The position numbers were made by a program, and so were the translations under genes. Shown here piece after piece: positions 1 to 64,000 of a stretch of DNA of 64,000 bases (its first letter is position 1; each line of letters begins with the position of its first letter). The DNA is taken from the NCBI RefSeq assembly GCF_019469205.1, contig NZ_CP048265.1, positions 186,001 to 250,000 on the forward strand, written 5' to 3'. The notes under the pieces were generated by a model, which ran no database searches, was not told the DNA's origin, and saw nothing but the letters and a program-made list of their open reading frames with translations. The stretch comes from Gilliamella sp. ESL0405 (GTDB lineage Bacteria > Pseudomonadota > Gammaproteobacteria > Enterobacterales > Orbaceae).

Positions 1-1589
1 TTAGCAGTGGCTGGCATCAACTGCATTAAACCACTCGCCCCGGCAGGCGATTGAATTGCTGTGTTAAAAGCGCTTTCCTGACGAGTGATCGCTAAAGCAT
101 AAGATAACGGAATGGTTTTATCTTTTAAGGCATCTTTATACAGCCCTAAGTACATTATCGGTAAGCGTTCAGTCCAATTATCCCATAGTTTACCGGAAAT
201 TGTGGCTAAAATACTTAAATCGCCCCAACCTTTCTGATGAGCATATATGGCTAGATCTAAATAGGCTTTCGCTTGAGTCTCATTTTTTAAGACCGCACGC
301 CATTCGGCAACCGACTCGGACATCATACCTAATAATCTTAACTCTTTTATTCTTTTTACCGCAAGTTGATTGTCGTATTTGCTGTTAAGTGTATTGATTT
401 GAGCAGATGACGGGGTTTTCGATTGATTATTAACAATATAAGGTTTTTTGAGCGTTTGAGCACTTATCATGCCGTAAAAACCACGATTAGTCTTCAATTT
501 TTCTAAAATTTCATGGGCTTGTTTGGTCTCTTTCTTATCTAATAGCACACGCGCTTGCCAATATTGCCAGTCCTCTTTTAATTGATCTTCAGGCGTAAGT
601 TGTGTTAACCAATAGGCTAAATCTTTATAGTTGTTGTCATCGATTGCCTTACGAATGCGTTTTTCAACTAAGGTAGTATCATGACTTTGGGCAATATAAT
701 CATCTCGCCATTTTATTTGTTCATCGGTTGCAAGATCACTGAAATAACTATTAGCCAGACTTTTTCGTAGCAGGTTTTGCTCGGTTTGAGACAGTTTTTG
801 CTTTTCAATTAATTGTGGCAATAAAGTCGCCGCTACATTCATATCGGCTTTAGCTAACCGTGGAAAAGTTGCCATAACAATTTTTTTAGTAAACGGACTG
901 GCGCCAATATTTTTAGAAAAGTCTTCTATTTTTCGAGGATTTTCTAATAGGGCTAATAAATGCGTTTTCGTGGTTTGATAATTTGCATCTAATTGGTTGG
1001 CTAAATAACGTGCCAACTTAAGGTTGTTTGCTTCAAACGCAAGTTCGACACGTAATAAGATCATATTTGCGGTGCGTTTTCCACTTTTAGACCAGGCATC
1101 AAGTAGCGGATCGCAGGCGGAAGGAAGCTCTTTGCCTGTCTTCCATAATGATTCGACCGAATCGAGGACGCCTTGTTTATTGTTTAGTTGTAATAATGCA
1201 TATTGATTTCGGCAAAAGGACGAAGTTGAATCATCTTTGGGAAACGAGATAATCGCTGACCAATCTTTTCGATTGGTTAATTCGGTTAGATATGTTTGAG
1301 TGAGCGAAGATGTTAATGGAAAGTTTGGATATTGACGGACAAAATTACTGACTAAATCAGGGCTAACCGTTTTGCGATTAAGTTGAAAAAACTGTGCGGC
1401 TGCATAAGGGTATAATGGATAGTCTGTTAGTGTATTGAGCAGTTTGAATTGTTCATCATAACTCAGTGTTTGATAGGTATTTTGCCATTTTTTGAAGCTT
1501 TCTCTTAACGTAATTTGAGTATTATTTGCCCATACATTATTTGTCACTAATAAACTAACAATCAAGAAACATCGAAATACAAAACTCAT
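1..1589 (-). CDS. slt: Soluble lytic murein transglycosylase, partial (3' end outside window)
   Basis: Reading back from ATG at 1587-1589, the frame stays open to the window edge. It starts with a Sec-type signal peptide (MSFVFRCFLIVSLLVTNNVWA) and runs through a long helical region typical of the Slt70 superhelical doughnut. It ends at the edge in ESAFNTAIQSPAGASGLMQ followed by LMPATA, the catalytic lysozyme-like motif; the E of QESAF is the expected catalytic acid. The enzyme cleaves the MurNAc-GlcNAc bond of peptidoglycan in the periplasm, releasing 1,6-anhydromuropeptides. About 530 residues are visible; the last part of the catalytic domain is outside. It is divergent from iscR with a 163-bp gap. 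Confidence 0.93.
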   Translation of the reverse strand, partial: MSFVFRCFLIVSLLVTNNVWANNTQITLRESFKKWQNTYQTLSYDEQFKLLNTLTDYPLYPYAAAQFFQLNRKTVSPDLVSNFVRQYPNFPLTSSLTQTYLTELTNRKDWSAIISFPKDDSTSSFCRNQYALLQLNNKQGVLDSVESLWKTGKELPSACDPLLDAWSKSGKRTANMILLRVELAFEANNLKLARYLANQLDANYQTTKTHLLALLENPRKIEDFSKNIGASPFTKKIVMATFPRLAKADMNVAATLLPQLIEKQKLSQTEQNLLRKSLANSYFSDLATDEQIKWRDDYIAQSHDTTLVEKRIRKAIDDNNYKDLAYWLTQLTPEDQLKEDWQYWQARVLLDKKETKQAHEILEKLKTNRGFYGMISAQTLKKPYIVNNQSKTPSSAQINTLNSKYDNQLAVKRIKELRLLGMMSESVAEWRAVLKNETQAKAYLDLAIYAHQKGWGDLSILATISGKLWDNWTERLPIMYLGLYKDALKDKTIPLSYALAITRQESAFNTAIQSPAGASGLMQLMPATA

Positions 1590-1667
1590 TTTCTAACCCC
1601 TGCATCAAATTGGAGTGCTAGATTAGCATATTTTGTTATCAATCGTCGATGAAAGAAGCGATAGATT

Positions 1668-1724
1668 AATTCCCACTAAAATAGTCAACTAAATACTTGA
1701 CTAAAATTAAAGGAAATATAAAAT
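1668..1724 (+). promoter_or_regulatory. iscR promoter with two tandem type-1 IscR sites
   Basis: A sigma-70-like promoter is visible: -35 TTGACT at 1697-1702, 16-bp spacer, -10 TAAAAT at 1719-1724. Two 25-bp segments fit the type-1 IscR consensus known from E. coli (ATASYYGACTRWWWYAGTCRRSTAT). The one at 1668-1692 matches best in its right half (TAGTCAACTA). The one at 1693-1717 matches perfectly in its left half (ATACTTGACT). The second contains the -35 box, so [2Fe-2S]-IscR bound there should block RNA polymerase. This predicts autorepression when Fe-S clusters are plentiful. Confidence 0.75.
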
Positions 1725-1752
1725 ATTCACATTACACACAGGGGAATGATTA

Positions 1753-2208
1753 ATGAAATTGACATCAAAAGGGCGATATGCGGTAACCGCAATGTTAGAT
1801 GTGGCATTGCATTCACAATCAGGCCCTGTATCACTCGCTGATATTTCAGAACGTCAGGAAATATCACTATCTTATCTTGAACAACTATTTTCTCGTTTAC
1901 GTAAAAATGGCTTAGTAACCAGTGTTCGTGGTCCGGGTGGCGGTTACGTTCTCAGCCGTAGTATGGATCAAATCGCCATAAGCTCAATTGTCAAAGCCGT
2001 AAATGAAACCGTTCATGCAACAAAATGTCATGGTCAAGATGGGTGTCAAGGCGGTGTAAGATGTTTAACCCACTCTTTATGGAATGACTTAAGCGAGCGC
2101 ATTGAAGAGTTTTTAACCAGTATCACGCTAAGTGAATTAGTCAACAATAAAGAAGTTAAAGCAGTAGCGAATCGACAAAGTCATATCCAACACGTCACAA
2201 TTAGTTAA
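1753..2208 (+). CDS. iscR: Fe-S cluster-sensing transcriptional regulator IscR
   Basis: 151-residue Rrf2-family regulator, close to the E. coli length (162). The N-terminal winged helix-turn-helix (residues 1-60) includes the family motif [13 protein letters not shown] and the wing RGPGGGY. The cluster ligands C92, C98 and C104 and the following H107 are all present in [17 protein letters not shown]. IscR represses its own operon as [2Fe-2S] protein and activates other Fe-S genes as apoprotein. ATG at 1753 follows AGGGG (1740-1744) with good spacing. First gene of the isc operon, 45 bp before iscS; tandem type-1 sites lie over its promoter. Confidence 0.97.
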
Positions 2209-2253
2209 GAACTATTATACAGATATACAGAATTTGTTTTTTGGGAGCAGTTA

Positions 2254-3468
2254 ATGAAATTACCTATTTATATGGATTACGCAGCAACAACGCCTGTTGA
2301 TCCTAGAGTTGCTGACAAAATGATGCAATATTTAACCTTAGATGGTATTTTTGGTAATCCGGCATCTCGTTCACATAAATTTGGTTGGCAAGCCGAAGAA
2401 GCGGTTGATATTGCCCGTAACCAAATTGCCGATCTTATTGGCGCTGATTCACGGGAAATTGTTTTTACTTCTGGGGCAACTGAGGCTGATAATCTGGCTA
2501 TCAAAGGCGCAGCGCATTTTAATAAAGCCAAAGGTAAACACATCATAACTTGTAAAACTGAACATAAAGCCGTACTTGATACTTGCCGTCAACTTGAGCG
2601 AGAAGGGTATGAAGTGACTTATTTAGCCCCGGAATCTGACGGCATACTTGATCTTAATAAGCTTGCACAGGCGATGCGTAGCGATACGACCGTTGTCTCG
2701 ATTATGCATGTCAATAATGAAACCGGCGTGATACAAGATATCGAAAAAATCGGTGAAATGTGCCGTGAAAGAGGCATTGTTTTTCATGTTGATGCCACTC
2801 AAGCTGTGGGTAAATTACCGATTGATGTATCGAAATTAAAAGTCGATTTAATGTCATTTTCCGGTCATAAAATCTATGGACCAAAAGGCATCGGTGGGCT
2901 TTATGTACGACGTAAACCACGGGTACGCATTGAAGCACAAATGCACGGTGGTGGGCATGAGCGTGGTATGCGTTCGGGTACATTACCTGTACATCAAATT
3001 GTTGGCATGGGCGAAGCCTACCGTATTGCCAAAGAGGAAATGGCAACTGAAATGCCACGATTATTAGCCCTAAAAAATCGGTTATGGAATGGTTTAAAAG
3101 ATATTGAAGAAGTGTACTTAAATGGCTCTTTAGAGCACAGCGCACCAAATATCTTAAACGTTAGCTTTGCTTATATTGAGGGCGAATCATTAATGATGGC
3201 ATTAAAAGATTTAGCAGTGTCCTCAGGCTCTGCCTGTACATCGGCAAGCTTAGAGCCTTCTTATGTACTGCGTGCATTAGGACTTAATGATGAGCTTGCC
3301 CATAGCTCGATTCGTTTTTCATTAGGACGATTTAGTACAGAAGAAGAAGTTGATTATGTCATTAAATTGATTAAAGACTCTATCGATAAGTTAAGGGATC
3401 TTTCCCCACTTTGGGAAATGTTTAAAGATGGTGTTGATTTAACGACAATCAAATGGTCAGCCCATTAA
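2254..3468 (+). CDS. iscS: Cysteine desulfurase IscS
   Basis: 404 residues, the same size as E. coli IscS. It is a class V aminotransferase-fold PLP enzyme that takes sulfur from cysteine as a persulfide and passes it to IscU, TusA and other acceptors. The PLP lysine K206 ([10 protein letters not shown]) and the persulfide cysteine C328 ([10 protein letters not shown]) are at their usual positions; H104 (TEHKAV) is also present. The ribosome-binding site GGGAG (2243-2247) lies within an 11-nt stretch (2241-2251) that can pair with the core of the RyhB-like RNA at 63709-63719. Second gene of the isc operon. Confidence 0.98.
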
Positions 3469-3483
3469 AATTAGGAGTAAATT

Positions 3484-3870
3484 ATGGCATATAGCGAAAA
3501 AGTCGTTGATCATTATGAAAACCCTCGTAATGTGGGTTCATTCGATCAAAATGATCCTAATGTTGGTAGTGGTATGGTCGGTGCGCCAGCATGTGGTGAT
3601 GTAATGCGATTACAAATCAAAGTTAACGATGAAGGCATTATTGAAGATGCTAAATTTAAAACCTATGGTTGTGGTAGTGCGATTGCTTCGAGCTCTTTAG
3701 TGACCGAATGGATCAAAGGTAAATCGCTCGATGAAGCACAAGCGATTAAAAATACCGATATTGCCAAAGAGCTGGCATTGCCGCCGGTTAAAATTCACTG
3801 TTCAATTTTAGCCGAAGATGCAATTAAAGCAGCAATTGATGACTATAAAACTAAAAAAGGACAACGTTAA
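3484..3870 (+). CDS. iscU: Fe-S cluster assembly scaffold IscU
   Basis: 128 residues, the standard IscU length. All three cluster-ligand cysteines are present: C37 (GAPACGD), C63 (YGCGSA) and C106 (KIHCSILA). The HscA-recognition motif LPPVK immediately precedes C106. IscU assembles a [2Fe-2S] cluster using sulfur from IscS; HscA/HscB then promote its transfer. The stop codon overlaps the iscA start by one base, which suggests translational coupling. Confidence 0.98.
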
Positions 3871-4193
3871 TGGCAATTACATTAACTACTCGCGCAGCCA
3901 ATCGAGTTCAAGCGTTTTTAGCTAATCGCGGAAAAGGCGTTGGGCTCAGACTTGGCATTAAAACATCGGGTTGTTCGGGTATGGCTTATGTTTTAGAGTT
4001 TGCCGATACAATTAACGATGATGATAGCGTTTTTGAAGACAAAGATGTAAAAGTCATCGTCGATAAAAAAAGTTTAGTTTACATTGACGGCACCGAACTT
4101 GATTTTGTCAAAGAAGGCTTAAACGAAGGCTTTAAATTTAATAATCCTAATGCGCATAACGAATGTGGTTGTGGCGAAAGCTTTAATGTTTAA
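3870..4193 (+). CDS. iscA: A-type iron-sulfur carrier IscA
   Basis: 107 residues, as in E. coli. The three ligand cysteines of the HesB/IscA family are at C35 (SGCSG), C99 and C101 (ECGCGESF). The protein carries or delivers Fe-S clusters, mainly to [4Fe-4S] targets. It starts on the last base of the iscU stop codon. Confidence 0.98.
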
Positions 4194-4201
4194 TTGGAGC
4201 G

Positions 4202-4726
4202 ATGATTGTGGATAACTATTTTGAGCTGTTTCAATTGCCGATAAGTTTACCTGTCGATATGGCGCATTTAACTGCGCACTATCAGCAGCTACAAAGACAG
4301 TATCATCCGGATAATTTTGCTAATGCAACTGATAGCGAAAAAGTGGCAATTATTCAAAAGTCGGCAATGATTAATGATGCTTATCAAACCCTTAAAGATC
4401 CAATTAAAGCGGCGCAATATCTGTTGTCTTTACAAGGATTCGATGTGGAAATAGAGCAAAATATTATTCATGATGCTGACTTTTTAATGGAACAATTCAC
4501 CTTGCGTGAACAGCTTGATGAGATCGAACAGCAGGCGAACTTTGCCCTTTTGGATGATTTTGATGCGCAAATATCAGAGCGAAAGCGAGCGGTCTACCAG
4601 CAACTATTGCAACATATAGCAAAGCAAGATTGGCAATTAGCACTGAATCAAATCTATAAAATCCGTTATCTAGCTAGATTGATTGAACACATCGAAAAGT
4701 TACAAGAAAAACAATTTCCTTTATAA
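4202..4726 (+). CDS. hscB: Co-chaperone HscB (J-domain protein of the isc system)
   Basis: About 172-174 residues, as expected for HscB. The N-terminal J domain carries the HPD motif (RQYHPDNF), and the C-terminal part is the helical IscU-binding domain. HscB delivers IscU to HscA and stimulates its ATPase. Start choice is uncertain. ATG 4202 lies only 3 bases after the GGAG at 4196-4199. GTG 4208 is better spaced and would give (M)DNYFELF, matching the MDYFTLF start of E. coli HscB. Confidence 0.95.
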   Translation: MIVDNYFELFQLPISLPVDMAHLTAHYQQLQRQYHPDNFANATDSEKVAIIQKSAMINDAYQTLKDPIKAAQYLLSLQGFDVEIEQNIIHDADFLMEQFTLREQLDEIEQQANFALLDDFDAQISERKRAVYQQLLQHIAKQDWQLALNQIYKIRYLARLIEHIEKLQEKQFPL

Positions 4727-4763
4727 TTTAAGATAAGTCACACATCAATTAGAGATAGATTAA

Positions 4764-6623
4764 ATGGTTTTATTACAGATCAGTGAACCGGGACAAACCC
4801 CAGAACCTCATCAGCGCCGCCTTGCGGTCGGCATCGATCTTGGTACAACAAATTCATTAGTGGCAACAGTGCGTAGTGGCAAATCAGAAGTACTGCCCGA
4901 TCTAGAGGGTGAGGCATTACTTCCTTCGGTTGTTCATTATGGCCTTGATCATGATGATAATATGATTATTACTGTCGGTAAAAATGCCAAAACTAGTGCG
5001 ACCAGTGATCCGCAAAATACCGTCAGTTCAGTAAAACGGCTAATGGGGCGAAGCGAAGCTGATATTGATGTCTCGCATTTTCCCTATTCCTTTTCATTTA
5101 CTGAAAATGGCGTGCCTTTATTAAATTTACCCAATATTAAAGTCAATCCAATTCAAGTATCAGCAGAAATTTTAGTTGCGCTGGCTGAGCGAGCTAAGCA
5201 GAGCTTACAAGGTGAAATAGACGGTGCGGTCATTACCGTTCCAGCCTACTTTGATGATGCCCAACGACAAGCAACCAAAGATGCGGCTAAATTAGCCGGG
5301 TTGCATGTTCTTCGTCTGTTAAATGAGCCAACTGCCGCTGCCATTGCTTATGGTTTGGATTCGGGCAAAGAAGGCGTAATTGCGGTTTATGATTTAGGTG
5401 GCGGCACGTTTGATATCTCTATTCTTCGACTACATAAAGGGGTTTTTGAAGTACTGGCTACCGGTGGCGATTCTGCCCTCGGCGGGGATGATTTTGATCG
5501 GTTAGTGGCGAATTACATCAAAACGCAGTTAGGTATAGATTCTGCTGATGATCATCGCTTAAACCAACAAATTCTTAATCAAGCTGTCGAAGCTAAGATA
5601 GCCTTAAGCCAGCAAGAGAGTGTGGAATGTCAGATTAATAATCAAACATTAACCATTACCCGAACGCAGTTTGAACAACTCATTGAGCCATTAGTTAAGC
5701 GAACTTTAGCCGTTTGTCGACGAGCGTTGAAAGATGCCAATATCGATGCCGATGAGGTGTCAGAAGTGGTGATGGTTGGTGGGTCAACTCGTGTGCCATT
5801 AGTCCGTCAACTCGTTGCTAACTATTTTAGGACTGAACCATTAACCTCAATCGATCCAGATCAGGTGGTGGCAATCGGTGCTGCCATTCAAGCTGATATC
5901 TTAGTTGGCAATAAGCCAGATTCTGATATGTTATTGCTTGATGTCATTCCACTGTCTTTAGGGATCGAAACCATGGGGCAATTGGTTGAAAAAATCATTC
6001 CTCGTAATAGCACGATACCTTGCGCACGTGCACAAGAGTTTACCACTTTTAAAGATGGGCAAACGGCGATGATGATTCATGTGCTACAAGGAGAACGGGA
6101 AACGGTTGCCGATTGCCGTTCGCTAGCGCAGTTTACGCTACGTGGGATTCCGCCAATGCCAGCTGGGGGCGCGCATATACGTGTGACGTTTCAAGTTGAT
6201 GCTGACGGTTTATTAAGCGTCAGCGCCATGGAAAAATCAACCGGGGTTGAAGCAGCCATTCAAGTCAAGCCTTCTTACGGTTTAACCGATAATGAAATTG
6301 CTAACATGATTCAAGATTCAATTAGTCATGCCCAAGAAGATAAACAAGCTAGAATGCTTGCTGAACAAAAAGTTGAAGCAGCAAGAGTGCTGGAAACACT
6401 ACAAAGCGCTTTAGATAAAGATGCTGATTTATTAAGCCCAGCGGAACTGGAACAAATTTTAGCCGCTAAACATCAATTACAACTCGCCAGTGAATCTGAC
6501 GATCGTTACCGCATTCAAGCGCAAATTAAAATTGTTGATAGTGTTACGCAAAACTTTGCGGCTAAACGTATGGACAGATCAATCCGTCATGCATTAACCG
6601 GTCACAATGTTAATGATATTTAA
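4764..6623 (+). CDS. hscA: Hsp70-class chaperone HscA
   Basis: 619 residues (E. coli 616). The ATPase domain begins with [14 protein letters not shown], has the connecting [10 protein letters not shown] and the second phosphate motif [11 protein letters not shown]. The linker near [13 protein letters not shown] leads into the substrate-binding domain, which in this family binds the LPPVK motif of IscU. Its position between hscB and fdx, and the N-terminal [10 protein letters not shown] segment shared with E. coli HscA, separate it from DnaK. It acts in ATP-dependent release of Fe-S clusters from IscU. Confidence 0.98.
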
Positions 6624-6637
6624 CTAACGAGATTATT

Positions 6638-6976
6638 ATGCCAAAAATTACTTTTTTACCTAATGCCGATCTTTGCCCGGAGGGAAAAACCGTTGAAGCA
6701 GAGGAAGGCGAATCTATATTAGAAGTTGCTTTACGCAATGATATTGAAATTGAGCATGCTTGTGAAATGTCGTGTGCTTGCTCGACTTGTCACTGTATTG
6801 TCCGTAAAGGATTTGATTCACTGCAAGAGAGTGATGAACAAGAAGATGATATGCTTGATAAAGCGTGGGGCGTTGAGCCACATAGCCGTCTGAGCTGTCA
6901 GGCACGAGTTGCTGATGAAGATTTAGAAGTAGAAATTCCAAGATATAGTCTTAATCACGCCAAAGAAGATCATTAA
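6638..6976 (+). CDS. fdx: [2Fe-2S] ferredoxin of the isc operon
   Basis: 112-residue adrenodoxin-type ferredoxin (E. coli 111). Cluster cysteines are in ACEMSCACSTCHCIV plus the distal SCQARV. It provides electrons during cluster assembly on IscU. It is the last gene of the operon: a hairpin terminator begins four bases after the stop. iscX, which follows fdx in E. coli, is not found here. Confidence 0.98.
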   Translation: MPKITFLPNADLCPEGKTVEAEEGESILEVALRNDIEIEHACEMSCACSTCHCIVRKGFDSLQESDEQEDDMLDKAWGVEPHSRLSCQARVADEDLEVEIPRYSLNHAKEDH

Positions 6977-6979
6977 TTC

Positions 6980-7000
6980 GTCGCCATAATGGCGACTTTT
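6980..7000 (+). terminator. Rho-independent terminator of the isc operon
   Basis: Six-base-pair stem GTCGCC (6980-6985) / GGCGAC (6991-6996), loop ATAAT, then TTTT. It lies immediately after fdx. Confidence 0.85.
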
Positions 7001-7103
7001 ATCACGCTATATCGGCTATCTTTATTAAGTGTATTCAATCGTTTTTATGCCGATAATGTGATTTTGGTATTTTCTATCTTGCCTTACTTTTATTTGAGAG
7101 TTA

Positions 7104-7255
7104 ATGGCTGACATTGAATATCAGGTATTATCCAAAAAAGATAACCTACTTTACGGGTATGAAGTCAAAATAAGCAGATTGATAAATCACTAAAAGAGCA
7201 AAATTTAGCGAGTAACTATTCTATTGACGCTCTTATTAACTATCGAACTATCTAA
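7104..7255 (+). pseudogene. Possible frameshifted small ORF of unknown function
   Basis: In the 650-bp gap between fdx and rpsJ, ATG at 7104 opens a frame reading MADIEYQVLSKKDNLLYGYE and ending at TAA after 29 codons. The -1 frame picks up at the AAAA run near 7167-7170 and stays open as KQIDKSLKEQNLASNYSIDA plus LINYRTI to the stop at 7253-7255. One missing A would join them into about 50 residues of soluble-looking protein. I do not recognise the family. A chance open frame is quite possible. Confidence 0.3.
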
Positions 7256-7402
7256 TCTCATCTTGCTAACCTCATCTCGTAAATCTTCGTCCGATGCGCT
7301 ATCGCAAGTGTCGCCTTAGAAAATTGCCGGTGTTTAGTTTTTGACAACTCAGTTTATTTGCTAACGATATCTAATTATCGATAAGTTTTGATGAATTACT
7401 CC

Positions 7403-7430
7403 TTGCATTAGTTGATTATTTACGTATAAT
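7403..7430 (+). promoter_or_regulatory. Probable S10 operon promoter
   Basis: TTGCAT (7403-7408), 16-bp spacer, TATAAT (7425-7430). Transcription would begin near 7437, leaving an untranslated leader of about 190 nt before rpsJ, close to the E. coli S10 leader. A second TATAAT at 7479-7484 has no good -35. Confidence 0.65.
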
Positions 7431-7436
7431 TGACGC

Positions 7437-7940
<504 letters not shown>

Positions 7941-7971
7941 TCCTAGGCTGAATGATTGAGAGGTCGAAACA

Positions 7972-8598
7972 ATGATTGGTTTAATCGGTCGTAAAGTAGG
8001 AATGACACGAATCTTCACCGAAGAGGGTGTTTCTATTCCTGTCACCGTAGTTGAAGTTCAAAGCAACCGCATTACACAAGTTAAAACACTTGAGAATGAC
8101 GGTTATCAAGCCATTCAGGTTACTACTGGCAGCAAAAAAGCAAGCCGTGTAAACAAACCTGAAGCAGGTCATTTCGCTAAGGCTGGCGTTGAAGCTGGTC
8201 GTGGTCTATGGGAATTCCGTTTTGAAGAAGGCGAATTTACTGTAGGTCAAAGTATTAACGTTGATATTTTCACAGACGTTAAAAAAGTTGATGTTACTGG
8301 TACATCTAAAGGTAAAGGTTTTGCTGGCGTAACTAAACGTTGGAATTTCCGTACTCAAGATGCAACACATGGTAACTCTTTGGCACACCGTGGTCATGGC
8401 TCTATTGGTCAAAACCAAACTCCGGGTAAAGTGTTCAAAGGTCGTAAAATGGCAGGTCACCTAGGTAATGAACGTGTAACCGTTCAAAACTTAGATATTG
8501 TACGTGTTGATGCAGAGCGTAACCTTTTATTAATTAAAGGTGCTGTTCCTGGCGCAATCAATAGTGACGTAATTGTTAAACCGGCAATCAAGGCTTAA
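7972..8598 (+). CDS. rplC: 50S ribosomal protein L3
   Basis: 208 residues (E. coli 209), starting [15 protein letters not shown]. The loop around [20 protein letters not shown], which reaches toward the peptidyl transferase centre, is intact, including the glutamine methylated in E. coli. Early assembly protein; second gene of the S10 operon. Confidence 0.99.
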
Positions 8599-8614
8599 CG
8601 TCGAGGAGATAGAG

Positions 8615-9217
8615 ATGGAATTAGTAGTAAAAGACGCGCAAGCGCTTTCTGTTTCCGAAACTACCTTCGGACGTGAGTTTAATGAAGCGTTAGTTCATCA
8701 AGTAGTTGTTGCTTATGCATCTGCTGCTCGTCAAGGCTCACGCGCACAAAAAACTCGTGCAGAAATCGCTGGTTCAGGCAAAAAACCATGGCGTCAAAAA
8801 GGCACAGGTCGTGCTCGTTCAGGTTCTATTAAGAGCCCAATTTGGCGTAGTGGTGGTGTAACATTTGCAGCAAAACCACAAGATCATAGCCAAAAAGTTA
8901 ACCGTAAAATGTATCGTGGTGCATTAAAGAGTATTTTCTCTGAATTAGTGCGTCAAGAGCGTTTAGTTGTAGTTGAAAACTTTACTGTTGAAGCACCTAA
9001 GACTAAATTATTAACTCAGAAATTAAATGATATGAACTTAAATGATGTTCTTATTATCTGTTCTGAAGTTGATGAAAATCTTTTCTTAGCAGCACGTAAC
9101 TTACATAAAGTTGATGTGCGTGATGTGGCAGGTATTGATCCAGTTAGTTTGATTGCATTTGACAAAGTGGTTATCACTGTTGATGCCGTTAAACAAGTAG
9201 AGGAGATGTTAGCATGA
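8615..9217 (+). CDS. rplD: 50S ribosomal protein L4
   Basis: The open frame extends upstream to 8573, inside rplC. ATG 8615, preceded by GAGGAGAT and giving MELVVKDAQ, fits the family start and yields 200 residues (E. coli 201). The [16 protein letters not shown] loop that lines the exit tunnel is present. In enterics L4 is also the repressor of its own operon through the S10 leader. Its TGA overlaps the rplW ATG by four bases. Confidence 0.98.
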
Positions 9218-9516
9218 TTCGTGAAGAGCGTCTGCTGAAAGTCCTGCGAGCACCACATGTTTCTGAAAAAGCATCTATTTCAATGGAAAAAACAAATACA
9301 TTAGTATTGAAAGTTGCTAAAGATGCTACTAAGAGAGAGATTAAAGCCGCAGTTGAACAACTATTTGAAGTTAAAGTAGATGACGTAAATACACTTGTTG
9401 TTAAAGGCAAAGTAAAACGTCGTGGTCAACAAATTGGTCGCCGTAGCGACTGGAAAAAAGCTTACGTTACTTTAGCAGAAGGTCAGAATTTAGACCTTGC
9501 TGGCGTCGCTGAGTAA
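9214..9516 (+). CDS. rplW: 50S ribosomal protein L23
   Basis: 100 residues, as in E. coli. The family motif KVSEKAS-type start ([14 protein letters not shown]) and the basic [25 protein letters not shown] tail are visible. L23 sits at the tunnel exit and docks trigger factor and SRP. ATGA overlap with rplD. Confidence 0.99.
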
Positions 9517-10359
<843 letters not shown>

Positions 10360-10363
10360 TTAA

Positions 10364-10657
<294 letters not shown>

Positions 10658-10661
10658 GTAG

Positions 10662-11003
<342 letters not shown>

Positions 11004-11017
11004 GCTGGAGAATAGCA

Positions 11018-11755
11018 ATGGGTCAAAAAGTAAATCCAAATGGTATCCGATTAGGCATTGTCAAGCCTTGGACATCTACATGGTATTCGGGTACAAAGAC
11101 ATTCGCTGATAATTTAGAAAGTGATTTTAGAGTGCGAGAATTCTTAAACAAAGAATTAGCACAAGCGTCAATCTCTAAAATTGTAATCGACCGTTCAGCA
11201 GAAACTAACGTTCGTATTACTATCCATACTGCTCGTCCGGGTATTGTGATTGGTAAAAAAGGCGAGGACGTTGAAAAATTACGTAATGCCGTAGCTTCTA
11301 TTGTCAATAAATACAAAGACAAAAGAGAGAAACGTGATGTTGCAGTACAAATTAATATTGCTGAAGTTCGTAAACCTGAACTTGATGCAAAATTAGTTGC
11401 TGACAGTATTACCTCTCAGTTAGAACGCCGTGTTATGTTCCGTCGTGCTATGAAACGTGCGGTACAAAACGCAATGAAAGCGGGTGCTAAAGGTATCAAA
11501 GTTGAAGTAAGTGGTCGTTTAGGCGGCGCTGAAATCGCTCGTAGTGAATGGTATCGTGAAGGTCGTGTACCTCTACATACTCTACGTGCTGATATCGACT
11601 ATGGTACATCTGAAGCATTAACTACCTATGGTATTATTGGTGTTAAAGTGTGGATCTTCAAAGGTGAGATCCTTGGTGGTATGGCTGCCGTTGAACAAGC
11701 AGAAAAACAACCTGCTGCTCAACCGAAAAAGCAGCGCAAAGGCCGAAAACAATAA
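11018..11755 (+). CDS. rpsC: 30S ribosomal protein S3
   Basis: 245 residues, slightly longer than in E. coli (233). It begins [17 protein letters not shown]. The KH domain has the GxxG loop in [14 protein letters not shown]. The C-terminal tail is rich in Gln, Pro and Lys ([18 protein letters not shown]), similar to the enteric tail. S3 helps form the mRNA entry channel. Confidence 0.98.
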
Positions 11756-12178
<423 letters not shown>

Positions 12179-12370
12179 ATGAAAGCAAAAGAGCTACGCG
12201 AAAAAAGCGTTGAAGAGTTAAATACTGAACTTCTTAATTTATTACGTGAGCAATTTAACTTACGTATGCAATTAGCTGGGGGTCAGTTAACACAGACTCA
12301 TATGTTAAAACAAGTGCGTCGTAATATTGCACGTGTTAAAACATTATTAACTGAGAAGGCGGGTGCGTAA
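12179..12370 (+). CDS. rpmC: 50S ribosomal protein L29
   Basis: 63 residues, as in E. coli, with the coiled [19 protein letters not shown] start. It lies near the tunnel exit next to L23 and begins on the base after the rplP stop. Confidence 0.98.
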
Positions 12371-12371
12371 T

Positions 12372-12632
12372 ATGACTACTGAAGTAAAAATTCGTACTCA
12401 GCAAGGTCGTGTTATTAGCGACAAAATGGATAAATCTATTACTGTAGCTATTGAACGTAAAGTGAAGCATCCGTTATATGGTAAGTTCATTAAACGTACG
12501 ACTAAATTGCATGTACATGATGAAAACAACGAGTGTGGTATTGGTGATACTGTTGAAATTAAAGAGTGTCGTCCATTATCAAAAACCAAATCTTGGACTC
12601 TTGTTCGAATCGTTGAAAAAGCAGTTAAATAA
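12372..12632 (+). CDS. rpsQ: 30S ribosomal protein S17
   Basis: ATG 12372, one base after the rpmC stop, gives 86 residues starting [21 protein letters not shown], matching the family (E. coli 84). A start further upstream would only add MRN inside rpm[22 protein letters not shown] is highly conserved. Last gene of the S10 transcription unit. Confidence 0.98.
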
Positions 12633-12663
12633 TCTTTATTGATTAAAAACTGTACATAATATA

Positions 12664-12690
12664 ATAAACGGCCCAACAGCCGTTTATTTT
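12664..12690 (+). terminator. Terminator between the S10 and spc operons
   Basis: Nine-base-pair stem ATAAACGGC (12664-12672) / GCCGTTTAT (12679-12687), loop CCAACA, then TTT. With the promoter that follows, it separates the S10 and spc units as in enterics. Confidence 0.75.
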
Positions 12691-12710
12691 ATGCTATCCA
12701 TTTTATTTGA

Positions 12711-13199
<489 letters not shown>

Positions 13200-13209
13200 G
13201 GAGCGGGTA

Positions 13210-13524
13210 ATGGCAGCGAAAATCCGTCGAGAAGATGAAGTTATCGTGTTAACCGGTAAAGATAAAGGTAAACGCGGTAAAGTAAGAAGTGTTTTGTCTA
13301 CTGGTAAAGTGATTGTTGAAGGTATCAATTTGGTGAAAAAACACCAAAAACCTGTACCTGCATTAAATCAAGAAGGTGGAATTGTTGAGAAAGAAGCAGC
13401 AATTAATGTTTCTAACGTCGCAATTTTTAACCCGGCTACAGGCAAAGCGGATCGCGTAGGCTTTCGTATTGAAGACGGTAAAAAAGTCCGTTTTTATAAG
13501 TCTACTAATGAATTAATCAATTAA
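13210..13524 (+). CDS. rplX: 50S ribosomal protein L24
   Basis: 104 residues, as in E. coli. The KOW motif is in [20 protein letters not shown]24 is an early assembly initiator of the 50S subunit near the tunnel exit. Confidence 0.98.
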
Positions 13525-13541
13525 GTAATTTGGAGTGTACG

Positions 13542-14081
13542 ATGGCGAAACTGCATGATTACTACAAAGCACAGGTAGTAAATAAACTGCAAGAACAGTT
13601 TGGCTACAAATCTGTCATGCAAGTCCCTCGGATCGAAAAGATCACCTTGAATATGGGTGTGGGTGAAGCAATTACTGATAAGAAATTATTAGATAATGCG
13701 GTTGCAGATTTAGCAGCAATCAGTGGTCAAAAACCACTTGTCACAAAAGCACGCAAATCAGTTGCTGGTTTTAAAATCCGTCAAGGGTATCCTATTGGTT
13801 GTAAAGTCACTTTACGTGGCGAACGTATGTGGGAATTTTTTGAACGTCTAGTTTATATTGCTCTTCCTCGTACTCGAGATTTTCGTGGTTTAAGCGCAAA
13901 ATCTTTCGATGGTCGTGGTAACTATAGCATGGGTGTTCGTGAACAAATCGTTTTCCCTGAAATCGATTATGATAAAGTTGATCGTGTTCGTGGTTTAGAT
14001 ATTACTATCACCACTACTGCACAATCTGATGAAGAAGGCCGAGCTTTATTATCTGCCTTTAACTTCCCATTTCGTAAGTAA
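13542..14081 (+). CDS. rplE: 50S ribosomal protein L5
   Basis: ATG 13542 (after TTGGAGTGTACG) gives 179 residues, identical to the E. coli length and starting [12 protein letters not shown]. An in-frame start at 13530 would add MECT with no better ribosome-binding site. L5 binds 5S rRNA and touches the P-site tRNA. In E. coli the repressor S8 acts on spc mRNA around this gene. Confidence 0.98.
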
Positions 14082-14092
14082 GGTAGGGCATA

Positions 14093-14398
14093 ATGGCTAA
14101 ACAATCAATGATTGAACGCGATAAGAAACGCGTAAAGCTAGCAGAAAGATATTTTGCAAAGCGTCAAGAATTAAAAGCGATTATCTCTGATCTTAATGCA
14201 TCAGATGAAGATCGTTGGAATGCAGTGCTTAAATTGCAAACGCTTCCTCGTGATTCTAGTCCATCACGTCAACGTCGTCGTTGTCGTCAAACAGGTCGTC
14301 CTCATGGCGTCCTTCGTAAGTTTGGTTTAAGCCGTATTAAGGTCCGTGAATCAGCCATGCGTGGTGAGATTCCAGGTCTTAAAAAGGCAAGTTGGTAA
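14093..14398 (+). CDS. rpsN: 30S ribosomal protein S14 (zinc-independent type)
   Basis: 101 residues, the long form typical of gammaproteobacteria. It lacks the CxxC pairs of the short zinc-binding S14. [20 protein letters not shown] is the conserved rRNA-binding core. Confidence 0.98.
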
Positions 14399-14415
14399 TC
14401 AGGGGAGTGTTATAG

Positions 14416-14808
<393 letters not shown>

Positions 14809-14819
14809 GGGAGAAAAAA

Positions 14820-15353
14820 ATGTCTCGTGTTGCAAAAGCACCTGTCGTTGTTCCTGCTGGCGTAGAGGTAAAACTCAATGGTCAGGTAATTACGATTAAA
14901 GGTAAAAATGGCGAGTTATCTCGTACAATTAATAAAGCTGTTGTAATTAATCAAGAAGAAGGTCAAATTAAATTTGCACCTCGTGAAGGTTTTGCTGATG
15001 CTTGGGCTCAAGCAGGTACAGCTCGCGCATTGATTAATGCAATGGTAGTTGGTGTTACTGAAGGTTTTACAAAAAAACTTCAGCTAGTTGGTGTCGGTTA
15101 TCGTGCACAAGTTAAAGGTAATGCAATTGGTTTATCTCTTGGATATTCACATCCAATTGAACATCAATTACCTGCAGGTGTAACAGCTGAGTGTCCTTCT
15201 CAAACTGAAATCGTACTAAAAAGTGCTGATAAACAGTTAATCGGACAAGTAGCAGCAGATATCCGTGCTTATCGTCGTCCTGAACCTTATAAAGGTAAAG
15301 GTGTTCGTTACGCAGATGAAGTTGTGCGTACTAAAGAAGCTAAGAAAAAGTAA
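14820..15353 (+). CDS. rplF: 50S ribosomal protein L6
   Basis: 177 residues, as in E. coli. Two repeated alpha/beta domains; the C-terminal [16 protein letters not shown] motif binds 23S rRNA near the sarcin-ricin loop. Confidence 0.99.
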
Positions 15354-15362
15354 GGTAACACT

Positions 15363-15716
15363 ATGGATAAGAAATCAGCTCGTATCCGTCGTGCAACTAA
15401 AGCGCGTCGTAAGATGCATGAACTACTTGCAACTCGCTTAGTAGTTCACCGTACTCCGCGTCATATTTATGCGCAGATTATCGCACCAAACGGATCAGAA
15501 GTACTGGCAGCCGCTTCTACATTAGAAAAAGCTATCAGTGAAAGTTTAAAATACACTGGAAACAAAGATGCAGCAGCAGCAGTTGGTAAAGCAATCGCAG
15601 AGCGTGCATTAGCGAAAGATATCAAAGAAGTTTCTTTTGATCGTTCGGGTTTCCAATATCATGGTCGAGTTCAGGCGCTAGCAGATGCTGCTCGCGAAGC
15701 TGGCCTACAGTTCTAA
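15363..15716 (+). CDS. rplR: 50S ribosomal protein L18
   Basis: 117 residues, as in E. coli. It has a basic N-terminus and the [24 protein letters not shown]-terminus. L18 binds 5S rRNA with L5 and L25. Confidence 0.99.
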
Positions 15717-15721
15717 GGTAG

Positions 15722-16231
<510 letters not shown>

Positions 16232-16237
16232 TTAGCC

Positions 16238-16417
16238 ATGGCAAAAACAATTAAAATTACACAAACTCGTAGTTCAATTGGTCGCCTTCCGAAGCATAAA
16301 GCAACGTTAGTAGGTCTAGGATTACGTCGTATTGGTCATACTGTTGAGCGTGAGGACACTCCTGCTATTCGCGGTATGGTAAACCAAGTTTATTACATGG
16401 TTAAAGTTGAGGAGTAA
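16238..16417 (+). CDS. rpmD: 50S ribosomal protein L30
   Basis: A short gene of 59 residues between rpsE and rplO. It starts [18 protein letters not shown] and has [20 protein letters not shown], almost identical to E. coli L30, which has the same length. Six bases separate it from rpsE. Confidence 0.98.
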
Positions 16418-16422
16418 TAGTA

Positions 16423-16857
16423 ATGCGTTTAAATACTTTATCTCCTGCTGAAGGTTCAAAGCATGCACCGAAACGTCTAGGTCGAGGAATCGGTTCTGGA
16501 CTAGGTAAAACTGGTACTCGTGGTGTTAAAGGTCAAAAATCTCGTTCAGGTGGCGGCGTTCGTCGTGGCTTTGAAGGTGGTCAAATGCCTTTATATCGTC
16601 GTTTACCAAAATTTGGTTTTACCTCACGTAAAGCTCTAGTTACAGCTCAAGTTCGTCTTTCAGATTTAATGAAAGTCGAAGGTGATATTGTTGACCTAAA
16701 TAGCTTAAAAGTTGCAAATGTGATCAATTCACAAATCGAATACGCTAAAATCATGTTATCTGGTGAAGTAACTAAACCAGTAACAGTTCGTGGAATTCGA
16801 GTAACTAAAGGTGCTAAAGCTGCAATTGAAGCTGCTGGCGGAAAAATTGAGGAATAA
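16423..16857 (+). CDS. rplO: 50S ribosomal protein L15
   Basis: 144 residues, as in E. coli. [20 protein letters not shown] start and the glycine- and arginine-rich extension [20 protein letters not shown] that threads into 23S rRNA are present. Preceded by GGAG and followed closely by secY. Confidence 0.99.
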
Positions 16858-16865
16858 TTAGAAAG

Positions 16866-18206
16866 ATGGCAAAGCAACCAGGATTAGATTTTCAAAGTAC
16901 ACGAGGTGGTAGTGGTGAGCTTAAAAGACGTTTAATATTTGTGCTTTTAGCGCTTATTGTTTTTCGTCTTGGTTCTTACATTCCCGTTCCTGGTATTGAT
17001 ACTAAAGCGTTATCGGACTTACTGACACAAGCATCAACTAATGGTATTGTGGGTATGTTCAATATGTTCTCTGGTGGTGCTTTAAGCCGTGCTTCAATCT
17101 TTGCTTTAGGGATAATGCCTTATATTTCTGCATCAATTATTGTGCAGTTATTAACAGCAATTAGCCCTAAACTAGCAGAATTGAAGAAAGAAGGTGAATC
17201 AGGTCGTAAAAAAATTAGTCAGTATACACGTTATGGAACATTAGCTTTAGCGATTGTACAGGCAGTTGGTATTGCGACTGGTTTACCGAATATTCCAGGT
17301 TATGGTCACGTGGTGATCAACCCAGGATTTTCTTTCTATTTTATTGCATCGGTTAGCTTAGTTACTGGCACTATGTTTCTTATGTGGTTAGGTGAGCAGA
17401 TCACAGAACGAGGTGTAGGTAATGGTATTTCTATCATTATCTTTGCTGGTATTGTGGCAGGTCTTCCTCATGCAATATATGAAACAATTGAACAAGCTCG
17501 TTCTGGTTCATTGCATCCGATTTTATTATTAGTGGTCGCAGCGTTAGTGGTTGGTGTGACTTATTTTGTTGTCTTTGTCGAACGTGGTCAACGACGTATT
17601 GTTGTTAACTATGCGCAACGTCAACAAGGTCGCCGTGTGTATGCCGCACAAAGTACACATTTACCATTAAAAATTAATATGGCAGGGGTTATTCCTGCAA
17701 TATTTGCTTCAACAATTGTAATGTTACCATCTATGATGGCTTCTTGGTTCCAAGGAAATGGTGAAGGATGGCGATATATTTTTGTTCTTATTGGACAATA
17801 TTTTTCCCATGATCAACCGTTATACATTATCTTTTTTGCGGTAGCGATTATCTTCTTCTGTTTCTTCTATACGGCATTGGTTTTCAATCCGAGAGAGACA
17901 GCAGATCAATTAAAAAAATCAGGTGCATTCATTCCAGGTATCCGTCCGGGTGAACAAACATCTAAGTATATTGACAAAGTAATGACACGTTTAACGCTAA
18001 TTGGCGCTATCTACATTACTTTTGTATGTTTGGTACCAATGTTTATGACAAGTGCGATGAAAGTTCCTGTCCAATTCGGTGGAACATCTTTATTAATTGT
18101 GGTTGTTGTAATCATGGATTTTATGGCACAAGTACAGACTTTAATGATGCCAAATCGTTATGAGTCAGTGTTAAAGAAAGCGAATCTTAAAGGCTACGGC
18201 CGATAA
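16866..18206 (+). CDS. secY: Protein translocase subunit SecY
   Basis: 446 residues (E. coli 443) with ten predicted membrane helices. SecY is the channel of the SecYEG translocon. The plug region follows [20 protein letters not shown], and the cytoplasmic loops carry [19 protein letters not shown] and [22 protein letters not shown], typical SecA/ribosome contacts. It is in the spc operon, between rplO and rpmJ, as in enterics. Confidence 0.99.
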
Positions 18207-18232
18207 GTTAGCCAGAAGTTACGGAGAAAAAC

Positions 18233-18346
18233 ATGAAAGTTCGTGCTTCAGTCAAGAAATTATGCAGAAATTGTAAAATCATCAAACGTAATGGCATTGT
18301 TCGTGTTATTTGCGTTGAAGGTAAACATAAACAACGTCAAGGTTAA
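18233..18346 (+). CDS. rpmJ: 50S ribosomal protein L36 (zinc-ribbon type)
   Basis: 37 residues: [20 protein letters not shown] followed by [18 protein letters not shown]11, C14, C27 and the following H provide the zinc ligands of the C+ form. The protein is one residue shorter than E. coli L36. Last gene of the spc operon; the start is preceded by ACGGAG. Confidence 0.98.
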
Positions 18347-18371
18347 TTTATTTAGCTGTAAAGTTGAACTT

Positions 18372-18421
18372 TTGCATATTTTACTTGCCAAAGTATAGTA
18401 AAGCTGGCTAGAATAGCCAGC
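18372..18421 (+). promoter_or_regulatory. Probable alpha operon promoter with overlapping hairpin
   Basis: TTGCAT (18372-18377), 16-bp spacer, TATAGT (18394-18399) is a good sigma-70 promoter in the rpmJ-rpsM gap. An 8-bp perfect hairpin GCTGGCTA (18403-18410) / TAGCCAGC (18414-18421) lies right after it. It may terminate spc transcription, though its U-tail is poor, or form the 5' end of the alpha mRNA. Confidence 0.5.
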
Positions 18422-18434
18422 CTAAATTTATTTG

Positions 18435-18520
18435 TAAACCCGCTGTTTGAGTATCCTGAAAACGGGCTTTTCAGTATGGTGGGTTTGCTGAACATTAACA
18501 ATAAAGGAGTGCATAGTGGC
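18435..18520 (+). promoter_or_regulatory. Alpha operon ribosome-binding site RNA (S4-binding pseudoknot)
   Basis: The segment CGCTGTTTGAGTATCCTGAA (18441-18460), then AACGGGCTTTTCAGTATGG, closely matches the enteric alpha operon leader. There ribosomal protein S4 traps the ribosome on a double pseudoknot that includes the rpsM start. The GTG start at 18516 and the spacing are also conserved. S4-mediated translational repression of rpsM, rpsK and rpsD is therefore expected. Confidence 0.85.
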
Positions 18521-18872
18521 CCGTATAGCAGGCATTAACATTCCTGATCAACAACATACAGTAATTGCGTTACAAGCAATTTATGGTATCGGTAATACTC
18601 GCGCTAAGACAATTTGTGCTCAAGCGGGTATTCCTGAACATGTTAAGATCAGAGAACTATCTGAAGATCAGATTGAAAAGTTACGTGAAGAAGTCGCTAA
18701 ATTCACTGTAGAAGGTGATTTACGTCGTGAAGTAACTATGAGTATCAAGCGTTTATTAGACCTTGGTTGTTATCGTGGCATGCGTCATCGTCGTGGACTT
18801 CCAGTCCGTGGTCAACGCACTAAGACTAACGCTCGTACCCGTAAGGGACCGCGTAAGCCAATCAAGAAATAA
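18516..18872 (+). CDS. rpsM: 30S ribosomal protein S13
   Basis: 118 residues (E. coli 118), starting with GTG as in enteric bacteria and preceded by [27 protein letters not shown] start, helix-two-turn-helix region and the basic [20 protein letters not shown] tail are all typical. First gene of the alpha operon, translated from the S4-binding leader. Confidence 0.99.
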
Positions 18873-18887
18873 TTGAGGTGATAATAA

Positions 18888-19277
<390 letters not shown>

Positions 19278-19302
19278 TTTTTATTAAACATCGAATGTTT
19301 AG

Positions 19303-19941
<639 letters not shown>

Positions 19942-19966
19942 AGTTTAGCACTTAAGAGAGGACATA

Positions 19967-20956
19967 ATGCAGGGTTCTGTAACAGAGTTTTTAAAACCTC
20001 ACCTAGTTGATGTTGTTCAATACAGTCAAACTCACGCCAAAGTGACTTTAGAGCCGCTTGAACGTGGTTTTGGCCATACTTTAGGTAATGCACTACGCCG
20101 CATTTTATTATCATCAATGCCTGGATATGCAGTGACCGAAGTTGAAATTGACGGTGTTCTGCATGAGTACAGTACTAAAGAAGGCGTTCAAGAAGATGTA
20201 CTTGATATTCTGCTTAATTTGAAAAAATTAGCAGTGCGTGTACATAATAAAGATGATGTAATGCTAACCTTAAATAAATCAGGTATTGGTGCAGTAACTG
20301 CATCGGATATCACTCATGACGGTGATGTTGAAATTGTTAATCCTGATTTAGTAATTTGTCATCTAACTGATGCAAATGCTTCAATTAGTATGCGTATTCG
20401 TGTGCAACGAGGACGTGGTTATGTCCCTGCTTCTGCTCGCGTTAAGTCAGAAGATGAAGAGCGACCAATCGGTCGTTTATTAGTCGATGCATGTTATAGT
20501 CCTGTCGAGCGCATTGCGTATTCTGTTGATGCCGCTCGTGTGGAACAACGTACCGATTTAGATAAACTGGTTATCGATATGGAAACCAATGGTACTATCG
20601 ACCCAGAAGAATCTATTCGTCGCGCATCAACTATTTTGGCTGAACAACTTGAAGCTTTCGTTGATTTACGCGATGTACGTCAACCTGAAGTGAAAGAAGA
20701 TAAACCGGAATTTGATCCAATCCTTCTACGACCAGTAGATGACTTGGAATTAACTGTTCGGTCTGCTAATTGCTTAAAAGCAGAAGCAGTTCATTATATT
20801 GGTGATTTAGTACAACGTACTGAAGTTGAGTTACTTAAAACCCCTAATCTTGGTAAGAAATCACTTACTGAAATTAAGGATGTACTCGCATCTCGTGGTT
20901 TATCTTTAGGCATGCGTCTTGAGAACTGGCCACCAGCAAGTATTGTTGAAGACTAA
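19967..20956 (+). CDS. rpoA: RNA polymerase subunit alpha
   Basis: 329 residues, as in E. coli. The N-terminal dimerisation domain has [20 protein letters not shown]. An acidic linker around residues 235-250 leads to the C-terminal domain ([20 protein letters not shown], then the helix-hairpin-helix [16 protein letters not shown]), which binds UP elements and activators such as CRP and NarL/NarP. Confidence 0.99.
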
Positions 20957-20985
20957 GATAAAATTTATATAAGAAGGATAAAGTT

Positions 20986-21372
20986 ATGCGCCATCGTAAA
21001 AGTGGTCGTCAACTGAACCGAAATAGCAGCCATCGTCAAGCAATGTTTCGTAACATGACAAGTTCACTTGTTGAACATGAAATCATCAAAACTACATTGC
21101 CTAAAGCAAAAGAGTTGCGTCGTGTTGTTGAACCGTTAATTACGCTAGCCAAAAGCGATAGCGTAGCTAATCGCCGTTTGGCTTTCGCTCGTATCCGTGA
21201 TAAAGATACAGTGAAAAAATTATTTTCAGATTTAGGCCCACGTTTTGCTACCCGCCCAGGTGGTTATGTACGTATTTTAAAATGTGGTTTCCGTGACGGA
21301 GATAATGCCCCAATGGCTTATATCGAATTAGTTGATCGCCCTGCTGTTGAAGCAGAAGCTACAGCTGAATAA
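20986..21372 (+). CDS. rplQ: 50S ribosomal protein L17
   Basis: 128 residues (E. coli 127), starting [20 protein letters not shown]. Typical last gene of the alpha operon, followed by a strong terminator. Confidence 0.99.
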
Positions 21373-21393
21373 GATATTTAACTGTTGTGCAAT

Positions 21394-21419
21394 AAAACCG
21401 GCTTAATTGCCGGTTTTTT
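21394..21419 (+). terminator. Rho-independent terminator of the alpha operon
   Basis: Nine-base-pair stem AAAACCGGC (21394-21402) / GCCGGTTTT (21409-21417), loop TTAATT, continuing into TT. Confidence 0.9.
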
Positions 21420-21593
21420 ATCGGATGTTATATCCACAATGGTAATTGAAGCTCTTAATACTTATCCTTTTAATATAATTAATTTTGTTCTTAACTAAAT
21501 TACTTATAATTCACATAACTTTACCCAAAAATATTTACTCAACCAAATAATCGATTTAACATTACAACTCTGCATGATAAACATGATATTTGT

Positions 21594-22511
21594 ATGATAG
21601 ATCTCAAACGCAATGGTGAATGGATTTTAGTTCTGGTAACCATCTTAGCGGCATTTGGTTGGGTATGCTCTAAACAAGCTATATTAGCAATGCCACCACT
21701 GGCATTTATGGCTATCCGCTTTTTATCCGCTTCCATTCTTTTAATCCCCGTATGTTTCTACACGCATCAAGGTATTGCGTTTACCAATATTCCCAAAGCA
21801 GTATTTGCCGGCGTTTTACAGGCGACTAATACTATATTTTGGATTTTAGCAATAAGCCTTGGCGGACAACTTGGTGAAGGCTCTTTTATTATGAGCTTGT
21901 CAGTATTAATGGCGCCTATTGTCGGTTGGTTGTTCTTTAAAGAAAAACCTTTATCTATCTTTTGGATTTCGTTACCTGTTGCTGTGATTGGGCTAGCTTT
22001 TCTGAGTCTATCCAATGGGTGGCAGACGAATATCAATCAACTGTGGTTTTTTACCTCGGCCTTTGCTCAAGCAATATTTTTTATTTTTAACAGCCGTTTT
22101 GTACAAAAAATTGCTATTTTGCCACTCATTACCATTCAACTATTTTGTACCGGTTTTTGCTGTCTGATACTTTCTATCTTGTTTGAAACTTGGCCGACTA
22201 CCGTCAGTTATATAACTGTTGGCTGGATCATCGGTAGTATATTTGTTGCCACTATTCTACGTTGGGCGTTACAGCTTTTAGGGCAAAAATATGTACCGGT
22301 GGGTAATGCCGCAATTATTATGATTTTAGAGCCTATTTTTACCACCATTGCAGGGATTATCATTTATGATGAGCCAATGTCTTGGACTAAGTGGATAGGT
22401 TGCTTGCTTATTCTCATATCATTGCTAATTTATCGTGGATATGTCTTTATCCGCACCCGCCGTTCAAGCTTATACGATGTAGAACAGCGCTCAGATACAT
22501 CTAAACCTTAA
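21594..22511 (+). CDS. EamA-family (DMT superfamily) transporter
   Basis: 305 residues with about ten hydrophobic helices in two EamA repeats. The first spans roughly residues 10-140 (TILAAFGWVCSKQAILAMPP, with MAIRFLSASI after it); the second covers 150-285 and ends in a helix with EPIFTTIAGIIIYDEPMSWT, a usual DMT signature. The family exports or imports amino acids, nucleotide precursors and other metabolites; the substrate cannot be told. ATG 21594 has no clear ribosome-binding site. Its 3' end faces slyX. Confidence 0.85.
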   Translation: MIDLKRNGEWILVLVTILAAFGWVCSKQAILAMPPLAFMAIRFLSASILLIPVCFYTHQGIAFTNIPKAVFAGVLQATNTIFWILAISLGGQLGEGSFIMSLSVLMAPIVGWLFFKEKPLSIFWISLPVAVIGLAFLSLSNGWQTNINQLWFFTSAFAQAIFFIFNSRFVQKIAILPLITIQLFCTGFCCLILSILFETWPTTVSYITVGWIIGSIFVATILRWALQLLGQKYVPVGNAAIIMILEPIFTTIAGIIIYDEPMSWTKWIGCLLILISLLIYRGYVFIRTRRSSLYDVEQRSDTSKP

Positions 22512-22580
22512 ATTGAACTCATTTCACGATGAGATAAATGCTATTGAGTCAGAAAGCCTATTGGTTGATATGAAGGTCAT

Positions 22581-22823
22581 TTAGTAATGGGGTGGTTTAG
22601 TCTCTTCTGACAGACTGGCAATATTTGATGTCTGTGCGGCTTGTAGTTTTTGTGATAATAACGTTAATTGCTCTTTTAACTTACTTATATCAGCTTGAAG
22701 ATGGGTAACCATTTGATTAAGTTCTTCAATGGTGATCTCTTGAAAGGCAACTTTCGTTTCGAGCAATTCTAATTGTTGATTCATAAAATTTTTCATCAAT
22801 AAGTGGGAAATATCTGATGACAT
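22581..22823 (-). CDS. slyX: SlyX family protein
   Basis: 80 residues, mostly coiled coil, with the family hallmarks [16 protein letters not shown] and the C-terminal ETKPPHY. E. coli SlyX has 72 residues, so the true start may be the internal Met at 22796 or 22784; no start has a convincing ribosome-binding site. The function is unknown even in E. coli, where it neighbours slyD; here radC lies between slyX and slyD. Confidence 0.85.
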
Positions 22824-22841
22824 TGTAAGTAAAAAAGGCGA

Positions 22842-23510
22842 TTAAATCCATCCTCGTTGTGCAAAAGAAACGTATTCACCTTTCCCAATGACAATATGAT
22901 CGATTACCCGAATATCAATTAACTCACAAGCTTGCCCTACCTTTTTTGTGACAATAAGATCAGCTTGACTTGGCGTGGCTATACCAGCCGGATGATTATG
23001 CGCTAAAATGATTGCCGCCGCGTTGTGTTGTAATGCTCGTCTAGCCACTTCACGAGGATGCACTTCAACACAATTATAGGTACCGGTAAACATCTCCTCT
23101 GAGGTGATAACGTGATTTTGATTATCTAAAAATATCACCATAAAAACTTCTCGATCTTTATTTGCGAGACGACTTGCCAAATAGTGATGGGTTAATGTTG
23201 GCGAAGTCAGCGGATTTTCGTTTGTCATTTTCACTTTAAGATAGCGATGAGATAGTTCAACAACTGCTTGTAACTGTGTATAGGTTGCGGTACCTACCCC
23301 ATGTTTGTGGCAAAAGTCTTTGTGGCTTGCATTCATGAGGTTATAGAACGAGCCAAATTCATTTAACAGTTTTTGTGATAACTCTAAAACTGGTAATTTA
23401 CGGGTGCCGGTACGTAAAAATATTGCAAGTAGTTCTGCATCACTTAATATTTCAACACCGTATTTTAATAGCTTTTCACGAGGCATTAATGTTGGAACGG
23501 GCACTGACAT
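22842..23510 (-). CDS. radC: RadC family JAB-domain protein
   Basis: 222 residues (E. coli 222). An N-terminal helix-hairpin-helix-like region (residues 1-90, MPREKLLKYGVEILSDAELLAIFL) precedes a JAB/MPN metalloprotease-like domain with the JAMM motif HNHPAGIATPSQAD at about residues 171-184. The name comes from a repair phenotype later attributed to another gene, so the physiological role is unclear. An unusual 13-bp repeat array lies just upstream. Confidence 0.95.
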   Translation of the reverse strand: MSVPVPTLMPREKLLKYGVEILSDAELLAIFLRTGTRKLPVLELSQKLLNEFGSFYNLMNASHKDFCHKHGVGTATYTQLQAVVELSHRYLKVKMTNENPLTSPTLTHHYLASRLANKDREVFMVIFLDNQNHVITSEEMFTGTYNCVEVHPREVARRALQHNAAAIILAHNHPAGIATPSQADLIVTKKVGQACELIDIRVIDHIVIGKGEYVSFAQRGWI

Positions 23511-23627
23511 AGCTAATTATTCCAATGGAAAAATTAAATTATTATTAAAAAAATTAGCTAAATAAAGATTGAATGAAAAGGATGCGATTTATTTCACAAA
23601 AAGATTAACAATTTTTCTCTTAACAGC

Positions 23628-23834
23628 CGTTTTTCTGAATTATTTTTCTGAGTCAATTTCTGAATCGTTCTTCTGAATCATTCTTTTGAATCATTCTTTT
23701 GAATCATTCTTCTGAATCATTCTTCTGAATCGTTCTTCTGAATCGTTCTTCTGAATCGTTCTTCTGAATCATTCTTCTGAATCATTCTTCTGAATCGTTT
23801 TTCTGAGTCGTTCTGCTGAATTGTTCTTCTGAGT
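23628..23834. repeat. 13-bp tandem repeat array (about 16 units)
   Basis: Sixteen consecutive units of consensus CRTTCTTCTGAAT, where R marks the alternation of CATTCTT and CGTTCTT types. Fifteen are 13 bp and one (23654-23665) is 12 bp; units 5-13 are nearly perfect and the ends are degenerate. The 13-bp period is not a multiple of three, so this is not a coding repeat. The array sits between the slyD terminator and the radC start, both on the minus strand. Confidence 0.97.
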
Positions 23835-23845
23835 CGTTTCTTGAA

Positions 23846-23872
23846 AATAGAAAAAGCGCCAACAGGCGCTTT
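23846..23872 (-). terminator. Rho-independent terminator of slyD
   Basis: Perfect 8-bp stem AAAGCGCC (23853-23860) / GGCGCTTT (23865-23872) with AACA loop. On the minus strand it is followed by a T-rich run (23846-23852). It lies 25 bp after the slyD stop and directly before the tandem repeat array. Confidence 0.85.
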
Positions 23873-23896
23873 AAAATAAACTTTCATTAAGATAAA

Positions 23897-24463
23897 TTAG
23901 TGACAACCACACCCGCCGTGACCGTCACAGCCGTCACTCTCTTCATCATCATGATCGTGACCGCCACAACCGCAACTACCATGATGATCATGTTCGTGAC
24001 CGTGAGCACCATGAATGTGACCATGAGCGATCTCTTCTTCTGTTGCTTCACGAATGGCTAACACTTCCACATTAAATTTTAAATCTTGACCGGCTAACAT
24101 GTGATTACCATCAATGGTAACGGTATCGCCGTCAATTGCAGTAATTTCAACCGGAATAGAGCCATGATCGGTATCGGCAAAAAAGCGCATGCCAACTTCA
24201 AGCTCATCAACACCGACAAAGACATCACGGGGAACATTTTGCACCAATGCATCATTAAAATCACCGTAAGCGTTGATAAGCTCAACATCAAATTTATCAC
24301 CCACTTGATGTCCTTCTAACGCTTTTTCAAAATCCGGTAATAAATTGCCTACGCCATGAAGATATTCTAGTGGGGCAACAGCGGTTGCTTCATCGACTAA
24401 AACACCGTCTTTAGTGCGAACCTGGTAAGCTAAACTGACTACTGTATTTTTTGCTATTTTCAT
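23897..24463 (-). CDS. slyD: FKBP-type peptidyl-prolyl isomerase SlyD
   Basis: 188 residues. The FKBP domain with inserted chaperone flap covers about residues 1-145 (VVSLAYQVRTKDGVLVDEA, PLEYLHGVGNLLPDFEKAL). It is followed by a long His-, Cys-, Asp- and Gly-rich tail (HGHIHGAHGHEHDHHGSCGC onward, with GCGGHDHDDEE and CDGHGGCGCH). SlyD catalyses prolyl isomerisation and chaperones Tat substrates. The tail binds nickel and other metals and serves hydrogenase maturation in E. coli. Confidence 0.97.
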   Translation of the reverse strand: MKIAKNTVVSLAYQVRTKDGVLVDEATAVAPLEYLHGVGNLLPDFEKALEGHQVGDKFDVELINAYGDFNDALVQNVPRDVFVGVDELEVGMRFFADTDHGSIPVEITAIDGDTVTIDGNHMLAGQDLKFNVEVLAIREATEEEIAHGHIHGAHGHEHDHHGSCGCGGHDHDDEESDGCDGHGGCGCH

Positions 24464-24706
24464 TTTTTCTCCAACAAACTTGTATTGAGCAAACAGCTAT
24501 AGATTTTAACGGAAAATAAAGGATAAGTATTCATAATTTTTTTATATAAATCCGATTAATTAAAATATTTAGGTTGATAAATGATAAGTCATGAATTTAC
24601 CTAAGTAACCAGATGATAGCGTGTAACCACTCAATTAGTTTTTTGATTAAATTTTGTTTGATGATAACAACTATTATTCTGAATAAAAATCAGAAAATAG
24701 ACCAAC
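24464..24706. other. Intergenic region between slyD and the fabI terminator
   Basis: A+T-rich spacer upstream of slyD (minus strand) and downstream of fabI. Apart from room for the slyD promoter, no open frame, RNA or repeat could be supported. Confidence 0.5.
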
Positions 24707-24744
24707 AAAAAAAGGCATCAAGATAATTATTGATGCCTTTTTTT
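24707..24744 (-). terminator. Terminator of fabI (bidirectional shape)
   Basis: GGCATCAA (24714-24721) / TTGATGCC (24730-24737), extended by flanking A7 and T7 runs, loop GATAATTA. It lies 20 bp after the fabI stop codon on the minus strand and has U-runs on either strand. Confidence 0.9.
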
Positions 24745-24764
24745 TATTTTTTTAATAATGCCTA

Positions 24765-25553
24765 TTATTTAAGTTCTAACTCGTTCATTGCGGCGATGCT
24801 AAATCCACCGTCAACATGCACAACTTCACCTGTAATGCCGGATGCTAAGTTTGAACATAAAAATGCCGCTGAATTACCAACATCTTCAATTGTAACAGTT
24901 CGACGAATTGGCGTAACTGATTCACAATGAGATAGCATTTTTTTGAAATCTTTAATACCTGATGCAGCAAGGGTACGAATTGGGCCGGCAGAGATAGCAT
25001 TGACACGAACTCCTTCTGGACCCATAGCGTTTGCCATATAACGTACATTTGCTTCTAAAGATGCTTTAGCAAGACCCATTACATTATAATTAGGAATCGC
25101 TCGTTCAGCACCAAGATATGAAAGAGTAACTAACGCTGAACCAGGATTCAACATTGAACGGCATGCTTTAGCCATTGCAACAAAACTATAAGAGCTGATA
25201 TCGTGAGCGATAGCAAATCCTTCACGTGTTACAGCATTAACATAGTCACCGTCTAACTGATCGCCCGGCGCAAAAGCAATTGCATGCACAAAACCATCAA
25301 ACTTATCCCAAGTTTTTGCCAGTTCGGTAAATAAATTTGTAATGCTTTCATCATGCGCAACATCACAAGGTAAAACGATTTTTGAACCAAAATCAGCAGC
25401 AAACTCTTCTACACGGCTTTTTAATTTATCACTTTGATAAGTAAAGGCTAATTCTGCACCTTCACGATGCATAGCTTGTGCAATACCATAAGCAATAGAA
25501 CGATTACTTGCAACGCCGGTAACGAGTATGCGTTTACCTGTTAAAAATCCCAT
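24765..25553 (-). CDS. fabI: Enoyl-[acyl-carrier-protein] reductase (NADH) FabI
   Basis: 262 residues (E. coli 262). Rossmann fold starting [20 protein letters not shown]. The catalytic Y146, Y156 and K163 are present in [19 protein letters not shown]. Catalyses the last reduction of each fatty acid elongation cycle; target of triclosan and isoniazid-type inhibitors in other bacteria, and the G93 position associated with resistance in E. coli (FAPGDQLDG region) looks unmodified. Single gene, divergent from tehB. Confidence 0.98.
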
Positions 25554-25748
25554 AAATTATTCCTCTAATGTTTTCACTTGTATCGTCTAGGATAAGTAAC
25601 GATTATATGTTGATAAAGCCAACTTCGCTACTATAAATTTATTTTTCGTTAATGGGTTTTTATTTTATTGATTCAAACAATTTATTGTTTAATTAACAAA
25701 TATCCGACTATAATAGTCAACTATTAATTTTCTATAGGCGGTATCACT

Positions 25749-26609
25749 TTGAATAATTTAATTTGTTATAAAACATTACCTATCTGGAATGCCGATACAT
25801 TACCCGAGCTTTTTCGTCAAAAGCATAATACTCAAGTTGGTACGTGGGCGAAATTACAGATTATAAAAGGCAGTATCGAATTTGAAATGCTAACTGAACA
25901 AGGTGAGATTATCTCAACCCACTATTTTAGTGTTCAACAGCAACCACCGTTTATTTCACCCCAGCAATGGCACCGCATTGCGAAAGTATCCGATGATTTA
26001 CAATGCCAATTGGCATTTTACTGTTTACCCGAAGATTACACGCAAAAAAAATATCAAATGACCAAAACCCATTCTGAGGTCATCGCTGCAACAAAAATCA
26101 TTCCGGCTGGTAAGGCTTTAGACTTAGGATGTGGCGCCGGTCGCAATTCGCTTTATTTGCAGTTACTAGGATTTGATGTCACAGCGGTTGATAAATCAGA
26201 AATGAGCATTGATAACTTACAACAGATTATCAGTCAAGATGACCTGAAACACATTAAAGCAATGGTTTATGATATCAATCAAGCCAATTTACAAGGTGAA
26301 TATGATTTTATCGTTTCAACGGTTGTTATGATGTTTTTACAACCGGATAGCATTCCGGCGATTATTGAAAATATGCAAAAAATCACCAAATCGGGCGGCT
26401 ATAATTTAATTGTTAGCGCTATGTCTACGGCTGATTATCCTTGCCCTGTAGGATTTTCTTTTACCTTTAAAGAAGACCAATTACGGCAATATTATCAAGA
26501 TTGGGAAATATTAAAGTATAACGAAGATGTCGGGCAATTGCATAAAACCGATATTCATGGAAACCGTATTAAGTTGCGATTTGCAACATTATTAGCGAAA
26601 AAACGATAA
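25749..26609 (+). CDS. tehB: SAM-dependent methyltransferase TehB (two-domain form)
   Basis: 286 residues, the long form seen in Haemophilus rather than the 197-residue E. coli protein. Residues 1-95 are a small beta domain (DUF1971-like: LPIWNADTLPELFRQKHNTQ). Residues 100-286 are a class I methyltransferase with the SAM-binding motif LDLGCGAGRNSLYL (about 124-137). The family methylates tellurite and selenium compounds and gives resistance; the natural role is unknown. No tehA is nearby. Convergent with fmt. Confidence 0.9.
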   Translation: MNNLICYKTLPIWNADTLPELFRQKHNTQVGTWAKLQIIKGSIEFEMLTEQGEIISTHYFSVQQQPPFISPQQWHRIAKVSDDLQCQLAFYCLPEDYTQKKYQMTKTHSEVIAATKIIPAGKALDLGCGAGRNSLYLQLLGFDVTAVDKSEMSIDNLQQIISQDDLKHIKAMVYDINQANLQGEYDFIVSTVVMMFLQPDSIPAIIENMQKITKSGGYNLIVSAMSTADYPCPVGFSFTFKEDQLRQYYQDWEILKYNEDVGQLHKTDIHGNRIKLRFATLLAKKR

Positions 26610-26638
26610 CAATTACTGGATATATCATCCTGTAATTG
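26610..26638. terminator. Hairpin between convergent tehB and fmt
   Basis: CAATTAC (26610-26616) / GTAATTG (26632-26638), continued inward by GGAT/ATCC across a T-T mismatch. It begins right after the tehB stop. There is no long U-run, so termination is probable rather than certain. Confidence 0.5.
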
Positions 26639-26657
26639 CCATATTGATAAGTGACGT

Positions 26658-27632
26658 TTAGTTGAGCTTTTCGCCAACAGTAAACCACGCTTTGCGAGAG
26701 TTTAGCAGATCTTGAGCAGCCATTGGTTTTTTACCGGCTGGCTGTAACAGTGTCATATTTAATGCGCCGTCACTGGTGGCGACGCATATGCCTGTTTTAT
26801 CCGCTTGTAAAATAGTGCCAGCTGGTTTGTTGTGTGATGTGGCAATCACTTGAGCTTGCCATACTTTAACCGTCTCGCCGTTAACTTCAAAATAACTGAC
26901 CGGCCATGGATTAAACGCTCGTATGCAGCGTTCGAGCTGTTGAGCTGATAAATTCCAATCCAGTTTAGCTTCTTGTTTTGATAACTTTTGCGCATAAGTG
27001 GCTTGTGATTCATCTTGTTTTTCGGGTTGAATTTTCCCTTCACGGATTAATGTCAAGGTTTCAAGCAACCCTTGCGGACCTAATTTTGCCAACTTGTCAT
27101 ATAATGAAGCGCTGGTATCGGTTGCTTCAATCGGGCATGCCAATTTATACAACATATCGCCCGTATCAAGCCCGGCATCCATTTGCATAATGGTAATACC
27201 TGTTTGGGTATCGCCTGCCCAACAAGCTCGTTGGATAGGTGCCGCGCCACGCCACCTTGGTAACAAAGATCCATGTACATTTAAGCAACCTAATTTTGGC
27301 ATATCAAGCACCGCTTGTGGCAAAATAAGTCCATAAGCCACAACAATCATAATATCTGCATTAAGCTGTTGTATTAATTTCTGATTTTCTTCGGTTTTCA
27401 GTGTTGCCGGTTGATAAACAGCAAGATTATGTTCAATCGCTAATTGTTTTACCGGGCTTGCCGTTAATTTATTTCCTCGGCCAGCTGGGCGATCAGGTTG
27501 AGTAAAAACCGCTATCACATTGTAGTTAGCCTCAATCAGCGCCTTTAAATGGGTGGCGGCAAATTCCGGTGTTCCGGCAAAAATGATATTAAGTGGTTTA
27601 GTGGCATTAGGCATAAGTATCATATCCATCAT
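26658..27632 (-). CDS. fmt: Methionyl-tRNA formyltransferase
   Basis: About 318-324 residues (E. coli 315). Formyltransferase motifs: [19 protein letters not shown] near the N-terminus, [22 protein letters not shown] [20 protein letters not shown] with the catalytic N and H, and [20 protein letters not shown]. The C-terminal oligonucleotide-binding domain covers the last 110 residues. It formylates initiator Met-tRNA. The true start may be the Met at 27614, since MMDMIL is not typical. def and rsmB, the usual partners, are not adjacent. Confidence 0.96.
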
Positions 27633-27741
27633 CGAAAAAATTACAGCGATTATACTGGAAATTTAAGTCAGAATCTTTAATTTAAAAAATAGCTTGATTA
27701 ACCAGATAAGCCGTTATGGCATAAACTGACTATCATTTTAA

Positions 27742-27825
27742 AAAACAAAAGATTATCCGTTTTTATACTGAAACGTATGTATTTTCTGAAACTTTTTGAC
27801 AAGATTTTCTGACTTTATAAAAAGC
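27742..27825. repeat. Direct repeat copy 1 (about 80 bp)
   Basis: Shares the core AAACGTATxTATTTTCTGAA, then ACTTxTTGACAAGATTTT and TTTATAAAA, with the second copy at 27915-27995. The similarity extends upstream through AAAGATTAT. Small indels separate the copies. Each contains TTGACA followed by TATAAA with a 14-bp spacer, which is too short for a standard promoter. Confidence 0.85.
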
Positions 27826-27914
27826 TAATTTAAGTCTTATCTGTTTTAATCAAGCCGTTGAACGGGATTGATCTTTTTTAGATTTTGGTAGGAGATTTTG
27901 TCCTATCGCTTTAT

Positions 27915-27995
27915 AAAAATTAAAGATTATATTTTTTACTTAAACGTATATATTTTCTGAAACTTCTTGACAAGATTTTTTTATTTTATAAAAGC
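27915..27995. repeat. Direct repeat copy 2 (about 80 bp)
   Basis: Second copy of the 27742-27825 element, in the same orientation and about 90 bp further on. The best-conserved part is 27942-27977. Possibly a duplicated regulatory segment or the trace of a small mobile element; no inverted ends were seen. Confidence 0.85.
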
Positions 27996-28076
27996 CAACT
28001 GGCGCCAAAGCTTAGTTAGATTGGTTTAACTTTCAGCGCTCGTTGATGATATGTGTCTTATGCCGTTCCCAAACAG

Positions 28077-28098
28077 GGGGATTTTAAGCAAAATCCCC
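28077..28098 (-). terminator. Hairpin after the SLC13 transporter gene
   Basis: Perfect 9-bp stem GGGGATTTT (28077-28085) / AAAATCCCC (28090-28098), loop AAGC, 8 bp past the stop codon of the minus-strand gene. A clear U-run is lacking. Confidence 0.55.
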
Positions 28099-28105
28099 AA
28101 TGAGA

Positions 28106-30013
28106 CTAAAACGGGAAGAATATCGGTACTAAAGCAATATTGACTGCCATGACTAAGAAAGTTAACGGTACGCCCACTTTAACAAAGTCGCCAAAACTGT
28201 ATCCGCCGGGGGCGACAACCATTGTTTTGATTGGCGAGGAGACCGGTGTAATAAATGATGCTGATGTTGCTATCGCAACTGTCATGGCAAATGGATAAGG
28301 CGAGTAACCAAATTTTATAGCCAGATCAATGGCGATAGGCGCAATTAAAATGGCGGTTGCTGTGTTGGAGATAAATAATCCGACTGTTGAACACAGTAAG
28401 AAGATAAATGTCAGCACCATATAAGGGCCAAACGATTTTAGGTGAATCTCTAACCATGCTGATATAAGTGATATACCACCGGTTTTATTTAACGCGACGG
28501 CAAAAGGCATCATACCGATGATTAAAATCAGTGTTGGCCAGTGTATGGATTTATAGGCATTGGCCATATCAATACAGCGAGTTGCGCCCATTAATAAACA
28601 TGCAATTAGCGCAGCAACCACATTTGGCACAATGCCGGTCACCATTAATATGATCATAATCGCCAGATTGATTAAAGCCGCATAAGCTTGTGAACTGGCT
28701 GGCGCAACATCATCAATATCAGAAGGGTAGTCCAATACAACAAAATCGCTGGTACGAGTTTGCAGTTTTTGAATTGATCCCCAATCACCACACACCAATA
28801 AGGTGTCGCTCATTTCTAAGCGTTCCTGGAATAAGTTGTTGGTTTCAACCGGTGCATGGTTGCGCCAAATACCGATAACGGTGAGAAAATATTTTCCTCT
28901 AAAATCAATTTCGTTAAGGGTTTTGCCGCACAGTGATGATTCAGGTAACAGTGCCACTTCAGCCATGCCGACCTCTTTAACCTGTTCGGAAAAGTATTCA
29001 CCGCGTAAAACTTTAGGCTCAAGATTATTGGTGTTTAAAAATGTTCGGTAATCGGCTTCAGAGTGTGACATGTCGAGTAATAAAATATCGTTTTCGCGAA
29101 ATTCGGTCGATCCGTTAACCGGAATTAAGACCTTTTGAAATTTTCGCCAGCGCTCAACCCCAATCACATTGACCCCATGCTCACTACGCAAATGGAGTCC
29201 GTCAATTGTGCGACCAACAAAAGGCGAGCCGGCTAATATTTGCGCCCGATGTGCCCGGCCAATTAATTTGTAATCTCGAATTAAATCGGTAATTCTTCGT
29301 CTTTGTGGTTGGGTATTAGTTGGGGTCACTTGTTCTGAGGTGAGTAACCAATTTCGGGTCAATAAACAGTAAATCACTCCGACGACTAAAACACCTAAAC
29401 CGATAGGGGTGATTGAGAAAAAGCCAAATTCCGTTAAATTTGCCCGGCTCAGTTCACTATTGACCACCAAATTAGGTGCAGTCGCTACCAGCGTCATCAT
29501 GCCACTAATTAAGGCGGCAATACATAATGGCATCATTAATTTTTTAACATGGATGCCGGTATGATTGGCAATACTAATTGCAACCGGAATAAAAATCGCC
29601 ACAACGCCTGTTGAGCTCATTATTGACCCAAGTAACGCAGCGCCCAGCATAATAAAGGTAATAATCCGAATATCATTTTTACCGGATACTTTTAAAATAT
29701 ATTCGCTCATTTTAAAAGATATGCCCGTTCGAACAAGGCTTTCACCAATAACAAATAGTAATGCAATTAAAATAATATTGGGATCACTAAAGCCGGATAA
29801 GGCTTCAGCAGGCGTTAATACGCCAGTTGTTGTGATAGCGGCAATAGTCAATAATGCAATTATATCCATTCTCAGTTTACTAAATGAAAACATCAAAATG
29901 GCAATAAATAGCAAAAGACAAACAGTGATTAATGGGTAATATTCGATGATATAATTAGGCAAAAATGCAGTGATAGATGTTAAAAAATTTTGCCCGGATG
30001 ACAAATGTTCCAC
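28106..30013 (-). CDS. yfbS: SLC13-family permease with RCK_C (TrkA-C) domains, YfbS-like
   Basis: 635 residues. Two halves of membrane helices (about 20-220 and 430-635) flank a central cytoplasmic region with two TrkA-C-like domains (RRITDLIRDYKLIGRAHRAQ, GVNVIGVERWRKF, then GMAEVALLPESSLCGKTLNE). SLC13 motifs SSTGVVAIFIPVAISI and LFISNTATAILIAPIAIDLA are seen in the two halves. It closely resembles E. coli YfbS in order and wording of motifs. Substrate unknown; the family moves dicarboxylates or sulfate with sodium. Divergent from poxB. Confidence 0.85.
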   Translation of the reverse strand: MEHLSSGQNFLTSITAFLPNYIIEYYPLITVCLLLFIAILMFSFSKLRMDIIALLTIAAITTTGVLTPAEALSGFSDPNIILIALLFVIGESLVRTGISFKMSEYILKVSGKNDIRIITFIMLGAALLGSIMSSTGVVAIFIPVAISIANHTGIHVKKLMMPLCIAALISGMMTLVATAPNLVVNSELSRANLTEFGFFSITPIGLGVLVVGVIYCLLTRNWLLTSEQVTPTNTQPQRRRITDLIRDYKLIGRAHRAQILAGSPFVGRTIDGLHLRSEHGVNVIGVERWRKFQKVLIPVNGSTEFRENDILLLDMSHSEADYRTFLNTNNLEPKVLRGEYFSEQVKEVGMAEVALLPESSLCGKTLNEIDFRGKYFLTVIGIWRNHAPVETNNLFQERLEMSDTLLVCGDWGSIQKLQTRTSDFVVLDYPSDIDDVAPASSQAYAALINLAIMIILMVTGIVPNVVAALIACLLMGATRCIDMANAYKSIHWPTLILIIGMMPFAVALNKTGGISLISAWLEIHLKSFGPYMVLTFIFLLCSTVGLFISNTATAILIAPIAIDLAIKFGYSPYPFAMTVAIATSASFITPVSSPIKTMVVAPGGYSFGDFVKVGVPLTFLVMAVNIALVPIFFPF

Positions 30014-30235
30014 GAAAAGTAGCTCTATAATGTCGAATGGATTTTAGACATAATACCTTGATTTATTGTAATAGGGAATATACCTCAATAAAGTTTATGA
30101 TGTTTTAATTAGCAAAATAATGACATTTTTAACATTTTTTGCTTTTTTTCATTTCTCCTATTTGCTTTGGTTAAAGTTGGGTATAATTTAATCAATTTGA
30201 GTCATCCCATTAATAAGTCATCTTTAGGAGACAAT

Positions 30236-31957
30236 ATGTCATCAAAAAAAACAGTAGCCCAAATTATCGTTGATGTGCTTACTGAAGCAGGGGTTAAAAA
30301 TTGCTATGGTATTGTGGGTGATACATTAAACCAAATTACTAATGCGATTAAAAAAAGTGATATTCAGTGGGTACATGTTCGGCATGAAGAGGTTGGTGCT
30401 TTTGCGGCGGGGGCAGAGGCTTATTTAACCGATCAAATCACTGCGTGTGCCGGTTCATGTGGTCCGGGGAGTTTACATTTTATCAATGGCATTTACGAAG
30501 CTCAGCGTAACAAAGTGCCGGTAATTTTATTAGCCAGTCAACTGGTCACATCCCAGCAAAATAACGATTTTCCGCAGGAAGTTGACTTTGAGGCGGTTTA
30601 TAAAAATTGTTCGGTATTTTGTCAGGAAATTAGTGATCCAACTCAAGCAAGACAAATCACCACTGCGGCCATTCAAGCGGCGATTAATCAACGTGGGGTG
30701 GCTGTTTTAGTTATTCCCTATAATATTAGTTTAGAAAAAGTGGAAGATAACAGCGGGCATAAGATCTACCACCCTAAACCGATTATTCGCCCGTCAGATA
30801 GAGAGCTTGCGCAAATTGCGGAAGTGTTGAACAAACATGATAAAGTTGCGATCTTCGCCGGACAAGGTGTGCATGAAGCGCATGATGAGCTTATTGGGCT
30901 GGCAGAAAAATTAAAATCGCCGATTATACATACCTCAAGAGCGAAAGATTTTGTCGAATATAACAACCCGTATAATGTCGGTATGACAGGTATGTTTGGC
31001 GTTGAGTCAGGTGCAACAGCGATTAAAGAGTGTGATGTACTTTTAATGATAGGGGTTGATTTTGCCTGGTCACAATTTTATCCCGATAATGCAATACTCA
31101 TTCAAGTTGATATTGATGCAACACATCTTGGTCGCCGTCATCCGGTAAATATTGGCGTGGTTGGTAGCAGTCAACCAACGTTAGCGGCCTTAACGCCTTT
31201 AATTGATGAAAAACACGATGCGGCATTTTTAGAAAGATGCCGTGAGTTATATGTAAAATCGATGGCGAAATTAAATAAAAAGTCGATTGCGTCAAAATCG
31301 ACCATACATCCTCAATATTTAACCGAATTAGTTGATAAATATGCTTCTGATGATGCGGTACTATGCGCTGATGTCGGTTCGCCAATGGTTTGGGCTAGCC
31401 GACATTTTAATACCAATGGTAAAAGGCGCACGGTAATAAGCTTGAAACATGGCACCATGGCCAATGCGATGCCGCAGGCTTTAGGGGTACAAAAAGCGTT
31501 TCCTAATCGTCAAGTTATCACCTTATCCGGCGACGGCGGGATTAGTATGTTAATGGGCGATCTGTTAACCACCATTCAAGAAAATCTACCGATTAAAGTT
31601 ATTGTATTAAATAATGGTTCCCTTAACTTTGTTGAACTGGAACAAAAATCCGAAGGGCTAGTAGACCACTATACTGATTTGAAAAATCCCGACTTTGCTA
31701 AAGTGGCCGCTGCCATGGGCTTATTCTCGATTAGTGTTGATCGTTCTGATTTATTAGAAGCGGCGGTGCAATCATTCTTATCGCATCCGGGGCCGGCGCT
31801 ATTAGATGTTAAAACCAGCGCTAATGAATTAGTTATGCCACCGGAGATCAAAGCCTCACAAGTTATGGGTATGGCGCTTTACAGTGTCAAAGCTTCATTG
31901 AGTGGTAAAATGGGGGATGTGGTGCACTTATTAGTCGATAATTTCATTAAAAAATAA
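30236..31957 (+). CDS. poxB: Pyruvate dehydrogenase (quinone) / pyruvate oxidase PoxB
   Basis: Start chosen at ATG 30236 (after TTTAGGAG), giving 573 residues (E. coli 572); an upstream in-frame start at 30167 lacks a good site. It is a thiamine diphosphate enzyme with FAD: RHEEVGAFAAGAEAYLT (the TPP-activating Glu), CAGSCGPGSLHFINGIYEA, and the TPP-Mg motif SGDGGISMLMGDLLTTIQEN to VIVLNN. The C-terminal amphipathic segment (ALYSVKASLSGKMGDVVHLL) corresponds to the lipid-binding helix of E. coli PoxB. It oxidises pyruvate to acetate and CO2, passing electrons to ubiquinone. Confidence 0.93.
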   Translation: MSSKKTVAQIIVDVLTEAGVKNCYGIVGDTLNQITNAIKKSDIQWVHVRHEEVGAFAAGAEAYLTDQITACAGSCGPGSLHFINGIYEAQRNKVPVILLASQLVTSQQNNDFPQEVDFEAVYKNCSVFCQEISDPTQARQITTAAIQAAINQRGVAVLVIPYNISLEKVEDNSGHKIYHPKPIIRPSDRELAQIAEVLNKHDKVAIFAGQGVHEAHDELIGLAEKLKSPIIHTSRAKDFVEYNNPYNVGMTGMFGVESGATAIKECDVLLMIGVDFAWSQFYPDNAILIQVDIDATHLGRRHPVNIGVVGSSQPTLAALTPLIDEKHDAAFLERCRELYVKSMAKLNKKSIASKSTIHPQYLTELVDKYASDDAVLCADVGSPMVWASRHFNTNGKRRTVISLKHGTMANAMPQALGVQKAFPNRQVITLSGDGGISMLMGDLLTTIQENLPIKVIVLNNGSLNFVELEQKSEGLVDHYTDLKNPDFAKVAAAMGLFSISVDRSDLLEAAVQSFLSHPGPALLDVKTSANELVMPPEIKASQVMGMALYSVKASLSGKMGDVVHLLVDNFIKK

Positions 31958-32029
31958 CGTTTAAGATTCTATTATCGCTAATTTTGATTAACCATTATTG
32001 CTGTTAGTGATGTTCAGTCGCAACCTTGA

Positions 32030-32059
32030 AAAAAAGACTCTGCCGCTTTATGCGGCAGA
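32030..32059 (-). terminator. Terminator of gntK-edd (also between poxB and edd)
   Basis: Perfect 8-bp stem TCTGCCGC (32039-32046) / GCGGCAGA (32052-32059), loop TTTAT. On the minus strand it is followed by GTC and seven T residues, so it terminates edd; it may also stop poxB transcription. Confidence 0.85.
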
Positions 32060-32068
32060 ATAATTGCT

Positions 32069-33874
32069 TTAAAAGCTAACAGCGCCTTGTTCAGCTGAGG
32101 TTAAATTTTCACGAAGAACAGTAAATAGCTCCCGCCCATAACCTTGATGAGAATCACGCAAATCAAATGGATCTGGTTGCCGCTTAGCAAGCTCGGCTTC
32201 ATCGACCAGTAGCGTAAGCTCACCGGTTAGCCCATTGACTCGAATCTTATCGCCCGGTTGTACTTTACTTAACAATCCACCGTCATAAGCTTCCGGCGTT
32301 ACATGGATTGCTGCTGGGACTTTACCGGAAGCGCCGGATAATCGACCGTCGGTGACCAGTGCCACTTTATAGCCCCGATCTTGCAGTACACCAAGCGGGG
32401 TGATCAGTTTGTGCAGTTCCGGCATACCAATGGCTTTGGGTCCTTGATAGCGCACTACAACGACACAATCTTTATTTAACTTTCCGGCTTTATACTGCGC
32501 ATCTAAATCATATTGGCTGTTAAAAATAACCGCAGGTGCTTCAATAATTTGATGCTCAGCGGCAACCGCTGACGTTTTCATAATTGCTCGTCCTAAATTA
32601 CCGGACAGCACTTTTAAGCCACCATGCGAGTGGAACGGTTTTTTAATGGAGGCAATCACTGATTCATCTAATGATTGCGTTGGTCCTTCACGAAATACCA
32701 GTTTGCCATTTTCTAAAATTGGCTCTTTGGTATACCGGCTAAGACCTCGGCCGACCACTGTTTCAACATCTTCATGGAGTAAACCGCCAGCTAATAACTC
32801 TCTAACTAATAATGCCGTGCCGCCCGCTGCTTGAAAATAATTGATATCGGCCGGCCCGTTTGGATAGATACGGCAAAGTAATGGAACGACCGTTGATAGA
32901 TCGGAGATATCATCCCAATTAATCATAATCCCAGCCGCTTTTGCCATAGCGACAATATGCATGGTTAAATTGGTCGAGCCCCCGGTGGCTAATAGCGCAA
33001 CTAAGCCATTTACAATCACTTTTTCATCAACCATTTTACCAACAGGCAGATAGTGACCGGATTGGTGAGTAAGGCGAGTTATCTGTTTAGCAGCGGCGTT
33101 AGTCAGTTCCGTTCTTAATGCCGTTTGAGGATGAACAAATGCCGCCCCCGGCAAATGTAATCCCATTAACTCAATGACCATTTGATTACTATTGGCTGTG
33201 CCATAAAAGGTACATGTGCCACTGGTATGATAAGAGGCTGACTCAGATTCTAACAGATCTTCACGCGATGCTTTCCCTTCCGAATAAAGCTGACGAATGC
33301 GAACTTTTTCTTTATTTGATAGTCCTGACGGCATCGGTCCGGCTGGAATAAAAATTGCCGGTAAGTGACCAAATGTTAAAGCCCCAACCAATAAACCCGG
33401 TACGATTTTATCGCAGATCCCTAAATACAATGCTCCGTCAAACATGTTATGTGACAGCCCGACAGCAACCGACATGGCAATCACATCTCGGCTCATTAAA
33501 GACAGTTCCATGCCCGGTTCGCCTTGCGTTACCCCATCACACATAGCCGGCACACCCCCAGCCATTTGCCCAACTGCGCCGGCTTGGTGCAGTGCTTTAC
33601 GTATTTGCTCCGGATAAAACTCATAGGGTTTATGTGCTGAGAGCATATCGTTATAGGCACTAATAATACCAATATTACTTTTTAAAATATTTTTTAAATC
33701 GTTTTTTTCATCCGCACAGCAGGCGGCAAAACCATGCGCCAGATTGCTACATGGCAATTTGGCTCTGTTTACGTTATGTTGCATCGCCTGCTCAATTTTT
33801 TGCAAATAAGCTTCACGAGAAGCTTTCGATCGTTCAATAATACGTTGTGTTACAGCTTCAACGGTAGAATTCAC
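32069..33874 (-). CDS. edd: Phosphogluconate dehydratase
   Basis: 601 residues (E. coli 603), IlvD/Edd family. Motifs: [60 protein letters not shown] and [12 protein letters not shown], the last near the substrate site. The conserved cysteines for the labile [4Fe-4S] cluster are present. It converts 6-phosphogluconate to KDPG in the Entner-Doudoroff pathway. It follows gntK by 46 bp, so gluconate kinase and dehydratase are likely co-transcribed. The aldolase eda is not in this window. Confidence 0.97.
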
Positions 33875-33920
33875 ATTAACCTCTTGGACTATCTTTATTC
33901 TTGTTATTAATTTTTATATG

Positions 33921-34451
33921 TTACTGACCTTGGCAAATTGAACAAATCACTTGTTCAGTATCGTTAACCACCCCGTCTAATGATTGTTCGATATTGACTG
34001 TGTAAACATCTTTCTCATCTTGATCGGGCTCTTCGAGCGTATCAAATTGTGATTGCAACATGCCGGCTTTTTGATAATGCCCTTTACGCTCAGCAAGTCG
34101 CTTAGCAATCACATCGAAACTGCCTTTTAGATAGATAAAATGAACATTTTCATTTTCGCCACGAATAATGTCCCGATATTGTCGTTTCAAGGATGAACAG
34201 ATAATTAACGACACATCATTAACATTACTCATCGCAAAGGCGGCATTACTGATTAGTTCAAGCCATGGCATACGGTCTTGATCATTTAACGGCGTACCGC
34301 TGCGCATTTTTAATATATTGGCTTTCGGATGTAAAAAATCACCGTCTAAAAAAGCGGCGTCAAGATTATAGGCTACTTGTTTGGCAACTGCTGATTTACC
34401 ACTACCCGATACCCCCATTAAAACAAAAACATGTTTATTATTTTTCGTCAT
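33921..34451 (-). CDS. gntK: Gluconokinase
   Basis: 176 residues (E. coli 175). Walker A motif GVSGSGKS (residues 13-20), then FLDGDFLHPKANILKMRSGTPLNDQDRMPWL, the gluconate kinase signature, and CSSLKRQYRDIIR. Phosphorylates gluconate to 6-phosphogluconate, the substrate of the next gene. A GntR-type operator lies 26 bp upstream. No gluconate permease or gntR is in the window. Confidence 0.96.
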   Translation of the reverse strand: MTKNNKHVFVLMGVSGSGKSAVAKQVAYNLDAAFLDGDFLHPKANILKMRSGTPLNDQDRMPWLELISNAAFAMSNVNDVSLIICSSLKRQYRDIIRGENENVHFIYLKGSFDVIAKRLAERKGHYQKAGMLQSQFDTLEEPDQDEKDVYTVNIEQSLDGVVNDTEQVICSICQGQ

Positions 34452-34477
34452 TACTTGTCCTTAATTTGCTCCCATGT

Positions 34478-34491
34478 TGTTACGGGTAACA
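34478..34491 (-). promoter_or_regulatory. Putative GntR operator upstream of gntK
   Basis: Palindrome TGTTACGGGTAACA, very close to the gluconate regulator GntR sites of E. coli (TGTTACCGGTAACA type). It lies 27-40 bp before the gntK start codon, so repression released by gluconate is predicted. The regulator gene itself is not visible here. Confidence 0.6.
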
Positions 34492-34535
34492 TTTTGACAT
34501 TTTAATCCGTTATTGCAATTCAAAAAAGTTGATTT

Positions 34536-34551
34536 TGTGATCTGGATCATA
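34536..34551. promoter_or_regulatory. Putative CRP-cAMP site between gntK and gatA
   Basis: TGTGATCTGGATCATA: the left arm TGTGA is perfect and the right arm TCATA matches four of five bases of TCACA. It is placed between the divergent gntK and gat operons and could serve either. A weaker second site with a perfect right arm TCACA ends at 34624. It supports catabolite control of both sugar-acid and galactitol use. Confidence 0.55.
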
Positions 34552-34651
34552 CTTTGTTTTGGGTAAAGGTTTTTATCCCGATTTGGGATCTCAAGTTTAT
34601 TTTAAAAAATAGATTTCGATCACAAAAATATAAAATCCTATTTGTTTTTTA

Positions 34652-34696
34652 TTTCGAAAGTATTTAATCTTTCGATATTGTTTTTGTTTTCGAAAG
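34652..34696 (+). promoter_or_regulatory. Putative GatR operator cluster upstream of gatA
   Basis: TTTCGAAAG occurs at 34652-34660 and again at 34688-34696, 36 bp apart, with a CTTTCGA between them at 34669-34675. A related TTTCGAAAA is at 38103-38111 just before gatR. Repeated TTTCG motifs are typical of DeoR-family sugar repressor sites, so GatR is the likely ligand; this is inference. Confidence 0.45.
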
Positions 34697-34744
34697 TAAT
34701 AACCTAAAACGTAATATCAAAAAGATAAAAAATGGAGAGTAAAT

Positions 34745-35197
34745 ATGAATAAATGTCAGCTTCTTTTCGAAGACAATCTTAAATTTGACAATGAGTTAGC
34801 CTTACTGACTTATTTAAGTCAACAGTTACAAGAAAAAGGGATTGTCAAACAGAGCCATTTGAAAGCTTTACTTGATCGGGAAGCATTATATCCAACCGGT
34901 ATTTTGCTCGATGGCTATGCAGTGGCGATTCCACATTGTGAAGCTGAGCATGCTAACAGTCCTGCGATTTTTATTCTTCGCACCCAATCTCCGGTTTCAT
35001 TTCAACGTGCAGATGACGATGGCACCGTTGATGTTTCATTGATTATTTCATTGGTAGTGACTTCACCGGCTGATCAACTATCACTGTTAAAAGCACTTTT
35101 TACCCATTTACAAGATAAAGAATTTTATCACTTTTTATTAAATCGCTCGCAAGACGAAGTTACCGAACGTTTTAATGAAGTGATATTTAATCAATAA
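34745..35197 (+). CDS. gatA: PTS galactitol-type EIIA component
   Basis: 150 residues, fructose/mannitol-type EIIA fold. The phospho-acceptor is H64 in [13 protein letters not shown], matching the active histidine of GatA. It passes phosphate from HPr to EIIB. First gene of the gatABC-gatD unit, preceded by GGAGAG. Substrate called galactitol from the adjacent gatD and aldolase genes. Confidence 0.9.
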
Positions 35198-35214
35198 GTT
35201 GTTTAGGAGGCATT

Positions 35215-35499
35215 ATGAAAAAAAAGATTATTGTTGCATGTGGTGGCGCTGTTGCGACGTCAACTTTAGCAGCAGAAGAGATAAAAGAGCTATGTAATGA
35301 AAATAATATTGAGCTCGATTTAGTGCAGTGTCGTATTAATGAAATTAATACCTTTATTGATGATGTCGACCTGATCTGTACGACGGCAAAAATGGATCAA
35401 ACATTTGGTGATATTCCGATTGTGCATGGTATGCCTTTTGTGTCTGGCGTTGGTATTGAGCAGTTAAAAGCAAAAATATTGTCTATTTTAAAAGGATGA
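35215..35499 (+). CDS. gatB: PTS galactitol-type EIIB component
   Basis: 94 residues (E. coli GatB 94). Active cysteine C9 in the P-loop [14 protein letters not shown], which is specific for the galactitol-type EIIB group. It relays phosphate to the sugar during import. GGAGG precedes the start; four bases separate it from gatC. Confidence 0.92.
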
Positions 35500-35503
35500 A
35501 CCT

Positions 35504-36889
35504 ATGTTTACTGAAATTATGCAGTACATCTTAGATTTGGGACCGTCTGTAATGCTACCCATTGTGATTATTCTGTTTTCACTTTCGCTAAGAATGAAAA
35601 TTGGTGATGCATTAAAAGCCGGGATTCATATTGGGATTGGCTTTGTCGGTATTGGTTTGGTGGTTGGCTTATTAACCAGCTCAGTTGGGCCTGCAGCTCA
35701 AGCTATGGCAGAAAGATTTGATATCAGTTTGAATGTTGTCGATGTTGGTTGGCCTGGCGCAGCCCCTATGACGTGGGCATCGCAAATTGCGCTGGTTGCC
35801 ATTCCCATTGCCATTGCAGTAAACATTGCCATGTTACTTTTAAGATTAACCCGTGTTGTTAATGTTGATATTTGGAACATTTGGCATATGACCTTCAGCG
35901 GGGCGCTGGTTTATATTGCAACCGGCTCTTACTGGCTAGGCATTGCTGGCGTGATTGTACATGCAATTATCGCTTATAAATTGGGGGATTGGTTTGCTAA
36001 AGATACCAAAGATTTTTTTGAGCTTGACGGCATTGCTGTGCCACATGGTACGTCGGCTTATTGTGGACCGATAGCGGTATTTGTCGATACGGTGATTGAA
36101 AAAATACCCGGCATTAGAAAGATTAATTTCAATGCGGTCGATATGCAAAAAAGATTTGGCGCATTTGGTGAGCCCGTCACAGTTGGTTTATTTATGGGTA
36201 TTTTATTAGGCGTATTAGCCGGTTATGGGGTGAAACAGACTTTACAACTTGCGATTCAAACCGCAGCGGTCATGCTATTAATGCCGAGAGTGATTAAACC
36301 TATTATGGACGGTTTAACCCCAATATCTAAACAAGCACGTAAACATCTTCAATCGAAATTTGGTGGGCAAGACTTTTTAATCGGTTTAGATCCGGCACTA
36401 TTATTGGGTCATTCAACCGTTGTTTCTGCCAGCTTAATTTTTATCCCATTAAGTATTTTTATTGCCATTGTGCTGCCCGGTAATGAAGTGCTTCCTTTTG
36501 GTGACTTAGCAACTATCGGCTTTTTTATCGCAATGGGTGTGGCGATTCATCAAGGCAATCTGTTTAGGATTATTATTTCCGGTTCAATCATTATTGCTAT
36601 TACCTTATGGATTGCCACGCAAATGGTGCCATTAACCACTCAGCTTGCCGTCAATGCCGGTACCATTACTGCCGGTAATGGCATCTCGGTTGGCGCAATG
36701 GATCAAGGTGGTTCGCCAATTACCTATATCTTAGTTCAACTGGTTAATTTAAAACAACCGATCGGGTTTGCCTGCATTGGTCTCTTTTACCTGTTTTGTC
36801 TATTTTTGACCTGGCAACGCGCGCAAAAATACAAATTATTATTAAAACAGCAACAGGTAGACGGTGCAAACAGCGTAAATAAGCAATAA
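35504..36889 (+). CDS. gatC: PTS galactitol-type EIIC permease
   Basis: 461 residues (E. coli GatC 451), about ten or more membrane helices. FELDGIAVPHGTSAYCGPIAVFVD and GQDFLIGLDPALLLGHSTVV are recognisable GatC-type stretches; the first probably lies in the substrate loop. It forms the membrane channel that phosphorylates galactitol to galactitol 1-phosphate as it enters. Confidence 0.92.
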   Translation: MFTEIMQYILDLGPSVMLPIVIILFSLSLRMKIGDALKAGIHIGIGFVGIGLVVGLLTSSVGPAAQAMAERFDISLNVVDVGWPGAAPMTWASQIALVAIPIAIAVNIAMLLLRLTRVVNVDIWNIWHMTFSGALVYIATGSYWLGIAGVIVHAIIAYKLGDWFAKDTKDFFELDGIAVPHGTSAYCGPIAVFVDTVIEKIPGIRKINFNAVDMQKRFGAFGEPVTVGLFMGILLGVLAGYGVKQTLQLAIQTAAVMLLMPRVIKPIMDGLTPISKQARKHLQSKFGGQDFLIGLDPALLLGHSTVVSASLIFIPLSIFIAIVLPGNEVLPFGDLATIGFFIAMGVAIHQGNLFRIIISGSIIIAITLWIATQMVPLTTQLAVNAGTITAGNGISVGAMDQGGSPITYILVQLVNLKQPIGFACIGLFYLFCLFLTWQRAQKYKLLLKQQQVDGANSVNKQ

Positions 36890-36916
36890 AAAAGTCATTT
36901 TTTAAATCCATTAAGC

Positions 36917-36944
36917 AACGTTCACTGTCAAACCAGTGAACGTT
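36917..36944 (+). other. Intercistronic hairpin between gatC and gatD
   Basis: Perfect 11-bp stem AACGTTCACTG (36917-36927) / CAGTGAACGTT (36934-36944), loop TCAAAC, followed by AAAACAG and not U. More likely an mRNA stability or partial-termination element than a full terminator; gatD probably stays in the same transcript. Confidence 0.6.
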
Positions 36945-36984
36945 AAAACAGCAACCTATTTAATTATTAACATAGGAAAATAAT

Positions 36985-38028
36985 ATGAAAGCAGTCGTTG
37001 TTAATGATGAGGGGACTTTATCTGTAGAAGATATTGAGATGCCCAAAATCACTTCACCAGATCAAATTCTGGTGAAAGTGGCGTATTGTGGGTTATGCGG
37101 TTCTGATATTCCACGTATTTTTCATCATGGTGCACATTTTTACCCAATCACACTTGGTCATGAATTTAGTGGCACGGTTGTCGAAATGGGCAGCGATGTG
37201 ACAGAGTTTGAGATTGGTGATCTGATCTCTTGTGTACCTTTATTGCCTTGTTTTAAATGTGATGAGTGTCAAAAACATTACTATTCACTTTGTAAACACT
37301 ACACCTTCGTTGGTTCAAGAATTACCGGCGGTTTGGCACAGTATATCGTCATAAATAAGAAAAATGCCTTTAAGTTACCGAAAAGTGTTAGCCCTATTGA
37401 AGGGGCATTTTTTGAGCCAATGACTGTTGGGATGCATGCACTATTATTGGCTGACGGTTGTCAAAATAAAAATGTAGTGATTGTTGGTGGCGGTACCATT
37501 GGTTTGCTTGCTATGCAGTGCGCCAAAGCGATGGGCGCTAAATTTGTTGCGGTATTAGATATTAATCAAGAGCGCTTAGATCTGGCTAAAAAACTAGGTG
37601 CTGATGCGGTTTATCACTCAAAAAATATGACAGCTTCGGCGATCTATGAAGCATTGATGCCACATCGATTTGATCAGGTGGTATTAGAAACCGCCGGCAC
37701 GCCAGCGACAGTAAGCTTAGCCATTGAAATAGCTGGTGCTAGAGCCAAAGTTGGTTTGATTGGTACATTGCATCATGATGTGACCCTTTCAGAAAAAACG
37801 TTCGGAATGATTTTACGCAAAGAGCTTGAGATTTTAGGTAGCTGGATGAATTACTCAGCACCATGGCCTGGTAAAGAGTGGCAACTCGTTAGTCAGTTTT
37901 TTGTTGACGGTAAAATCAGGCTTGATGAGTTAATTGCTGGGGTGGGGGATTTTGATGAATTTACTCAGCAAGTTAGTGCGTTAAACGGTCATCCAATGAA
38001 CGGTAAGATTTTATTAAATTGCATGTAA
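36985..38028 (+). CDS. gatD: Galactitol-1-phosphate 5-dehydrogenase
   Basis: 347 residues (E. coli GatD 346), zinc-dependent medium-chain dehydrogenase. Catalytic zinc region CGLCGSDIPRIFHHGAHFYP with GHEFSG; structural zinc cysteines in CFKCDECQKHYYSLC; NAD motif VGGGTIGLLAMQCAKAMGA. It oxidises galactitol 1-phosphate to tagatose 6-phosphate, the substrate of the kinase at 39101. Confidence 0.93.
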   Translation: MKAVVVNDEGTLSVEDIEMPKITSPDQILVKVAYCGLCGSDIPRIFHHGAHFYPITLGHEFSGTVVEMGSDVTEFEIGDLISCVPLLPCFKCDECQKHYYSLCKHYTFVGSRITGGLAQYIVINKKNAFKLPKSVSPIEGAFFEPMTVGMHALLLADGCQNKNVVIVGGGTIGLLAMQCAKAMGAKFVAVLDINQERLDLAKKLGADAVYHSKNMTASAIYEALMPHRFDQVVLETAGTPATVSLAIEIAGARAKVGLIGTLHHDVTLSEKTFGMILRKELEILGSWMNYSAPWPGKEWQLVSQFFVDGKIRLDELIAGVGDFDEFTQQVSALNGHPMNGKILLNCM

Positions 38029-38121
38029 TTATCTGATTTAAATCAGCCAATAAAAATGAGCGCTTATCTTTTGATTTTGTTTGTTATACACTGCTGAAAA
38101 ATTTTCGAAAAAGGAAATATT

Positions 38122-38895
38122 ATGAATGCAAGTGAAAGACGTCAACAAATAGTCGAACTTCTTAATACGAAAGGAACTGTTTTGGTTAGTGATTTATCAG
38201 GACAATATGATGTTTCGGAAGTGACAATCAGAACCGATCTTCGTTTGTTGGAAAAACAAGGGGTTTTGACTCGATTTCATGGCGGCGCAACCAAAATCAT
38301 GAGTAAAGGCGATTTAAAATCATTTAAAGAGTTGCAATTAGAAGAACGTTATCAACGTTTTATAGAAGCCAAAAAACGCATTGCAATTGAAGCAGTTAAA
38401 CATGTTAAAGAGGGGGATACCATTATTTTAGATAGTGGTAGTACCACAATGTTGATAGCTGAAGAGTTAGTAAAACTCAAGCATATCACTGTCATTACCA
38501 ACAGTCTTACTTCTGCATTTATTTTATCGGATAACAGTGACATTATGTTATTTATGTGTGGTGGTACGCTGAGGCATAAGACTCGTTCTTTTCATGGAAA
38601 AATTGCTGAGCAATCGTTAGACGGCATTTCTGCTGATATTTTGTTTGTTGGTGCAGATGGAATAGATCCAAAAAGAGGAATAACAACGTTTAACGAAGGC
38701 TACACTATCAGTAGTGTGATGGCTAATGCGGCAAGGCAGGTTGTTGCGGTTTTAGATTCATCAAAATTTGGACGAAATGGCATTAATATCGTATTACCAC
38801 TTAATAAACTAAGTACCATAATTACCGATACTGATGTCGATAACAGTTATAAACAACAATTTGAAGAAAAAGGCATTGGTTTTATAGCTGTTTAA
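38122..38895 (+). CDS. gatR: DeoR-family repressor, probable GatR
   Basis: 257 residues. The N-terminal DeoR winged helix (MNASERRQQIVELLNTKGTV, then VSEVTIRTDLRLLEKQGVLTRFHGGA) precedes a sugar-phosphate-binding ribose-isomerase-like domain with DTIILDSGSTTMLIAEEL and ILFVGADGID. Location within the galactitol cluster and TTTCGAAA motifs before gatA and before this gene point to GatR. The effector is probably a phosphorylated intermediate. Confidence 0.85.
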   Translation: MNASERRQQIVELLNTKGTVLVSDLSGQYDVSEVTIRTDLRLLEKQGVLTRFHGGATKIMSKGDLKSFKELQLEERYQRFIEAKKRIAIEAVKHVKEGDTIILDSGSTTMLIAEELVKLKHITVITNSLTSAFILSDNSDIMLFMCGGTLRHKTRSFHGKIAEQSLDGISADILFVGADGIDPKRGITTFNEGYTISSVMANAARQVVAVLDSSKFGRNGINIVLPLNKLSTIITDTDVDNSYKQQFEEKGIGFIAV

Positions 38896-39100
38896 ATTTT
38901 TTAACTGGTGATTGTGTATCTTTTTGAACAAAGCTTAAAAGATCTTTTAGCTAAATAGTCGATTTTGGGTAATGAACGTAATGATAGCAATGGATTGTTG
39001 TTGGCTATTTGGTTGATTAATACTATTGAACTCATTTGATTATTTAAGCTTGTTATTTCTCCCAATGCTATGACTTTGCAATCAATACGTAGGTGAGAAT

Positions 39101-40920
<1,820 letters not shown>

Positions 40921-40921
40921 T

Positions 40922-41584
40922 ATGAAAGCTAAAGGTATTTTGTTTGATTTAGATGGTACTTTGGTGAACTCTCTACCAGCAGTTGAACGCTGCTGGTTGA
41001 AATTTGCTCAGCGGCATCATTTAGATGCCACTCAGGTATTAACAACCATTCATGGGCGTAAAGCTATCGATAATATTAAGCTGTTTTTACCTGATCAGCC
41101 CGCTAGTTTGATTGAGCAAGAATATCATTGGATGGAGCAATTAGAGTCAAATGATGTACAAGGGATTGATGAAATACCGGGCGCAAGCGATTTTCTGCAG
41201 CTATTATCATCAATGAATATCCCTTGGGGGATTGTTACTTCCGGCACTAAAATTGTGGCTGAAGCAAGATTTAGTTTGCTACAGGTTGCCAAACCGCCGG
41301 TATTTATCACTGGCGAAATGGTAGCTAACACCAAACCAGCGCCGGACGGCTATTTGCAAGGCGCAAAACTATTAGGTTTAGCTGCCAGTTCGTGTATTGT
41401 TTTTGAAGATTCCGCTGCGGGCATTGAGTCAGCAAATAAGGCTAATTGTCAGGTGATTGGTGTTAATACGTCTAATTTGATTAATCATCATGCCCAGCTA
41501 AATATCGATAACTTTAATGATCTGATTGTTGAAAAAATCACAGGTAGCGATCAATTCATTATTAATAAAAAAACGTTTTGCTAA
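40922..41584 (+). CDS. HAD-family sugar phosphatase, HxpA (YfbT)-like
   Basis: ATG 40922, one base after the gatY stop, gives 220 residues; an in-frame start at 40820 would lie within gatY. HAD motifs: FDLDGTLVNS with D9 and D11, IVTSGT, KPAPDGYLQGAKLLG and VFEDSAAGIESANKA. Overall closest in feel to E. coli YfbT/HxpA, a hexitol-phosphate phosphatase. It could remove galactitol or tagatose phosphates that accumulate to harmful levels. Confidence 0.85.
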   Translation: MKAKGILFDLDGTLVNSLPAVERCWLKFAQRHHLDATQVLTTIHGRKAIDNIKLFLPDQPASLIEQEYHWMEQLESNDVQGIDEIPGASDFLQLLSSMNIPWGIVTSGTKIVAEARFSLLQVAKPPVFITGEMVANTKPAPDGYLQGAKLLGLAASSCIVFEDSAAGIESANKANCQVIGVNTSNLINHHAQLNIDNFNDLIVEKITGSDQFIINKKTFC

Positions 41585-41653
41585 TAAGATAATCCCCGGC
41601 GGTGTTACCTGCTTTTGCTCCACACAAGTGCAATTGATTTAACTGTCTTTAGA

Positions 41654-41714
41654 TTGAAAGTATACGAAAGATTGAAAGTATACAAAATTTAGCTAAATTT
41701 ATGCATACTTTCAA
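41654..41714. repeat. Compound inverted and direct repeat at a convergent gene junction
   Basis: TTGAAAGTATAC occurs at 41654-41665 and 41672-41683. Its inverse, GCATACTTTCAA (one mismatch), is at 41703-41714. Between lies the perfect palindrome AAATTTAGCTAAATTT (41685-41700). The whole can fold as one long stem or two nested ones, between convergent genes, so it may work as a bidirectional terminator. Confidence 0.8.
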
Positions 41715-41725
41715 CTCGTTAAAGG

Positions 41726-42985
41726 TTATTGCGTTGCCTTACTCATCGCTTGTTTAAAGGTTGAAAAAGCGCAAAAGCCCAGCGTGTTAATTGGGCAATT
41801 CTCCATTTCCAACGTCACCTTAAGTGGTGGGTTTTGTCGGTTTAATTCGGTTAAATGACGAATTTGATCGGTAGATTGATAAAAATATTCAATTTTCATC
41901 ATCGCTTCACCAGTTTGATTGTTACGCCATTTCTGAAAGACAACCTTGCCACCGATAGGCGTTGTTTCAAACTGATCGGCAAGCTGATAAGGTTTAATCT
42001 TTATGGTTGAAAATAGTGAAGCGACATTAGAATCATGGCCTACAAGTAAAGTGAATTTTGGTTTATTTTCATTTTCGCTAAACGACTGATTGATGTAGTT
42101 CACTAACTTTGTGGCAACTTGCTTAGCGACAACCGGTGAACCAAATAATACCGTGTTGTAATTTTCTTTTATGGCAACCAACTGTTCAAACTGTTGATTA
42201 TTTTTTATTTTACCCCATGCAACATCTTGCAAAGGGGCGCCTTCATAGTATTGTAGAATAAATGCATCAGCAATCGATGTGCCTGTGCGTAATGGTCCGG
42301 TGATACCCGGCTCTTTTCCTTTTTCAATGATGAGCTTAGTGGGTAAAGTCGAAAAATCACACTGTTTATCGGTAAGGCAATTTTGCGATTGTGAATAATT
42401 TAGAATATTTGACATGTCTTGATAGGCATGAGCCAATTTGTTATTTAAACCTTTCACACCGTCACTGTCGGCAATGTTATTAATGGCATTAATCGCCGAT
42501 TGTTTAAATTCAGCGCTATCATCGCTGATCACCGGGAAAAATAGCGGATCCATTGTGCCTAAGGTTTCTTTATGCACAACAGGCACGGTGCAGCCCGGAA
42601 AGGCACCAACCGCAAAATATTGTCCGGTTGCGATAGTGCGTTGTAGGCTATTGGTATAAATGTATACATCGTTTTGGTCAGGGCAATCTTTTTGATCTAA
42701 TAACTTATTATCGGCTAACCATTGACTAAAATAATGACCAAAATAGCTCTCTAACACACCACCACGAGTGGTGAGGTAACTTGCCGGGGTATCCCACTGT
42801 GGCCACTGATTAGGGGTGACTTTACCCAAAGTACTATTGGGACTGGCTAAGGGGGCTCGTAAACCATGACGGCTAAAAACGACCACTTGTTCCAACGTGT
42901 AATGATTCAGTGTTTCTAATGCTTGAGTTGAAAAAGATAAAATACACGTTAAAGCTAACACGCCTTTTAATCGTATTTTTTTCAT
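41726..42985 (-). CDS. agp: Periplasmic glucose-1-phosphatase (histidine acid phosphatase)
   Basis: Start set at 42985 (after AAAGGAGAG), giving 419 residues (E. coli Agp 413) with signal peptide MKKIRLKGVLALTCILSFST, then QA; an upstream in-frame start at 43045 would hide it. The active-site motif SRHGLRAPL and proton donor VGHDSNVASLF are present, and ANSLQRT-like TNSLQRTIATGQYF plus QYYEGAPLQDVAWG match Agp closely. It releases glucose from glucose 1-phosphate in the periplasm and also has phytase activity in E. coli. Confidence 0.92.
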   Translation of the reverse strand: MKKIRLKGVLALTCILSFSTQALETLNHYTLEQVVVFSRHGLRAPLASPNSTLGKVTPNQWPQWDTPASYLTTRGGVLESYFGHYFSQWLADNKLLDQKDCPDQNDVYIYTNSLQRTIATGQYFAVGAFPGCTVPVVHKETLGTMDPLFFPVISDDSAEFKQSAINAINNIADSDGVKGLNNKLAHAYQDMSNILNYSQSQNCLTDKQCDFSTLPTKLIIEKGKEPGITGPLRTGTSIADAFILQYYEGAPLQDVAWGKIKNNQQFEQLVAIKENYNTVLFGSPVVAKQVATKLVNYINQSFSENENKPKFTLLVGHDSNVASLFSTIKIKPYQLADQFETTPIGGKVVFQKWRNNQTGEAMMKIEYFYQSTDQIRHLTELNRQNPPLKVTLEMENCPINTLGFCAFSTFKQAMSKATQ

Positions 42986-43098
42986 ATGCTCTCCTTTGAC
43001 TGGTATAACATGTTGTAATTGATGAGGTTCATAACTGCTGACCATTAATCAATACGTTTAATTCCTTTTATTTAAGCTTTGCTGTGCATCGGGTTTGG

Positions 43099-44256
43099 TC
43101 ATTGATATTGGCTTTTAAATTGCTCGGTTTGATAGACAAAATTGCCATTTACCATGGTTGCAGTAACTTGATTTTGTTCATTAAGCAGGACTAAATTAGC
43201 CACTTTATTGACCGCAATAGTACCTAACTGATTATCAATGCCTAATGCTTTTGCCGGATAATGGCTACCATGGAGCCAAGCTTGCTCAAAGGTAATACGG
43301 GTAAAGTTGGCAAGATTATTCACCGCCCGATCGAGCGTTAAGGTACTGCCAGCTAAACTACCGTCTTGAGTTCGCACTACATCGTTTTCCATGTGCACGG
43401 GTAATTGACCTAAATAGTAATCGCCGTTTGGCATTCCGGTTGCTCGCATGGCATCGGTAATTAATAGCAGATTGTGACCGCAGCACTTATGTGCAATGCT
43501 AACCGCTGCCGGATGCACATGATGACCGTCAACAATGATTTCGGTTTGGCAATTATCAATGCTCAGTGCCGCACCGACCACACCCGGATTACGGTGATGC
43601 AAACCGGACATGCCGTTATAGCAATGTACAACACCACTGGCGCCGGCTAAAAGTGCCGCTTTAGTAGTTTCATAATCGGCATTAGTGTGACCAATCATGA
43701 CTCGGATATTTTGACTACATAACCATTTAATAATCGGTAAGGCGCTTGGGTATTCCGGCGCCAGCGCAATACATTTTAGTGTGCCGTCAGCTAACTTAAG
43801 CCACTTTTCAATAAGTTCACGGTCGGGGGCTTGTAAAAGTTCTTCCGGATGTGCGCCTTTATGAACGGCATTAAAGAAAGGACCTTCTAAATAAGAACCT
43901 AGTATGGTGGCGCCAGCGACTCCCTGTTTAATACTCTCTTTGACTTGAACTAACGCCGCTTCAATCTTTTCATGGCTTTCTGTCACTGTTGTCGCCAAAA
44001 ATGCACCGACGCCGTGGCTGGCTAAAAATGAGCTAATGGTATTAAGTGATTGATGAGTGGCGTCCATTGTATCGGCACCCATTACGCCATGAATATGGGT
44101 ATCAATCAGTGCCGGCATAAGTTTGAATTGATTGGGACAGGGCGTGTTACTTGGCTTGATATCGATAATTTTGCCATCTTTGATGTCAACGATAGCATTA
44201 TCAAGCCAACCAACAGGTGTAAACACTTGCTTAGCATGGATTTGTTTAAATTCCAT
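43099..44256 (-). CDS. agaA: N-acetylgalactosamine/glucosamine-6-phosphate deacetylase (AgaA/NagA)
   Basis: 385 residues, amidohydrolase fold. Metal-site motifs: DTHIHGVMGADTMD, EGPFFN-containing SYLEGPFFNAVHKGAH, MIGHTNADY and ITDAMRATGMPNGDYYLG. It deacetylates GalNAc-6-P (or GlcNAc-6-P). Placement in the aga cluster favours the GalNAc enzyme AgaA; sequence alone does not exclude NagA. It overlaps agaF by 11 bases. Confidence 0.88.
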   Translation of the reverse strand: MEFKQIHAKQVFTPVGWLDNAIVDIKDGKIIDIKPSNTPCPNQFKLMPALIDTHIHGVMGADTMDATHQSLNTISSFLASHGVGAFLATTVTESHEKIEAALVQVKESIKQGVAGATILGSYLEGPFFNAVHKGAHPEELLQAPDRELIEKWLKLADGTLKCIALAPEYPSALPIIKWLCSQNIRVMIGHTNADYETTKAALLAGASGVVHCYNGMSGLHHRNPGVVGAALSIDNCQTEIIVDGHHVHPAAVSIAHKCCGHNLLLITDAMRATGMPNGDYYLGQLPVHMENDVVRTQDGSLAGSTLTLDRAVNNLANFTRITFEQAWLHGSHYPAKALGIDNQLGTIAVNKVANLVLLNEQNQVTATMVNGNFVYQTEQFKSQYQ

Positions 44257-44683
44257 CCGTACGCTCCTTATTTGTTAGCGATTTTTTTTGATGTTCATGC
44301 CATAAGCTGGTGACCGTATTTTTACCGTTTTCAATGGTATGGTGGCGGAGTGTGGGTAAATCCAGCTCATCACGCCGAAGTAATACTTCAAGTAATAGTG
44401 GCATATTAATACCACTGACAACTTCAATATTATTATATTGATAACTTATCGTTGCTGCCAGCCTAAATGGCGAGCCACCAACAATATCTGTTAAAAATAT
44501 CACACCTTCGCCACTATCACAAAGTGTTAACGCGCTATTTAATTGTTGTTCTAACTGTTCGCTACTCATACCGTCGGGAAAATTGACGGCAATAAATTGT
44601 GGTTGTTCACCAATAATTTGGCAAGCCGCTTGATAAAGTCCGGTAGCAAAGCTACCGTGACCTGTTAAAATTACACCTATCAT
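44246..44683 (-). CDS. agaF: PTS mannose-family EIIA component (AgaF-like)
   Basis: 145 residues, the EIIA-Man fold, with phospho-acceptor H9 in GVILTGHGSFATGL and the FLTDIVGGSPFRLA segment. It accepts phosphate from HPr and passes it to the EIIB encoded at 46377. Its last codons overlap the agaA start (GATGGAATTTAA), suggesting translational coupling. Confidence 0.9.
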   Translation of the reverse strand: MIGVILTGHGSFATGLYQAACQIIGEQPQFIAVNFPDGMSSEQLEQQLNSALTLCDSGEGVIFLTDIVGGSPFRLAATISYQYNNIEVVSGINMPLLLEVLLRRDELDLPTLRHHTIENGKNTVTSLWHEHQKKSLTNKERTDGI

Positions 44684-44692
44684 TTATCCCCC

Positions 44693-45589
44693 TTATAAAA
44701 AGCCCACTAATTTACCTACCACCCCGATAATCACGGTTAAACCAATTAATTTGACGGGCGAAAAGTTACGCTTCATCAAGCTGTAAACCGCTAGCGTAAA
44801 GCCTAGTGGTAATAGATTTGGCATCAATTTATCTAACACTTCAGCTTGCAGTGCAATATGGGCTTGACCTGCGTTAATTTCTAACGGTGTGGTGAGATGT
44901 ACATACGACGCCACTAATGCGCCAATTACCGTCATACCAACAATTGAAGCAGCATGTGAAATGCGTTTGGTATGGGTTTTTAATAAAGGCAATGCGCTGG
45001 TACCTGCATGATAGCCATAATGTGCAAGACCAAAACGTAAACCAAAATGGACGATATTGAACATTAATAGAAAAATGATGGGTCCAAACAAACTGCCCTC
45101 TAAGGCTAACGACGCACCAATGCCGGCACATATCGGCAGTAATGTTAACCAAAACAGTGCATCACCAATGCCGCCTAATGGCCCCATTAAGGCTACTTTT
45201 ACCGCTCGTATGGTTGAAATGTTCTCTTTACCTCGTTCCATTGCCAGCACTAAGCCGGATAAAAAAGTGGCATCGAAAGGGTGAACATTAATAAACTCCA
45301 TATGCATGTGCATGGCGTTTTTTAAATCATCTTTATTTTTATGGATTTTGCGCAGCGCCGGTAAGATAGTATAAAGCCAGCCGCCTGCTTGCATACGTTC
45401 GTAGTTAAAAGAGGCCTGAAGTGCTAGTGATCGAAACGCCATACGATTGATATCACCTTTAGTTAATATCACATCCTGACTTTGATCGATGTAAGTATCG
45501 GACGTGCCTTTACTTGTTGCTAATGCTTGTGCCATACGTTTTTCTGCTTTTTCGGCCATTTTTTTATCTTCATCATGGTTAAATTCCAT
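44693..45589 (-). CDS. agaE: PTS mannose-family EIID component
   Basis: Start set at 45589 (after GGAGGTGG), giving 298 residues; the in-frame start at 45664 lies within EIIC. EIID-Man features: TKGDINRMAFRSLALQASFN and YERMQAGGW, then MHMEFINVHPFDATFLSGLV, GPLGGIGDALFW and C-terminal helices. With EIIC it forms the GalNAc channel. The start overlaps the EIIC end by 11 bases using the same GATGGAATTTAA sequence as the agaF-agaA junction. Confidence 0.88.
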   Translation of the reverse strand: MEFNHDEDKKMAEKAEKRMAQALATSKGTSDTYIDQSQDVILTKGDINRMAFRSLALQASFNYERMQAGGWLYTILPALRKIHKNKDDLKNAMHMHMEFINVHPFDATFLSGLVLAMERGKENISTIRAVKVALMGPLGGIGDALFWLTLLPICAGIGASLALEGSLFGPIIFLLMFNIVHFGLRFGLAHYGYHAGTSALPLLKTHTKRISHAASIVGMTVIGALVASYVHLTTPLEINAGQAHIALQAEVLDKLMPNLLPLGFTLAVYSLMKRNFSPVKLIGLTVIIGVVGKLVGFL

Positions 45590-46361
45590 CTTCCACCTCC
45601 ATTGCATTTGTGTTTTCTGACGGGGTATTGTCATTGTTATTTCGGCTACCATTATAAAAATCAATCATGGCAATGGCTAAAGCGCCTAAGGCAATAGCCA
45701 AAATCGGTAAGTTAAGATATGTCACACCTAAAAAGCCGAGAATAAAGTAGGCAACATATGTTTTTTTCATCATTATTTTCATTAACATGGCAAAACCGAT
45801 CGCAGGCATCATTCCGCCAGCAACGCTTAAGCCGTCGAGTAGCCATTTAGGGGATTTTTCAACTAATGCGGTTGCCGCATCGGCGCCGAAATAGATCGGC
45901 AAAAATGCCACAATAAAATAGAAACAAAATAGAATAATCATGCCTAAGTAGTTAACCCATTCAATTCCTTTGAAATTGAGTTTATCGACAAAGCGATCAC
46001 ATTTATGCATCATCGGCGAATAGATAGTAAATAAAATGGTGATACAACCTTGTACCGCAATGGCAAATGGTACGGCAATACCAATGGCAACTTTAGGATC
46101 GGCATCAGTTAAAATGGCAAAAGTGGTACCAATCACGCCACCGATTACCACATTGGGCGGTTGAGCGCCGGCTAAAGGTACCATTCCCATCCATACCAGT
46201 TCGAGTGATCCCCCAACATATAAGCCGGTTTGGATATCGCCTAATATCAGACCAACTAATGGACCAATCACGATTGGTCTGTGTAAGTGAGTGAGTCCGT
46301 CAAATAGGTCGACACCTGCAATACCGGCGAGTAATCCAATTAACAATGCATCGAATAACAT
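45579..46361 (-). CDS. agaW: PTS mannose-family EIIC component
   Basis: 260 residues with several membrane helices. EIIC-Man motifs: HRPIVIGPLVGLILGDIQTG, GGSLELVWMGMVPLAGAQPP and the central NYLGMIILFCFYF helix. Channel subunit for GalNAc/galactosamine in this context (AgaW or AgaC in E. coli naming). Preceded by AGGGAG. Confidence 0.9.
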   Translation of the reverse strand: MLFDALLIGLLAGIAGVDLFDGLTHLHRPIVIGPLVGLILGDIQTGLYVGGSLELVWMGMVPLAGAQPPNVVIGGVIGTTFAILTDADPKVAIGIAVPFAIAVQGCITILFTIYSPMMHKCDRFVDKLNFKGIEWVNYLGMIILFCFYFIVAFLPIYFGADAATALVEKSPKWLLDGLSVAGGMMPAIGFAMLMKIMMKKTYVAYFILGFLGVTYLNLPILAIALGALAIAMIDFYNGSRNNNDNTPSENTNAMEVEDGI

Positions 46362-46376
46362 AGTTTGCTCCCTGTC

Positions 46377-46865
46377 TTAAGTTAGATTAAGTAAATCAGT
46401 AATGTTTTCGCCTGTTTCATCAGGTACACGACGAATTTCGCAGATGACGCCTAATTGCGTCAGCGCTTTAAAAGCGGCGATATCATCGTCATCAACTGAT
46501 ACCGTTTTGTGAATTTGCTTTTTTCCCTCCGAAAAGTGCATATTGCCGACATTGACAAATTTGATAGGTACTCCACCTTGAACCAGTGTTAATACGTCTT
46601 GCGGGGTTTTACAAACAATAAATATTTTTTGCCGTTCTGCGGCTTTGCCAATAATGTCGATTGTTTTTTGTAAGGTGAAATATCGGGTTTGGATTCCTTG
46701 TGAGATAACCATATCCATTAGGCTTTGTTGAACCGGATCTTGCGCTGCGCTGTCATTGGCAACTAACAGTAGATTAGCGCCTAGCGCATTGACCCAAGTC
46801 ACACCAACTTGACCATGCACTAAACGATTATCAATACGTGTCATAAGAATATTAGGTGTGCTCAT
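46377..46865 (-). CDS. agaV: PTS mannose-family EIIB component
   Basis: 162 residues. Phospho-acceptor H17 in RIDNRLVHGQVGVTW, the invariant EIIB-Man motif. VNVGNMHFSEGKKQIHKTVSV is typical of the GalNAc (AgaV/AgaB) branch. Transfers phosphate from AgaF to the incoming sugar. Confidence 0.9.
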   Translation of the reverse strand: MSTPNILMTRIDNRLVHGQVGVTWVNALGANLLLVANDSAAQDPVQQSLMDMVISQGIQTRYFTLQKTIDIIGKAAERQKIFIVCKTPQDVLTLVQGGVPIKFVNVGNMHFSEGKKQIHKTVSVDDDDIAAFKALTQLGVICEIRRVPDETGENITDLLNLT

Positions 46866-46910
46866 ATGTTTTTATATCCTTTTGTTGATTTGTTAAACCG
46901 ATTAAATTGC

Positions 46911-48077
46911 TTATTTTTGATTAAACGGATAAATATGTACGCCTTTTACAACCCGATTTACTTCGCCTGTTGGGCAAGGATTATCTGGGGTTAATTCAAA
47001 CCTTAGTGATTTTTCAAAGGCTAACATTTGTGCAAAAAGCAGATACGGGAACATCAACCAACAATCCGCCAATGGGCAATCGATTACCTGCATCTGTTTG
47101 TCTGAACTAGGTTGACCACTGAGGGCTATCACATCCATAGCAATCTTGTCATGTACTAGCTCATTGAATAAATCGTTATCATATTGACGAATGTAAGGAT
47201 CGTTAGAGAAAAAGCAGACCACTAAACTGCTCGAATCAACCATAAATTTAGGCCCATGGCGTAACCCTAGTATTGAATCAAAGCGGCTGGCTATTTTGCC
47301 GGCGGTTAATTCTAAAATCTTTAAAGCTGATTCTTGTGCTACACCGGTAAAGCAACTACTGCCAACATAAATCACTCGCTCATGTGGTTGTTGTGCAAGT
47401 TGTTTGGTAATAGGTTGCCAGGTTAAAATTTTATCTTCACAGATGTTGGCAATGGTTGTAATTGTCTTACAAGCATCGTCATGGCCAATATCGCCAAGTA
47501 GTAATAACGTGGCTAACATCATGCTGCTGATACTTGACGTCATGGCAAAACCTAAATCATGTGATCCTTCAGGCATAACAAATTGCAATATACGTTTAGG
47601 GTCGTTTTTTTCATGCGCATAATCGGTTAGTGCGCAGGTTGGATTACAGGTTAAAAATAGGTGATAGCAATCTGATACTAATTGATCGGCTAATTTTACC
47701 GTTGCGATACTTTCCGGACTGTTACCGGAGCGGGCAAAAGATACCACTAATGTTTTTTTATTCGGTGATAAATATTGCAATGGATCAGCAACAATTTCAG
47801 TTGTGCCATAAGCACGGACATTACGCTTTGTATGCTCTCTTAACCAAGGTGCCAGCGCAACGCCACCAAAAGCAGAGGAGCCGGCACCGGTTAGAATGAT
47901 TTCCAGATCGGGATCGGCAAGTAATGGCTGTAAAAATGCGTTTAACTGCTCGTGTTGTTGGGTAATGATTTCTAATAAGTCCCGCCAAATTTGGGGTTGT
48001 TGGCAAATCTCTTTAGCGGTATTTTCTGCGCCATGTTTTGTGAGCCAATCTAATGAGTAATCTAAATATTTTTGCAT
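46911..48077 (-). CDS. agaS: Galactosamine-6-phosphate deaminase/isomerase AgaS
   Basis: 388 residues (E. coli AgaS 384), two SIS domains: the first includes EIILTGAGSSAFGGVALAPW and SFARSGNSPESIATVKLA; the second has VIYVGSSCFTGVAQESALKILELT and KIASRFDSILGLRHGPKFMV. AgaS converts galactosamine 6-phosphate to tagatose 6-phosphate and ammonia. That links this cluster to the kinase and aldolase of the gat cluster on the other side of agp. Confidence 0.92.
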   Translation of the reverse strand: MQKYLDYSLDWLTKHGAENTAKEICQQPQIWRDLLEIITQQHEQLNAFLQPLLADPDLEIILTGAGSSAFGGVALAPWLREHTKRNVRAYGTTEIVADPLQYLSPNKKTLVVSFARSGNSPESIATVKLADQLVSDCYHLFLTCNPTCALTDYAHEKNDPKRILQFVMPEGSHDLGFAMTSSISSMMLATLLLLGDIGHDDACKTITTIANICEDKILTWQPITKQLAQQPHERVIYVGSSCFTGVAQESALKILELTAGKIASRFDSILGLRHGPKFMVDSSSLVVCFFSNDPYIRQYDNDLFNELVHDKIAMDVIALSGQPSSDKQMQVIDCPLADCWLMFPYLLFAQMLAFEKSLRFELTPDNPCPTGEVNRVVKGVHIYPFNQK

Positions 48078-48126
48078 GTTCTTTATCCTATTTATTAAGT
48101 GTTTATCTGGTTAAAAAAGAGCCTGT

Positions 48127-48909
48127 TTATATATCTGCAATAACAACATTAATGCCTAAAGTATGTAATTGCGTTAAGTATTCTTTGGGGATTTTTGAGT
48201 CAGTGACCAGTGTTTCAATTGGGTTAATCTTTTCAATCATACAAAAGCTTTTACGACCAAATTTGCTTGAGTCGGTGACAGCGATAATTTGCCCCGAAAC
48301 CTGACACATGACACGGTTAACCGATGCTTCACCAAAATTAGGTGTGGTAATGCCGGCGCTTAAATCAAATCCGTCAACACCTAAAAAGAGTTTATTGAAG
48401 TGGTACATTTTTAATTGCTGTTCAACGGTAGGTCCTGAAATGGAGTAAGCATTTTTGCGAATATTGCCGCCGGCAATAATTACTTCAATATCGGTATTAG
48501 TTGATAAGTCGTAGGCAATATTAATGGCATTAGTAAAGACAATAAGATTTTGTTTTTGGCGTAAATAGGGCACCATCGCCGCTGTCGTTGAGCCTGAGTC
48601 GAGGATAATTCGATCGCCGTCGTGCACCATTGCTGCCGCTTTTTGAGCGATTTTGTTTTTAATAGTTGAATTAATGCGGCTTTTATCCAATAAAGGGCGA
48701 TCGAAAGCAAAAGTTTTGTTTAGCATTGCGCCACCGTAGGAGCGTAATACACAACCTTTTTGCTCTAAGTAACGCAGGTCATTGCGAATGGTGACAGTTG
48801 AAACGTTAAATAATTTACTGAGTTTGTTAACTGTTACTGTGTTTTTTTTACCGAGGAGGTGAATAATTTTTTCTCGTCGTTGTAATGCGTTAATTATTTC
48901 ATTATTCAT
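48127..48909 (-). CDS. agaR: DeoR-family repressor, probable AgaR
   Basis: 260 residues. DeoR helix-turn-helix (RREKIIHLLGKKNTVTVNKL, VSTVTIRNDLRYLEQKG) and a sugar-phosphate-binding domain with DRIILDSGSTTAAMVPYLRQ and LFLGVDGFDLSAGITTPNFG, as in AgaR. First gene of the reverse aga cluster. Motifs rich in TTTCGT upstream (48951-48975 and 49019-49042) are likely operator sites. Confidence 0.88.
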   Translation of the reverse strand: MNNEIINALQRREKIIHLLGKKNTVTVNKLSKLFNVSTVTIRNDLRYLEQKGCVLRSYGGAMLNKTFAFDRPLLDKSRINSTIKNKIAQKAAAMVHDGDRIILDSGSTTAAMVPYLRQKQNLIVFTNAINIAYDLSTNTDIEVIIAGGNIRKNAYSISGPTVEQQLKMYHFNKLFLGVDGFDLSAGITTPNFGEASVNRVMCQVSGQIIAVTDSSKFGRKSFCMIEKINPIETLVTDSKIPKEYLTQLHTLGINVVIADI

Positions 48910-48950
48910 ATAATTCTTAATTTGTTTTCATTGTGTTATTCGATTTAAAC

Positions 48951-49042
48951 ATACGAAAAGGATCGAAAAACGATAAATAAGTCACAAAACTCATTTTGTT
49001 AAAAAAGAACAGAAAATGCTTTCGTTTGAAATGAATTGAAAG
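48951..49042 (-). promoter_or_regulatory. Putative AgaR operator sites upstream of agaR
   Basis: On the minus strand 48951-48975 reads as repeats of TTTTCG/CGTTTT separated by one or two turns. On the plus strand 49019-49042 begins CTTTCGTTTGAAATGAATTG, similar to the CTTTCGTTTC-like AgaR boxes described in E. coli. Both lie just upstream of agaR; autorepression and control of the cluster are inferred. Confidence 0.45.
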
Positions 49043-49171
49043 GGGGGAAGGTGCCCTTTAGCGGCAAGGAAAGGTAATATTGCTTCGATAATTCAATCAA
49101 TTAAGGCAAAATTAGTGACGATAAGAAAAATATTTTAGAATGATAAAAATAAGGCTAATTTCATTTTGAAG

Positions 49172-49187
49172 TGTGATGAACATCACA
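49172..49187. promoter_or_regulatory. Consensus CRP-cAMP site upstream of the aga cluster
   Basis: TGTGATGAACATCACA: both five-base arms match the CRP consensus perfectly (TGTGA-N6-TCACA). It lies about 265 bp before agaR, so its use by a promoter there is plausible, but its distance is unusual and a second transcript cannot be excluded. Confidence 0.6.
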
Positions 49188-49293
49188 AAATGAGCAATTA
49201 ATACCCAATAAACTTAAAGGCTTTGAGCTGTTTACCCAAATATTGAAGCTATTTTTAGTGTAAAAACCAAAAAGAAAACAGCGAAAAAAAAGA

Positions 49294-49327
49294 AAGTTAT
49301 TGAAACCCTAGGGTGTTTCAATAACTT
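49294..49327 (-). terminator. Terminator of the marR-hlyD-permease cluster
   Basis: Perfect 13-bp stem AAGTTATTGAAAC (49294-49306) / GTTTCAATAACTT (49315-49327). On the minus strand it is followed by a run of mostly T (TTTC then nine T). It lies 13 bp after the permease stop codon. The loop holds the palindrome CCTAGG. Confidence 0.92.
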
Positions 49328-49340
49328 ATGTTTGAATAGA

Positions 49341-50510
49341 TTAATTTAATTGCGCTTGCTCTGCTGGTTTTTTTACCCGTTCAACCACTAACATCACGAC
49401 AAAAGCAATCACAGTTAAATAGATAATGTACATACCATAAGTTGCTAGCATATCAACCAATGATCGCCCTCGCATGGCAAAATCGCGGAAGAATCGAAAT
49501 AACCAGACTAAAGGAAATGCATGGCTGACATAGTAAGTCCAAATTGGCATTATGCCGACCGCCATGGTTGAACCGCCCATAATAAATCCTGGTGGTACTA
49601 GGAAAATCATCCGGCTGGCACCTTCGCCCGGGTTATTGGTTGTCCAAGATAGGAGTAAGCCTAGCCAACCGAAAGCCAGTCCGGTCATAAAGATACTCGG
49701 AACAAATGCAAAATAGTTGCCGTCAAAACGCAATTGCCCAAAAATCACCAGCACTGCGGTAATTAAGGTTAATCCTGTTGTATAAAAAAGTGCGTAGGGG
49801 ATCGTTCTAGCTAAAAGTGATACAAACCCTCGTTCTAATGCCATTTCCCACATGCCGGTAACTTTTAGTCGACCAACAATCATCAGTGAAGTTAATCCAT
49901 AAGTCAGTGATGAGAAAAAGTACACAAAGTAGATGATAGTTGATATTGTTGATGAACTGGCTGGGTTAAACATATACCGTGTTTTAAGTTGCATTGGCGA
50001 TAAGGTCGCTTCAGTAGCTTCACGTCCTAATCCTAATGCAGCAACTTTACCGACACTCAGTTCGGCACCTAATTCTGGGATATATTCATTAAGGCTTTGT
50101 AATACTTTAGCGTTTTGCGCGTCATTAGTATCATCGGCAAAATAACCTAAACGAACAGTTTGATCACCTCGTTTAAGGCTTTTTTCTAAACCTTTAGGAA
50201 TGTATAACACGCCTAAATTACGATCATGCGAAACTAAGGTAATTGGGTTTACCGGTGAGCGAATAACTTCGGAAACTTCAATGTAAGGCGAAGTATTCAC
50301 TTTACTAATTAGTTCGGTTGAATAGTTCGAACCGTCAAGATCAATAACGGCAATTTTGCCTTCAAATACAGCGCCGTGACTCAGTACTATTGAGAAAACC
50401 AGCGCAACAATTGCCGCTAAGCCAATGGCAACTTTATAGTAAGGTATAAAATGGCCTGACAACATTGCGTCAAGCTCTTCAAGAATAGATTTAATGATGT
50501 TTTGCATCAT
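49341..50510 (-). CDS. ABC-2 type permease (YhhJ-like)
   Basis: 389 residues: an N-terminal membrane helix (about 25-45), a periplasmic domain of about 150 residues (GKIAVIDLDGSNYSTELISK onward), then five or six helices in the C-terminal half, the ABC-2 layout. Its start overlaps the hlyD-type gene by four bases. No ATP-binding protein is encoded with it, so it must borrow one or work differently. Substrate unknown, probably a drug, toxic compound or lipid. Confidence 0.82.
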   Translation of the reverse strand: MMQNIIKSILEELDAMLSGHFIPYYKVAIGLAAIVALVFSIVLSHGAVFEGKIAVIDLDGSNYSTELISKVNTSPYIEVSEVIRSPVNPITLVSHDRNLGVLYIPKGLEKSLKRGDQTVRLGYFADDTNDAQNAKVLQSLNEYIPELGAELSVGKVAALGLGREATEATLSPMQLKTRYMFNPASSSTISTIIYFVYFFSSLTYGLTSLMIVGRLKVTGMWEMALERGFVSLLARTIPYALFYTTGLTLITAVLVIFGQLRFDGNYFAFVPSIFMTGLAFGWLGLLLSWTTNNPGEGASRMIFLVPPGFIMGGSTMAVGIMPIWTYYVSHAFPLVWLFRFFRDFAMRGRSLVDMLATYGMYIIYLTVIAFVVMLVVERVKKPAEQAQLN

Positions 50511-51637
50511 TGATCGACCTCAAGTGTCATTCCGGTTAATAGATGTGGAATAGATTCCATATAAATTCTGACTTGGTAAGAAGTTAAATCCGCTTGCCCT
50601 CGTTCCCGTGTCATACGGAGGTCAGCGAAAGACGGTGCGGCAGTTGCAAAACGAACTTTACCTTTTACTTCTTTATCAAGTGCAATAACATTGGCTTTTA
50701 CCATGGTGCCGGGCTGATAATCGTTGACCATTTTTTCGTTAACATAAATGTCGATATATTTTCGATCGGTTTCTAACAATACCGCTGGCGCACCATTTGG
50801 TACCATTTCGCCATCTTCAAACATCAGTTTTAAAACTTTACCGTCTTCCGGAGCAGTTAAAGTAAGACGTTTATAATTGATTTGTAGCTGTTCTAATTCT
50901 GTTTCAGCTTGAGCCAGTTGTGCTTTGAGTTGAGCTAACTGATTTTGGCGATTTTGCAGTTTTTGTCTGGCAATGGTGATTGATTGTAAAGTCATACCGG
51001 TTGCATCTTGTGTTTGTTCAAACTGGCTGACTTGCTCCGGTGTTGCACCAATCATCAGTGTTGATAGCTGGCTTTTAATTTGCAACACTTGCATTTTTGA
51101 TGCGGTATAAGCATTGCTGACATTATCGAGTTGCGATTGCGATGTGTTACCGCCCTTACGCATTTGCATGTAACGGTTATACTCAATGCGATTTAAATTT
51201 TCTGTCGATTTTGCCGCTTCTAAATTGGCTTTAACCTCTTCAATTTTACGCCATGTTGATAACTCATTTAGGTTAGTTTCATTTTCGGTGATTTCAATGG
51301 CGGCTTGCTCTTGGGCAACCATTGCCTTTTGGCTGTCAACTTGTGCTTGAAGACGGTTAATAGCTAATTTTGTATCGACATCTTCGAGTTGCATTAAAAG
51401 ATCACCCTTTTTCACTATTTGTGACTCTTGCACGTAACGTTTAATGAGTTTTCCGCCCACATTTTGAAAGGCAATGTTAATCTCATCAGCAGTTAATACG
51501 CCAGATTTGATGCTTTTGGCAACAGTTACAGCGTCGTTTCGTGAGCCTAAAAAGATTAAGAATGATGCAAAAGTTAATATTAATAAAAATATAACTGGGA
51601 TTTTGATATTTTTTTTCATATATAGCTTATTTTCCAT
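50507..51637 (-). CDS. HlyD-family membrane fusion protein
   Basis: 376 residues, or 370 if translation starts at the internal ATG 51619 (MKKNIKIPV). Anchor helix at about residues 10-30, lipoyl-like half around DEINIAFQNVGGKLIKRYVQ, a long coiled-coil hairpin (about 80-260) and the second lipoyl/beta-barrel half (LTAPEDGKVLKLMFEDGEMV). It would link the inner-membrane permease to an outer-membrane channel. The start region abuts a copy of the MarR operator motif. Confidence 0.88.
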   Translation of the reverse strand: MENKLYMKKNIKIPVIFLLILTFASFLIFLGSRNDAVTVAKSIKSGVLTADEINIAFQNVGGKLIKRYVQESQIVKKGDLLMQLEDVDTKLAINRLQAQVDSQKAMVAQEQAAIEITENETNLNELSTWRKIEEVKANLEAAKSTENLNRIEYNRYMQMRKGGNTSQSQLDNVSNAYTASKMQVLQIKSQLSTLMIGATPEQVSQFEQTQDATGMTLQSITIARQKLQNRQNQLAQLKAQLAQAETELEQLQINYKRLTLTAPEDGKVLKLMFEDGEMVPNGAPAVLLETDRKYIDIYVNEKMVNDYQPGTMVKANVIALDKEVKGKVRFATAAPSFADLRMTRERGQADLTSYQVRIYMESIPHLLTGMTLEVDQ

Positions 51638-51653
51638 TTATTTAGTCAGCTAA
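51636..51653 (-). promoter_or_regulatory. Second copy of MarR-type operator motif, before hlyD-type gene
   Basis: ATTTATTTAGTCAGCTAA, identical at 17 of 18 positions to the copy at 52207-52224. The centre TTAG-N4-CTAA is a palindrome. It lies in the 58-bp gap between marR and the hlyD-type gene and touches the first possible start codon of the latter. Confidence 0.6.
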
Positions 51654-51695
51654 GTATTTAAGTAAAGTAAGATGACTTTATGCTAATAAAGTCAG

Positions 51696-52193
51696 TTATT
51701 TTCGTAATAATTTACGTAACATCAATATTAAAGATTCTTGTTCTTGTGGATTTAAAACCTGAGCAAAAGCACGAATCGATTTTAGGTGATTGGGTAATGC
51801 ATTTTGAATTAATGTTATGCCTGCTTGTGTTAATGTAATTAAACGTGACCGACCATCTTCATCATTTTTTGTCATGGATATAAGTGGGTTGGTTGCTGCT
51901 AGCATTCGTTTAACCATTACCGATACAGTTGCTGGTGTCACTCCTATACGTAATGCAAGATCGCTTGCACAAGTTTCACCTTCGGAAAACAGTGACATTA
52001 ATAAGGCAAACTTGCCTTCAGAAACATCATAATCTTTAGCAAGTTGTGCATAAATATTAGATCGTATTAAATCAGCTGTGGTAATCAAGCTCAAAACGAG
52101 ATCGACGCCTGAAACATCGACAATTTCATCATTAAATCTTTGAGCTCGTGCTAAGGTTTCACGAGACGGAAGTACTCTAGACTTGTAATTCAA
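51696..52193 (-). CDS. MarR-family transcriptional regulator
   Basis: 165 residues. Winged helix-turn-helix: YDVSEGKFALLMSLFSEGET, CASDLALRIGVTPATVSVMV and the wing DEDGRSRLITLT with family D and R. It most probably represses itself and the downstream hlyD-permease genes; the operator motif occurs twice, over its own promoter and again before the hlyD-type gene. The ligand is unknown. Confidence 0.9.
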   Translation of the reverse strand: MNYKSRVLPSRETLARAQRFNDEIVDVSGVDLVLSLITTADLIRSNIYAQLAKDYDVSEGKFALLMSLFSEGETCASDLALRIGVTPATVSVMVKRMLAATNPLISMTKNDEDGRSRLITLTQAGITLIQNALPNHLKSIRAFAQVLNPQEQESLILMLRKLLRK

Positions 52194-52206
52194 TTATCAC
52201 TACTCA

Positions 52207-52251
52207 ATTTATTTAGTCGGCTAATTATACTATTTTAATCTCAATTGGCAA
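52207..52251 (-). promoter_or_regulatory. marR promoter overlapped by operator
   Basis: On the minus strand: -35 TTGCCA (52251-52246), 16-bp spacer, -10 TATAAT (52229-52224). The operator motif (ATTTATTTAGTCGGCTAA on the plus strand, 52207-52224) covers the end of the -10 box and the start site, an arrangement suited to repression. Confidence 0.65.
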
Positions 52252-52641
52252 CAAAATTTGTTGTTTTTTAACTTAAAACGGTGTTAATCAATCTCCTGAT
52301 AATTTATTAACGATTGTATTGATAATTAAGGTTTTTATGACATCACTTGTAACGTGATTAAGTGCTTACTTTGCTATTTTGGTCATCTTTTCTGTTAACT
52401 ATATTTAATTAATAGCCGGGAACTTTCTTCACCGTTAAACCAGCAATTTTTTAATCTGATCATGCTTAAATCATAGACTGTTATCTTTCATGACAAGTAG
52501 TACTTAGTAAGTATATTAATGCTGATTTTTTGATTGGTGATTATTGATAACAAAATCGAGTGCAATATCAACCTAACCAAATTCGATAAAGTCATGAAGC
52601 AGTTATCTGTAATTCTTTGTTTTAAATATTGTTCTGTGGAT
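52252..52641. other. Intergenic region upstream of the nirB control sites
   Basis: About 390 bp of A+T-rich DNA between divergent marR and nirB. No gene, RNA or clear repeat found. Several TTGAT and ATCAA half sites occur, but none forms a proper FNR palindrome. Confidence 0.5.
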
Positions 52642-52699
52642 TACTACTAAAGTGGTAATCCTTGAGGGTAATTATATTCTTGTCAAAGTCACATACAAT
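52642..52699 (+). promoter_or_regulatory. nirB promoter region with a perfect NarL/NarP 7-2-7 site
   Basis: TACTACT (52642-52648), AA, AGTGGTA (52651-52657) fits the NarL/NarP inverted heptamer consensus (TACYNMT-N2-AKNRGTA) at every defined position. A possible -10 TACAAT is at 52694-52699, which puts the site near -56. This predicts nitrate/nitrite control by the NarX-NarL pair encoded downstream. Confidence 0.65.
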
Positions 52700-52752
52700 A
52701 GCTATCAGTAATAAATTAAATAATTGAATTAAAATAAAATTGGAGCATTTGT

Positions 52753-55278
52753 ATGAGTAAAACCAATCTCGTTATCATTGGTAATGGGATGGTTGGGCAC
52801 CGCTTTATCGAGGAGTTAGTTGGTAAATCGTTGTCTGATCAGTTCAATATTACTATCTTTTGTGAAGAGCCTCGCCTTGCTTATGACCGTGTGCATCTTT
52901 CTTCTTATTTTTCTGACTATACCGCTGAAGCACTTTCACTTGTTCGAGCTGGACTTTATGAAGAAAACAATATCAATGTACTACTTAATGAGCGCGCTAT
53001 CTTAATTAATCGTCAACGTAAAGAGGTTCACTCACAAACCGGTCGTATTGTTTCTTATGATAAGTTAATTATTGCAACGGGATCTTATCCTTGGGTTCCA
53101 CCTATTGAAGGGGCAAATGGTTGTGATTGTTTTGTTTATCGAACAATAGAAGACCTTGATGCTATCGCCGAATGTGCTAAGCGTAGTAAGTCGGGCGCCG
53201 TTGTTGGTGGGGGCTTACTTGGGCTAGAGGCTGCCGGAGCGCTTAAAAATTTAGGTGTTGCAACGCATGTTGTTGAATTTGCGCCGGTATTAATGGCTGA
53301 ACAACTGGATGTTATGGGTGGTGAGCAACTACGTCGTAAAATCGAGGAAATGGGCGTTGGCGTTCATACCTGTAAAAATACACAAGAAATTGTGCATACG
53401 CCGTCCGGTAAGATTATGCAATTTGCTGATGGCTCTGCACTGGAAGTCGATTTTATCGTGTTTTCAACCGGCATCAGACCAAATGATCAACTGGCTAAAG
53501 ATTGTCAGCTTGAGATTGGTCAACGAGGCGGCATTGTTGTTAATGATAATTGCCAAACCTCAGATCCGGATATTTACGCTATTGGTGAGTGCGCATGCTG
53601 GCAAGGTAAGGTGTTTGGTTTAGTGGCGCCCGGCTATAAAATGGCTGGTGTCGCACTTGCCCATTTAATCGGTGAGCAAAGCCAATTTAATGGTGCTGAT
53701 ATGAGCGCTAAATTGAAATTAATGGGTGTTGATGTTGGTAGCATTGGTGATGCTAAAGGTAAAACACCTGACAGCCGAAGTTATGTGTACTTAGATGAAA
53801 ATGCACCTGTTTATAAAAAGCTGGTGGTTAGCGGTGATAATAAAAGATTATTGGGTGCGGTGTTAGTCGGTGATACGGCAGATTACAGTAATTTATTACA
53901 GTTAATGTTAAATGAAATGGATCTTCCTGAGCATCCCGATACCTTAATTTTACCTGCTCATGCAGGGGCTAAACCTGCCATGGGGGTTGAGGCATTGCCA
54001 GATACGGCACAAATTTGCTCATGTTTTGATGTCACCAAAGCAAAAATTATCGATGCGATTCATGCTGGTTGTCATACGGTTGCGGCAATCAAGGCTGAAA
54101 CTAAAGCTGGTACAGGTTGCGGTGGTTGTATTCCATTAGTGACTCAGCTATTAAACTCAGAATTAGCTAAACAAGGTATCGAAGTCAGTCATGCTTTATG
54201 TGAGCATTTCAAATATTCACGTCAAGAGTTATACCATTTGATTCGTGTTGAAGGGTTAAAATCGTTCAATGAAGTGATTAAAAAACATGGTAGTGGTTAT
54301 GGTTGCGAAGTGTGTAAGCCAACCATTGGTTCACTACTGGCTTCTTGTTGGAATGATTATATCCTCAAACAAAATTTAATCCCGTTGCAAGATAGTAATG
54401 ATATCTTTTTGGGTAATATTCAAAAAAATGGAACTTATTCGGTTATTCCTCGTAGTGCCGGTGGTGAAATCACACCAGAAGGCTTGATTGCTGTTGGTCA
54501 AATTGCCAAAAAATATCATCTCTATTCAAAAATAACTGGCTCACAGCGTATTGGACTGTTTGGCGCCCAAAAAGATGATTTGCCAGCTATTTGGAAAGAG
54601 TTAATCGATGCCGGTTTTGAAAGTGGTTATGCTTATGCTAAAGCACTTAGAATGGCTAAAACGTGTGTTGGTAGCACTTGGTGTCGCTATGGTGTAGGTG
54701 ATAGTGTCGGTTTGGGTGTTGAACTGGAAAATCGCTATAAAGGTATCCGTGCACCGCATAAATTTAAACTTGGTGTTTCCGGCTGTACCCGTGAATGCGC
54801 TGAAGCGCAAGGTAAAGATATTGGTGTTATCGCAACGGAGAAGGGTTGGAATCTTTATGTCTGTGGTAACGGCGGTATGAAGCCACGACATGCTGATTTG
54901 CTTGCCGCTGATTTGGATAAGCAAACTTTAATTCAATATCTTGACCGTTTTATTATATTCTATATTCGTACTGCGGATAAATTACAGCGAACATCTGTGT
55001 GGCTGGAGAATTTAGACGGCGGAATTGATTATTTACGAAGTGTCATTATTGATAATAAGCTTGGCATTAATGACGAGCTTGAAAAAGAGATGACACGATT
55101 ACGCAAGTTAACGGTTTGTGAATGGAAACAGACCGTTGAGCATCAAGAGAATCAACAACGATTTAGCCATTTTATTAATAGTAATCAGCGTGATGATAAC
55201 GTGCAATTTATCGCAGAACGAGAACAACATCGCCCGGCGACAGCAGCAGAACGTAAAGCAATGTTAGAGGAGCAATAA
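52753..55278 (+). CDS. nirB: NADH-dependent nitrite reductase large subunit NirB
   Basis: 841 residues (E. coli 847). In order: FAD/NAD-binding oxidoreductase part (IIGNGMVGHRFIEEL, then VVGGGLLGLEAAGALKNLGV), a BFD-type [2Fe-2S] domain (ICSCFDVTKAKIIDAI, GTGCGGCIP), and the sulfite/nitrite reductase domains with siroheme-[4Fe-4S] cysteines in KTCVGSTWCRYGVGDS and GCTRECAEAQGKDIG. It reduces nitrite to ammonium in the cytoplasm. First gene of nirBDC-cysG; GGAG lies before ATG 52753. Confidence 0.97.
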   Translation: MSKTNLVIIGNGMVGHRFIEELVGKSLSDQFNITIFCEEPRLAYDRVHLSSYFSDYTAEALSLVRAGLYEENNINVLLNERAILINRQRKEVHSQTGRIVSYDKLIIATGSYPWVPPIEGANGCDCFVYRTIEDLDAIAECAKRSKSGAVVGGGLLGLEAAGALKNLGVATHVVEFAPVLMAEQLDVMGGEQLRRKIEEMGVGVHTCKNTQEIVHTPSGKIMQFADGSALEVDFIVFSTGIRPNDQLAKDCQLEIGQRGGIVVNDNCQTSDPDIYAIGECACWQGKVFGLVAPGYKMAGVALAHLIGEQSQFNGADMSAKLKLMGVDVGSIGDAKGKTPDSRSYVYLDENAPVYKKLVVSGDNKRLLGAVLVGDTADYSNLLQLMLNEMDLPEHPDTLILPAHAGAKPAMGVEALPDTAQICSCFDVTKAKIIDAIHAGCHTVAAIKAETKAGTGCGGCIPLVTQLLNSELAKQGIEVSHALCEHFKYSRQELYHLIRVEGLKSFNEVIKKHGSGYGCEVCKPTIGSLLASCWNDYILKQNLIPLQDSNDIFLGNIQKNGTYSVIPRSAGGEITPEGLIAVGQIAKKYHLYSKITGSQRIGLFGAQKDDLPAIWKELIDAGFESGYAYAKALRMAKTCVGSTWCRYGVGDSVGLGVELENRYKGIRAPHKFKLGVSGCTRECAEAQGKDIGVIATEKGWNLYVCGNGGMKPRHADLLAADLDKQTLIQYLDRFIIFYIRTADKLQRTSVWLENLDGGIDYLRSVIIDNKLGINDELEKEMTRLRKLTVCEWKQTVEHQENQQRFSHFINSNQRDDNVQFIAEREQHRPATAAERKAMLEEQ

Positions 55279-55279
55279 T

Positions 55280-55615
55280 ATGAGTCAATGGATAACCATT
55301 TGTAAACTTGATGACATTTTACCTGAAACAGGGGTGTGTGCACTGGTTGGCAATGAGCATGTGGCCATTTTTCGCCCTTATGATACCGCTGAACTTTATG
55401 CTATCAGTAATATCGATCCTTTTGCCGAAGCAAGTGTATTATCGCGAGGCATTATTGGACAGCATGAAAATGAGTTGTATGTTGCAAGCCCATTAAAAAA
55501 ACAGCGTTTTCGTTTGAAAGATGGCTATTGCATCGATGATGCTAAATACTCAATTGCACATTATCAAGTCAAAGTGAATGCAGACGGTTTTGTTGAAGTT
55601 AAATCGTTTTGTTAA
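55280..55615 (+). CDS. nirD: Nitrite reductase small subunit NirD
   Basis: 111 residues (E. coli 108). Rieske-like fold without the usual cluster ligands, as in other NirD: ICKLDDILPETGVCALVGNE and ASVLSRGIIGQH, SPLKKQRFRLKDGYC. It is required for NirB activity and starts one base after the nirB stop. Confidence 0.96.
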   Translation: MSQWITICKLDDILPETGVCALVGNEHVAIFRPYDTAELYAISNIDPFAEASVLSRGIIGQHENELYVASPLKKQRFRLKDGYCIDDAKYSIAHYQVKVNADGFVEVKSFC

Positions 55616-55640
55616 AACAGTTTTAAAGGTTTAGATAGTT

Positions 55641-56414
55641 ATGTATACCGAAACAATTAATAAATGTGCTACTAATGCAGCACGTATTGTTCGTTTAGCC
55701 AAAACTAATCCATTTGGGTTTTGGTTAAGTTCTGCTATGGCGGGCGCTTATGTTGGTCTTGGCATTATTTTAATTTTCACATTAGGCAATTTGCTCGATC
55801 CTTCGTTAAGACCGTTAGTTATGGGTGCAACATTTGGTATCGCCTTAACTTTAGTTGTTATCGCTGGGTCAGAGTTGTTTACTGGTCACACCATGTTTTT
55901 AACTTTTGGTGTTAAATGTAAAAAGATCACAAATAAGCAAATGTGGCTTGTTTTACCGCAGACGTGGTTAGCTAATTTATTGGGATCTATTTTTGTAGCC
56001 GCATTATATTTTTATGCCTCAACACCATTATTATCAGTCAATACCAGCTTAGTGCATAGCGCTGCACTGGCTAAAACAATGGCACCGGCAAGTGCGCTAT
56101 TTTTTCGTGGCATTTTGTGTAACTGGTTAGTGTGTTTAGCCATTTGGATGGCAAATCGTGTTGAAGGGTCAGCCAAATTTATTGCCATTTGGTGGTGTTT
56201 ACTTGCTTTTATTGCTTGTGGTTATGAACATTCCGTTGCCAATATGACGTTGTTTTCACTTTCATGGTTTGGTGATCATAGTGAAGCTTATAATTTAGTG
56301 GGTATCGGTCATAATTTACTTTGGGTCTCGCTGGGTAATATTGTTTCCGGTGCGGTCTTTATGGGATTAGGATACTGGTATTCAACGCCTAAAACAGAGC
56401 GACCAAAAGGATAA
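55641..56414 (+). CDS. nirC: Formate/nitrite transporter family channel NirC
   Basis: 257 residues (E. coli 268), six hydrophobic helices. FNT signatures: [20 protein letters not shown] near the start, [12 protein letters not shown] and [18 protein letters not shown]. It imports nitrite (and may export it) for the adjacent reductase. Confidence 0.95.
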
Positions 56415-56424
56415 CAGCGCCATT

Positions 56425-57798
56425 ATGGATTATTTACCACTATTTTGTAAGTTAGAAAACCGTGAATGTCTGTTAGTTGGTGGTGGTGAAATTGCCGAGC
56501 GAAAAGCTCGGCTATTACTTGAAGCGGGTGCAAAGTTAACGGTTAATGCGCTTGAATTTAATGAGCAATTTTTATGCTGGCAAAAACAGAATCAGTTGGT
56601 ACTTGAGCAAGGCGAATTCAATGCCCAATTGCTGGATAATAAATGGTTGGTTATAGCTGCAACAAATTGTCAGCAGACAAATCAAGCGGTCAGTTTAGCG
56701 GCGGAAAATCGCCGTATCTTTTGTAATGTAGTTGATTCACCGAAAGATGCCAGCTTTATTATGCCTTCTATTATTGATCGTTCGCCGATTATGGTTGCCG
56801 TATCTTCTGCCGGGCATGCACCGGTTTTAGCTCGTTTATTACGAGAAAAACTTGAATCGATTTTACCCCAGCATTTAGGTAAATTAGCGCAATATGCAGG
56901 TTATTTACGTAATAAAGCCAAACAGACTTATAAAACACTGACTGAGCGTCGCCGCTTTTGGGAGAAGCTTTTTACTCATGATCGGTTAGCGCAAGCCATT
57001 GCCAATAATGATTCACAGCAGGTTGAAAAGTTAACCAACGAGCTATTTGAACTTTCGCTTGATGATCGGGGCGAAGTTGTTTTAGTCGGTGCAGGTCCGG
57101 GTGATGCAGGGTTATTGACATTAAAAGGATTACAGCAGATCCAACAAGCTGATATTATTGTTTATGACCGTTTAGTCTCCGATGAGATAATGAATCTGGC
57201 AAGGCGTGATGCTCAACGGATATTTGTGGGTAAGCGGGCAGGGTATCACTGCGTTCCTCAAGAACAGATCAATCAGATCTTATTAGAACAAGCGCAAAAA
57301 GGTTTGCGGGTGGTTCGGTTAAAAGGGGGCGATCCGTTTATCTTTGGTCGTGGTGGGGAAGAACTTGAAACCTTATTTAATGCAAATATTCCATTTTCTG
57401 TCGTGCCCGGTATTACCGCTGCCTCTGGATGTTCAGCTTATAGCGGTATTCCATTGACTCACCGTAATTATGCACATAGTGTTCGTTTAATTACCGGACA
57501 TTTAAAAGATGGTAGTCATCTTGATTGGCAAAGTTTAGCGGCGGAAAAGCAGACGTTAGTCTTTTATATGGGACTTTCACAAGCGCAAAATATTAGTCAG
57601 CAATTAATTCAGCATGGCATGAATGAGCAAACGCCGGTAGCAATTGTTGAGGAAGGTACCAGCACCAAACAGAAAGTGGTAGCCGGTTTGCTTTGTGATT
57701 TAGCCTCGTTGGCTTTACAAGCCCGTAGTCCAAGTTTAATCATTGTCGGGCCAGTTGTTGCGCTGCGAGAAAAACTCAATTGGTTTTCAAATCATTGA
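56425..57798 (+). CDS. cysG: Siroheme synthase CysG (trifunctional)
   Basis: 457 residues (E. coli 457). The N-terminal half (1-205) is precorrin-2 dehydrogenase and ferrochelatase: [40 protein letters not shown]. The C-terminal half (215-457) is uroporphyrinogen III methyltransferase: [53 protein letters not shown]. It makes the siroheme used by NirB and sits at the end of the nir operon, as in E. coli. Confidence 0.97.
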
Positions 57799-57804
57799 TT
57801 TAAG

Positions 57805-57841
57805 CCGGCAAGGCTACTTTACAAAATAGTGGTCTTGCCGG
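57805..57841 (+). terminator. Hairpin after cysG
   Basis: CCGGCAAG (57805-57812) / CTTGCCGG (57834-57841) with a partly paired interior. Only TT follows directly. Probable terminator of the nir operon. Confidence 0.6.
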
Positions 57842-57940
57842 TTATCTAAACGTTAGCCGTTTAATAGCATCATTTAATAGGCAACGGCCTTTAAAAACTT
57901 CAATTGAGTTCAGTATAATCAATTATCTTTAATTAATGCA

Positions 57941-58594
57941 TTACTCTTTGCTCTGTAAATACCATACGGTCATTTCCATGCGTGATTTGAAATTTAATTT
58001 CTTAAAAATACTTTTTACATGAACTTTTACGGTACTTTCCACTATATCCAAATCTTTTGCGATCAATTTGTTAGATAGACCTTGCACCAGCAGATTAAAT
58101 ATCTCATGTTCTCTTGGTGTGAGTAACTTTACATCATGAATTTGTTTGGTCTGTGGCTTTGTGCTTTGGCGCATATAATTGATAATTATGTGCGAAATGG
58201 CTTCATCCATAATAACTTTTCCCTCCGCAATATCTTTTAAAGCGTTGAGAAAGTCTTCTGGCTCCATATCTTTCAATAAATAGCCGTCAGCACCATTTTT
58301 AAGGGCGGATATAATATCTTCTTTGTCATCTGATACGGTAAACATGATGATCCGGCTTGAGATGTTTTTTTCACGTAAATAACGTAAAATTTCTAAACCA
58401 CTCATACCATGAATATTGATATCTAATAAAATAATTTCCGGTTCAAGTTTTTCCGCTAATTTAATCCCTTCAGTACCTAATCCTGTTTCACCTACAACTT
58501 CAAAGTGGTTAACAGTATTAATTAATTGCTTTACGCCATTTCTTAACATAGGGTGATCGTCAATTAGCAGTATTGAACTTTTTATCTGCTCCAT
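57941..58594 (-). CDS. narL: Nitrate/nitrite response regulator NarL
   Basis: 217 residues (E. coli NarL 216). Receiver domain with acidic pocket D12-D13 and phospho-acceptor D58 (EIILLDINIHGMSG), then K in LKDMEPEDFLNAL. C-terminal LuxR-type helix-turn-helix: LTPREHEIFNLLVQGLSNKL, IAKDLDIVESTVKVHVKSIF. GADGYLLKDMEPEDxLxAL favours NarL over NarP. It binds heptamer sites such as the one before nirB. It follows narX by four bases. Confidence 0.9.
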   Translation of the reverse strand: MEQIKSSILLIDDHPMLRNGVKQLINTVNHFEVVGETGLGTEGIKLAEKLEPEIILLDINIHGMSGLEILRYLREKNISSRIIMFTVSDDKEDIISALKNGADGYLLKDMEPEDFLNALKDIAEGKVIMDEAISHIIINYMRQSTKPQTKQIHDVKLLTPREHEIFNLLVQGLSNKLIAKDLDIVESTVKVHVKSIFKKLNFKSRMEMTVWYLQSKE

Positions 58595-58598
58595 TTGG

Positions 58599-60422
58599 TT
58601 ACTCTTCTATTATCTTAAATGGAATGGTGTTGTTGGCTTTAAATTTTATCATAACTTGCGTACCTTGTTGTGGTTGACTATTGATGATCAAATTGCCATT
58701 AAGTATTTCAGCTCTATCACGCATTATCACCATACCATAATGGTTGTCTTGTTTTACATTGTTTTGTATACCGATGCCGTTATCAGCAATGCTTAAGGTA
58801 ATAATTTGATTGTCATCAATTGTGAAATCAATGATGACTTGCGTCGCTTTTGCATGTTTGTAGACATTATTGAGTGCTTCACGAAGAAATTGCAATAAAT
58901 GAAAAGCATGTTTACTTTGGATAATGTTGAGCGGCAATTGATATTTGAGTTGAATATTAAATTTTAGCTTTTGATTAAATTCTTCTATTAACTCCATTAA
59001 ACTGGCATAAAAGCCTGTCTGGTTAAGGCGTAACCGGAAAGAGGTGATCAACTCTCTTAATTGCGAATAGGTGATATTGACCTCTTTACGCATGGTAGCC
59101 AATAGATCAATGCTATTTTGTGAAGTCAGATCCGATTGCATTTGTAAACAACTTAGGTGTATTTTTAGACAAGAAAGGGATTGAGCTATCGAGTCATGTA
59201 ATTCTCTAGCCATTGCTGAGCGCTCTTTCATTAATAGATACTGTTTTTGTTGTTCTATCTGCCTATCGAGCATTATGGCTGTTGTCATCTGCTCAATTAA
59301 CCCGGTAATTAGATTTTCTTGCTCGTCACTTAGGGTTACCTCTAGTGGTTGACTGGCAAATAAAACGCCGAGCTTTTCTCCATTATCTTGTAGGTACCAA
59401 TAACGTTGAAAACCATTTTTTGGATAAGGTTTCGAAGGAATTAAGCAAGCATGGCAATGGGGATTTTGGCAATAAGGCAATTTTTGCTCATTATCATAAC
59501 TGATCTGTTGATAGTGTTCAGGGTCTTTTGATTCATAAAAGCGAATCTGGAATTGGGTAAGTGGAACTAACTCTTCTAATTGGCGCAGTATGATTAAAAA
59601 ACGTTCACATAATGGTTCTGATGTGTGGAGTTGTTTGGTTGCTTGATATTGAAACGAAATGATTTTATTGGTTTGTTGTAATTCGGCTGTTTTTTCGGCT
59701 ACTCGCTCTTCGAGTAATAAGTATTGGGATTCAATTTGCTCAGACATATTGTTTAATGCTAAGCCCAATAAATCAAATTCGTTTTTTCTTGATCTAATAG
59801 TAAAACGTTCACTGAAATTGTGTTTGGAAATGGCTTCGGCCATATTAATAAGTTTACGCCAAGGGTTGAGAAGATAACGGCGTAAATAGTAACATTGTGC
59901 GATAAGAAATATCGCTATAATAATGATAAACAGTTGTTGTAAGCGGAAAATATATTGAATTTGATTTTCAGTTTTCTGATCTATTTTATTTACTAACTCA
60001 TTAGTTTGTAGGACAAATTGTTCAATATCCTCTCTGATTGCATCCATTTGTTGGGCTTGATGTATTTTGGGTTTTATTGAGCTTGCCCATTTGTGTTGTA
60101 ACTGTTCAAATTCACTTGATAAGTGATATTGTTTAAAAAGAGTCGAGTGTTGTTTTTCGCTGGTAATATCATTAAATATATCTAAGCGATAATTATCTTG
60201 TTGGCTTAATGGGATCATCGATAATAGCTGATAGCTTTTCATGCGAATTAGCCCTAATTGATTAATTAGGTAAGCACTACCTTTGGTATCATTAGCAACT
60301 TGAATGGAGATGGATAATGCGATTAACGCAATTATCCCGAGAAAAAACATCCATAATGAGAAGCGATTAATTGTCGAGGCGTGATAATTGGTCTTTTTTT
60401 TGGGTATTTTGCCGCTTGACAT
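58599..60422 (-). CDS. narX: Nitrate/nitrite sensor histidine kinase NarX
   Basis: 607 residues (E. coli NarX 598). First membrane helix about 20-42, then a periplasmic helical domain with the nitrate-binding P-box NDTKGSAYLINQLGLIRMKS (44-63), second helix about 162-182, HAMP segment, and a cytoplasmic cysteine cluster YCQNPHCHAC (C318, C323, C326). The phosphorylation site is H409 in ARELHDSIAQSLSCLK, followed by an HATPase domain (IADNGIGIQNN). It senses nitrate and nitrite and phosphorylates NarL. Confidence 0.92.
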   Translation of the reverse strand: MSSGKIPKKKTNYHASTINRFSLWMFFLGIIALIALSISIQVANDTKGSAYLINQLGLIRMKSYQLLSMIPLSQQDNYRLDIFNDITSEKQHSTLFKQYHLSSEFEQLQHKWASSIKPKIHQAQQMDAIREDIEQFVLQTNELVNKIDQKTENQIQYIFRLQQLFIIIIAIFLIAQCYYLRRYLLNPWRKLINMAEAISKHNFSERFTIRSRKNEFDLLGLALNNMSEQIESQYLLLEERVAEKTAELQQTNKIISFQYQATKQLHTSEPLCERFLIILRQLEELVPLTQFQIRFYESKDPEHYQQISYDNEQKLPYCQNPHCHACLIPSKPYPKNGFQRYWYLQDNGEKLGVLFASQPLEVTLSDEQENLITGLIEQMTTAIMLDRQIEQQKQYLLMKERSAMARELHDSIAQSLSCLKIHLSCLQMQSDLTSQNSIDLLATMRKEVNITYSQLRELITSFRLRLNQTGFYASLMELIEEFNQKLKFNIQLKYQLPLNIIQSKHAFHLLQFLREALNNVYKHAKATQVIIDFTIDDNQIITLSIADNGIGIQNNVKQDNHYGMVIMRDRAEILNGNLIINSQPQQGTQVMIKFKANNTIPFKIIEE

Positions 60423-60529
60423 CTTATAAATAAATTACCAAGTAAATAATGATTTATCATATTGTAACGCTAAAACGGTATGTCTCAGATCTTTTTTATA
60501 ACTTTTTGCGATCTTTTAGTAAACAGAGC

Positions 60530-60558
60530 TTGCAACAAGAATAAATTTTGCGTAAAAT
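60530..60558 (+). promoter_or_regulatory. rplU promoter
   Basis: TTGCAA (60530-60535), 17-bp spacer, TAAAAT (60553-60558): a strong sigma-70 promoter about 80 bp before rplU. Confidence 0.75.
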
Positions 60559-60636
60559 TCACGCCCTATAAGATTAATCAATGCAGACAAATATGTACAA
60601 TCAAGTAATGGTCTGTTTTTTATTGCGGAGTTGAGT

Positions 60637-60945
60637 ATGTACGCAGTTTTCCAAAGTGGTGGCAAACAACACCGAGTCAGCGAAGGACAAGTCGTTCGCT
60701 TGGAAAAAATTGAAGTCGAAACTGGTTCTGAAATCGTTTTCGATAAAGTTTTAATGGTAGCAAATGGTGAAGACATCAAAGTTGGTGCTCCGTTTGTTGA
60801 AGGTGCAACAATTAAAGCAGAGATTGTTGAACACGGTCGTGGTGACAAAGTGAAAATCGTTAAATTCCGTCGTCGTAAACACTATCGTAAACAACAAGGT
60901 CACCGTCAGTGGTTCACTGATGTGAAGATCACTGCAATCGCTTAA
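60637..60945 (+). CDS. rplU: 50S ribosomal protein L21
   Basis: ATG 60637 gives [18 protein letters not shown] and 102 residues (E. coli 103); the in-frame TTG at 60631 would only add two residues. [20 protein letters not shown] is the conserved basic motif. First gene of rplU-rpmA-yhbE-obgE. Confidence 0.98.
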
Positions 60946-60960
60946 TAGGAGTATCGAACA

Positions 60961-61221
60961 ATGGCACATAAGAAGGCTGGTGGTTCATCACGTAATGGTC
61001 GTGATTCCCAAAGTAAACGTTTAGGTGTTAAACGTTATGGTAGTCAAGAAGTTCTTGCTGGAAATATCTTAGTTCGTCAACGTGGAACTCAATTCCACCC
61101 AGGCACAAACGTAGGTTGTGGTCGTGACCATACACTATTTGCCTTAATCGATGGACAAGTAAAATTCGAAGTTAAAGGACCAAAAAACCGTCGTTATGTT
61201 AGTGTAATTGCTAACAGCTAA
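60961..61221 (+). CDS. rpmA: 50S ribosomal protein L27
   Basis: 86 residues (E. coli 85). [20 protein letters not shown], the N-terminus that reaches the peptidyl transferase centre, and [20 protein letters not shown] are intact. No N-terminal prosequence of the Firmicute type. Confidence 0.99.
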
Positions 61222-61247
61222 TTAAAAGCGGTTCAAAAGTTTATAGA

Positions 61248-61275
61248 AGCCTCACAGTTATTGTGGGGCTTTTTT
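61248..61275 (+). terminator. Terminator after rpmA
   Basis: Nine-base-pair stem AGCCTCACA (61248-61256) / TGTGGGGCT (61262-61270) with one G-U pair, loop GTTAT, then TTTTT. Read-through into yhbE-obgE is likely needed, or a separate promoter lies in the short gap. Confidence 0.88.
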
Positions 61276-61307
61276 CATTTCTTGAATTTTATATAATATT
61301 ACCCATT

Positions 61308-63442
<2,135 letters not shown>

Positions 63443-63500
63443 TAAAGCGGTATTTATCGCGGCTATCTCATTTGTTAAATAAAAATAATAATTTCTACAA

Positions 63501-63521
63501 TGCAGGGTAACTTACCCTGCA
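63501..63521 (+). terminator. Terminator after obgE
   Basis: Perfect 8-bp stem TGCAGGGT (63501-63508) / ACCCTGCA (63514-63521), loop AACTT, then CTTATCTTAATTT. It lies about 60 bp after the obgE stop. Confidence 0.75.
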
Positions 63522-63622
63522 CTTATCTTAATTTATTTTCATAGAATCAATTAGTTAGTATTTCCATGCCGTTTAATTAGACCGGTCTATCTTCTTTATT
63601 TGGAAAAAATCAAAAAAACTAC

Positions 63623-63655
63623 TTGCTTTTATTAATGAGAATGATTATCATTCAA
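63623..63655 (+). promoter_or_regulatory. Promoter and Fur box of the RyhB-like RNA
   Basis: -35 TTGCTT (63623-63628), 17-bp spacer, -10 TATCAT (63646-63651). A Fur box at 63637-63655 (GAGAATGATTATCATTCAA) matches 14 of 19 consensus positions, with all of the core AATGAT-x-ATCATT, and covers the -10 box. Fe-Fur should therefore block transcription when iron is ample, as at ryhB in E. coli. Confidence 0.85.
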
Positions 63656-63657
63656 TT

Positions 63658-63754
63658 GTACTTTGTTAGAGAGTTGAAAGACTTCTGAAAAAGTATGACA
63701 TTGCTCACATTGCTTCCAATGTTTGCCAGCCTAGCCAACTATGCTGGCTTTTTT
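63658..63754 (+). ncRNA. ryhB: RyhB-like small regulatory RNA
   Basis: About 97 nt. The core GACATTGCTCACATTGCTTC (63697-63716), then C, is identical to that of enteric RyhB. It is followed by a GCCAGC (63725-63730) / GCTGGC (63743-63748) terminator stem and TTTTTT, a tail suited to Hfq binding; E. coli RyhB ends in the same GCTGGC-U style. The 5' part can form a bulged stem. RyhB is made under iron shortage and, with Hfq, shuts down mRNAs of iron-using proteins. The 5' end is predicted from the promoter. Confidence 0.88.
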
Positions 63755-63780
63755 ATTATGTATGGTGAGTTAATCGCACT

Positions 63781-63942
63781 TTATTTATTATGCCTACTAT
63801 AAAGTGATCTACTTACTTCAAGCAAAGCGCAAACAGCTTCAATCTAAACATATCTTTATTTATTCGTATGGTAGGCTTCAATATAATCTCTTACCTTCAC
63901 CAAAATAGTATCGATTTCAGCACATTGATAATAAAAAGACAT
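63781..63942 (-). pseudogene. Possible decayed IS3-type transposase fragments
   Basis: Two short minus-strand pieces. 63856-63942 opens with ATG and reads MSFYYQCAEIDTILVKVRDY plus IEAYHTNK, which recalls the C-terminal YI-x2-YH/YN stretch of IS3-family OrfB. 63781-63843 reads IEAVCALLEVSRSLYSRHNK without a start codon and recalls the N-terminal LLxVSRSxYY motif of OrfB. The pieces are in reverse order to an intact element, and no terminal inverted repeat was seen. Identification is by motif only. Confidence 0.3.
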
Positions 63943-64000
63943 GAATTACACAGATAAACATGATTTGGTTCAGTAAAGCTTTATATGATAAGGTTGATAC

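Follow-up and report, generated by a model that had tools for sequence, protein, structure and literature searches.

A probable RyhB orthologue at a fixed location downstream of obgE in Gilliamella and other Orbaceae

The ryhB locus of Gilliamella

The window analysed here is a stretch of 64,000 nt from Gilliamella sp. ESL0405 (contig NZ_CP048265.1, positions 186,001 to 250,000 of the forward strand). Close to its end lies the gene for the Obg/CgtA GTPase, obgE (62273..63442, + strand; TIGR02729, 494.9 bits), the upstream neighbour of a small RNA gene of about 98 nt on the same strand (63657..63754), which was assigned to ryhB on the basis of Rfam family RF00057, our own covariance model R1 and its retention in 42 Orbaceae genomes. 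The closest named relatives of this obgE, at four loci with 93-94% identity, are those of Gilliamella sp. App4-10, G. apicola ESL0177, Gilliamella sp. Pas-s25 and G. bombi, in agreement with the Orbaceae origin that had been proposed from the letters alone. A perfect 9-bp inverted repeat, TGCAGGGTAACTTACCCTGCA, is located at 63501-63521, 59 nt past obgE, and is perhaps the obgE terminator, with a short T run. Elsewhere in the window, positions 18432-18548 match the Alpha operon ribosome binding site (RF00140, 97.1 bits).

The sequence-only reading of this region had named RyhB from a 20-nt core match and had proposed a cmscan search, and both the identification and the search held up. RF00057 matches the window at 63689-63756 with 57.0 bits, above its gathering score of 55 (E 6.1e-8), and a search of the whole Gilliamella genome with the same family returned this one match. 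The longest exact identity with E. coli RyhB comprises 22 nt (GACATTGCTCACATTGCTTCCA, from 63697), and the conserved pairing core GACAUUGCUCACAUUGCUUCC is exact at 63697-63717. Allowing up to three mismatches, the window contains this 21-nt core a single time, against 0.00 occurrences expected from 100 shuffles. The 5′ end of the gene is a prediction from the promoter and from conservation and is uncertain by a few bases. Taken together, 63657-63754 of the plus strand very probably encodes the RyhB orthologue of Gilliamella and the Orbaceae. As judged from sequence, the gene is well verified and of an ordinary kind, namely a RyhB of the Orbaceae at a new, fixed location.

Promoter elements and Fur box

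A −35 element TTGCTT (63623..63628, +) and a −10 element TATCAT (63646..63651, +) are predicted ahead of ryhB with a spacer of 17 nt. The pair had been pointed out earlier and is present, though as a weak match to the consensus, graded so because a generic sigma-70 scan of the window did not list it (63623-63651). Its expected frequency of 0.09 in the window is no promoter test, since the pattern was tailored to the site. Among the Orbaceae copies inspected, similar elements (TTGCTT, TTGATT and others) precede the Fur box.

The predicted Fur box, TGAGAATGATTATCA (63636..63650, +), lies on top of the −10 element, as had also been described, and agrees at 14 of 15 positions with TGATAATNATTATCA, the 7-1-7 Fur motif used for scoring. 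With up to one mismatch it is the sole match in the window (0.01 expected by chance), and at its own quality (14/15) the putative box exceeds chance; with up to two mismatches, the window contains two matches of the motif compared to 1.02 expected. A Fur box occupies the equivalent place in all 42 Orbaceae copies, its end lying 38-52 nt upstream of the core.

Secondary structure and the pairing core

The predicted RNA contains three helices. The 5′ hairpin (63658..63696, +), which lies beyond the Rfam model, was drawn from single-sequence folds and from covariation, and the middle hairpin (ACATTG-CTTC-CAATGT, 63707..63722, +) from the minimum-energy fold. The third is the hairpin of an intrinsic terminator (63725..63754, +) with a GCCAGC (63725-63730)/GCTGGC (63743-63748) stem and a tail of six T residues (63749-63754), just as had been read from the sequence initially. 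A terminator was detected in all 42 Orbaceae copies, and such a U-tailed terminator is the usual Hfq-binding 3′ end of RNAs of this kind.

The three-helix structure was evaluated on 37 distinct aligned sequences obtained from the 42 copies. In this alignment 95.5% of the cells are paired and 11 pairs have changed on both sides; the structure-wide covariation score was reached by none of 500 shuffles. Double-sided changes occur in 7 of the 12 pairs of the 5′ hairpin and in four pairs of the terminator, counts that lean towards the 5′ hairpin since it was chosen from single-sequence folds. In this alignment, then, the predicted 5′ hairpin outside the Rfam model covaries. RNAalifold, run unaided, did not propose this hairpin because its loop lengths vary, favouring a small alternative pairing that runs across the core. 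The middle hairpin has six pairs, five of which never vary among Orbaceae, so it has no covariation support.

The target-pairing region is a frozen core of 26 nt, ATGACATTGCTCACATTGCTTCCAAT (63695..63720, +), which is unchanged in 40 of the 42 Orbaceae copies and includes an imperfect tandem repeat (ACATTGCTC/ACATTGCTT). In the minimum-energy fold the middle hairpin leaves GACATTGCTC (63697-63706) single-stranded, and the unpaired probabilities suggest that both ACATTG copies compete for the middle stem. The two exceptions to the frozen core are genome G043, with one inserted A, and genome G009, where a 9-nt tandem duplication (L122:3283-3390) has produced three ACATTGCTY repeats, not two. This tripled pairing repeat would add a binding register.

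Partners and E. coli target genes

The targets of RyhB in E. coli include sodB, acnB, fumA, sdh, frd, nuo, ftnA and bfr, and iscS, cydA, erpA, cysE, msrB and fur are linked to RyhB in the same organism. The Gilliamella genome was queried once with fragments of 17 E. coli proteins; a single search of one genome is not proof of absence. Hfq (91% identical to the E. coli protein over query residues 1-69), Fur (73%), IscR, IscS, CydA, CysE, ErpA and MsrB were found, together with a superoxide dismutase (SOD), an IscA-like protein and a distant IscS relative. The E. coli fragments of AcnB, FumA, SdhC, FrdB, NuoB, FtnA and Bfr gave no match in the genome, and SdhA was matched weakly, at 26%. The single SOD shares 69% identity with the manganese-type SodA of E. 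coli and 43% with SodB, and no sodB was found in this genome. Exactly one SOD match was obtained in 40 of 44 Orbaceae genomes, and the starts that could be read (27 of 30 loci) are all of the SodA type by eye. The Gilliamella gene for the SodA-like enzyme (G000:C1:94149-94754) has the ribosome-binding site GGAGTATCC, which is not complementary to the RyhB core; in many relatives the corresponding site is GGAGCAAT, which is. Several of the best-known E. coli RyhB targets were therefore not found in the one genome searched, and iscS, cydA, erpA, cysE, msrB and fur remain.

Conservation and location within the Orbaceae

RyhB matches with E ≤ 0.001 were obtained in 42 of 44 Orbaceae genomes (34 of the 44 over the Rfam cut-off) and in all 39 whose completeness is 90% or more; the two genomes without a match are 67% and 81% complete. 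A second match in G043, within a DeoR-like ORF, was removed as a chance hit before counting. In all 42 copies the RNA follows obgE on the same strand, directly adjacent in 40 and past one ORF in two; the sequence-only reading had suggested looking for it there in related genomes. In E. coli, ryhB sits between yhhX and yhhY, so the remark that the location differs was also correct. Genes on the far side of ryhB vary among the copies read. In two loci of genus g2 (L013 and L117, from G001 and G002), ORFs that resemble nuoJ, nuoK and nuoL by eye follow ryhB directly and on its strand, 0.3-3 kb past it, whereas nuoB was not found in the Gilliamella genome examined.

The missing E. coli targets raise the question whether ryhB is a relic, present but no longer of consequence: acnB, fumA, sdhC, frdB, nuoB, ftnA and bfr are unmatched, sdhA has only a weak match at 26%, and the SOD resembles SodA more than SodB. 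A relic would be expected to decay, but 40 of 42 genomes retain the 26-nt core together with the promoter layout, Fur box, hairpins and terminator while the flanks diverge, and six RyhB-linked genes, from iscS to fur, are still in the genome. We consider this explanation improbable. The constant position after obgE on the same strand could instead mean that the element acts mainly in cis, as an obgE 3′ UTR or a regulator of obgE, and resembles RyhB by descent only. However, the RNA has its own predicted promoter and Fur box between obgE and its 5′ end, an opposite-strand ORF separates the two genes in G041 and G042, and the inverted repeat at 63501-63521 lies 59 nt past obgE, all of which makes a mainly cis-acting role very improbable. 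The reading as a RyhB orthologue is retained below.

Distribution outside the Orbaceae

Model R1 was built from the 42 Orbaceae copies, including that of Gilliamella itself, and spans 63657-63754 in the window. It finds the window, the four Gilliamella obgE loci and, among 601 kb, E. coli ryhB (36.3 bits). R1 gave no match on 38 obgE loci of other families, and on a further 38 obgE loci the sole listed match (17.6 bits, E 0.95) was upstream of obgE. An obgE-downstream RyhB was accordingly seen in 0 of 76 non-Gilliamella obgE loci, two of which (L054 and L109) extend for less than 250 bases past obgE. One of the loci retrieved with obgE (L087, CABDVE010000001.1) is titled Pseudomonas stutzeri NCTC11607, and its ObgE, 71% identical to that of Gilliamella, ranks among Pasteurellaceae; the label may be wrong.

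The converse comparison started from RyhB. Under strict filters, 110 of the 295 genomes sampled from the order had a RyhB match, 22 of the 110 being Orbaceae. No obgE was found near RyhB in 37 RyhB-match loci of other families (30 with flanks of ~1.5 kb and seven with ~5 kb), and yhhX and/or yhhY lie beside RyhB in 12 of them. Two weak matches among the 37 (L416 and L417) lack the core at up to three mismatches. In two loci of family f193 (L419 and L420, from G421 and G445), a second RyhB-like core ending in TTGCTTTT is present 179 and 202 nt past the first; a Fur-box-like sequence precedes these copies by eye, and Rfam gave one match per genome. A class-wide Rfam search returned 2 of 369 genomes (Gilliamella itself and one below the cut-off), but the order was sparsely represented in it and the filters were strict, so that it is no evidence of absence. 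Because the arrangement was seen neither in the 76 non-Gilliamella obgE loci nor in the 37 RyhB loci of other families, the obgE location is, in the sample examined, a feature of the Orbaceae.

The sequence-only reading had also considered that an iron-sparing RNA outside the classical enterics may be undescribed. This stands in part: in the open-access PMC literature searched, we found no co-mention of RyhB with Orbaceae or with Gilliamella, nor of Gilliamella with both 'small RNA' and 'iron'. RyhB outside the classical enterics, on the other hand, is already known. Since the gene passes the Rfam threshold, automatic annotation may already list the Gilliamella RyhB.

Comparison with known RNAs

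The Gilliamella RNA shares with E. coli RyhB (RF00057, b4451) the 22-nt core, the GCCAGC/GCTGGC terminator and a similar length (95 nt annotated in E. coli). It differs in the sequence of its 5′ hairpin, in the 6-bp middle hairpin, which is absent from the minimum-energy fold of E. coli RyhB, in its position downstream of obgE, and in its genomic background, in which several targets of E. coli RyhB were not found. RusT is an iron-responsive RNA of Caulobacter. It resembles RyhB in action and has another sequence, and the same holds for IsrR of Staphylococcus, NrrF and PrrF. IsrR is treated as an iron-responsive RNA in the part of PMC12607789 available to us, and NrrF and PrrF are named as such in the available part of PMC4144887. 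According to the latter, E. coli RyhB also carries a Fur box in its promoter, as in Gilliamella. RyhB homologues of Aliivibrio and Vibrio, other relatives that likewise lie outside the classical enterics, are discussed in the accessible portion of PMC5511505, which gives a 43-fold increase of RyhB in an Aliivibrio fur mutant. HrrF, from the related family Pasteurellaceae (Haemophilus), is a Fur-regulated RNA of ~97 nt that is located between pmbA and hpt and has, according to its authors in the excerpt of PMC4144887, no sequence similarity to RyhB; the Gilliamella RNA, in contrast, follows obgE and carries the RyhB core. That iron-responsive RNAs without RyhB similarity exist, HrrF among them (PMC4144887, in part), leaves room for a convergent RNA of the HrrF, NrrF or PrrF kind merely resembling RyhB, but 22 identical nucleotides, an over-threshold covariance score and the recovery of E. 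coli ryhB by the Orbaceae-built R1 largely refute this idea, which we regard as scarcely credible.

Candidate targets of the Gilliamella RyhB

The 9-nt core complement RAGCAATGT occurs at 59 places in the genome, two of them within ryhB, and all 59 were read. Among these exact complements, only hemN provides a convincing start-codon site in an iron enzyme. Its start region, AGCAATGTCA (in context, AAAGCAATGTCA), forms a 10-nt perfect complement across the start codon, in the register of E. coli sodB. The gene was identified by TIGR00538 (541.8 bits over the part scanned), and its start is the first in-frame start codon, with none upstream in frame; no clear Shine-Dalgarno sequence was found before it. 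In the predicted joint fold the hairpins of RyhB are kept and the single-stranded linker pairs with the hemN start.

Across the family, hemN scores over the family cut-off in 42 of 44 genomes, and 20 of 37 distinct start windows (from 42 start regions) contain an exact 8-nt core complement. Dinucleotide-shuffled cores gave a mean of 2.0 such windows and reached 20 in 2 of 2000 cases, a comparison to be read with the facts that hemN was picked after reading the 59 genome sites and that the 37 windows are related to each other. The same 8-mer is rare in the start windows of other genes (obgE 1/33, iscR 0/27, iscS 0/29, sodA 0/22, smrB 2/9, rpmA 0/6 and nth 0/2). By genus it was found in 18 of 33 hemN loci in g1, 1 of 2 in g2, 2 of 4 in g3, 0 of 2 in g4 and 0 of 1 in g5, so that the complement recurs in three of the five genera in spite of divergence in the sequence around it. 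The 17 windows without the exact 8-mer include all of g4 and g5 (three loci); the g5 gene, from G043, shows a bulged pairing at −22.0.

Duplex energies did not single out hemN: mean z values were −2.4 for hemN, −2.6 for sodA, −1.7 for nirD and −1.7 for iscS. The duplex of E. coli hemN with E. coli RyhB scored −25.9, and E. coli genes taken as non-targets scored like some targets (sdhA −23.2, miaA −17.6), which is why energies alone were not trusted. Shine-Dalgarno sequences pair with the RyhB core by nature. Pairing of iscS at its Shine-Dalgarno site in many genomes is suggestive only, and iscS is a possible target. The sodA gene, which pairs in the same way in many genomes, was rejected, the exact 8-mer being absent from all 22 windows, and so was nirD, which looks good in Gilliamella but has the 8-mer in 4 of 21 distinct windows, that of Gilliamella included. 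A 21-nt complement allowing G-U pairs was dropped as well (27 places, mostly G-rich, one being ryhB itself). Among ~70 genes of the window, the lowest shuffle z (−8.5, at −21.9 kcal/mol) belongs to an ORF that is RadC-like by eye (22842-23510, minus strand), in a scoring that used a crude gene-start caller and duplex energies that ignore accessibility.

On these grounds hemN, which encodes a radical-SAM Fe-S enzyme of haem synthesis, is the best of the predicted RyhB targets and, by sequence, the most likely one. In the part of PMC7145675 available to us, the E. coli hemN 5′ UTR fragment was the only one of six that was not Hfq-enriched, and the haem genes hemH and hemB are said to be RyhB-regulated in the available part of PMC12607789. 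No action of RyhB on hemN is reported in those portions of the two papers.

Proposed mode of action and implications

By analogy with RyhB elsewhere, from which the mechanism is inferred, Fe-Fur bound to the box over the −10 element would block ryhB transcription when iron is plentiful. Under iron shortage the RNA of ~98 nt would be made, stop at its own terminator and bind Hfq, and its core GACAUUGCUC would block iron-using mRNAs by pairing with their ribosome-binding sites or start codons.

The core is frozen even though the genes sought for FeSOD, the TCA cycle, complex I and ferritin were not found in the genome examined; other mRNAs would therefore have to constrain it. A rewired RyhB regulon in Gilliamella, in which such mRNAs, with hemN as the best candidate and iscS, for Fe-S assembly, as a possible second, hold the core constant, is a tentative proposal that we rate as possible but rather doubtful. 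If it is true, RyhB would act as a brake on haem and Fe-S synthesis more than on respiration. The Orbaceae in this respect offer a natural test of what conserves the sequence of a small RNA after the loss of some of its best-known targets. The finding itself brings a family of insect-gut bacteria into the range of a textbook regulatory RNA, whose very probable orthologue there has a fixed location different from that in E. coli.
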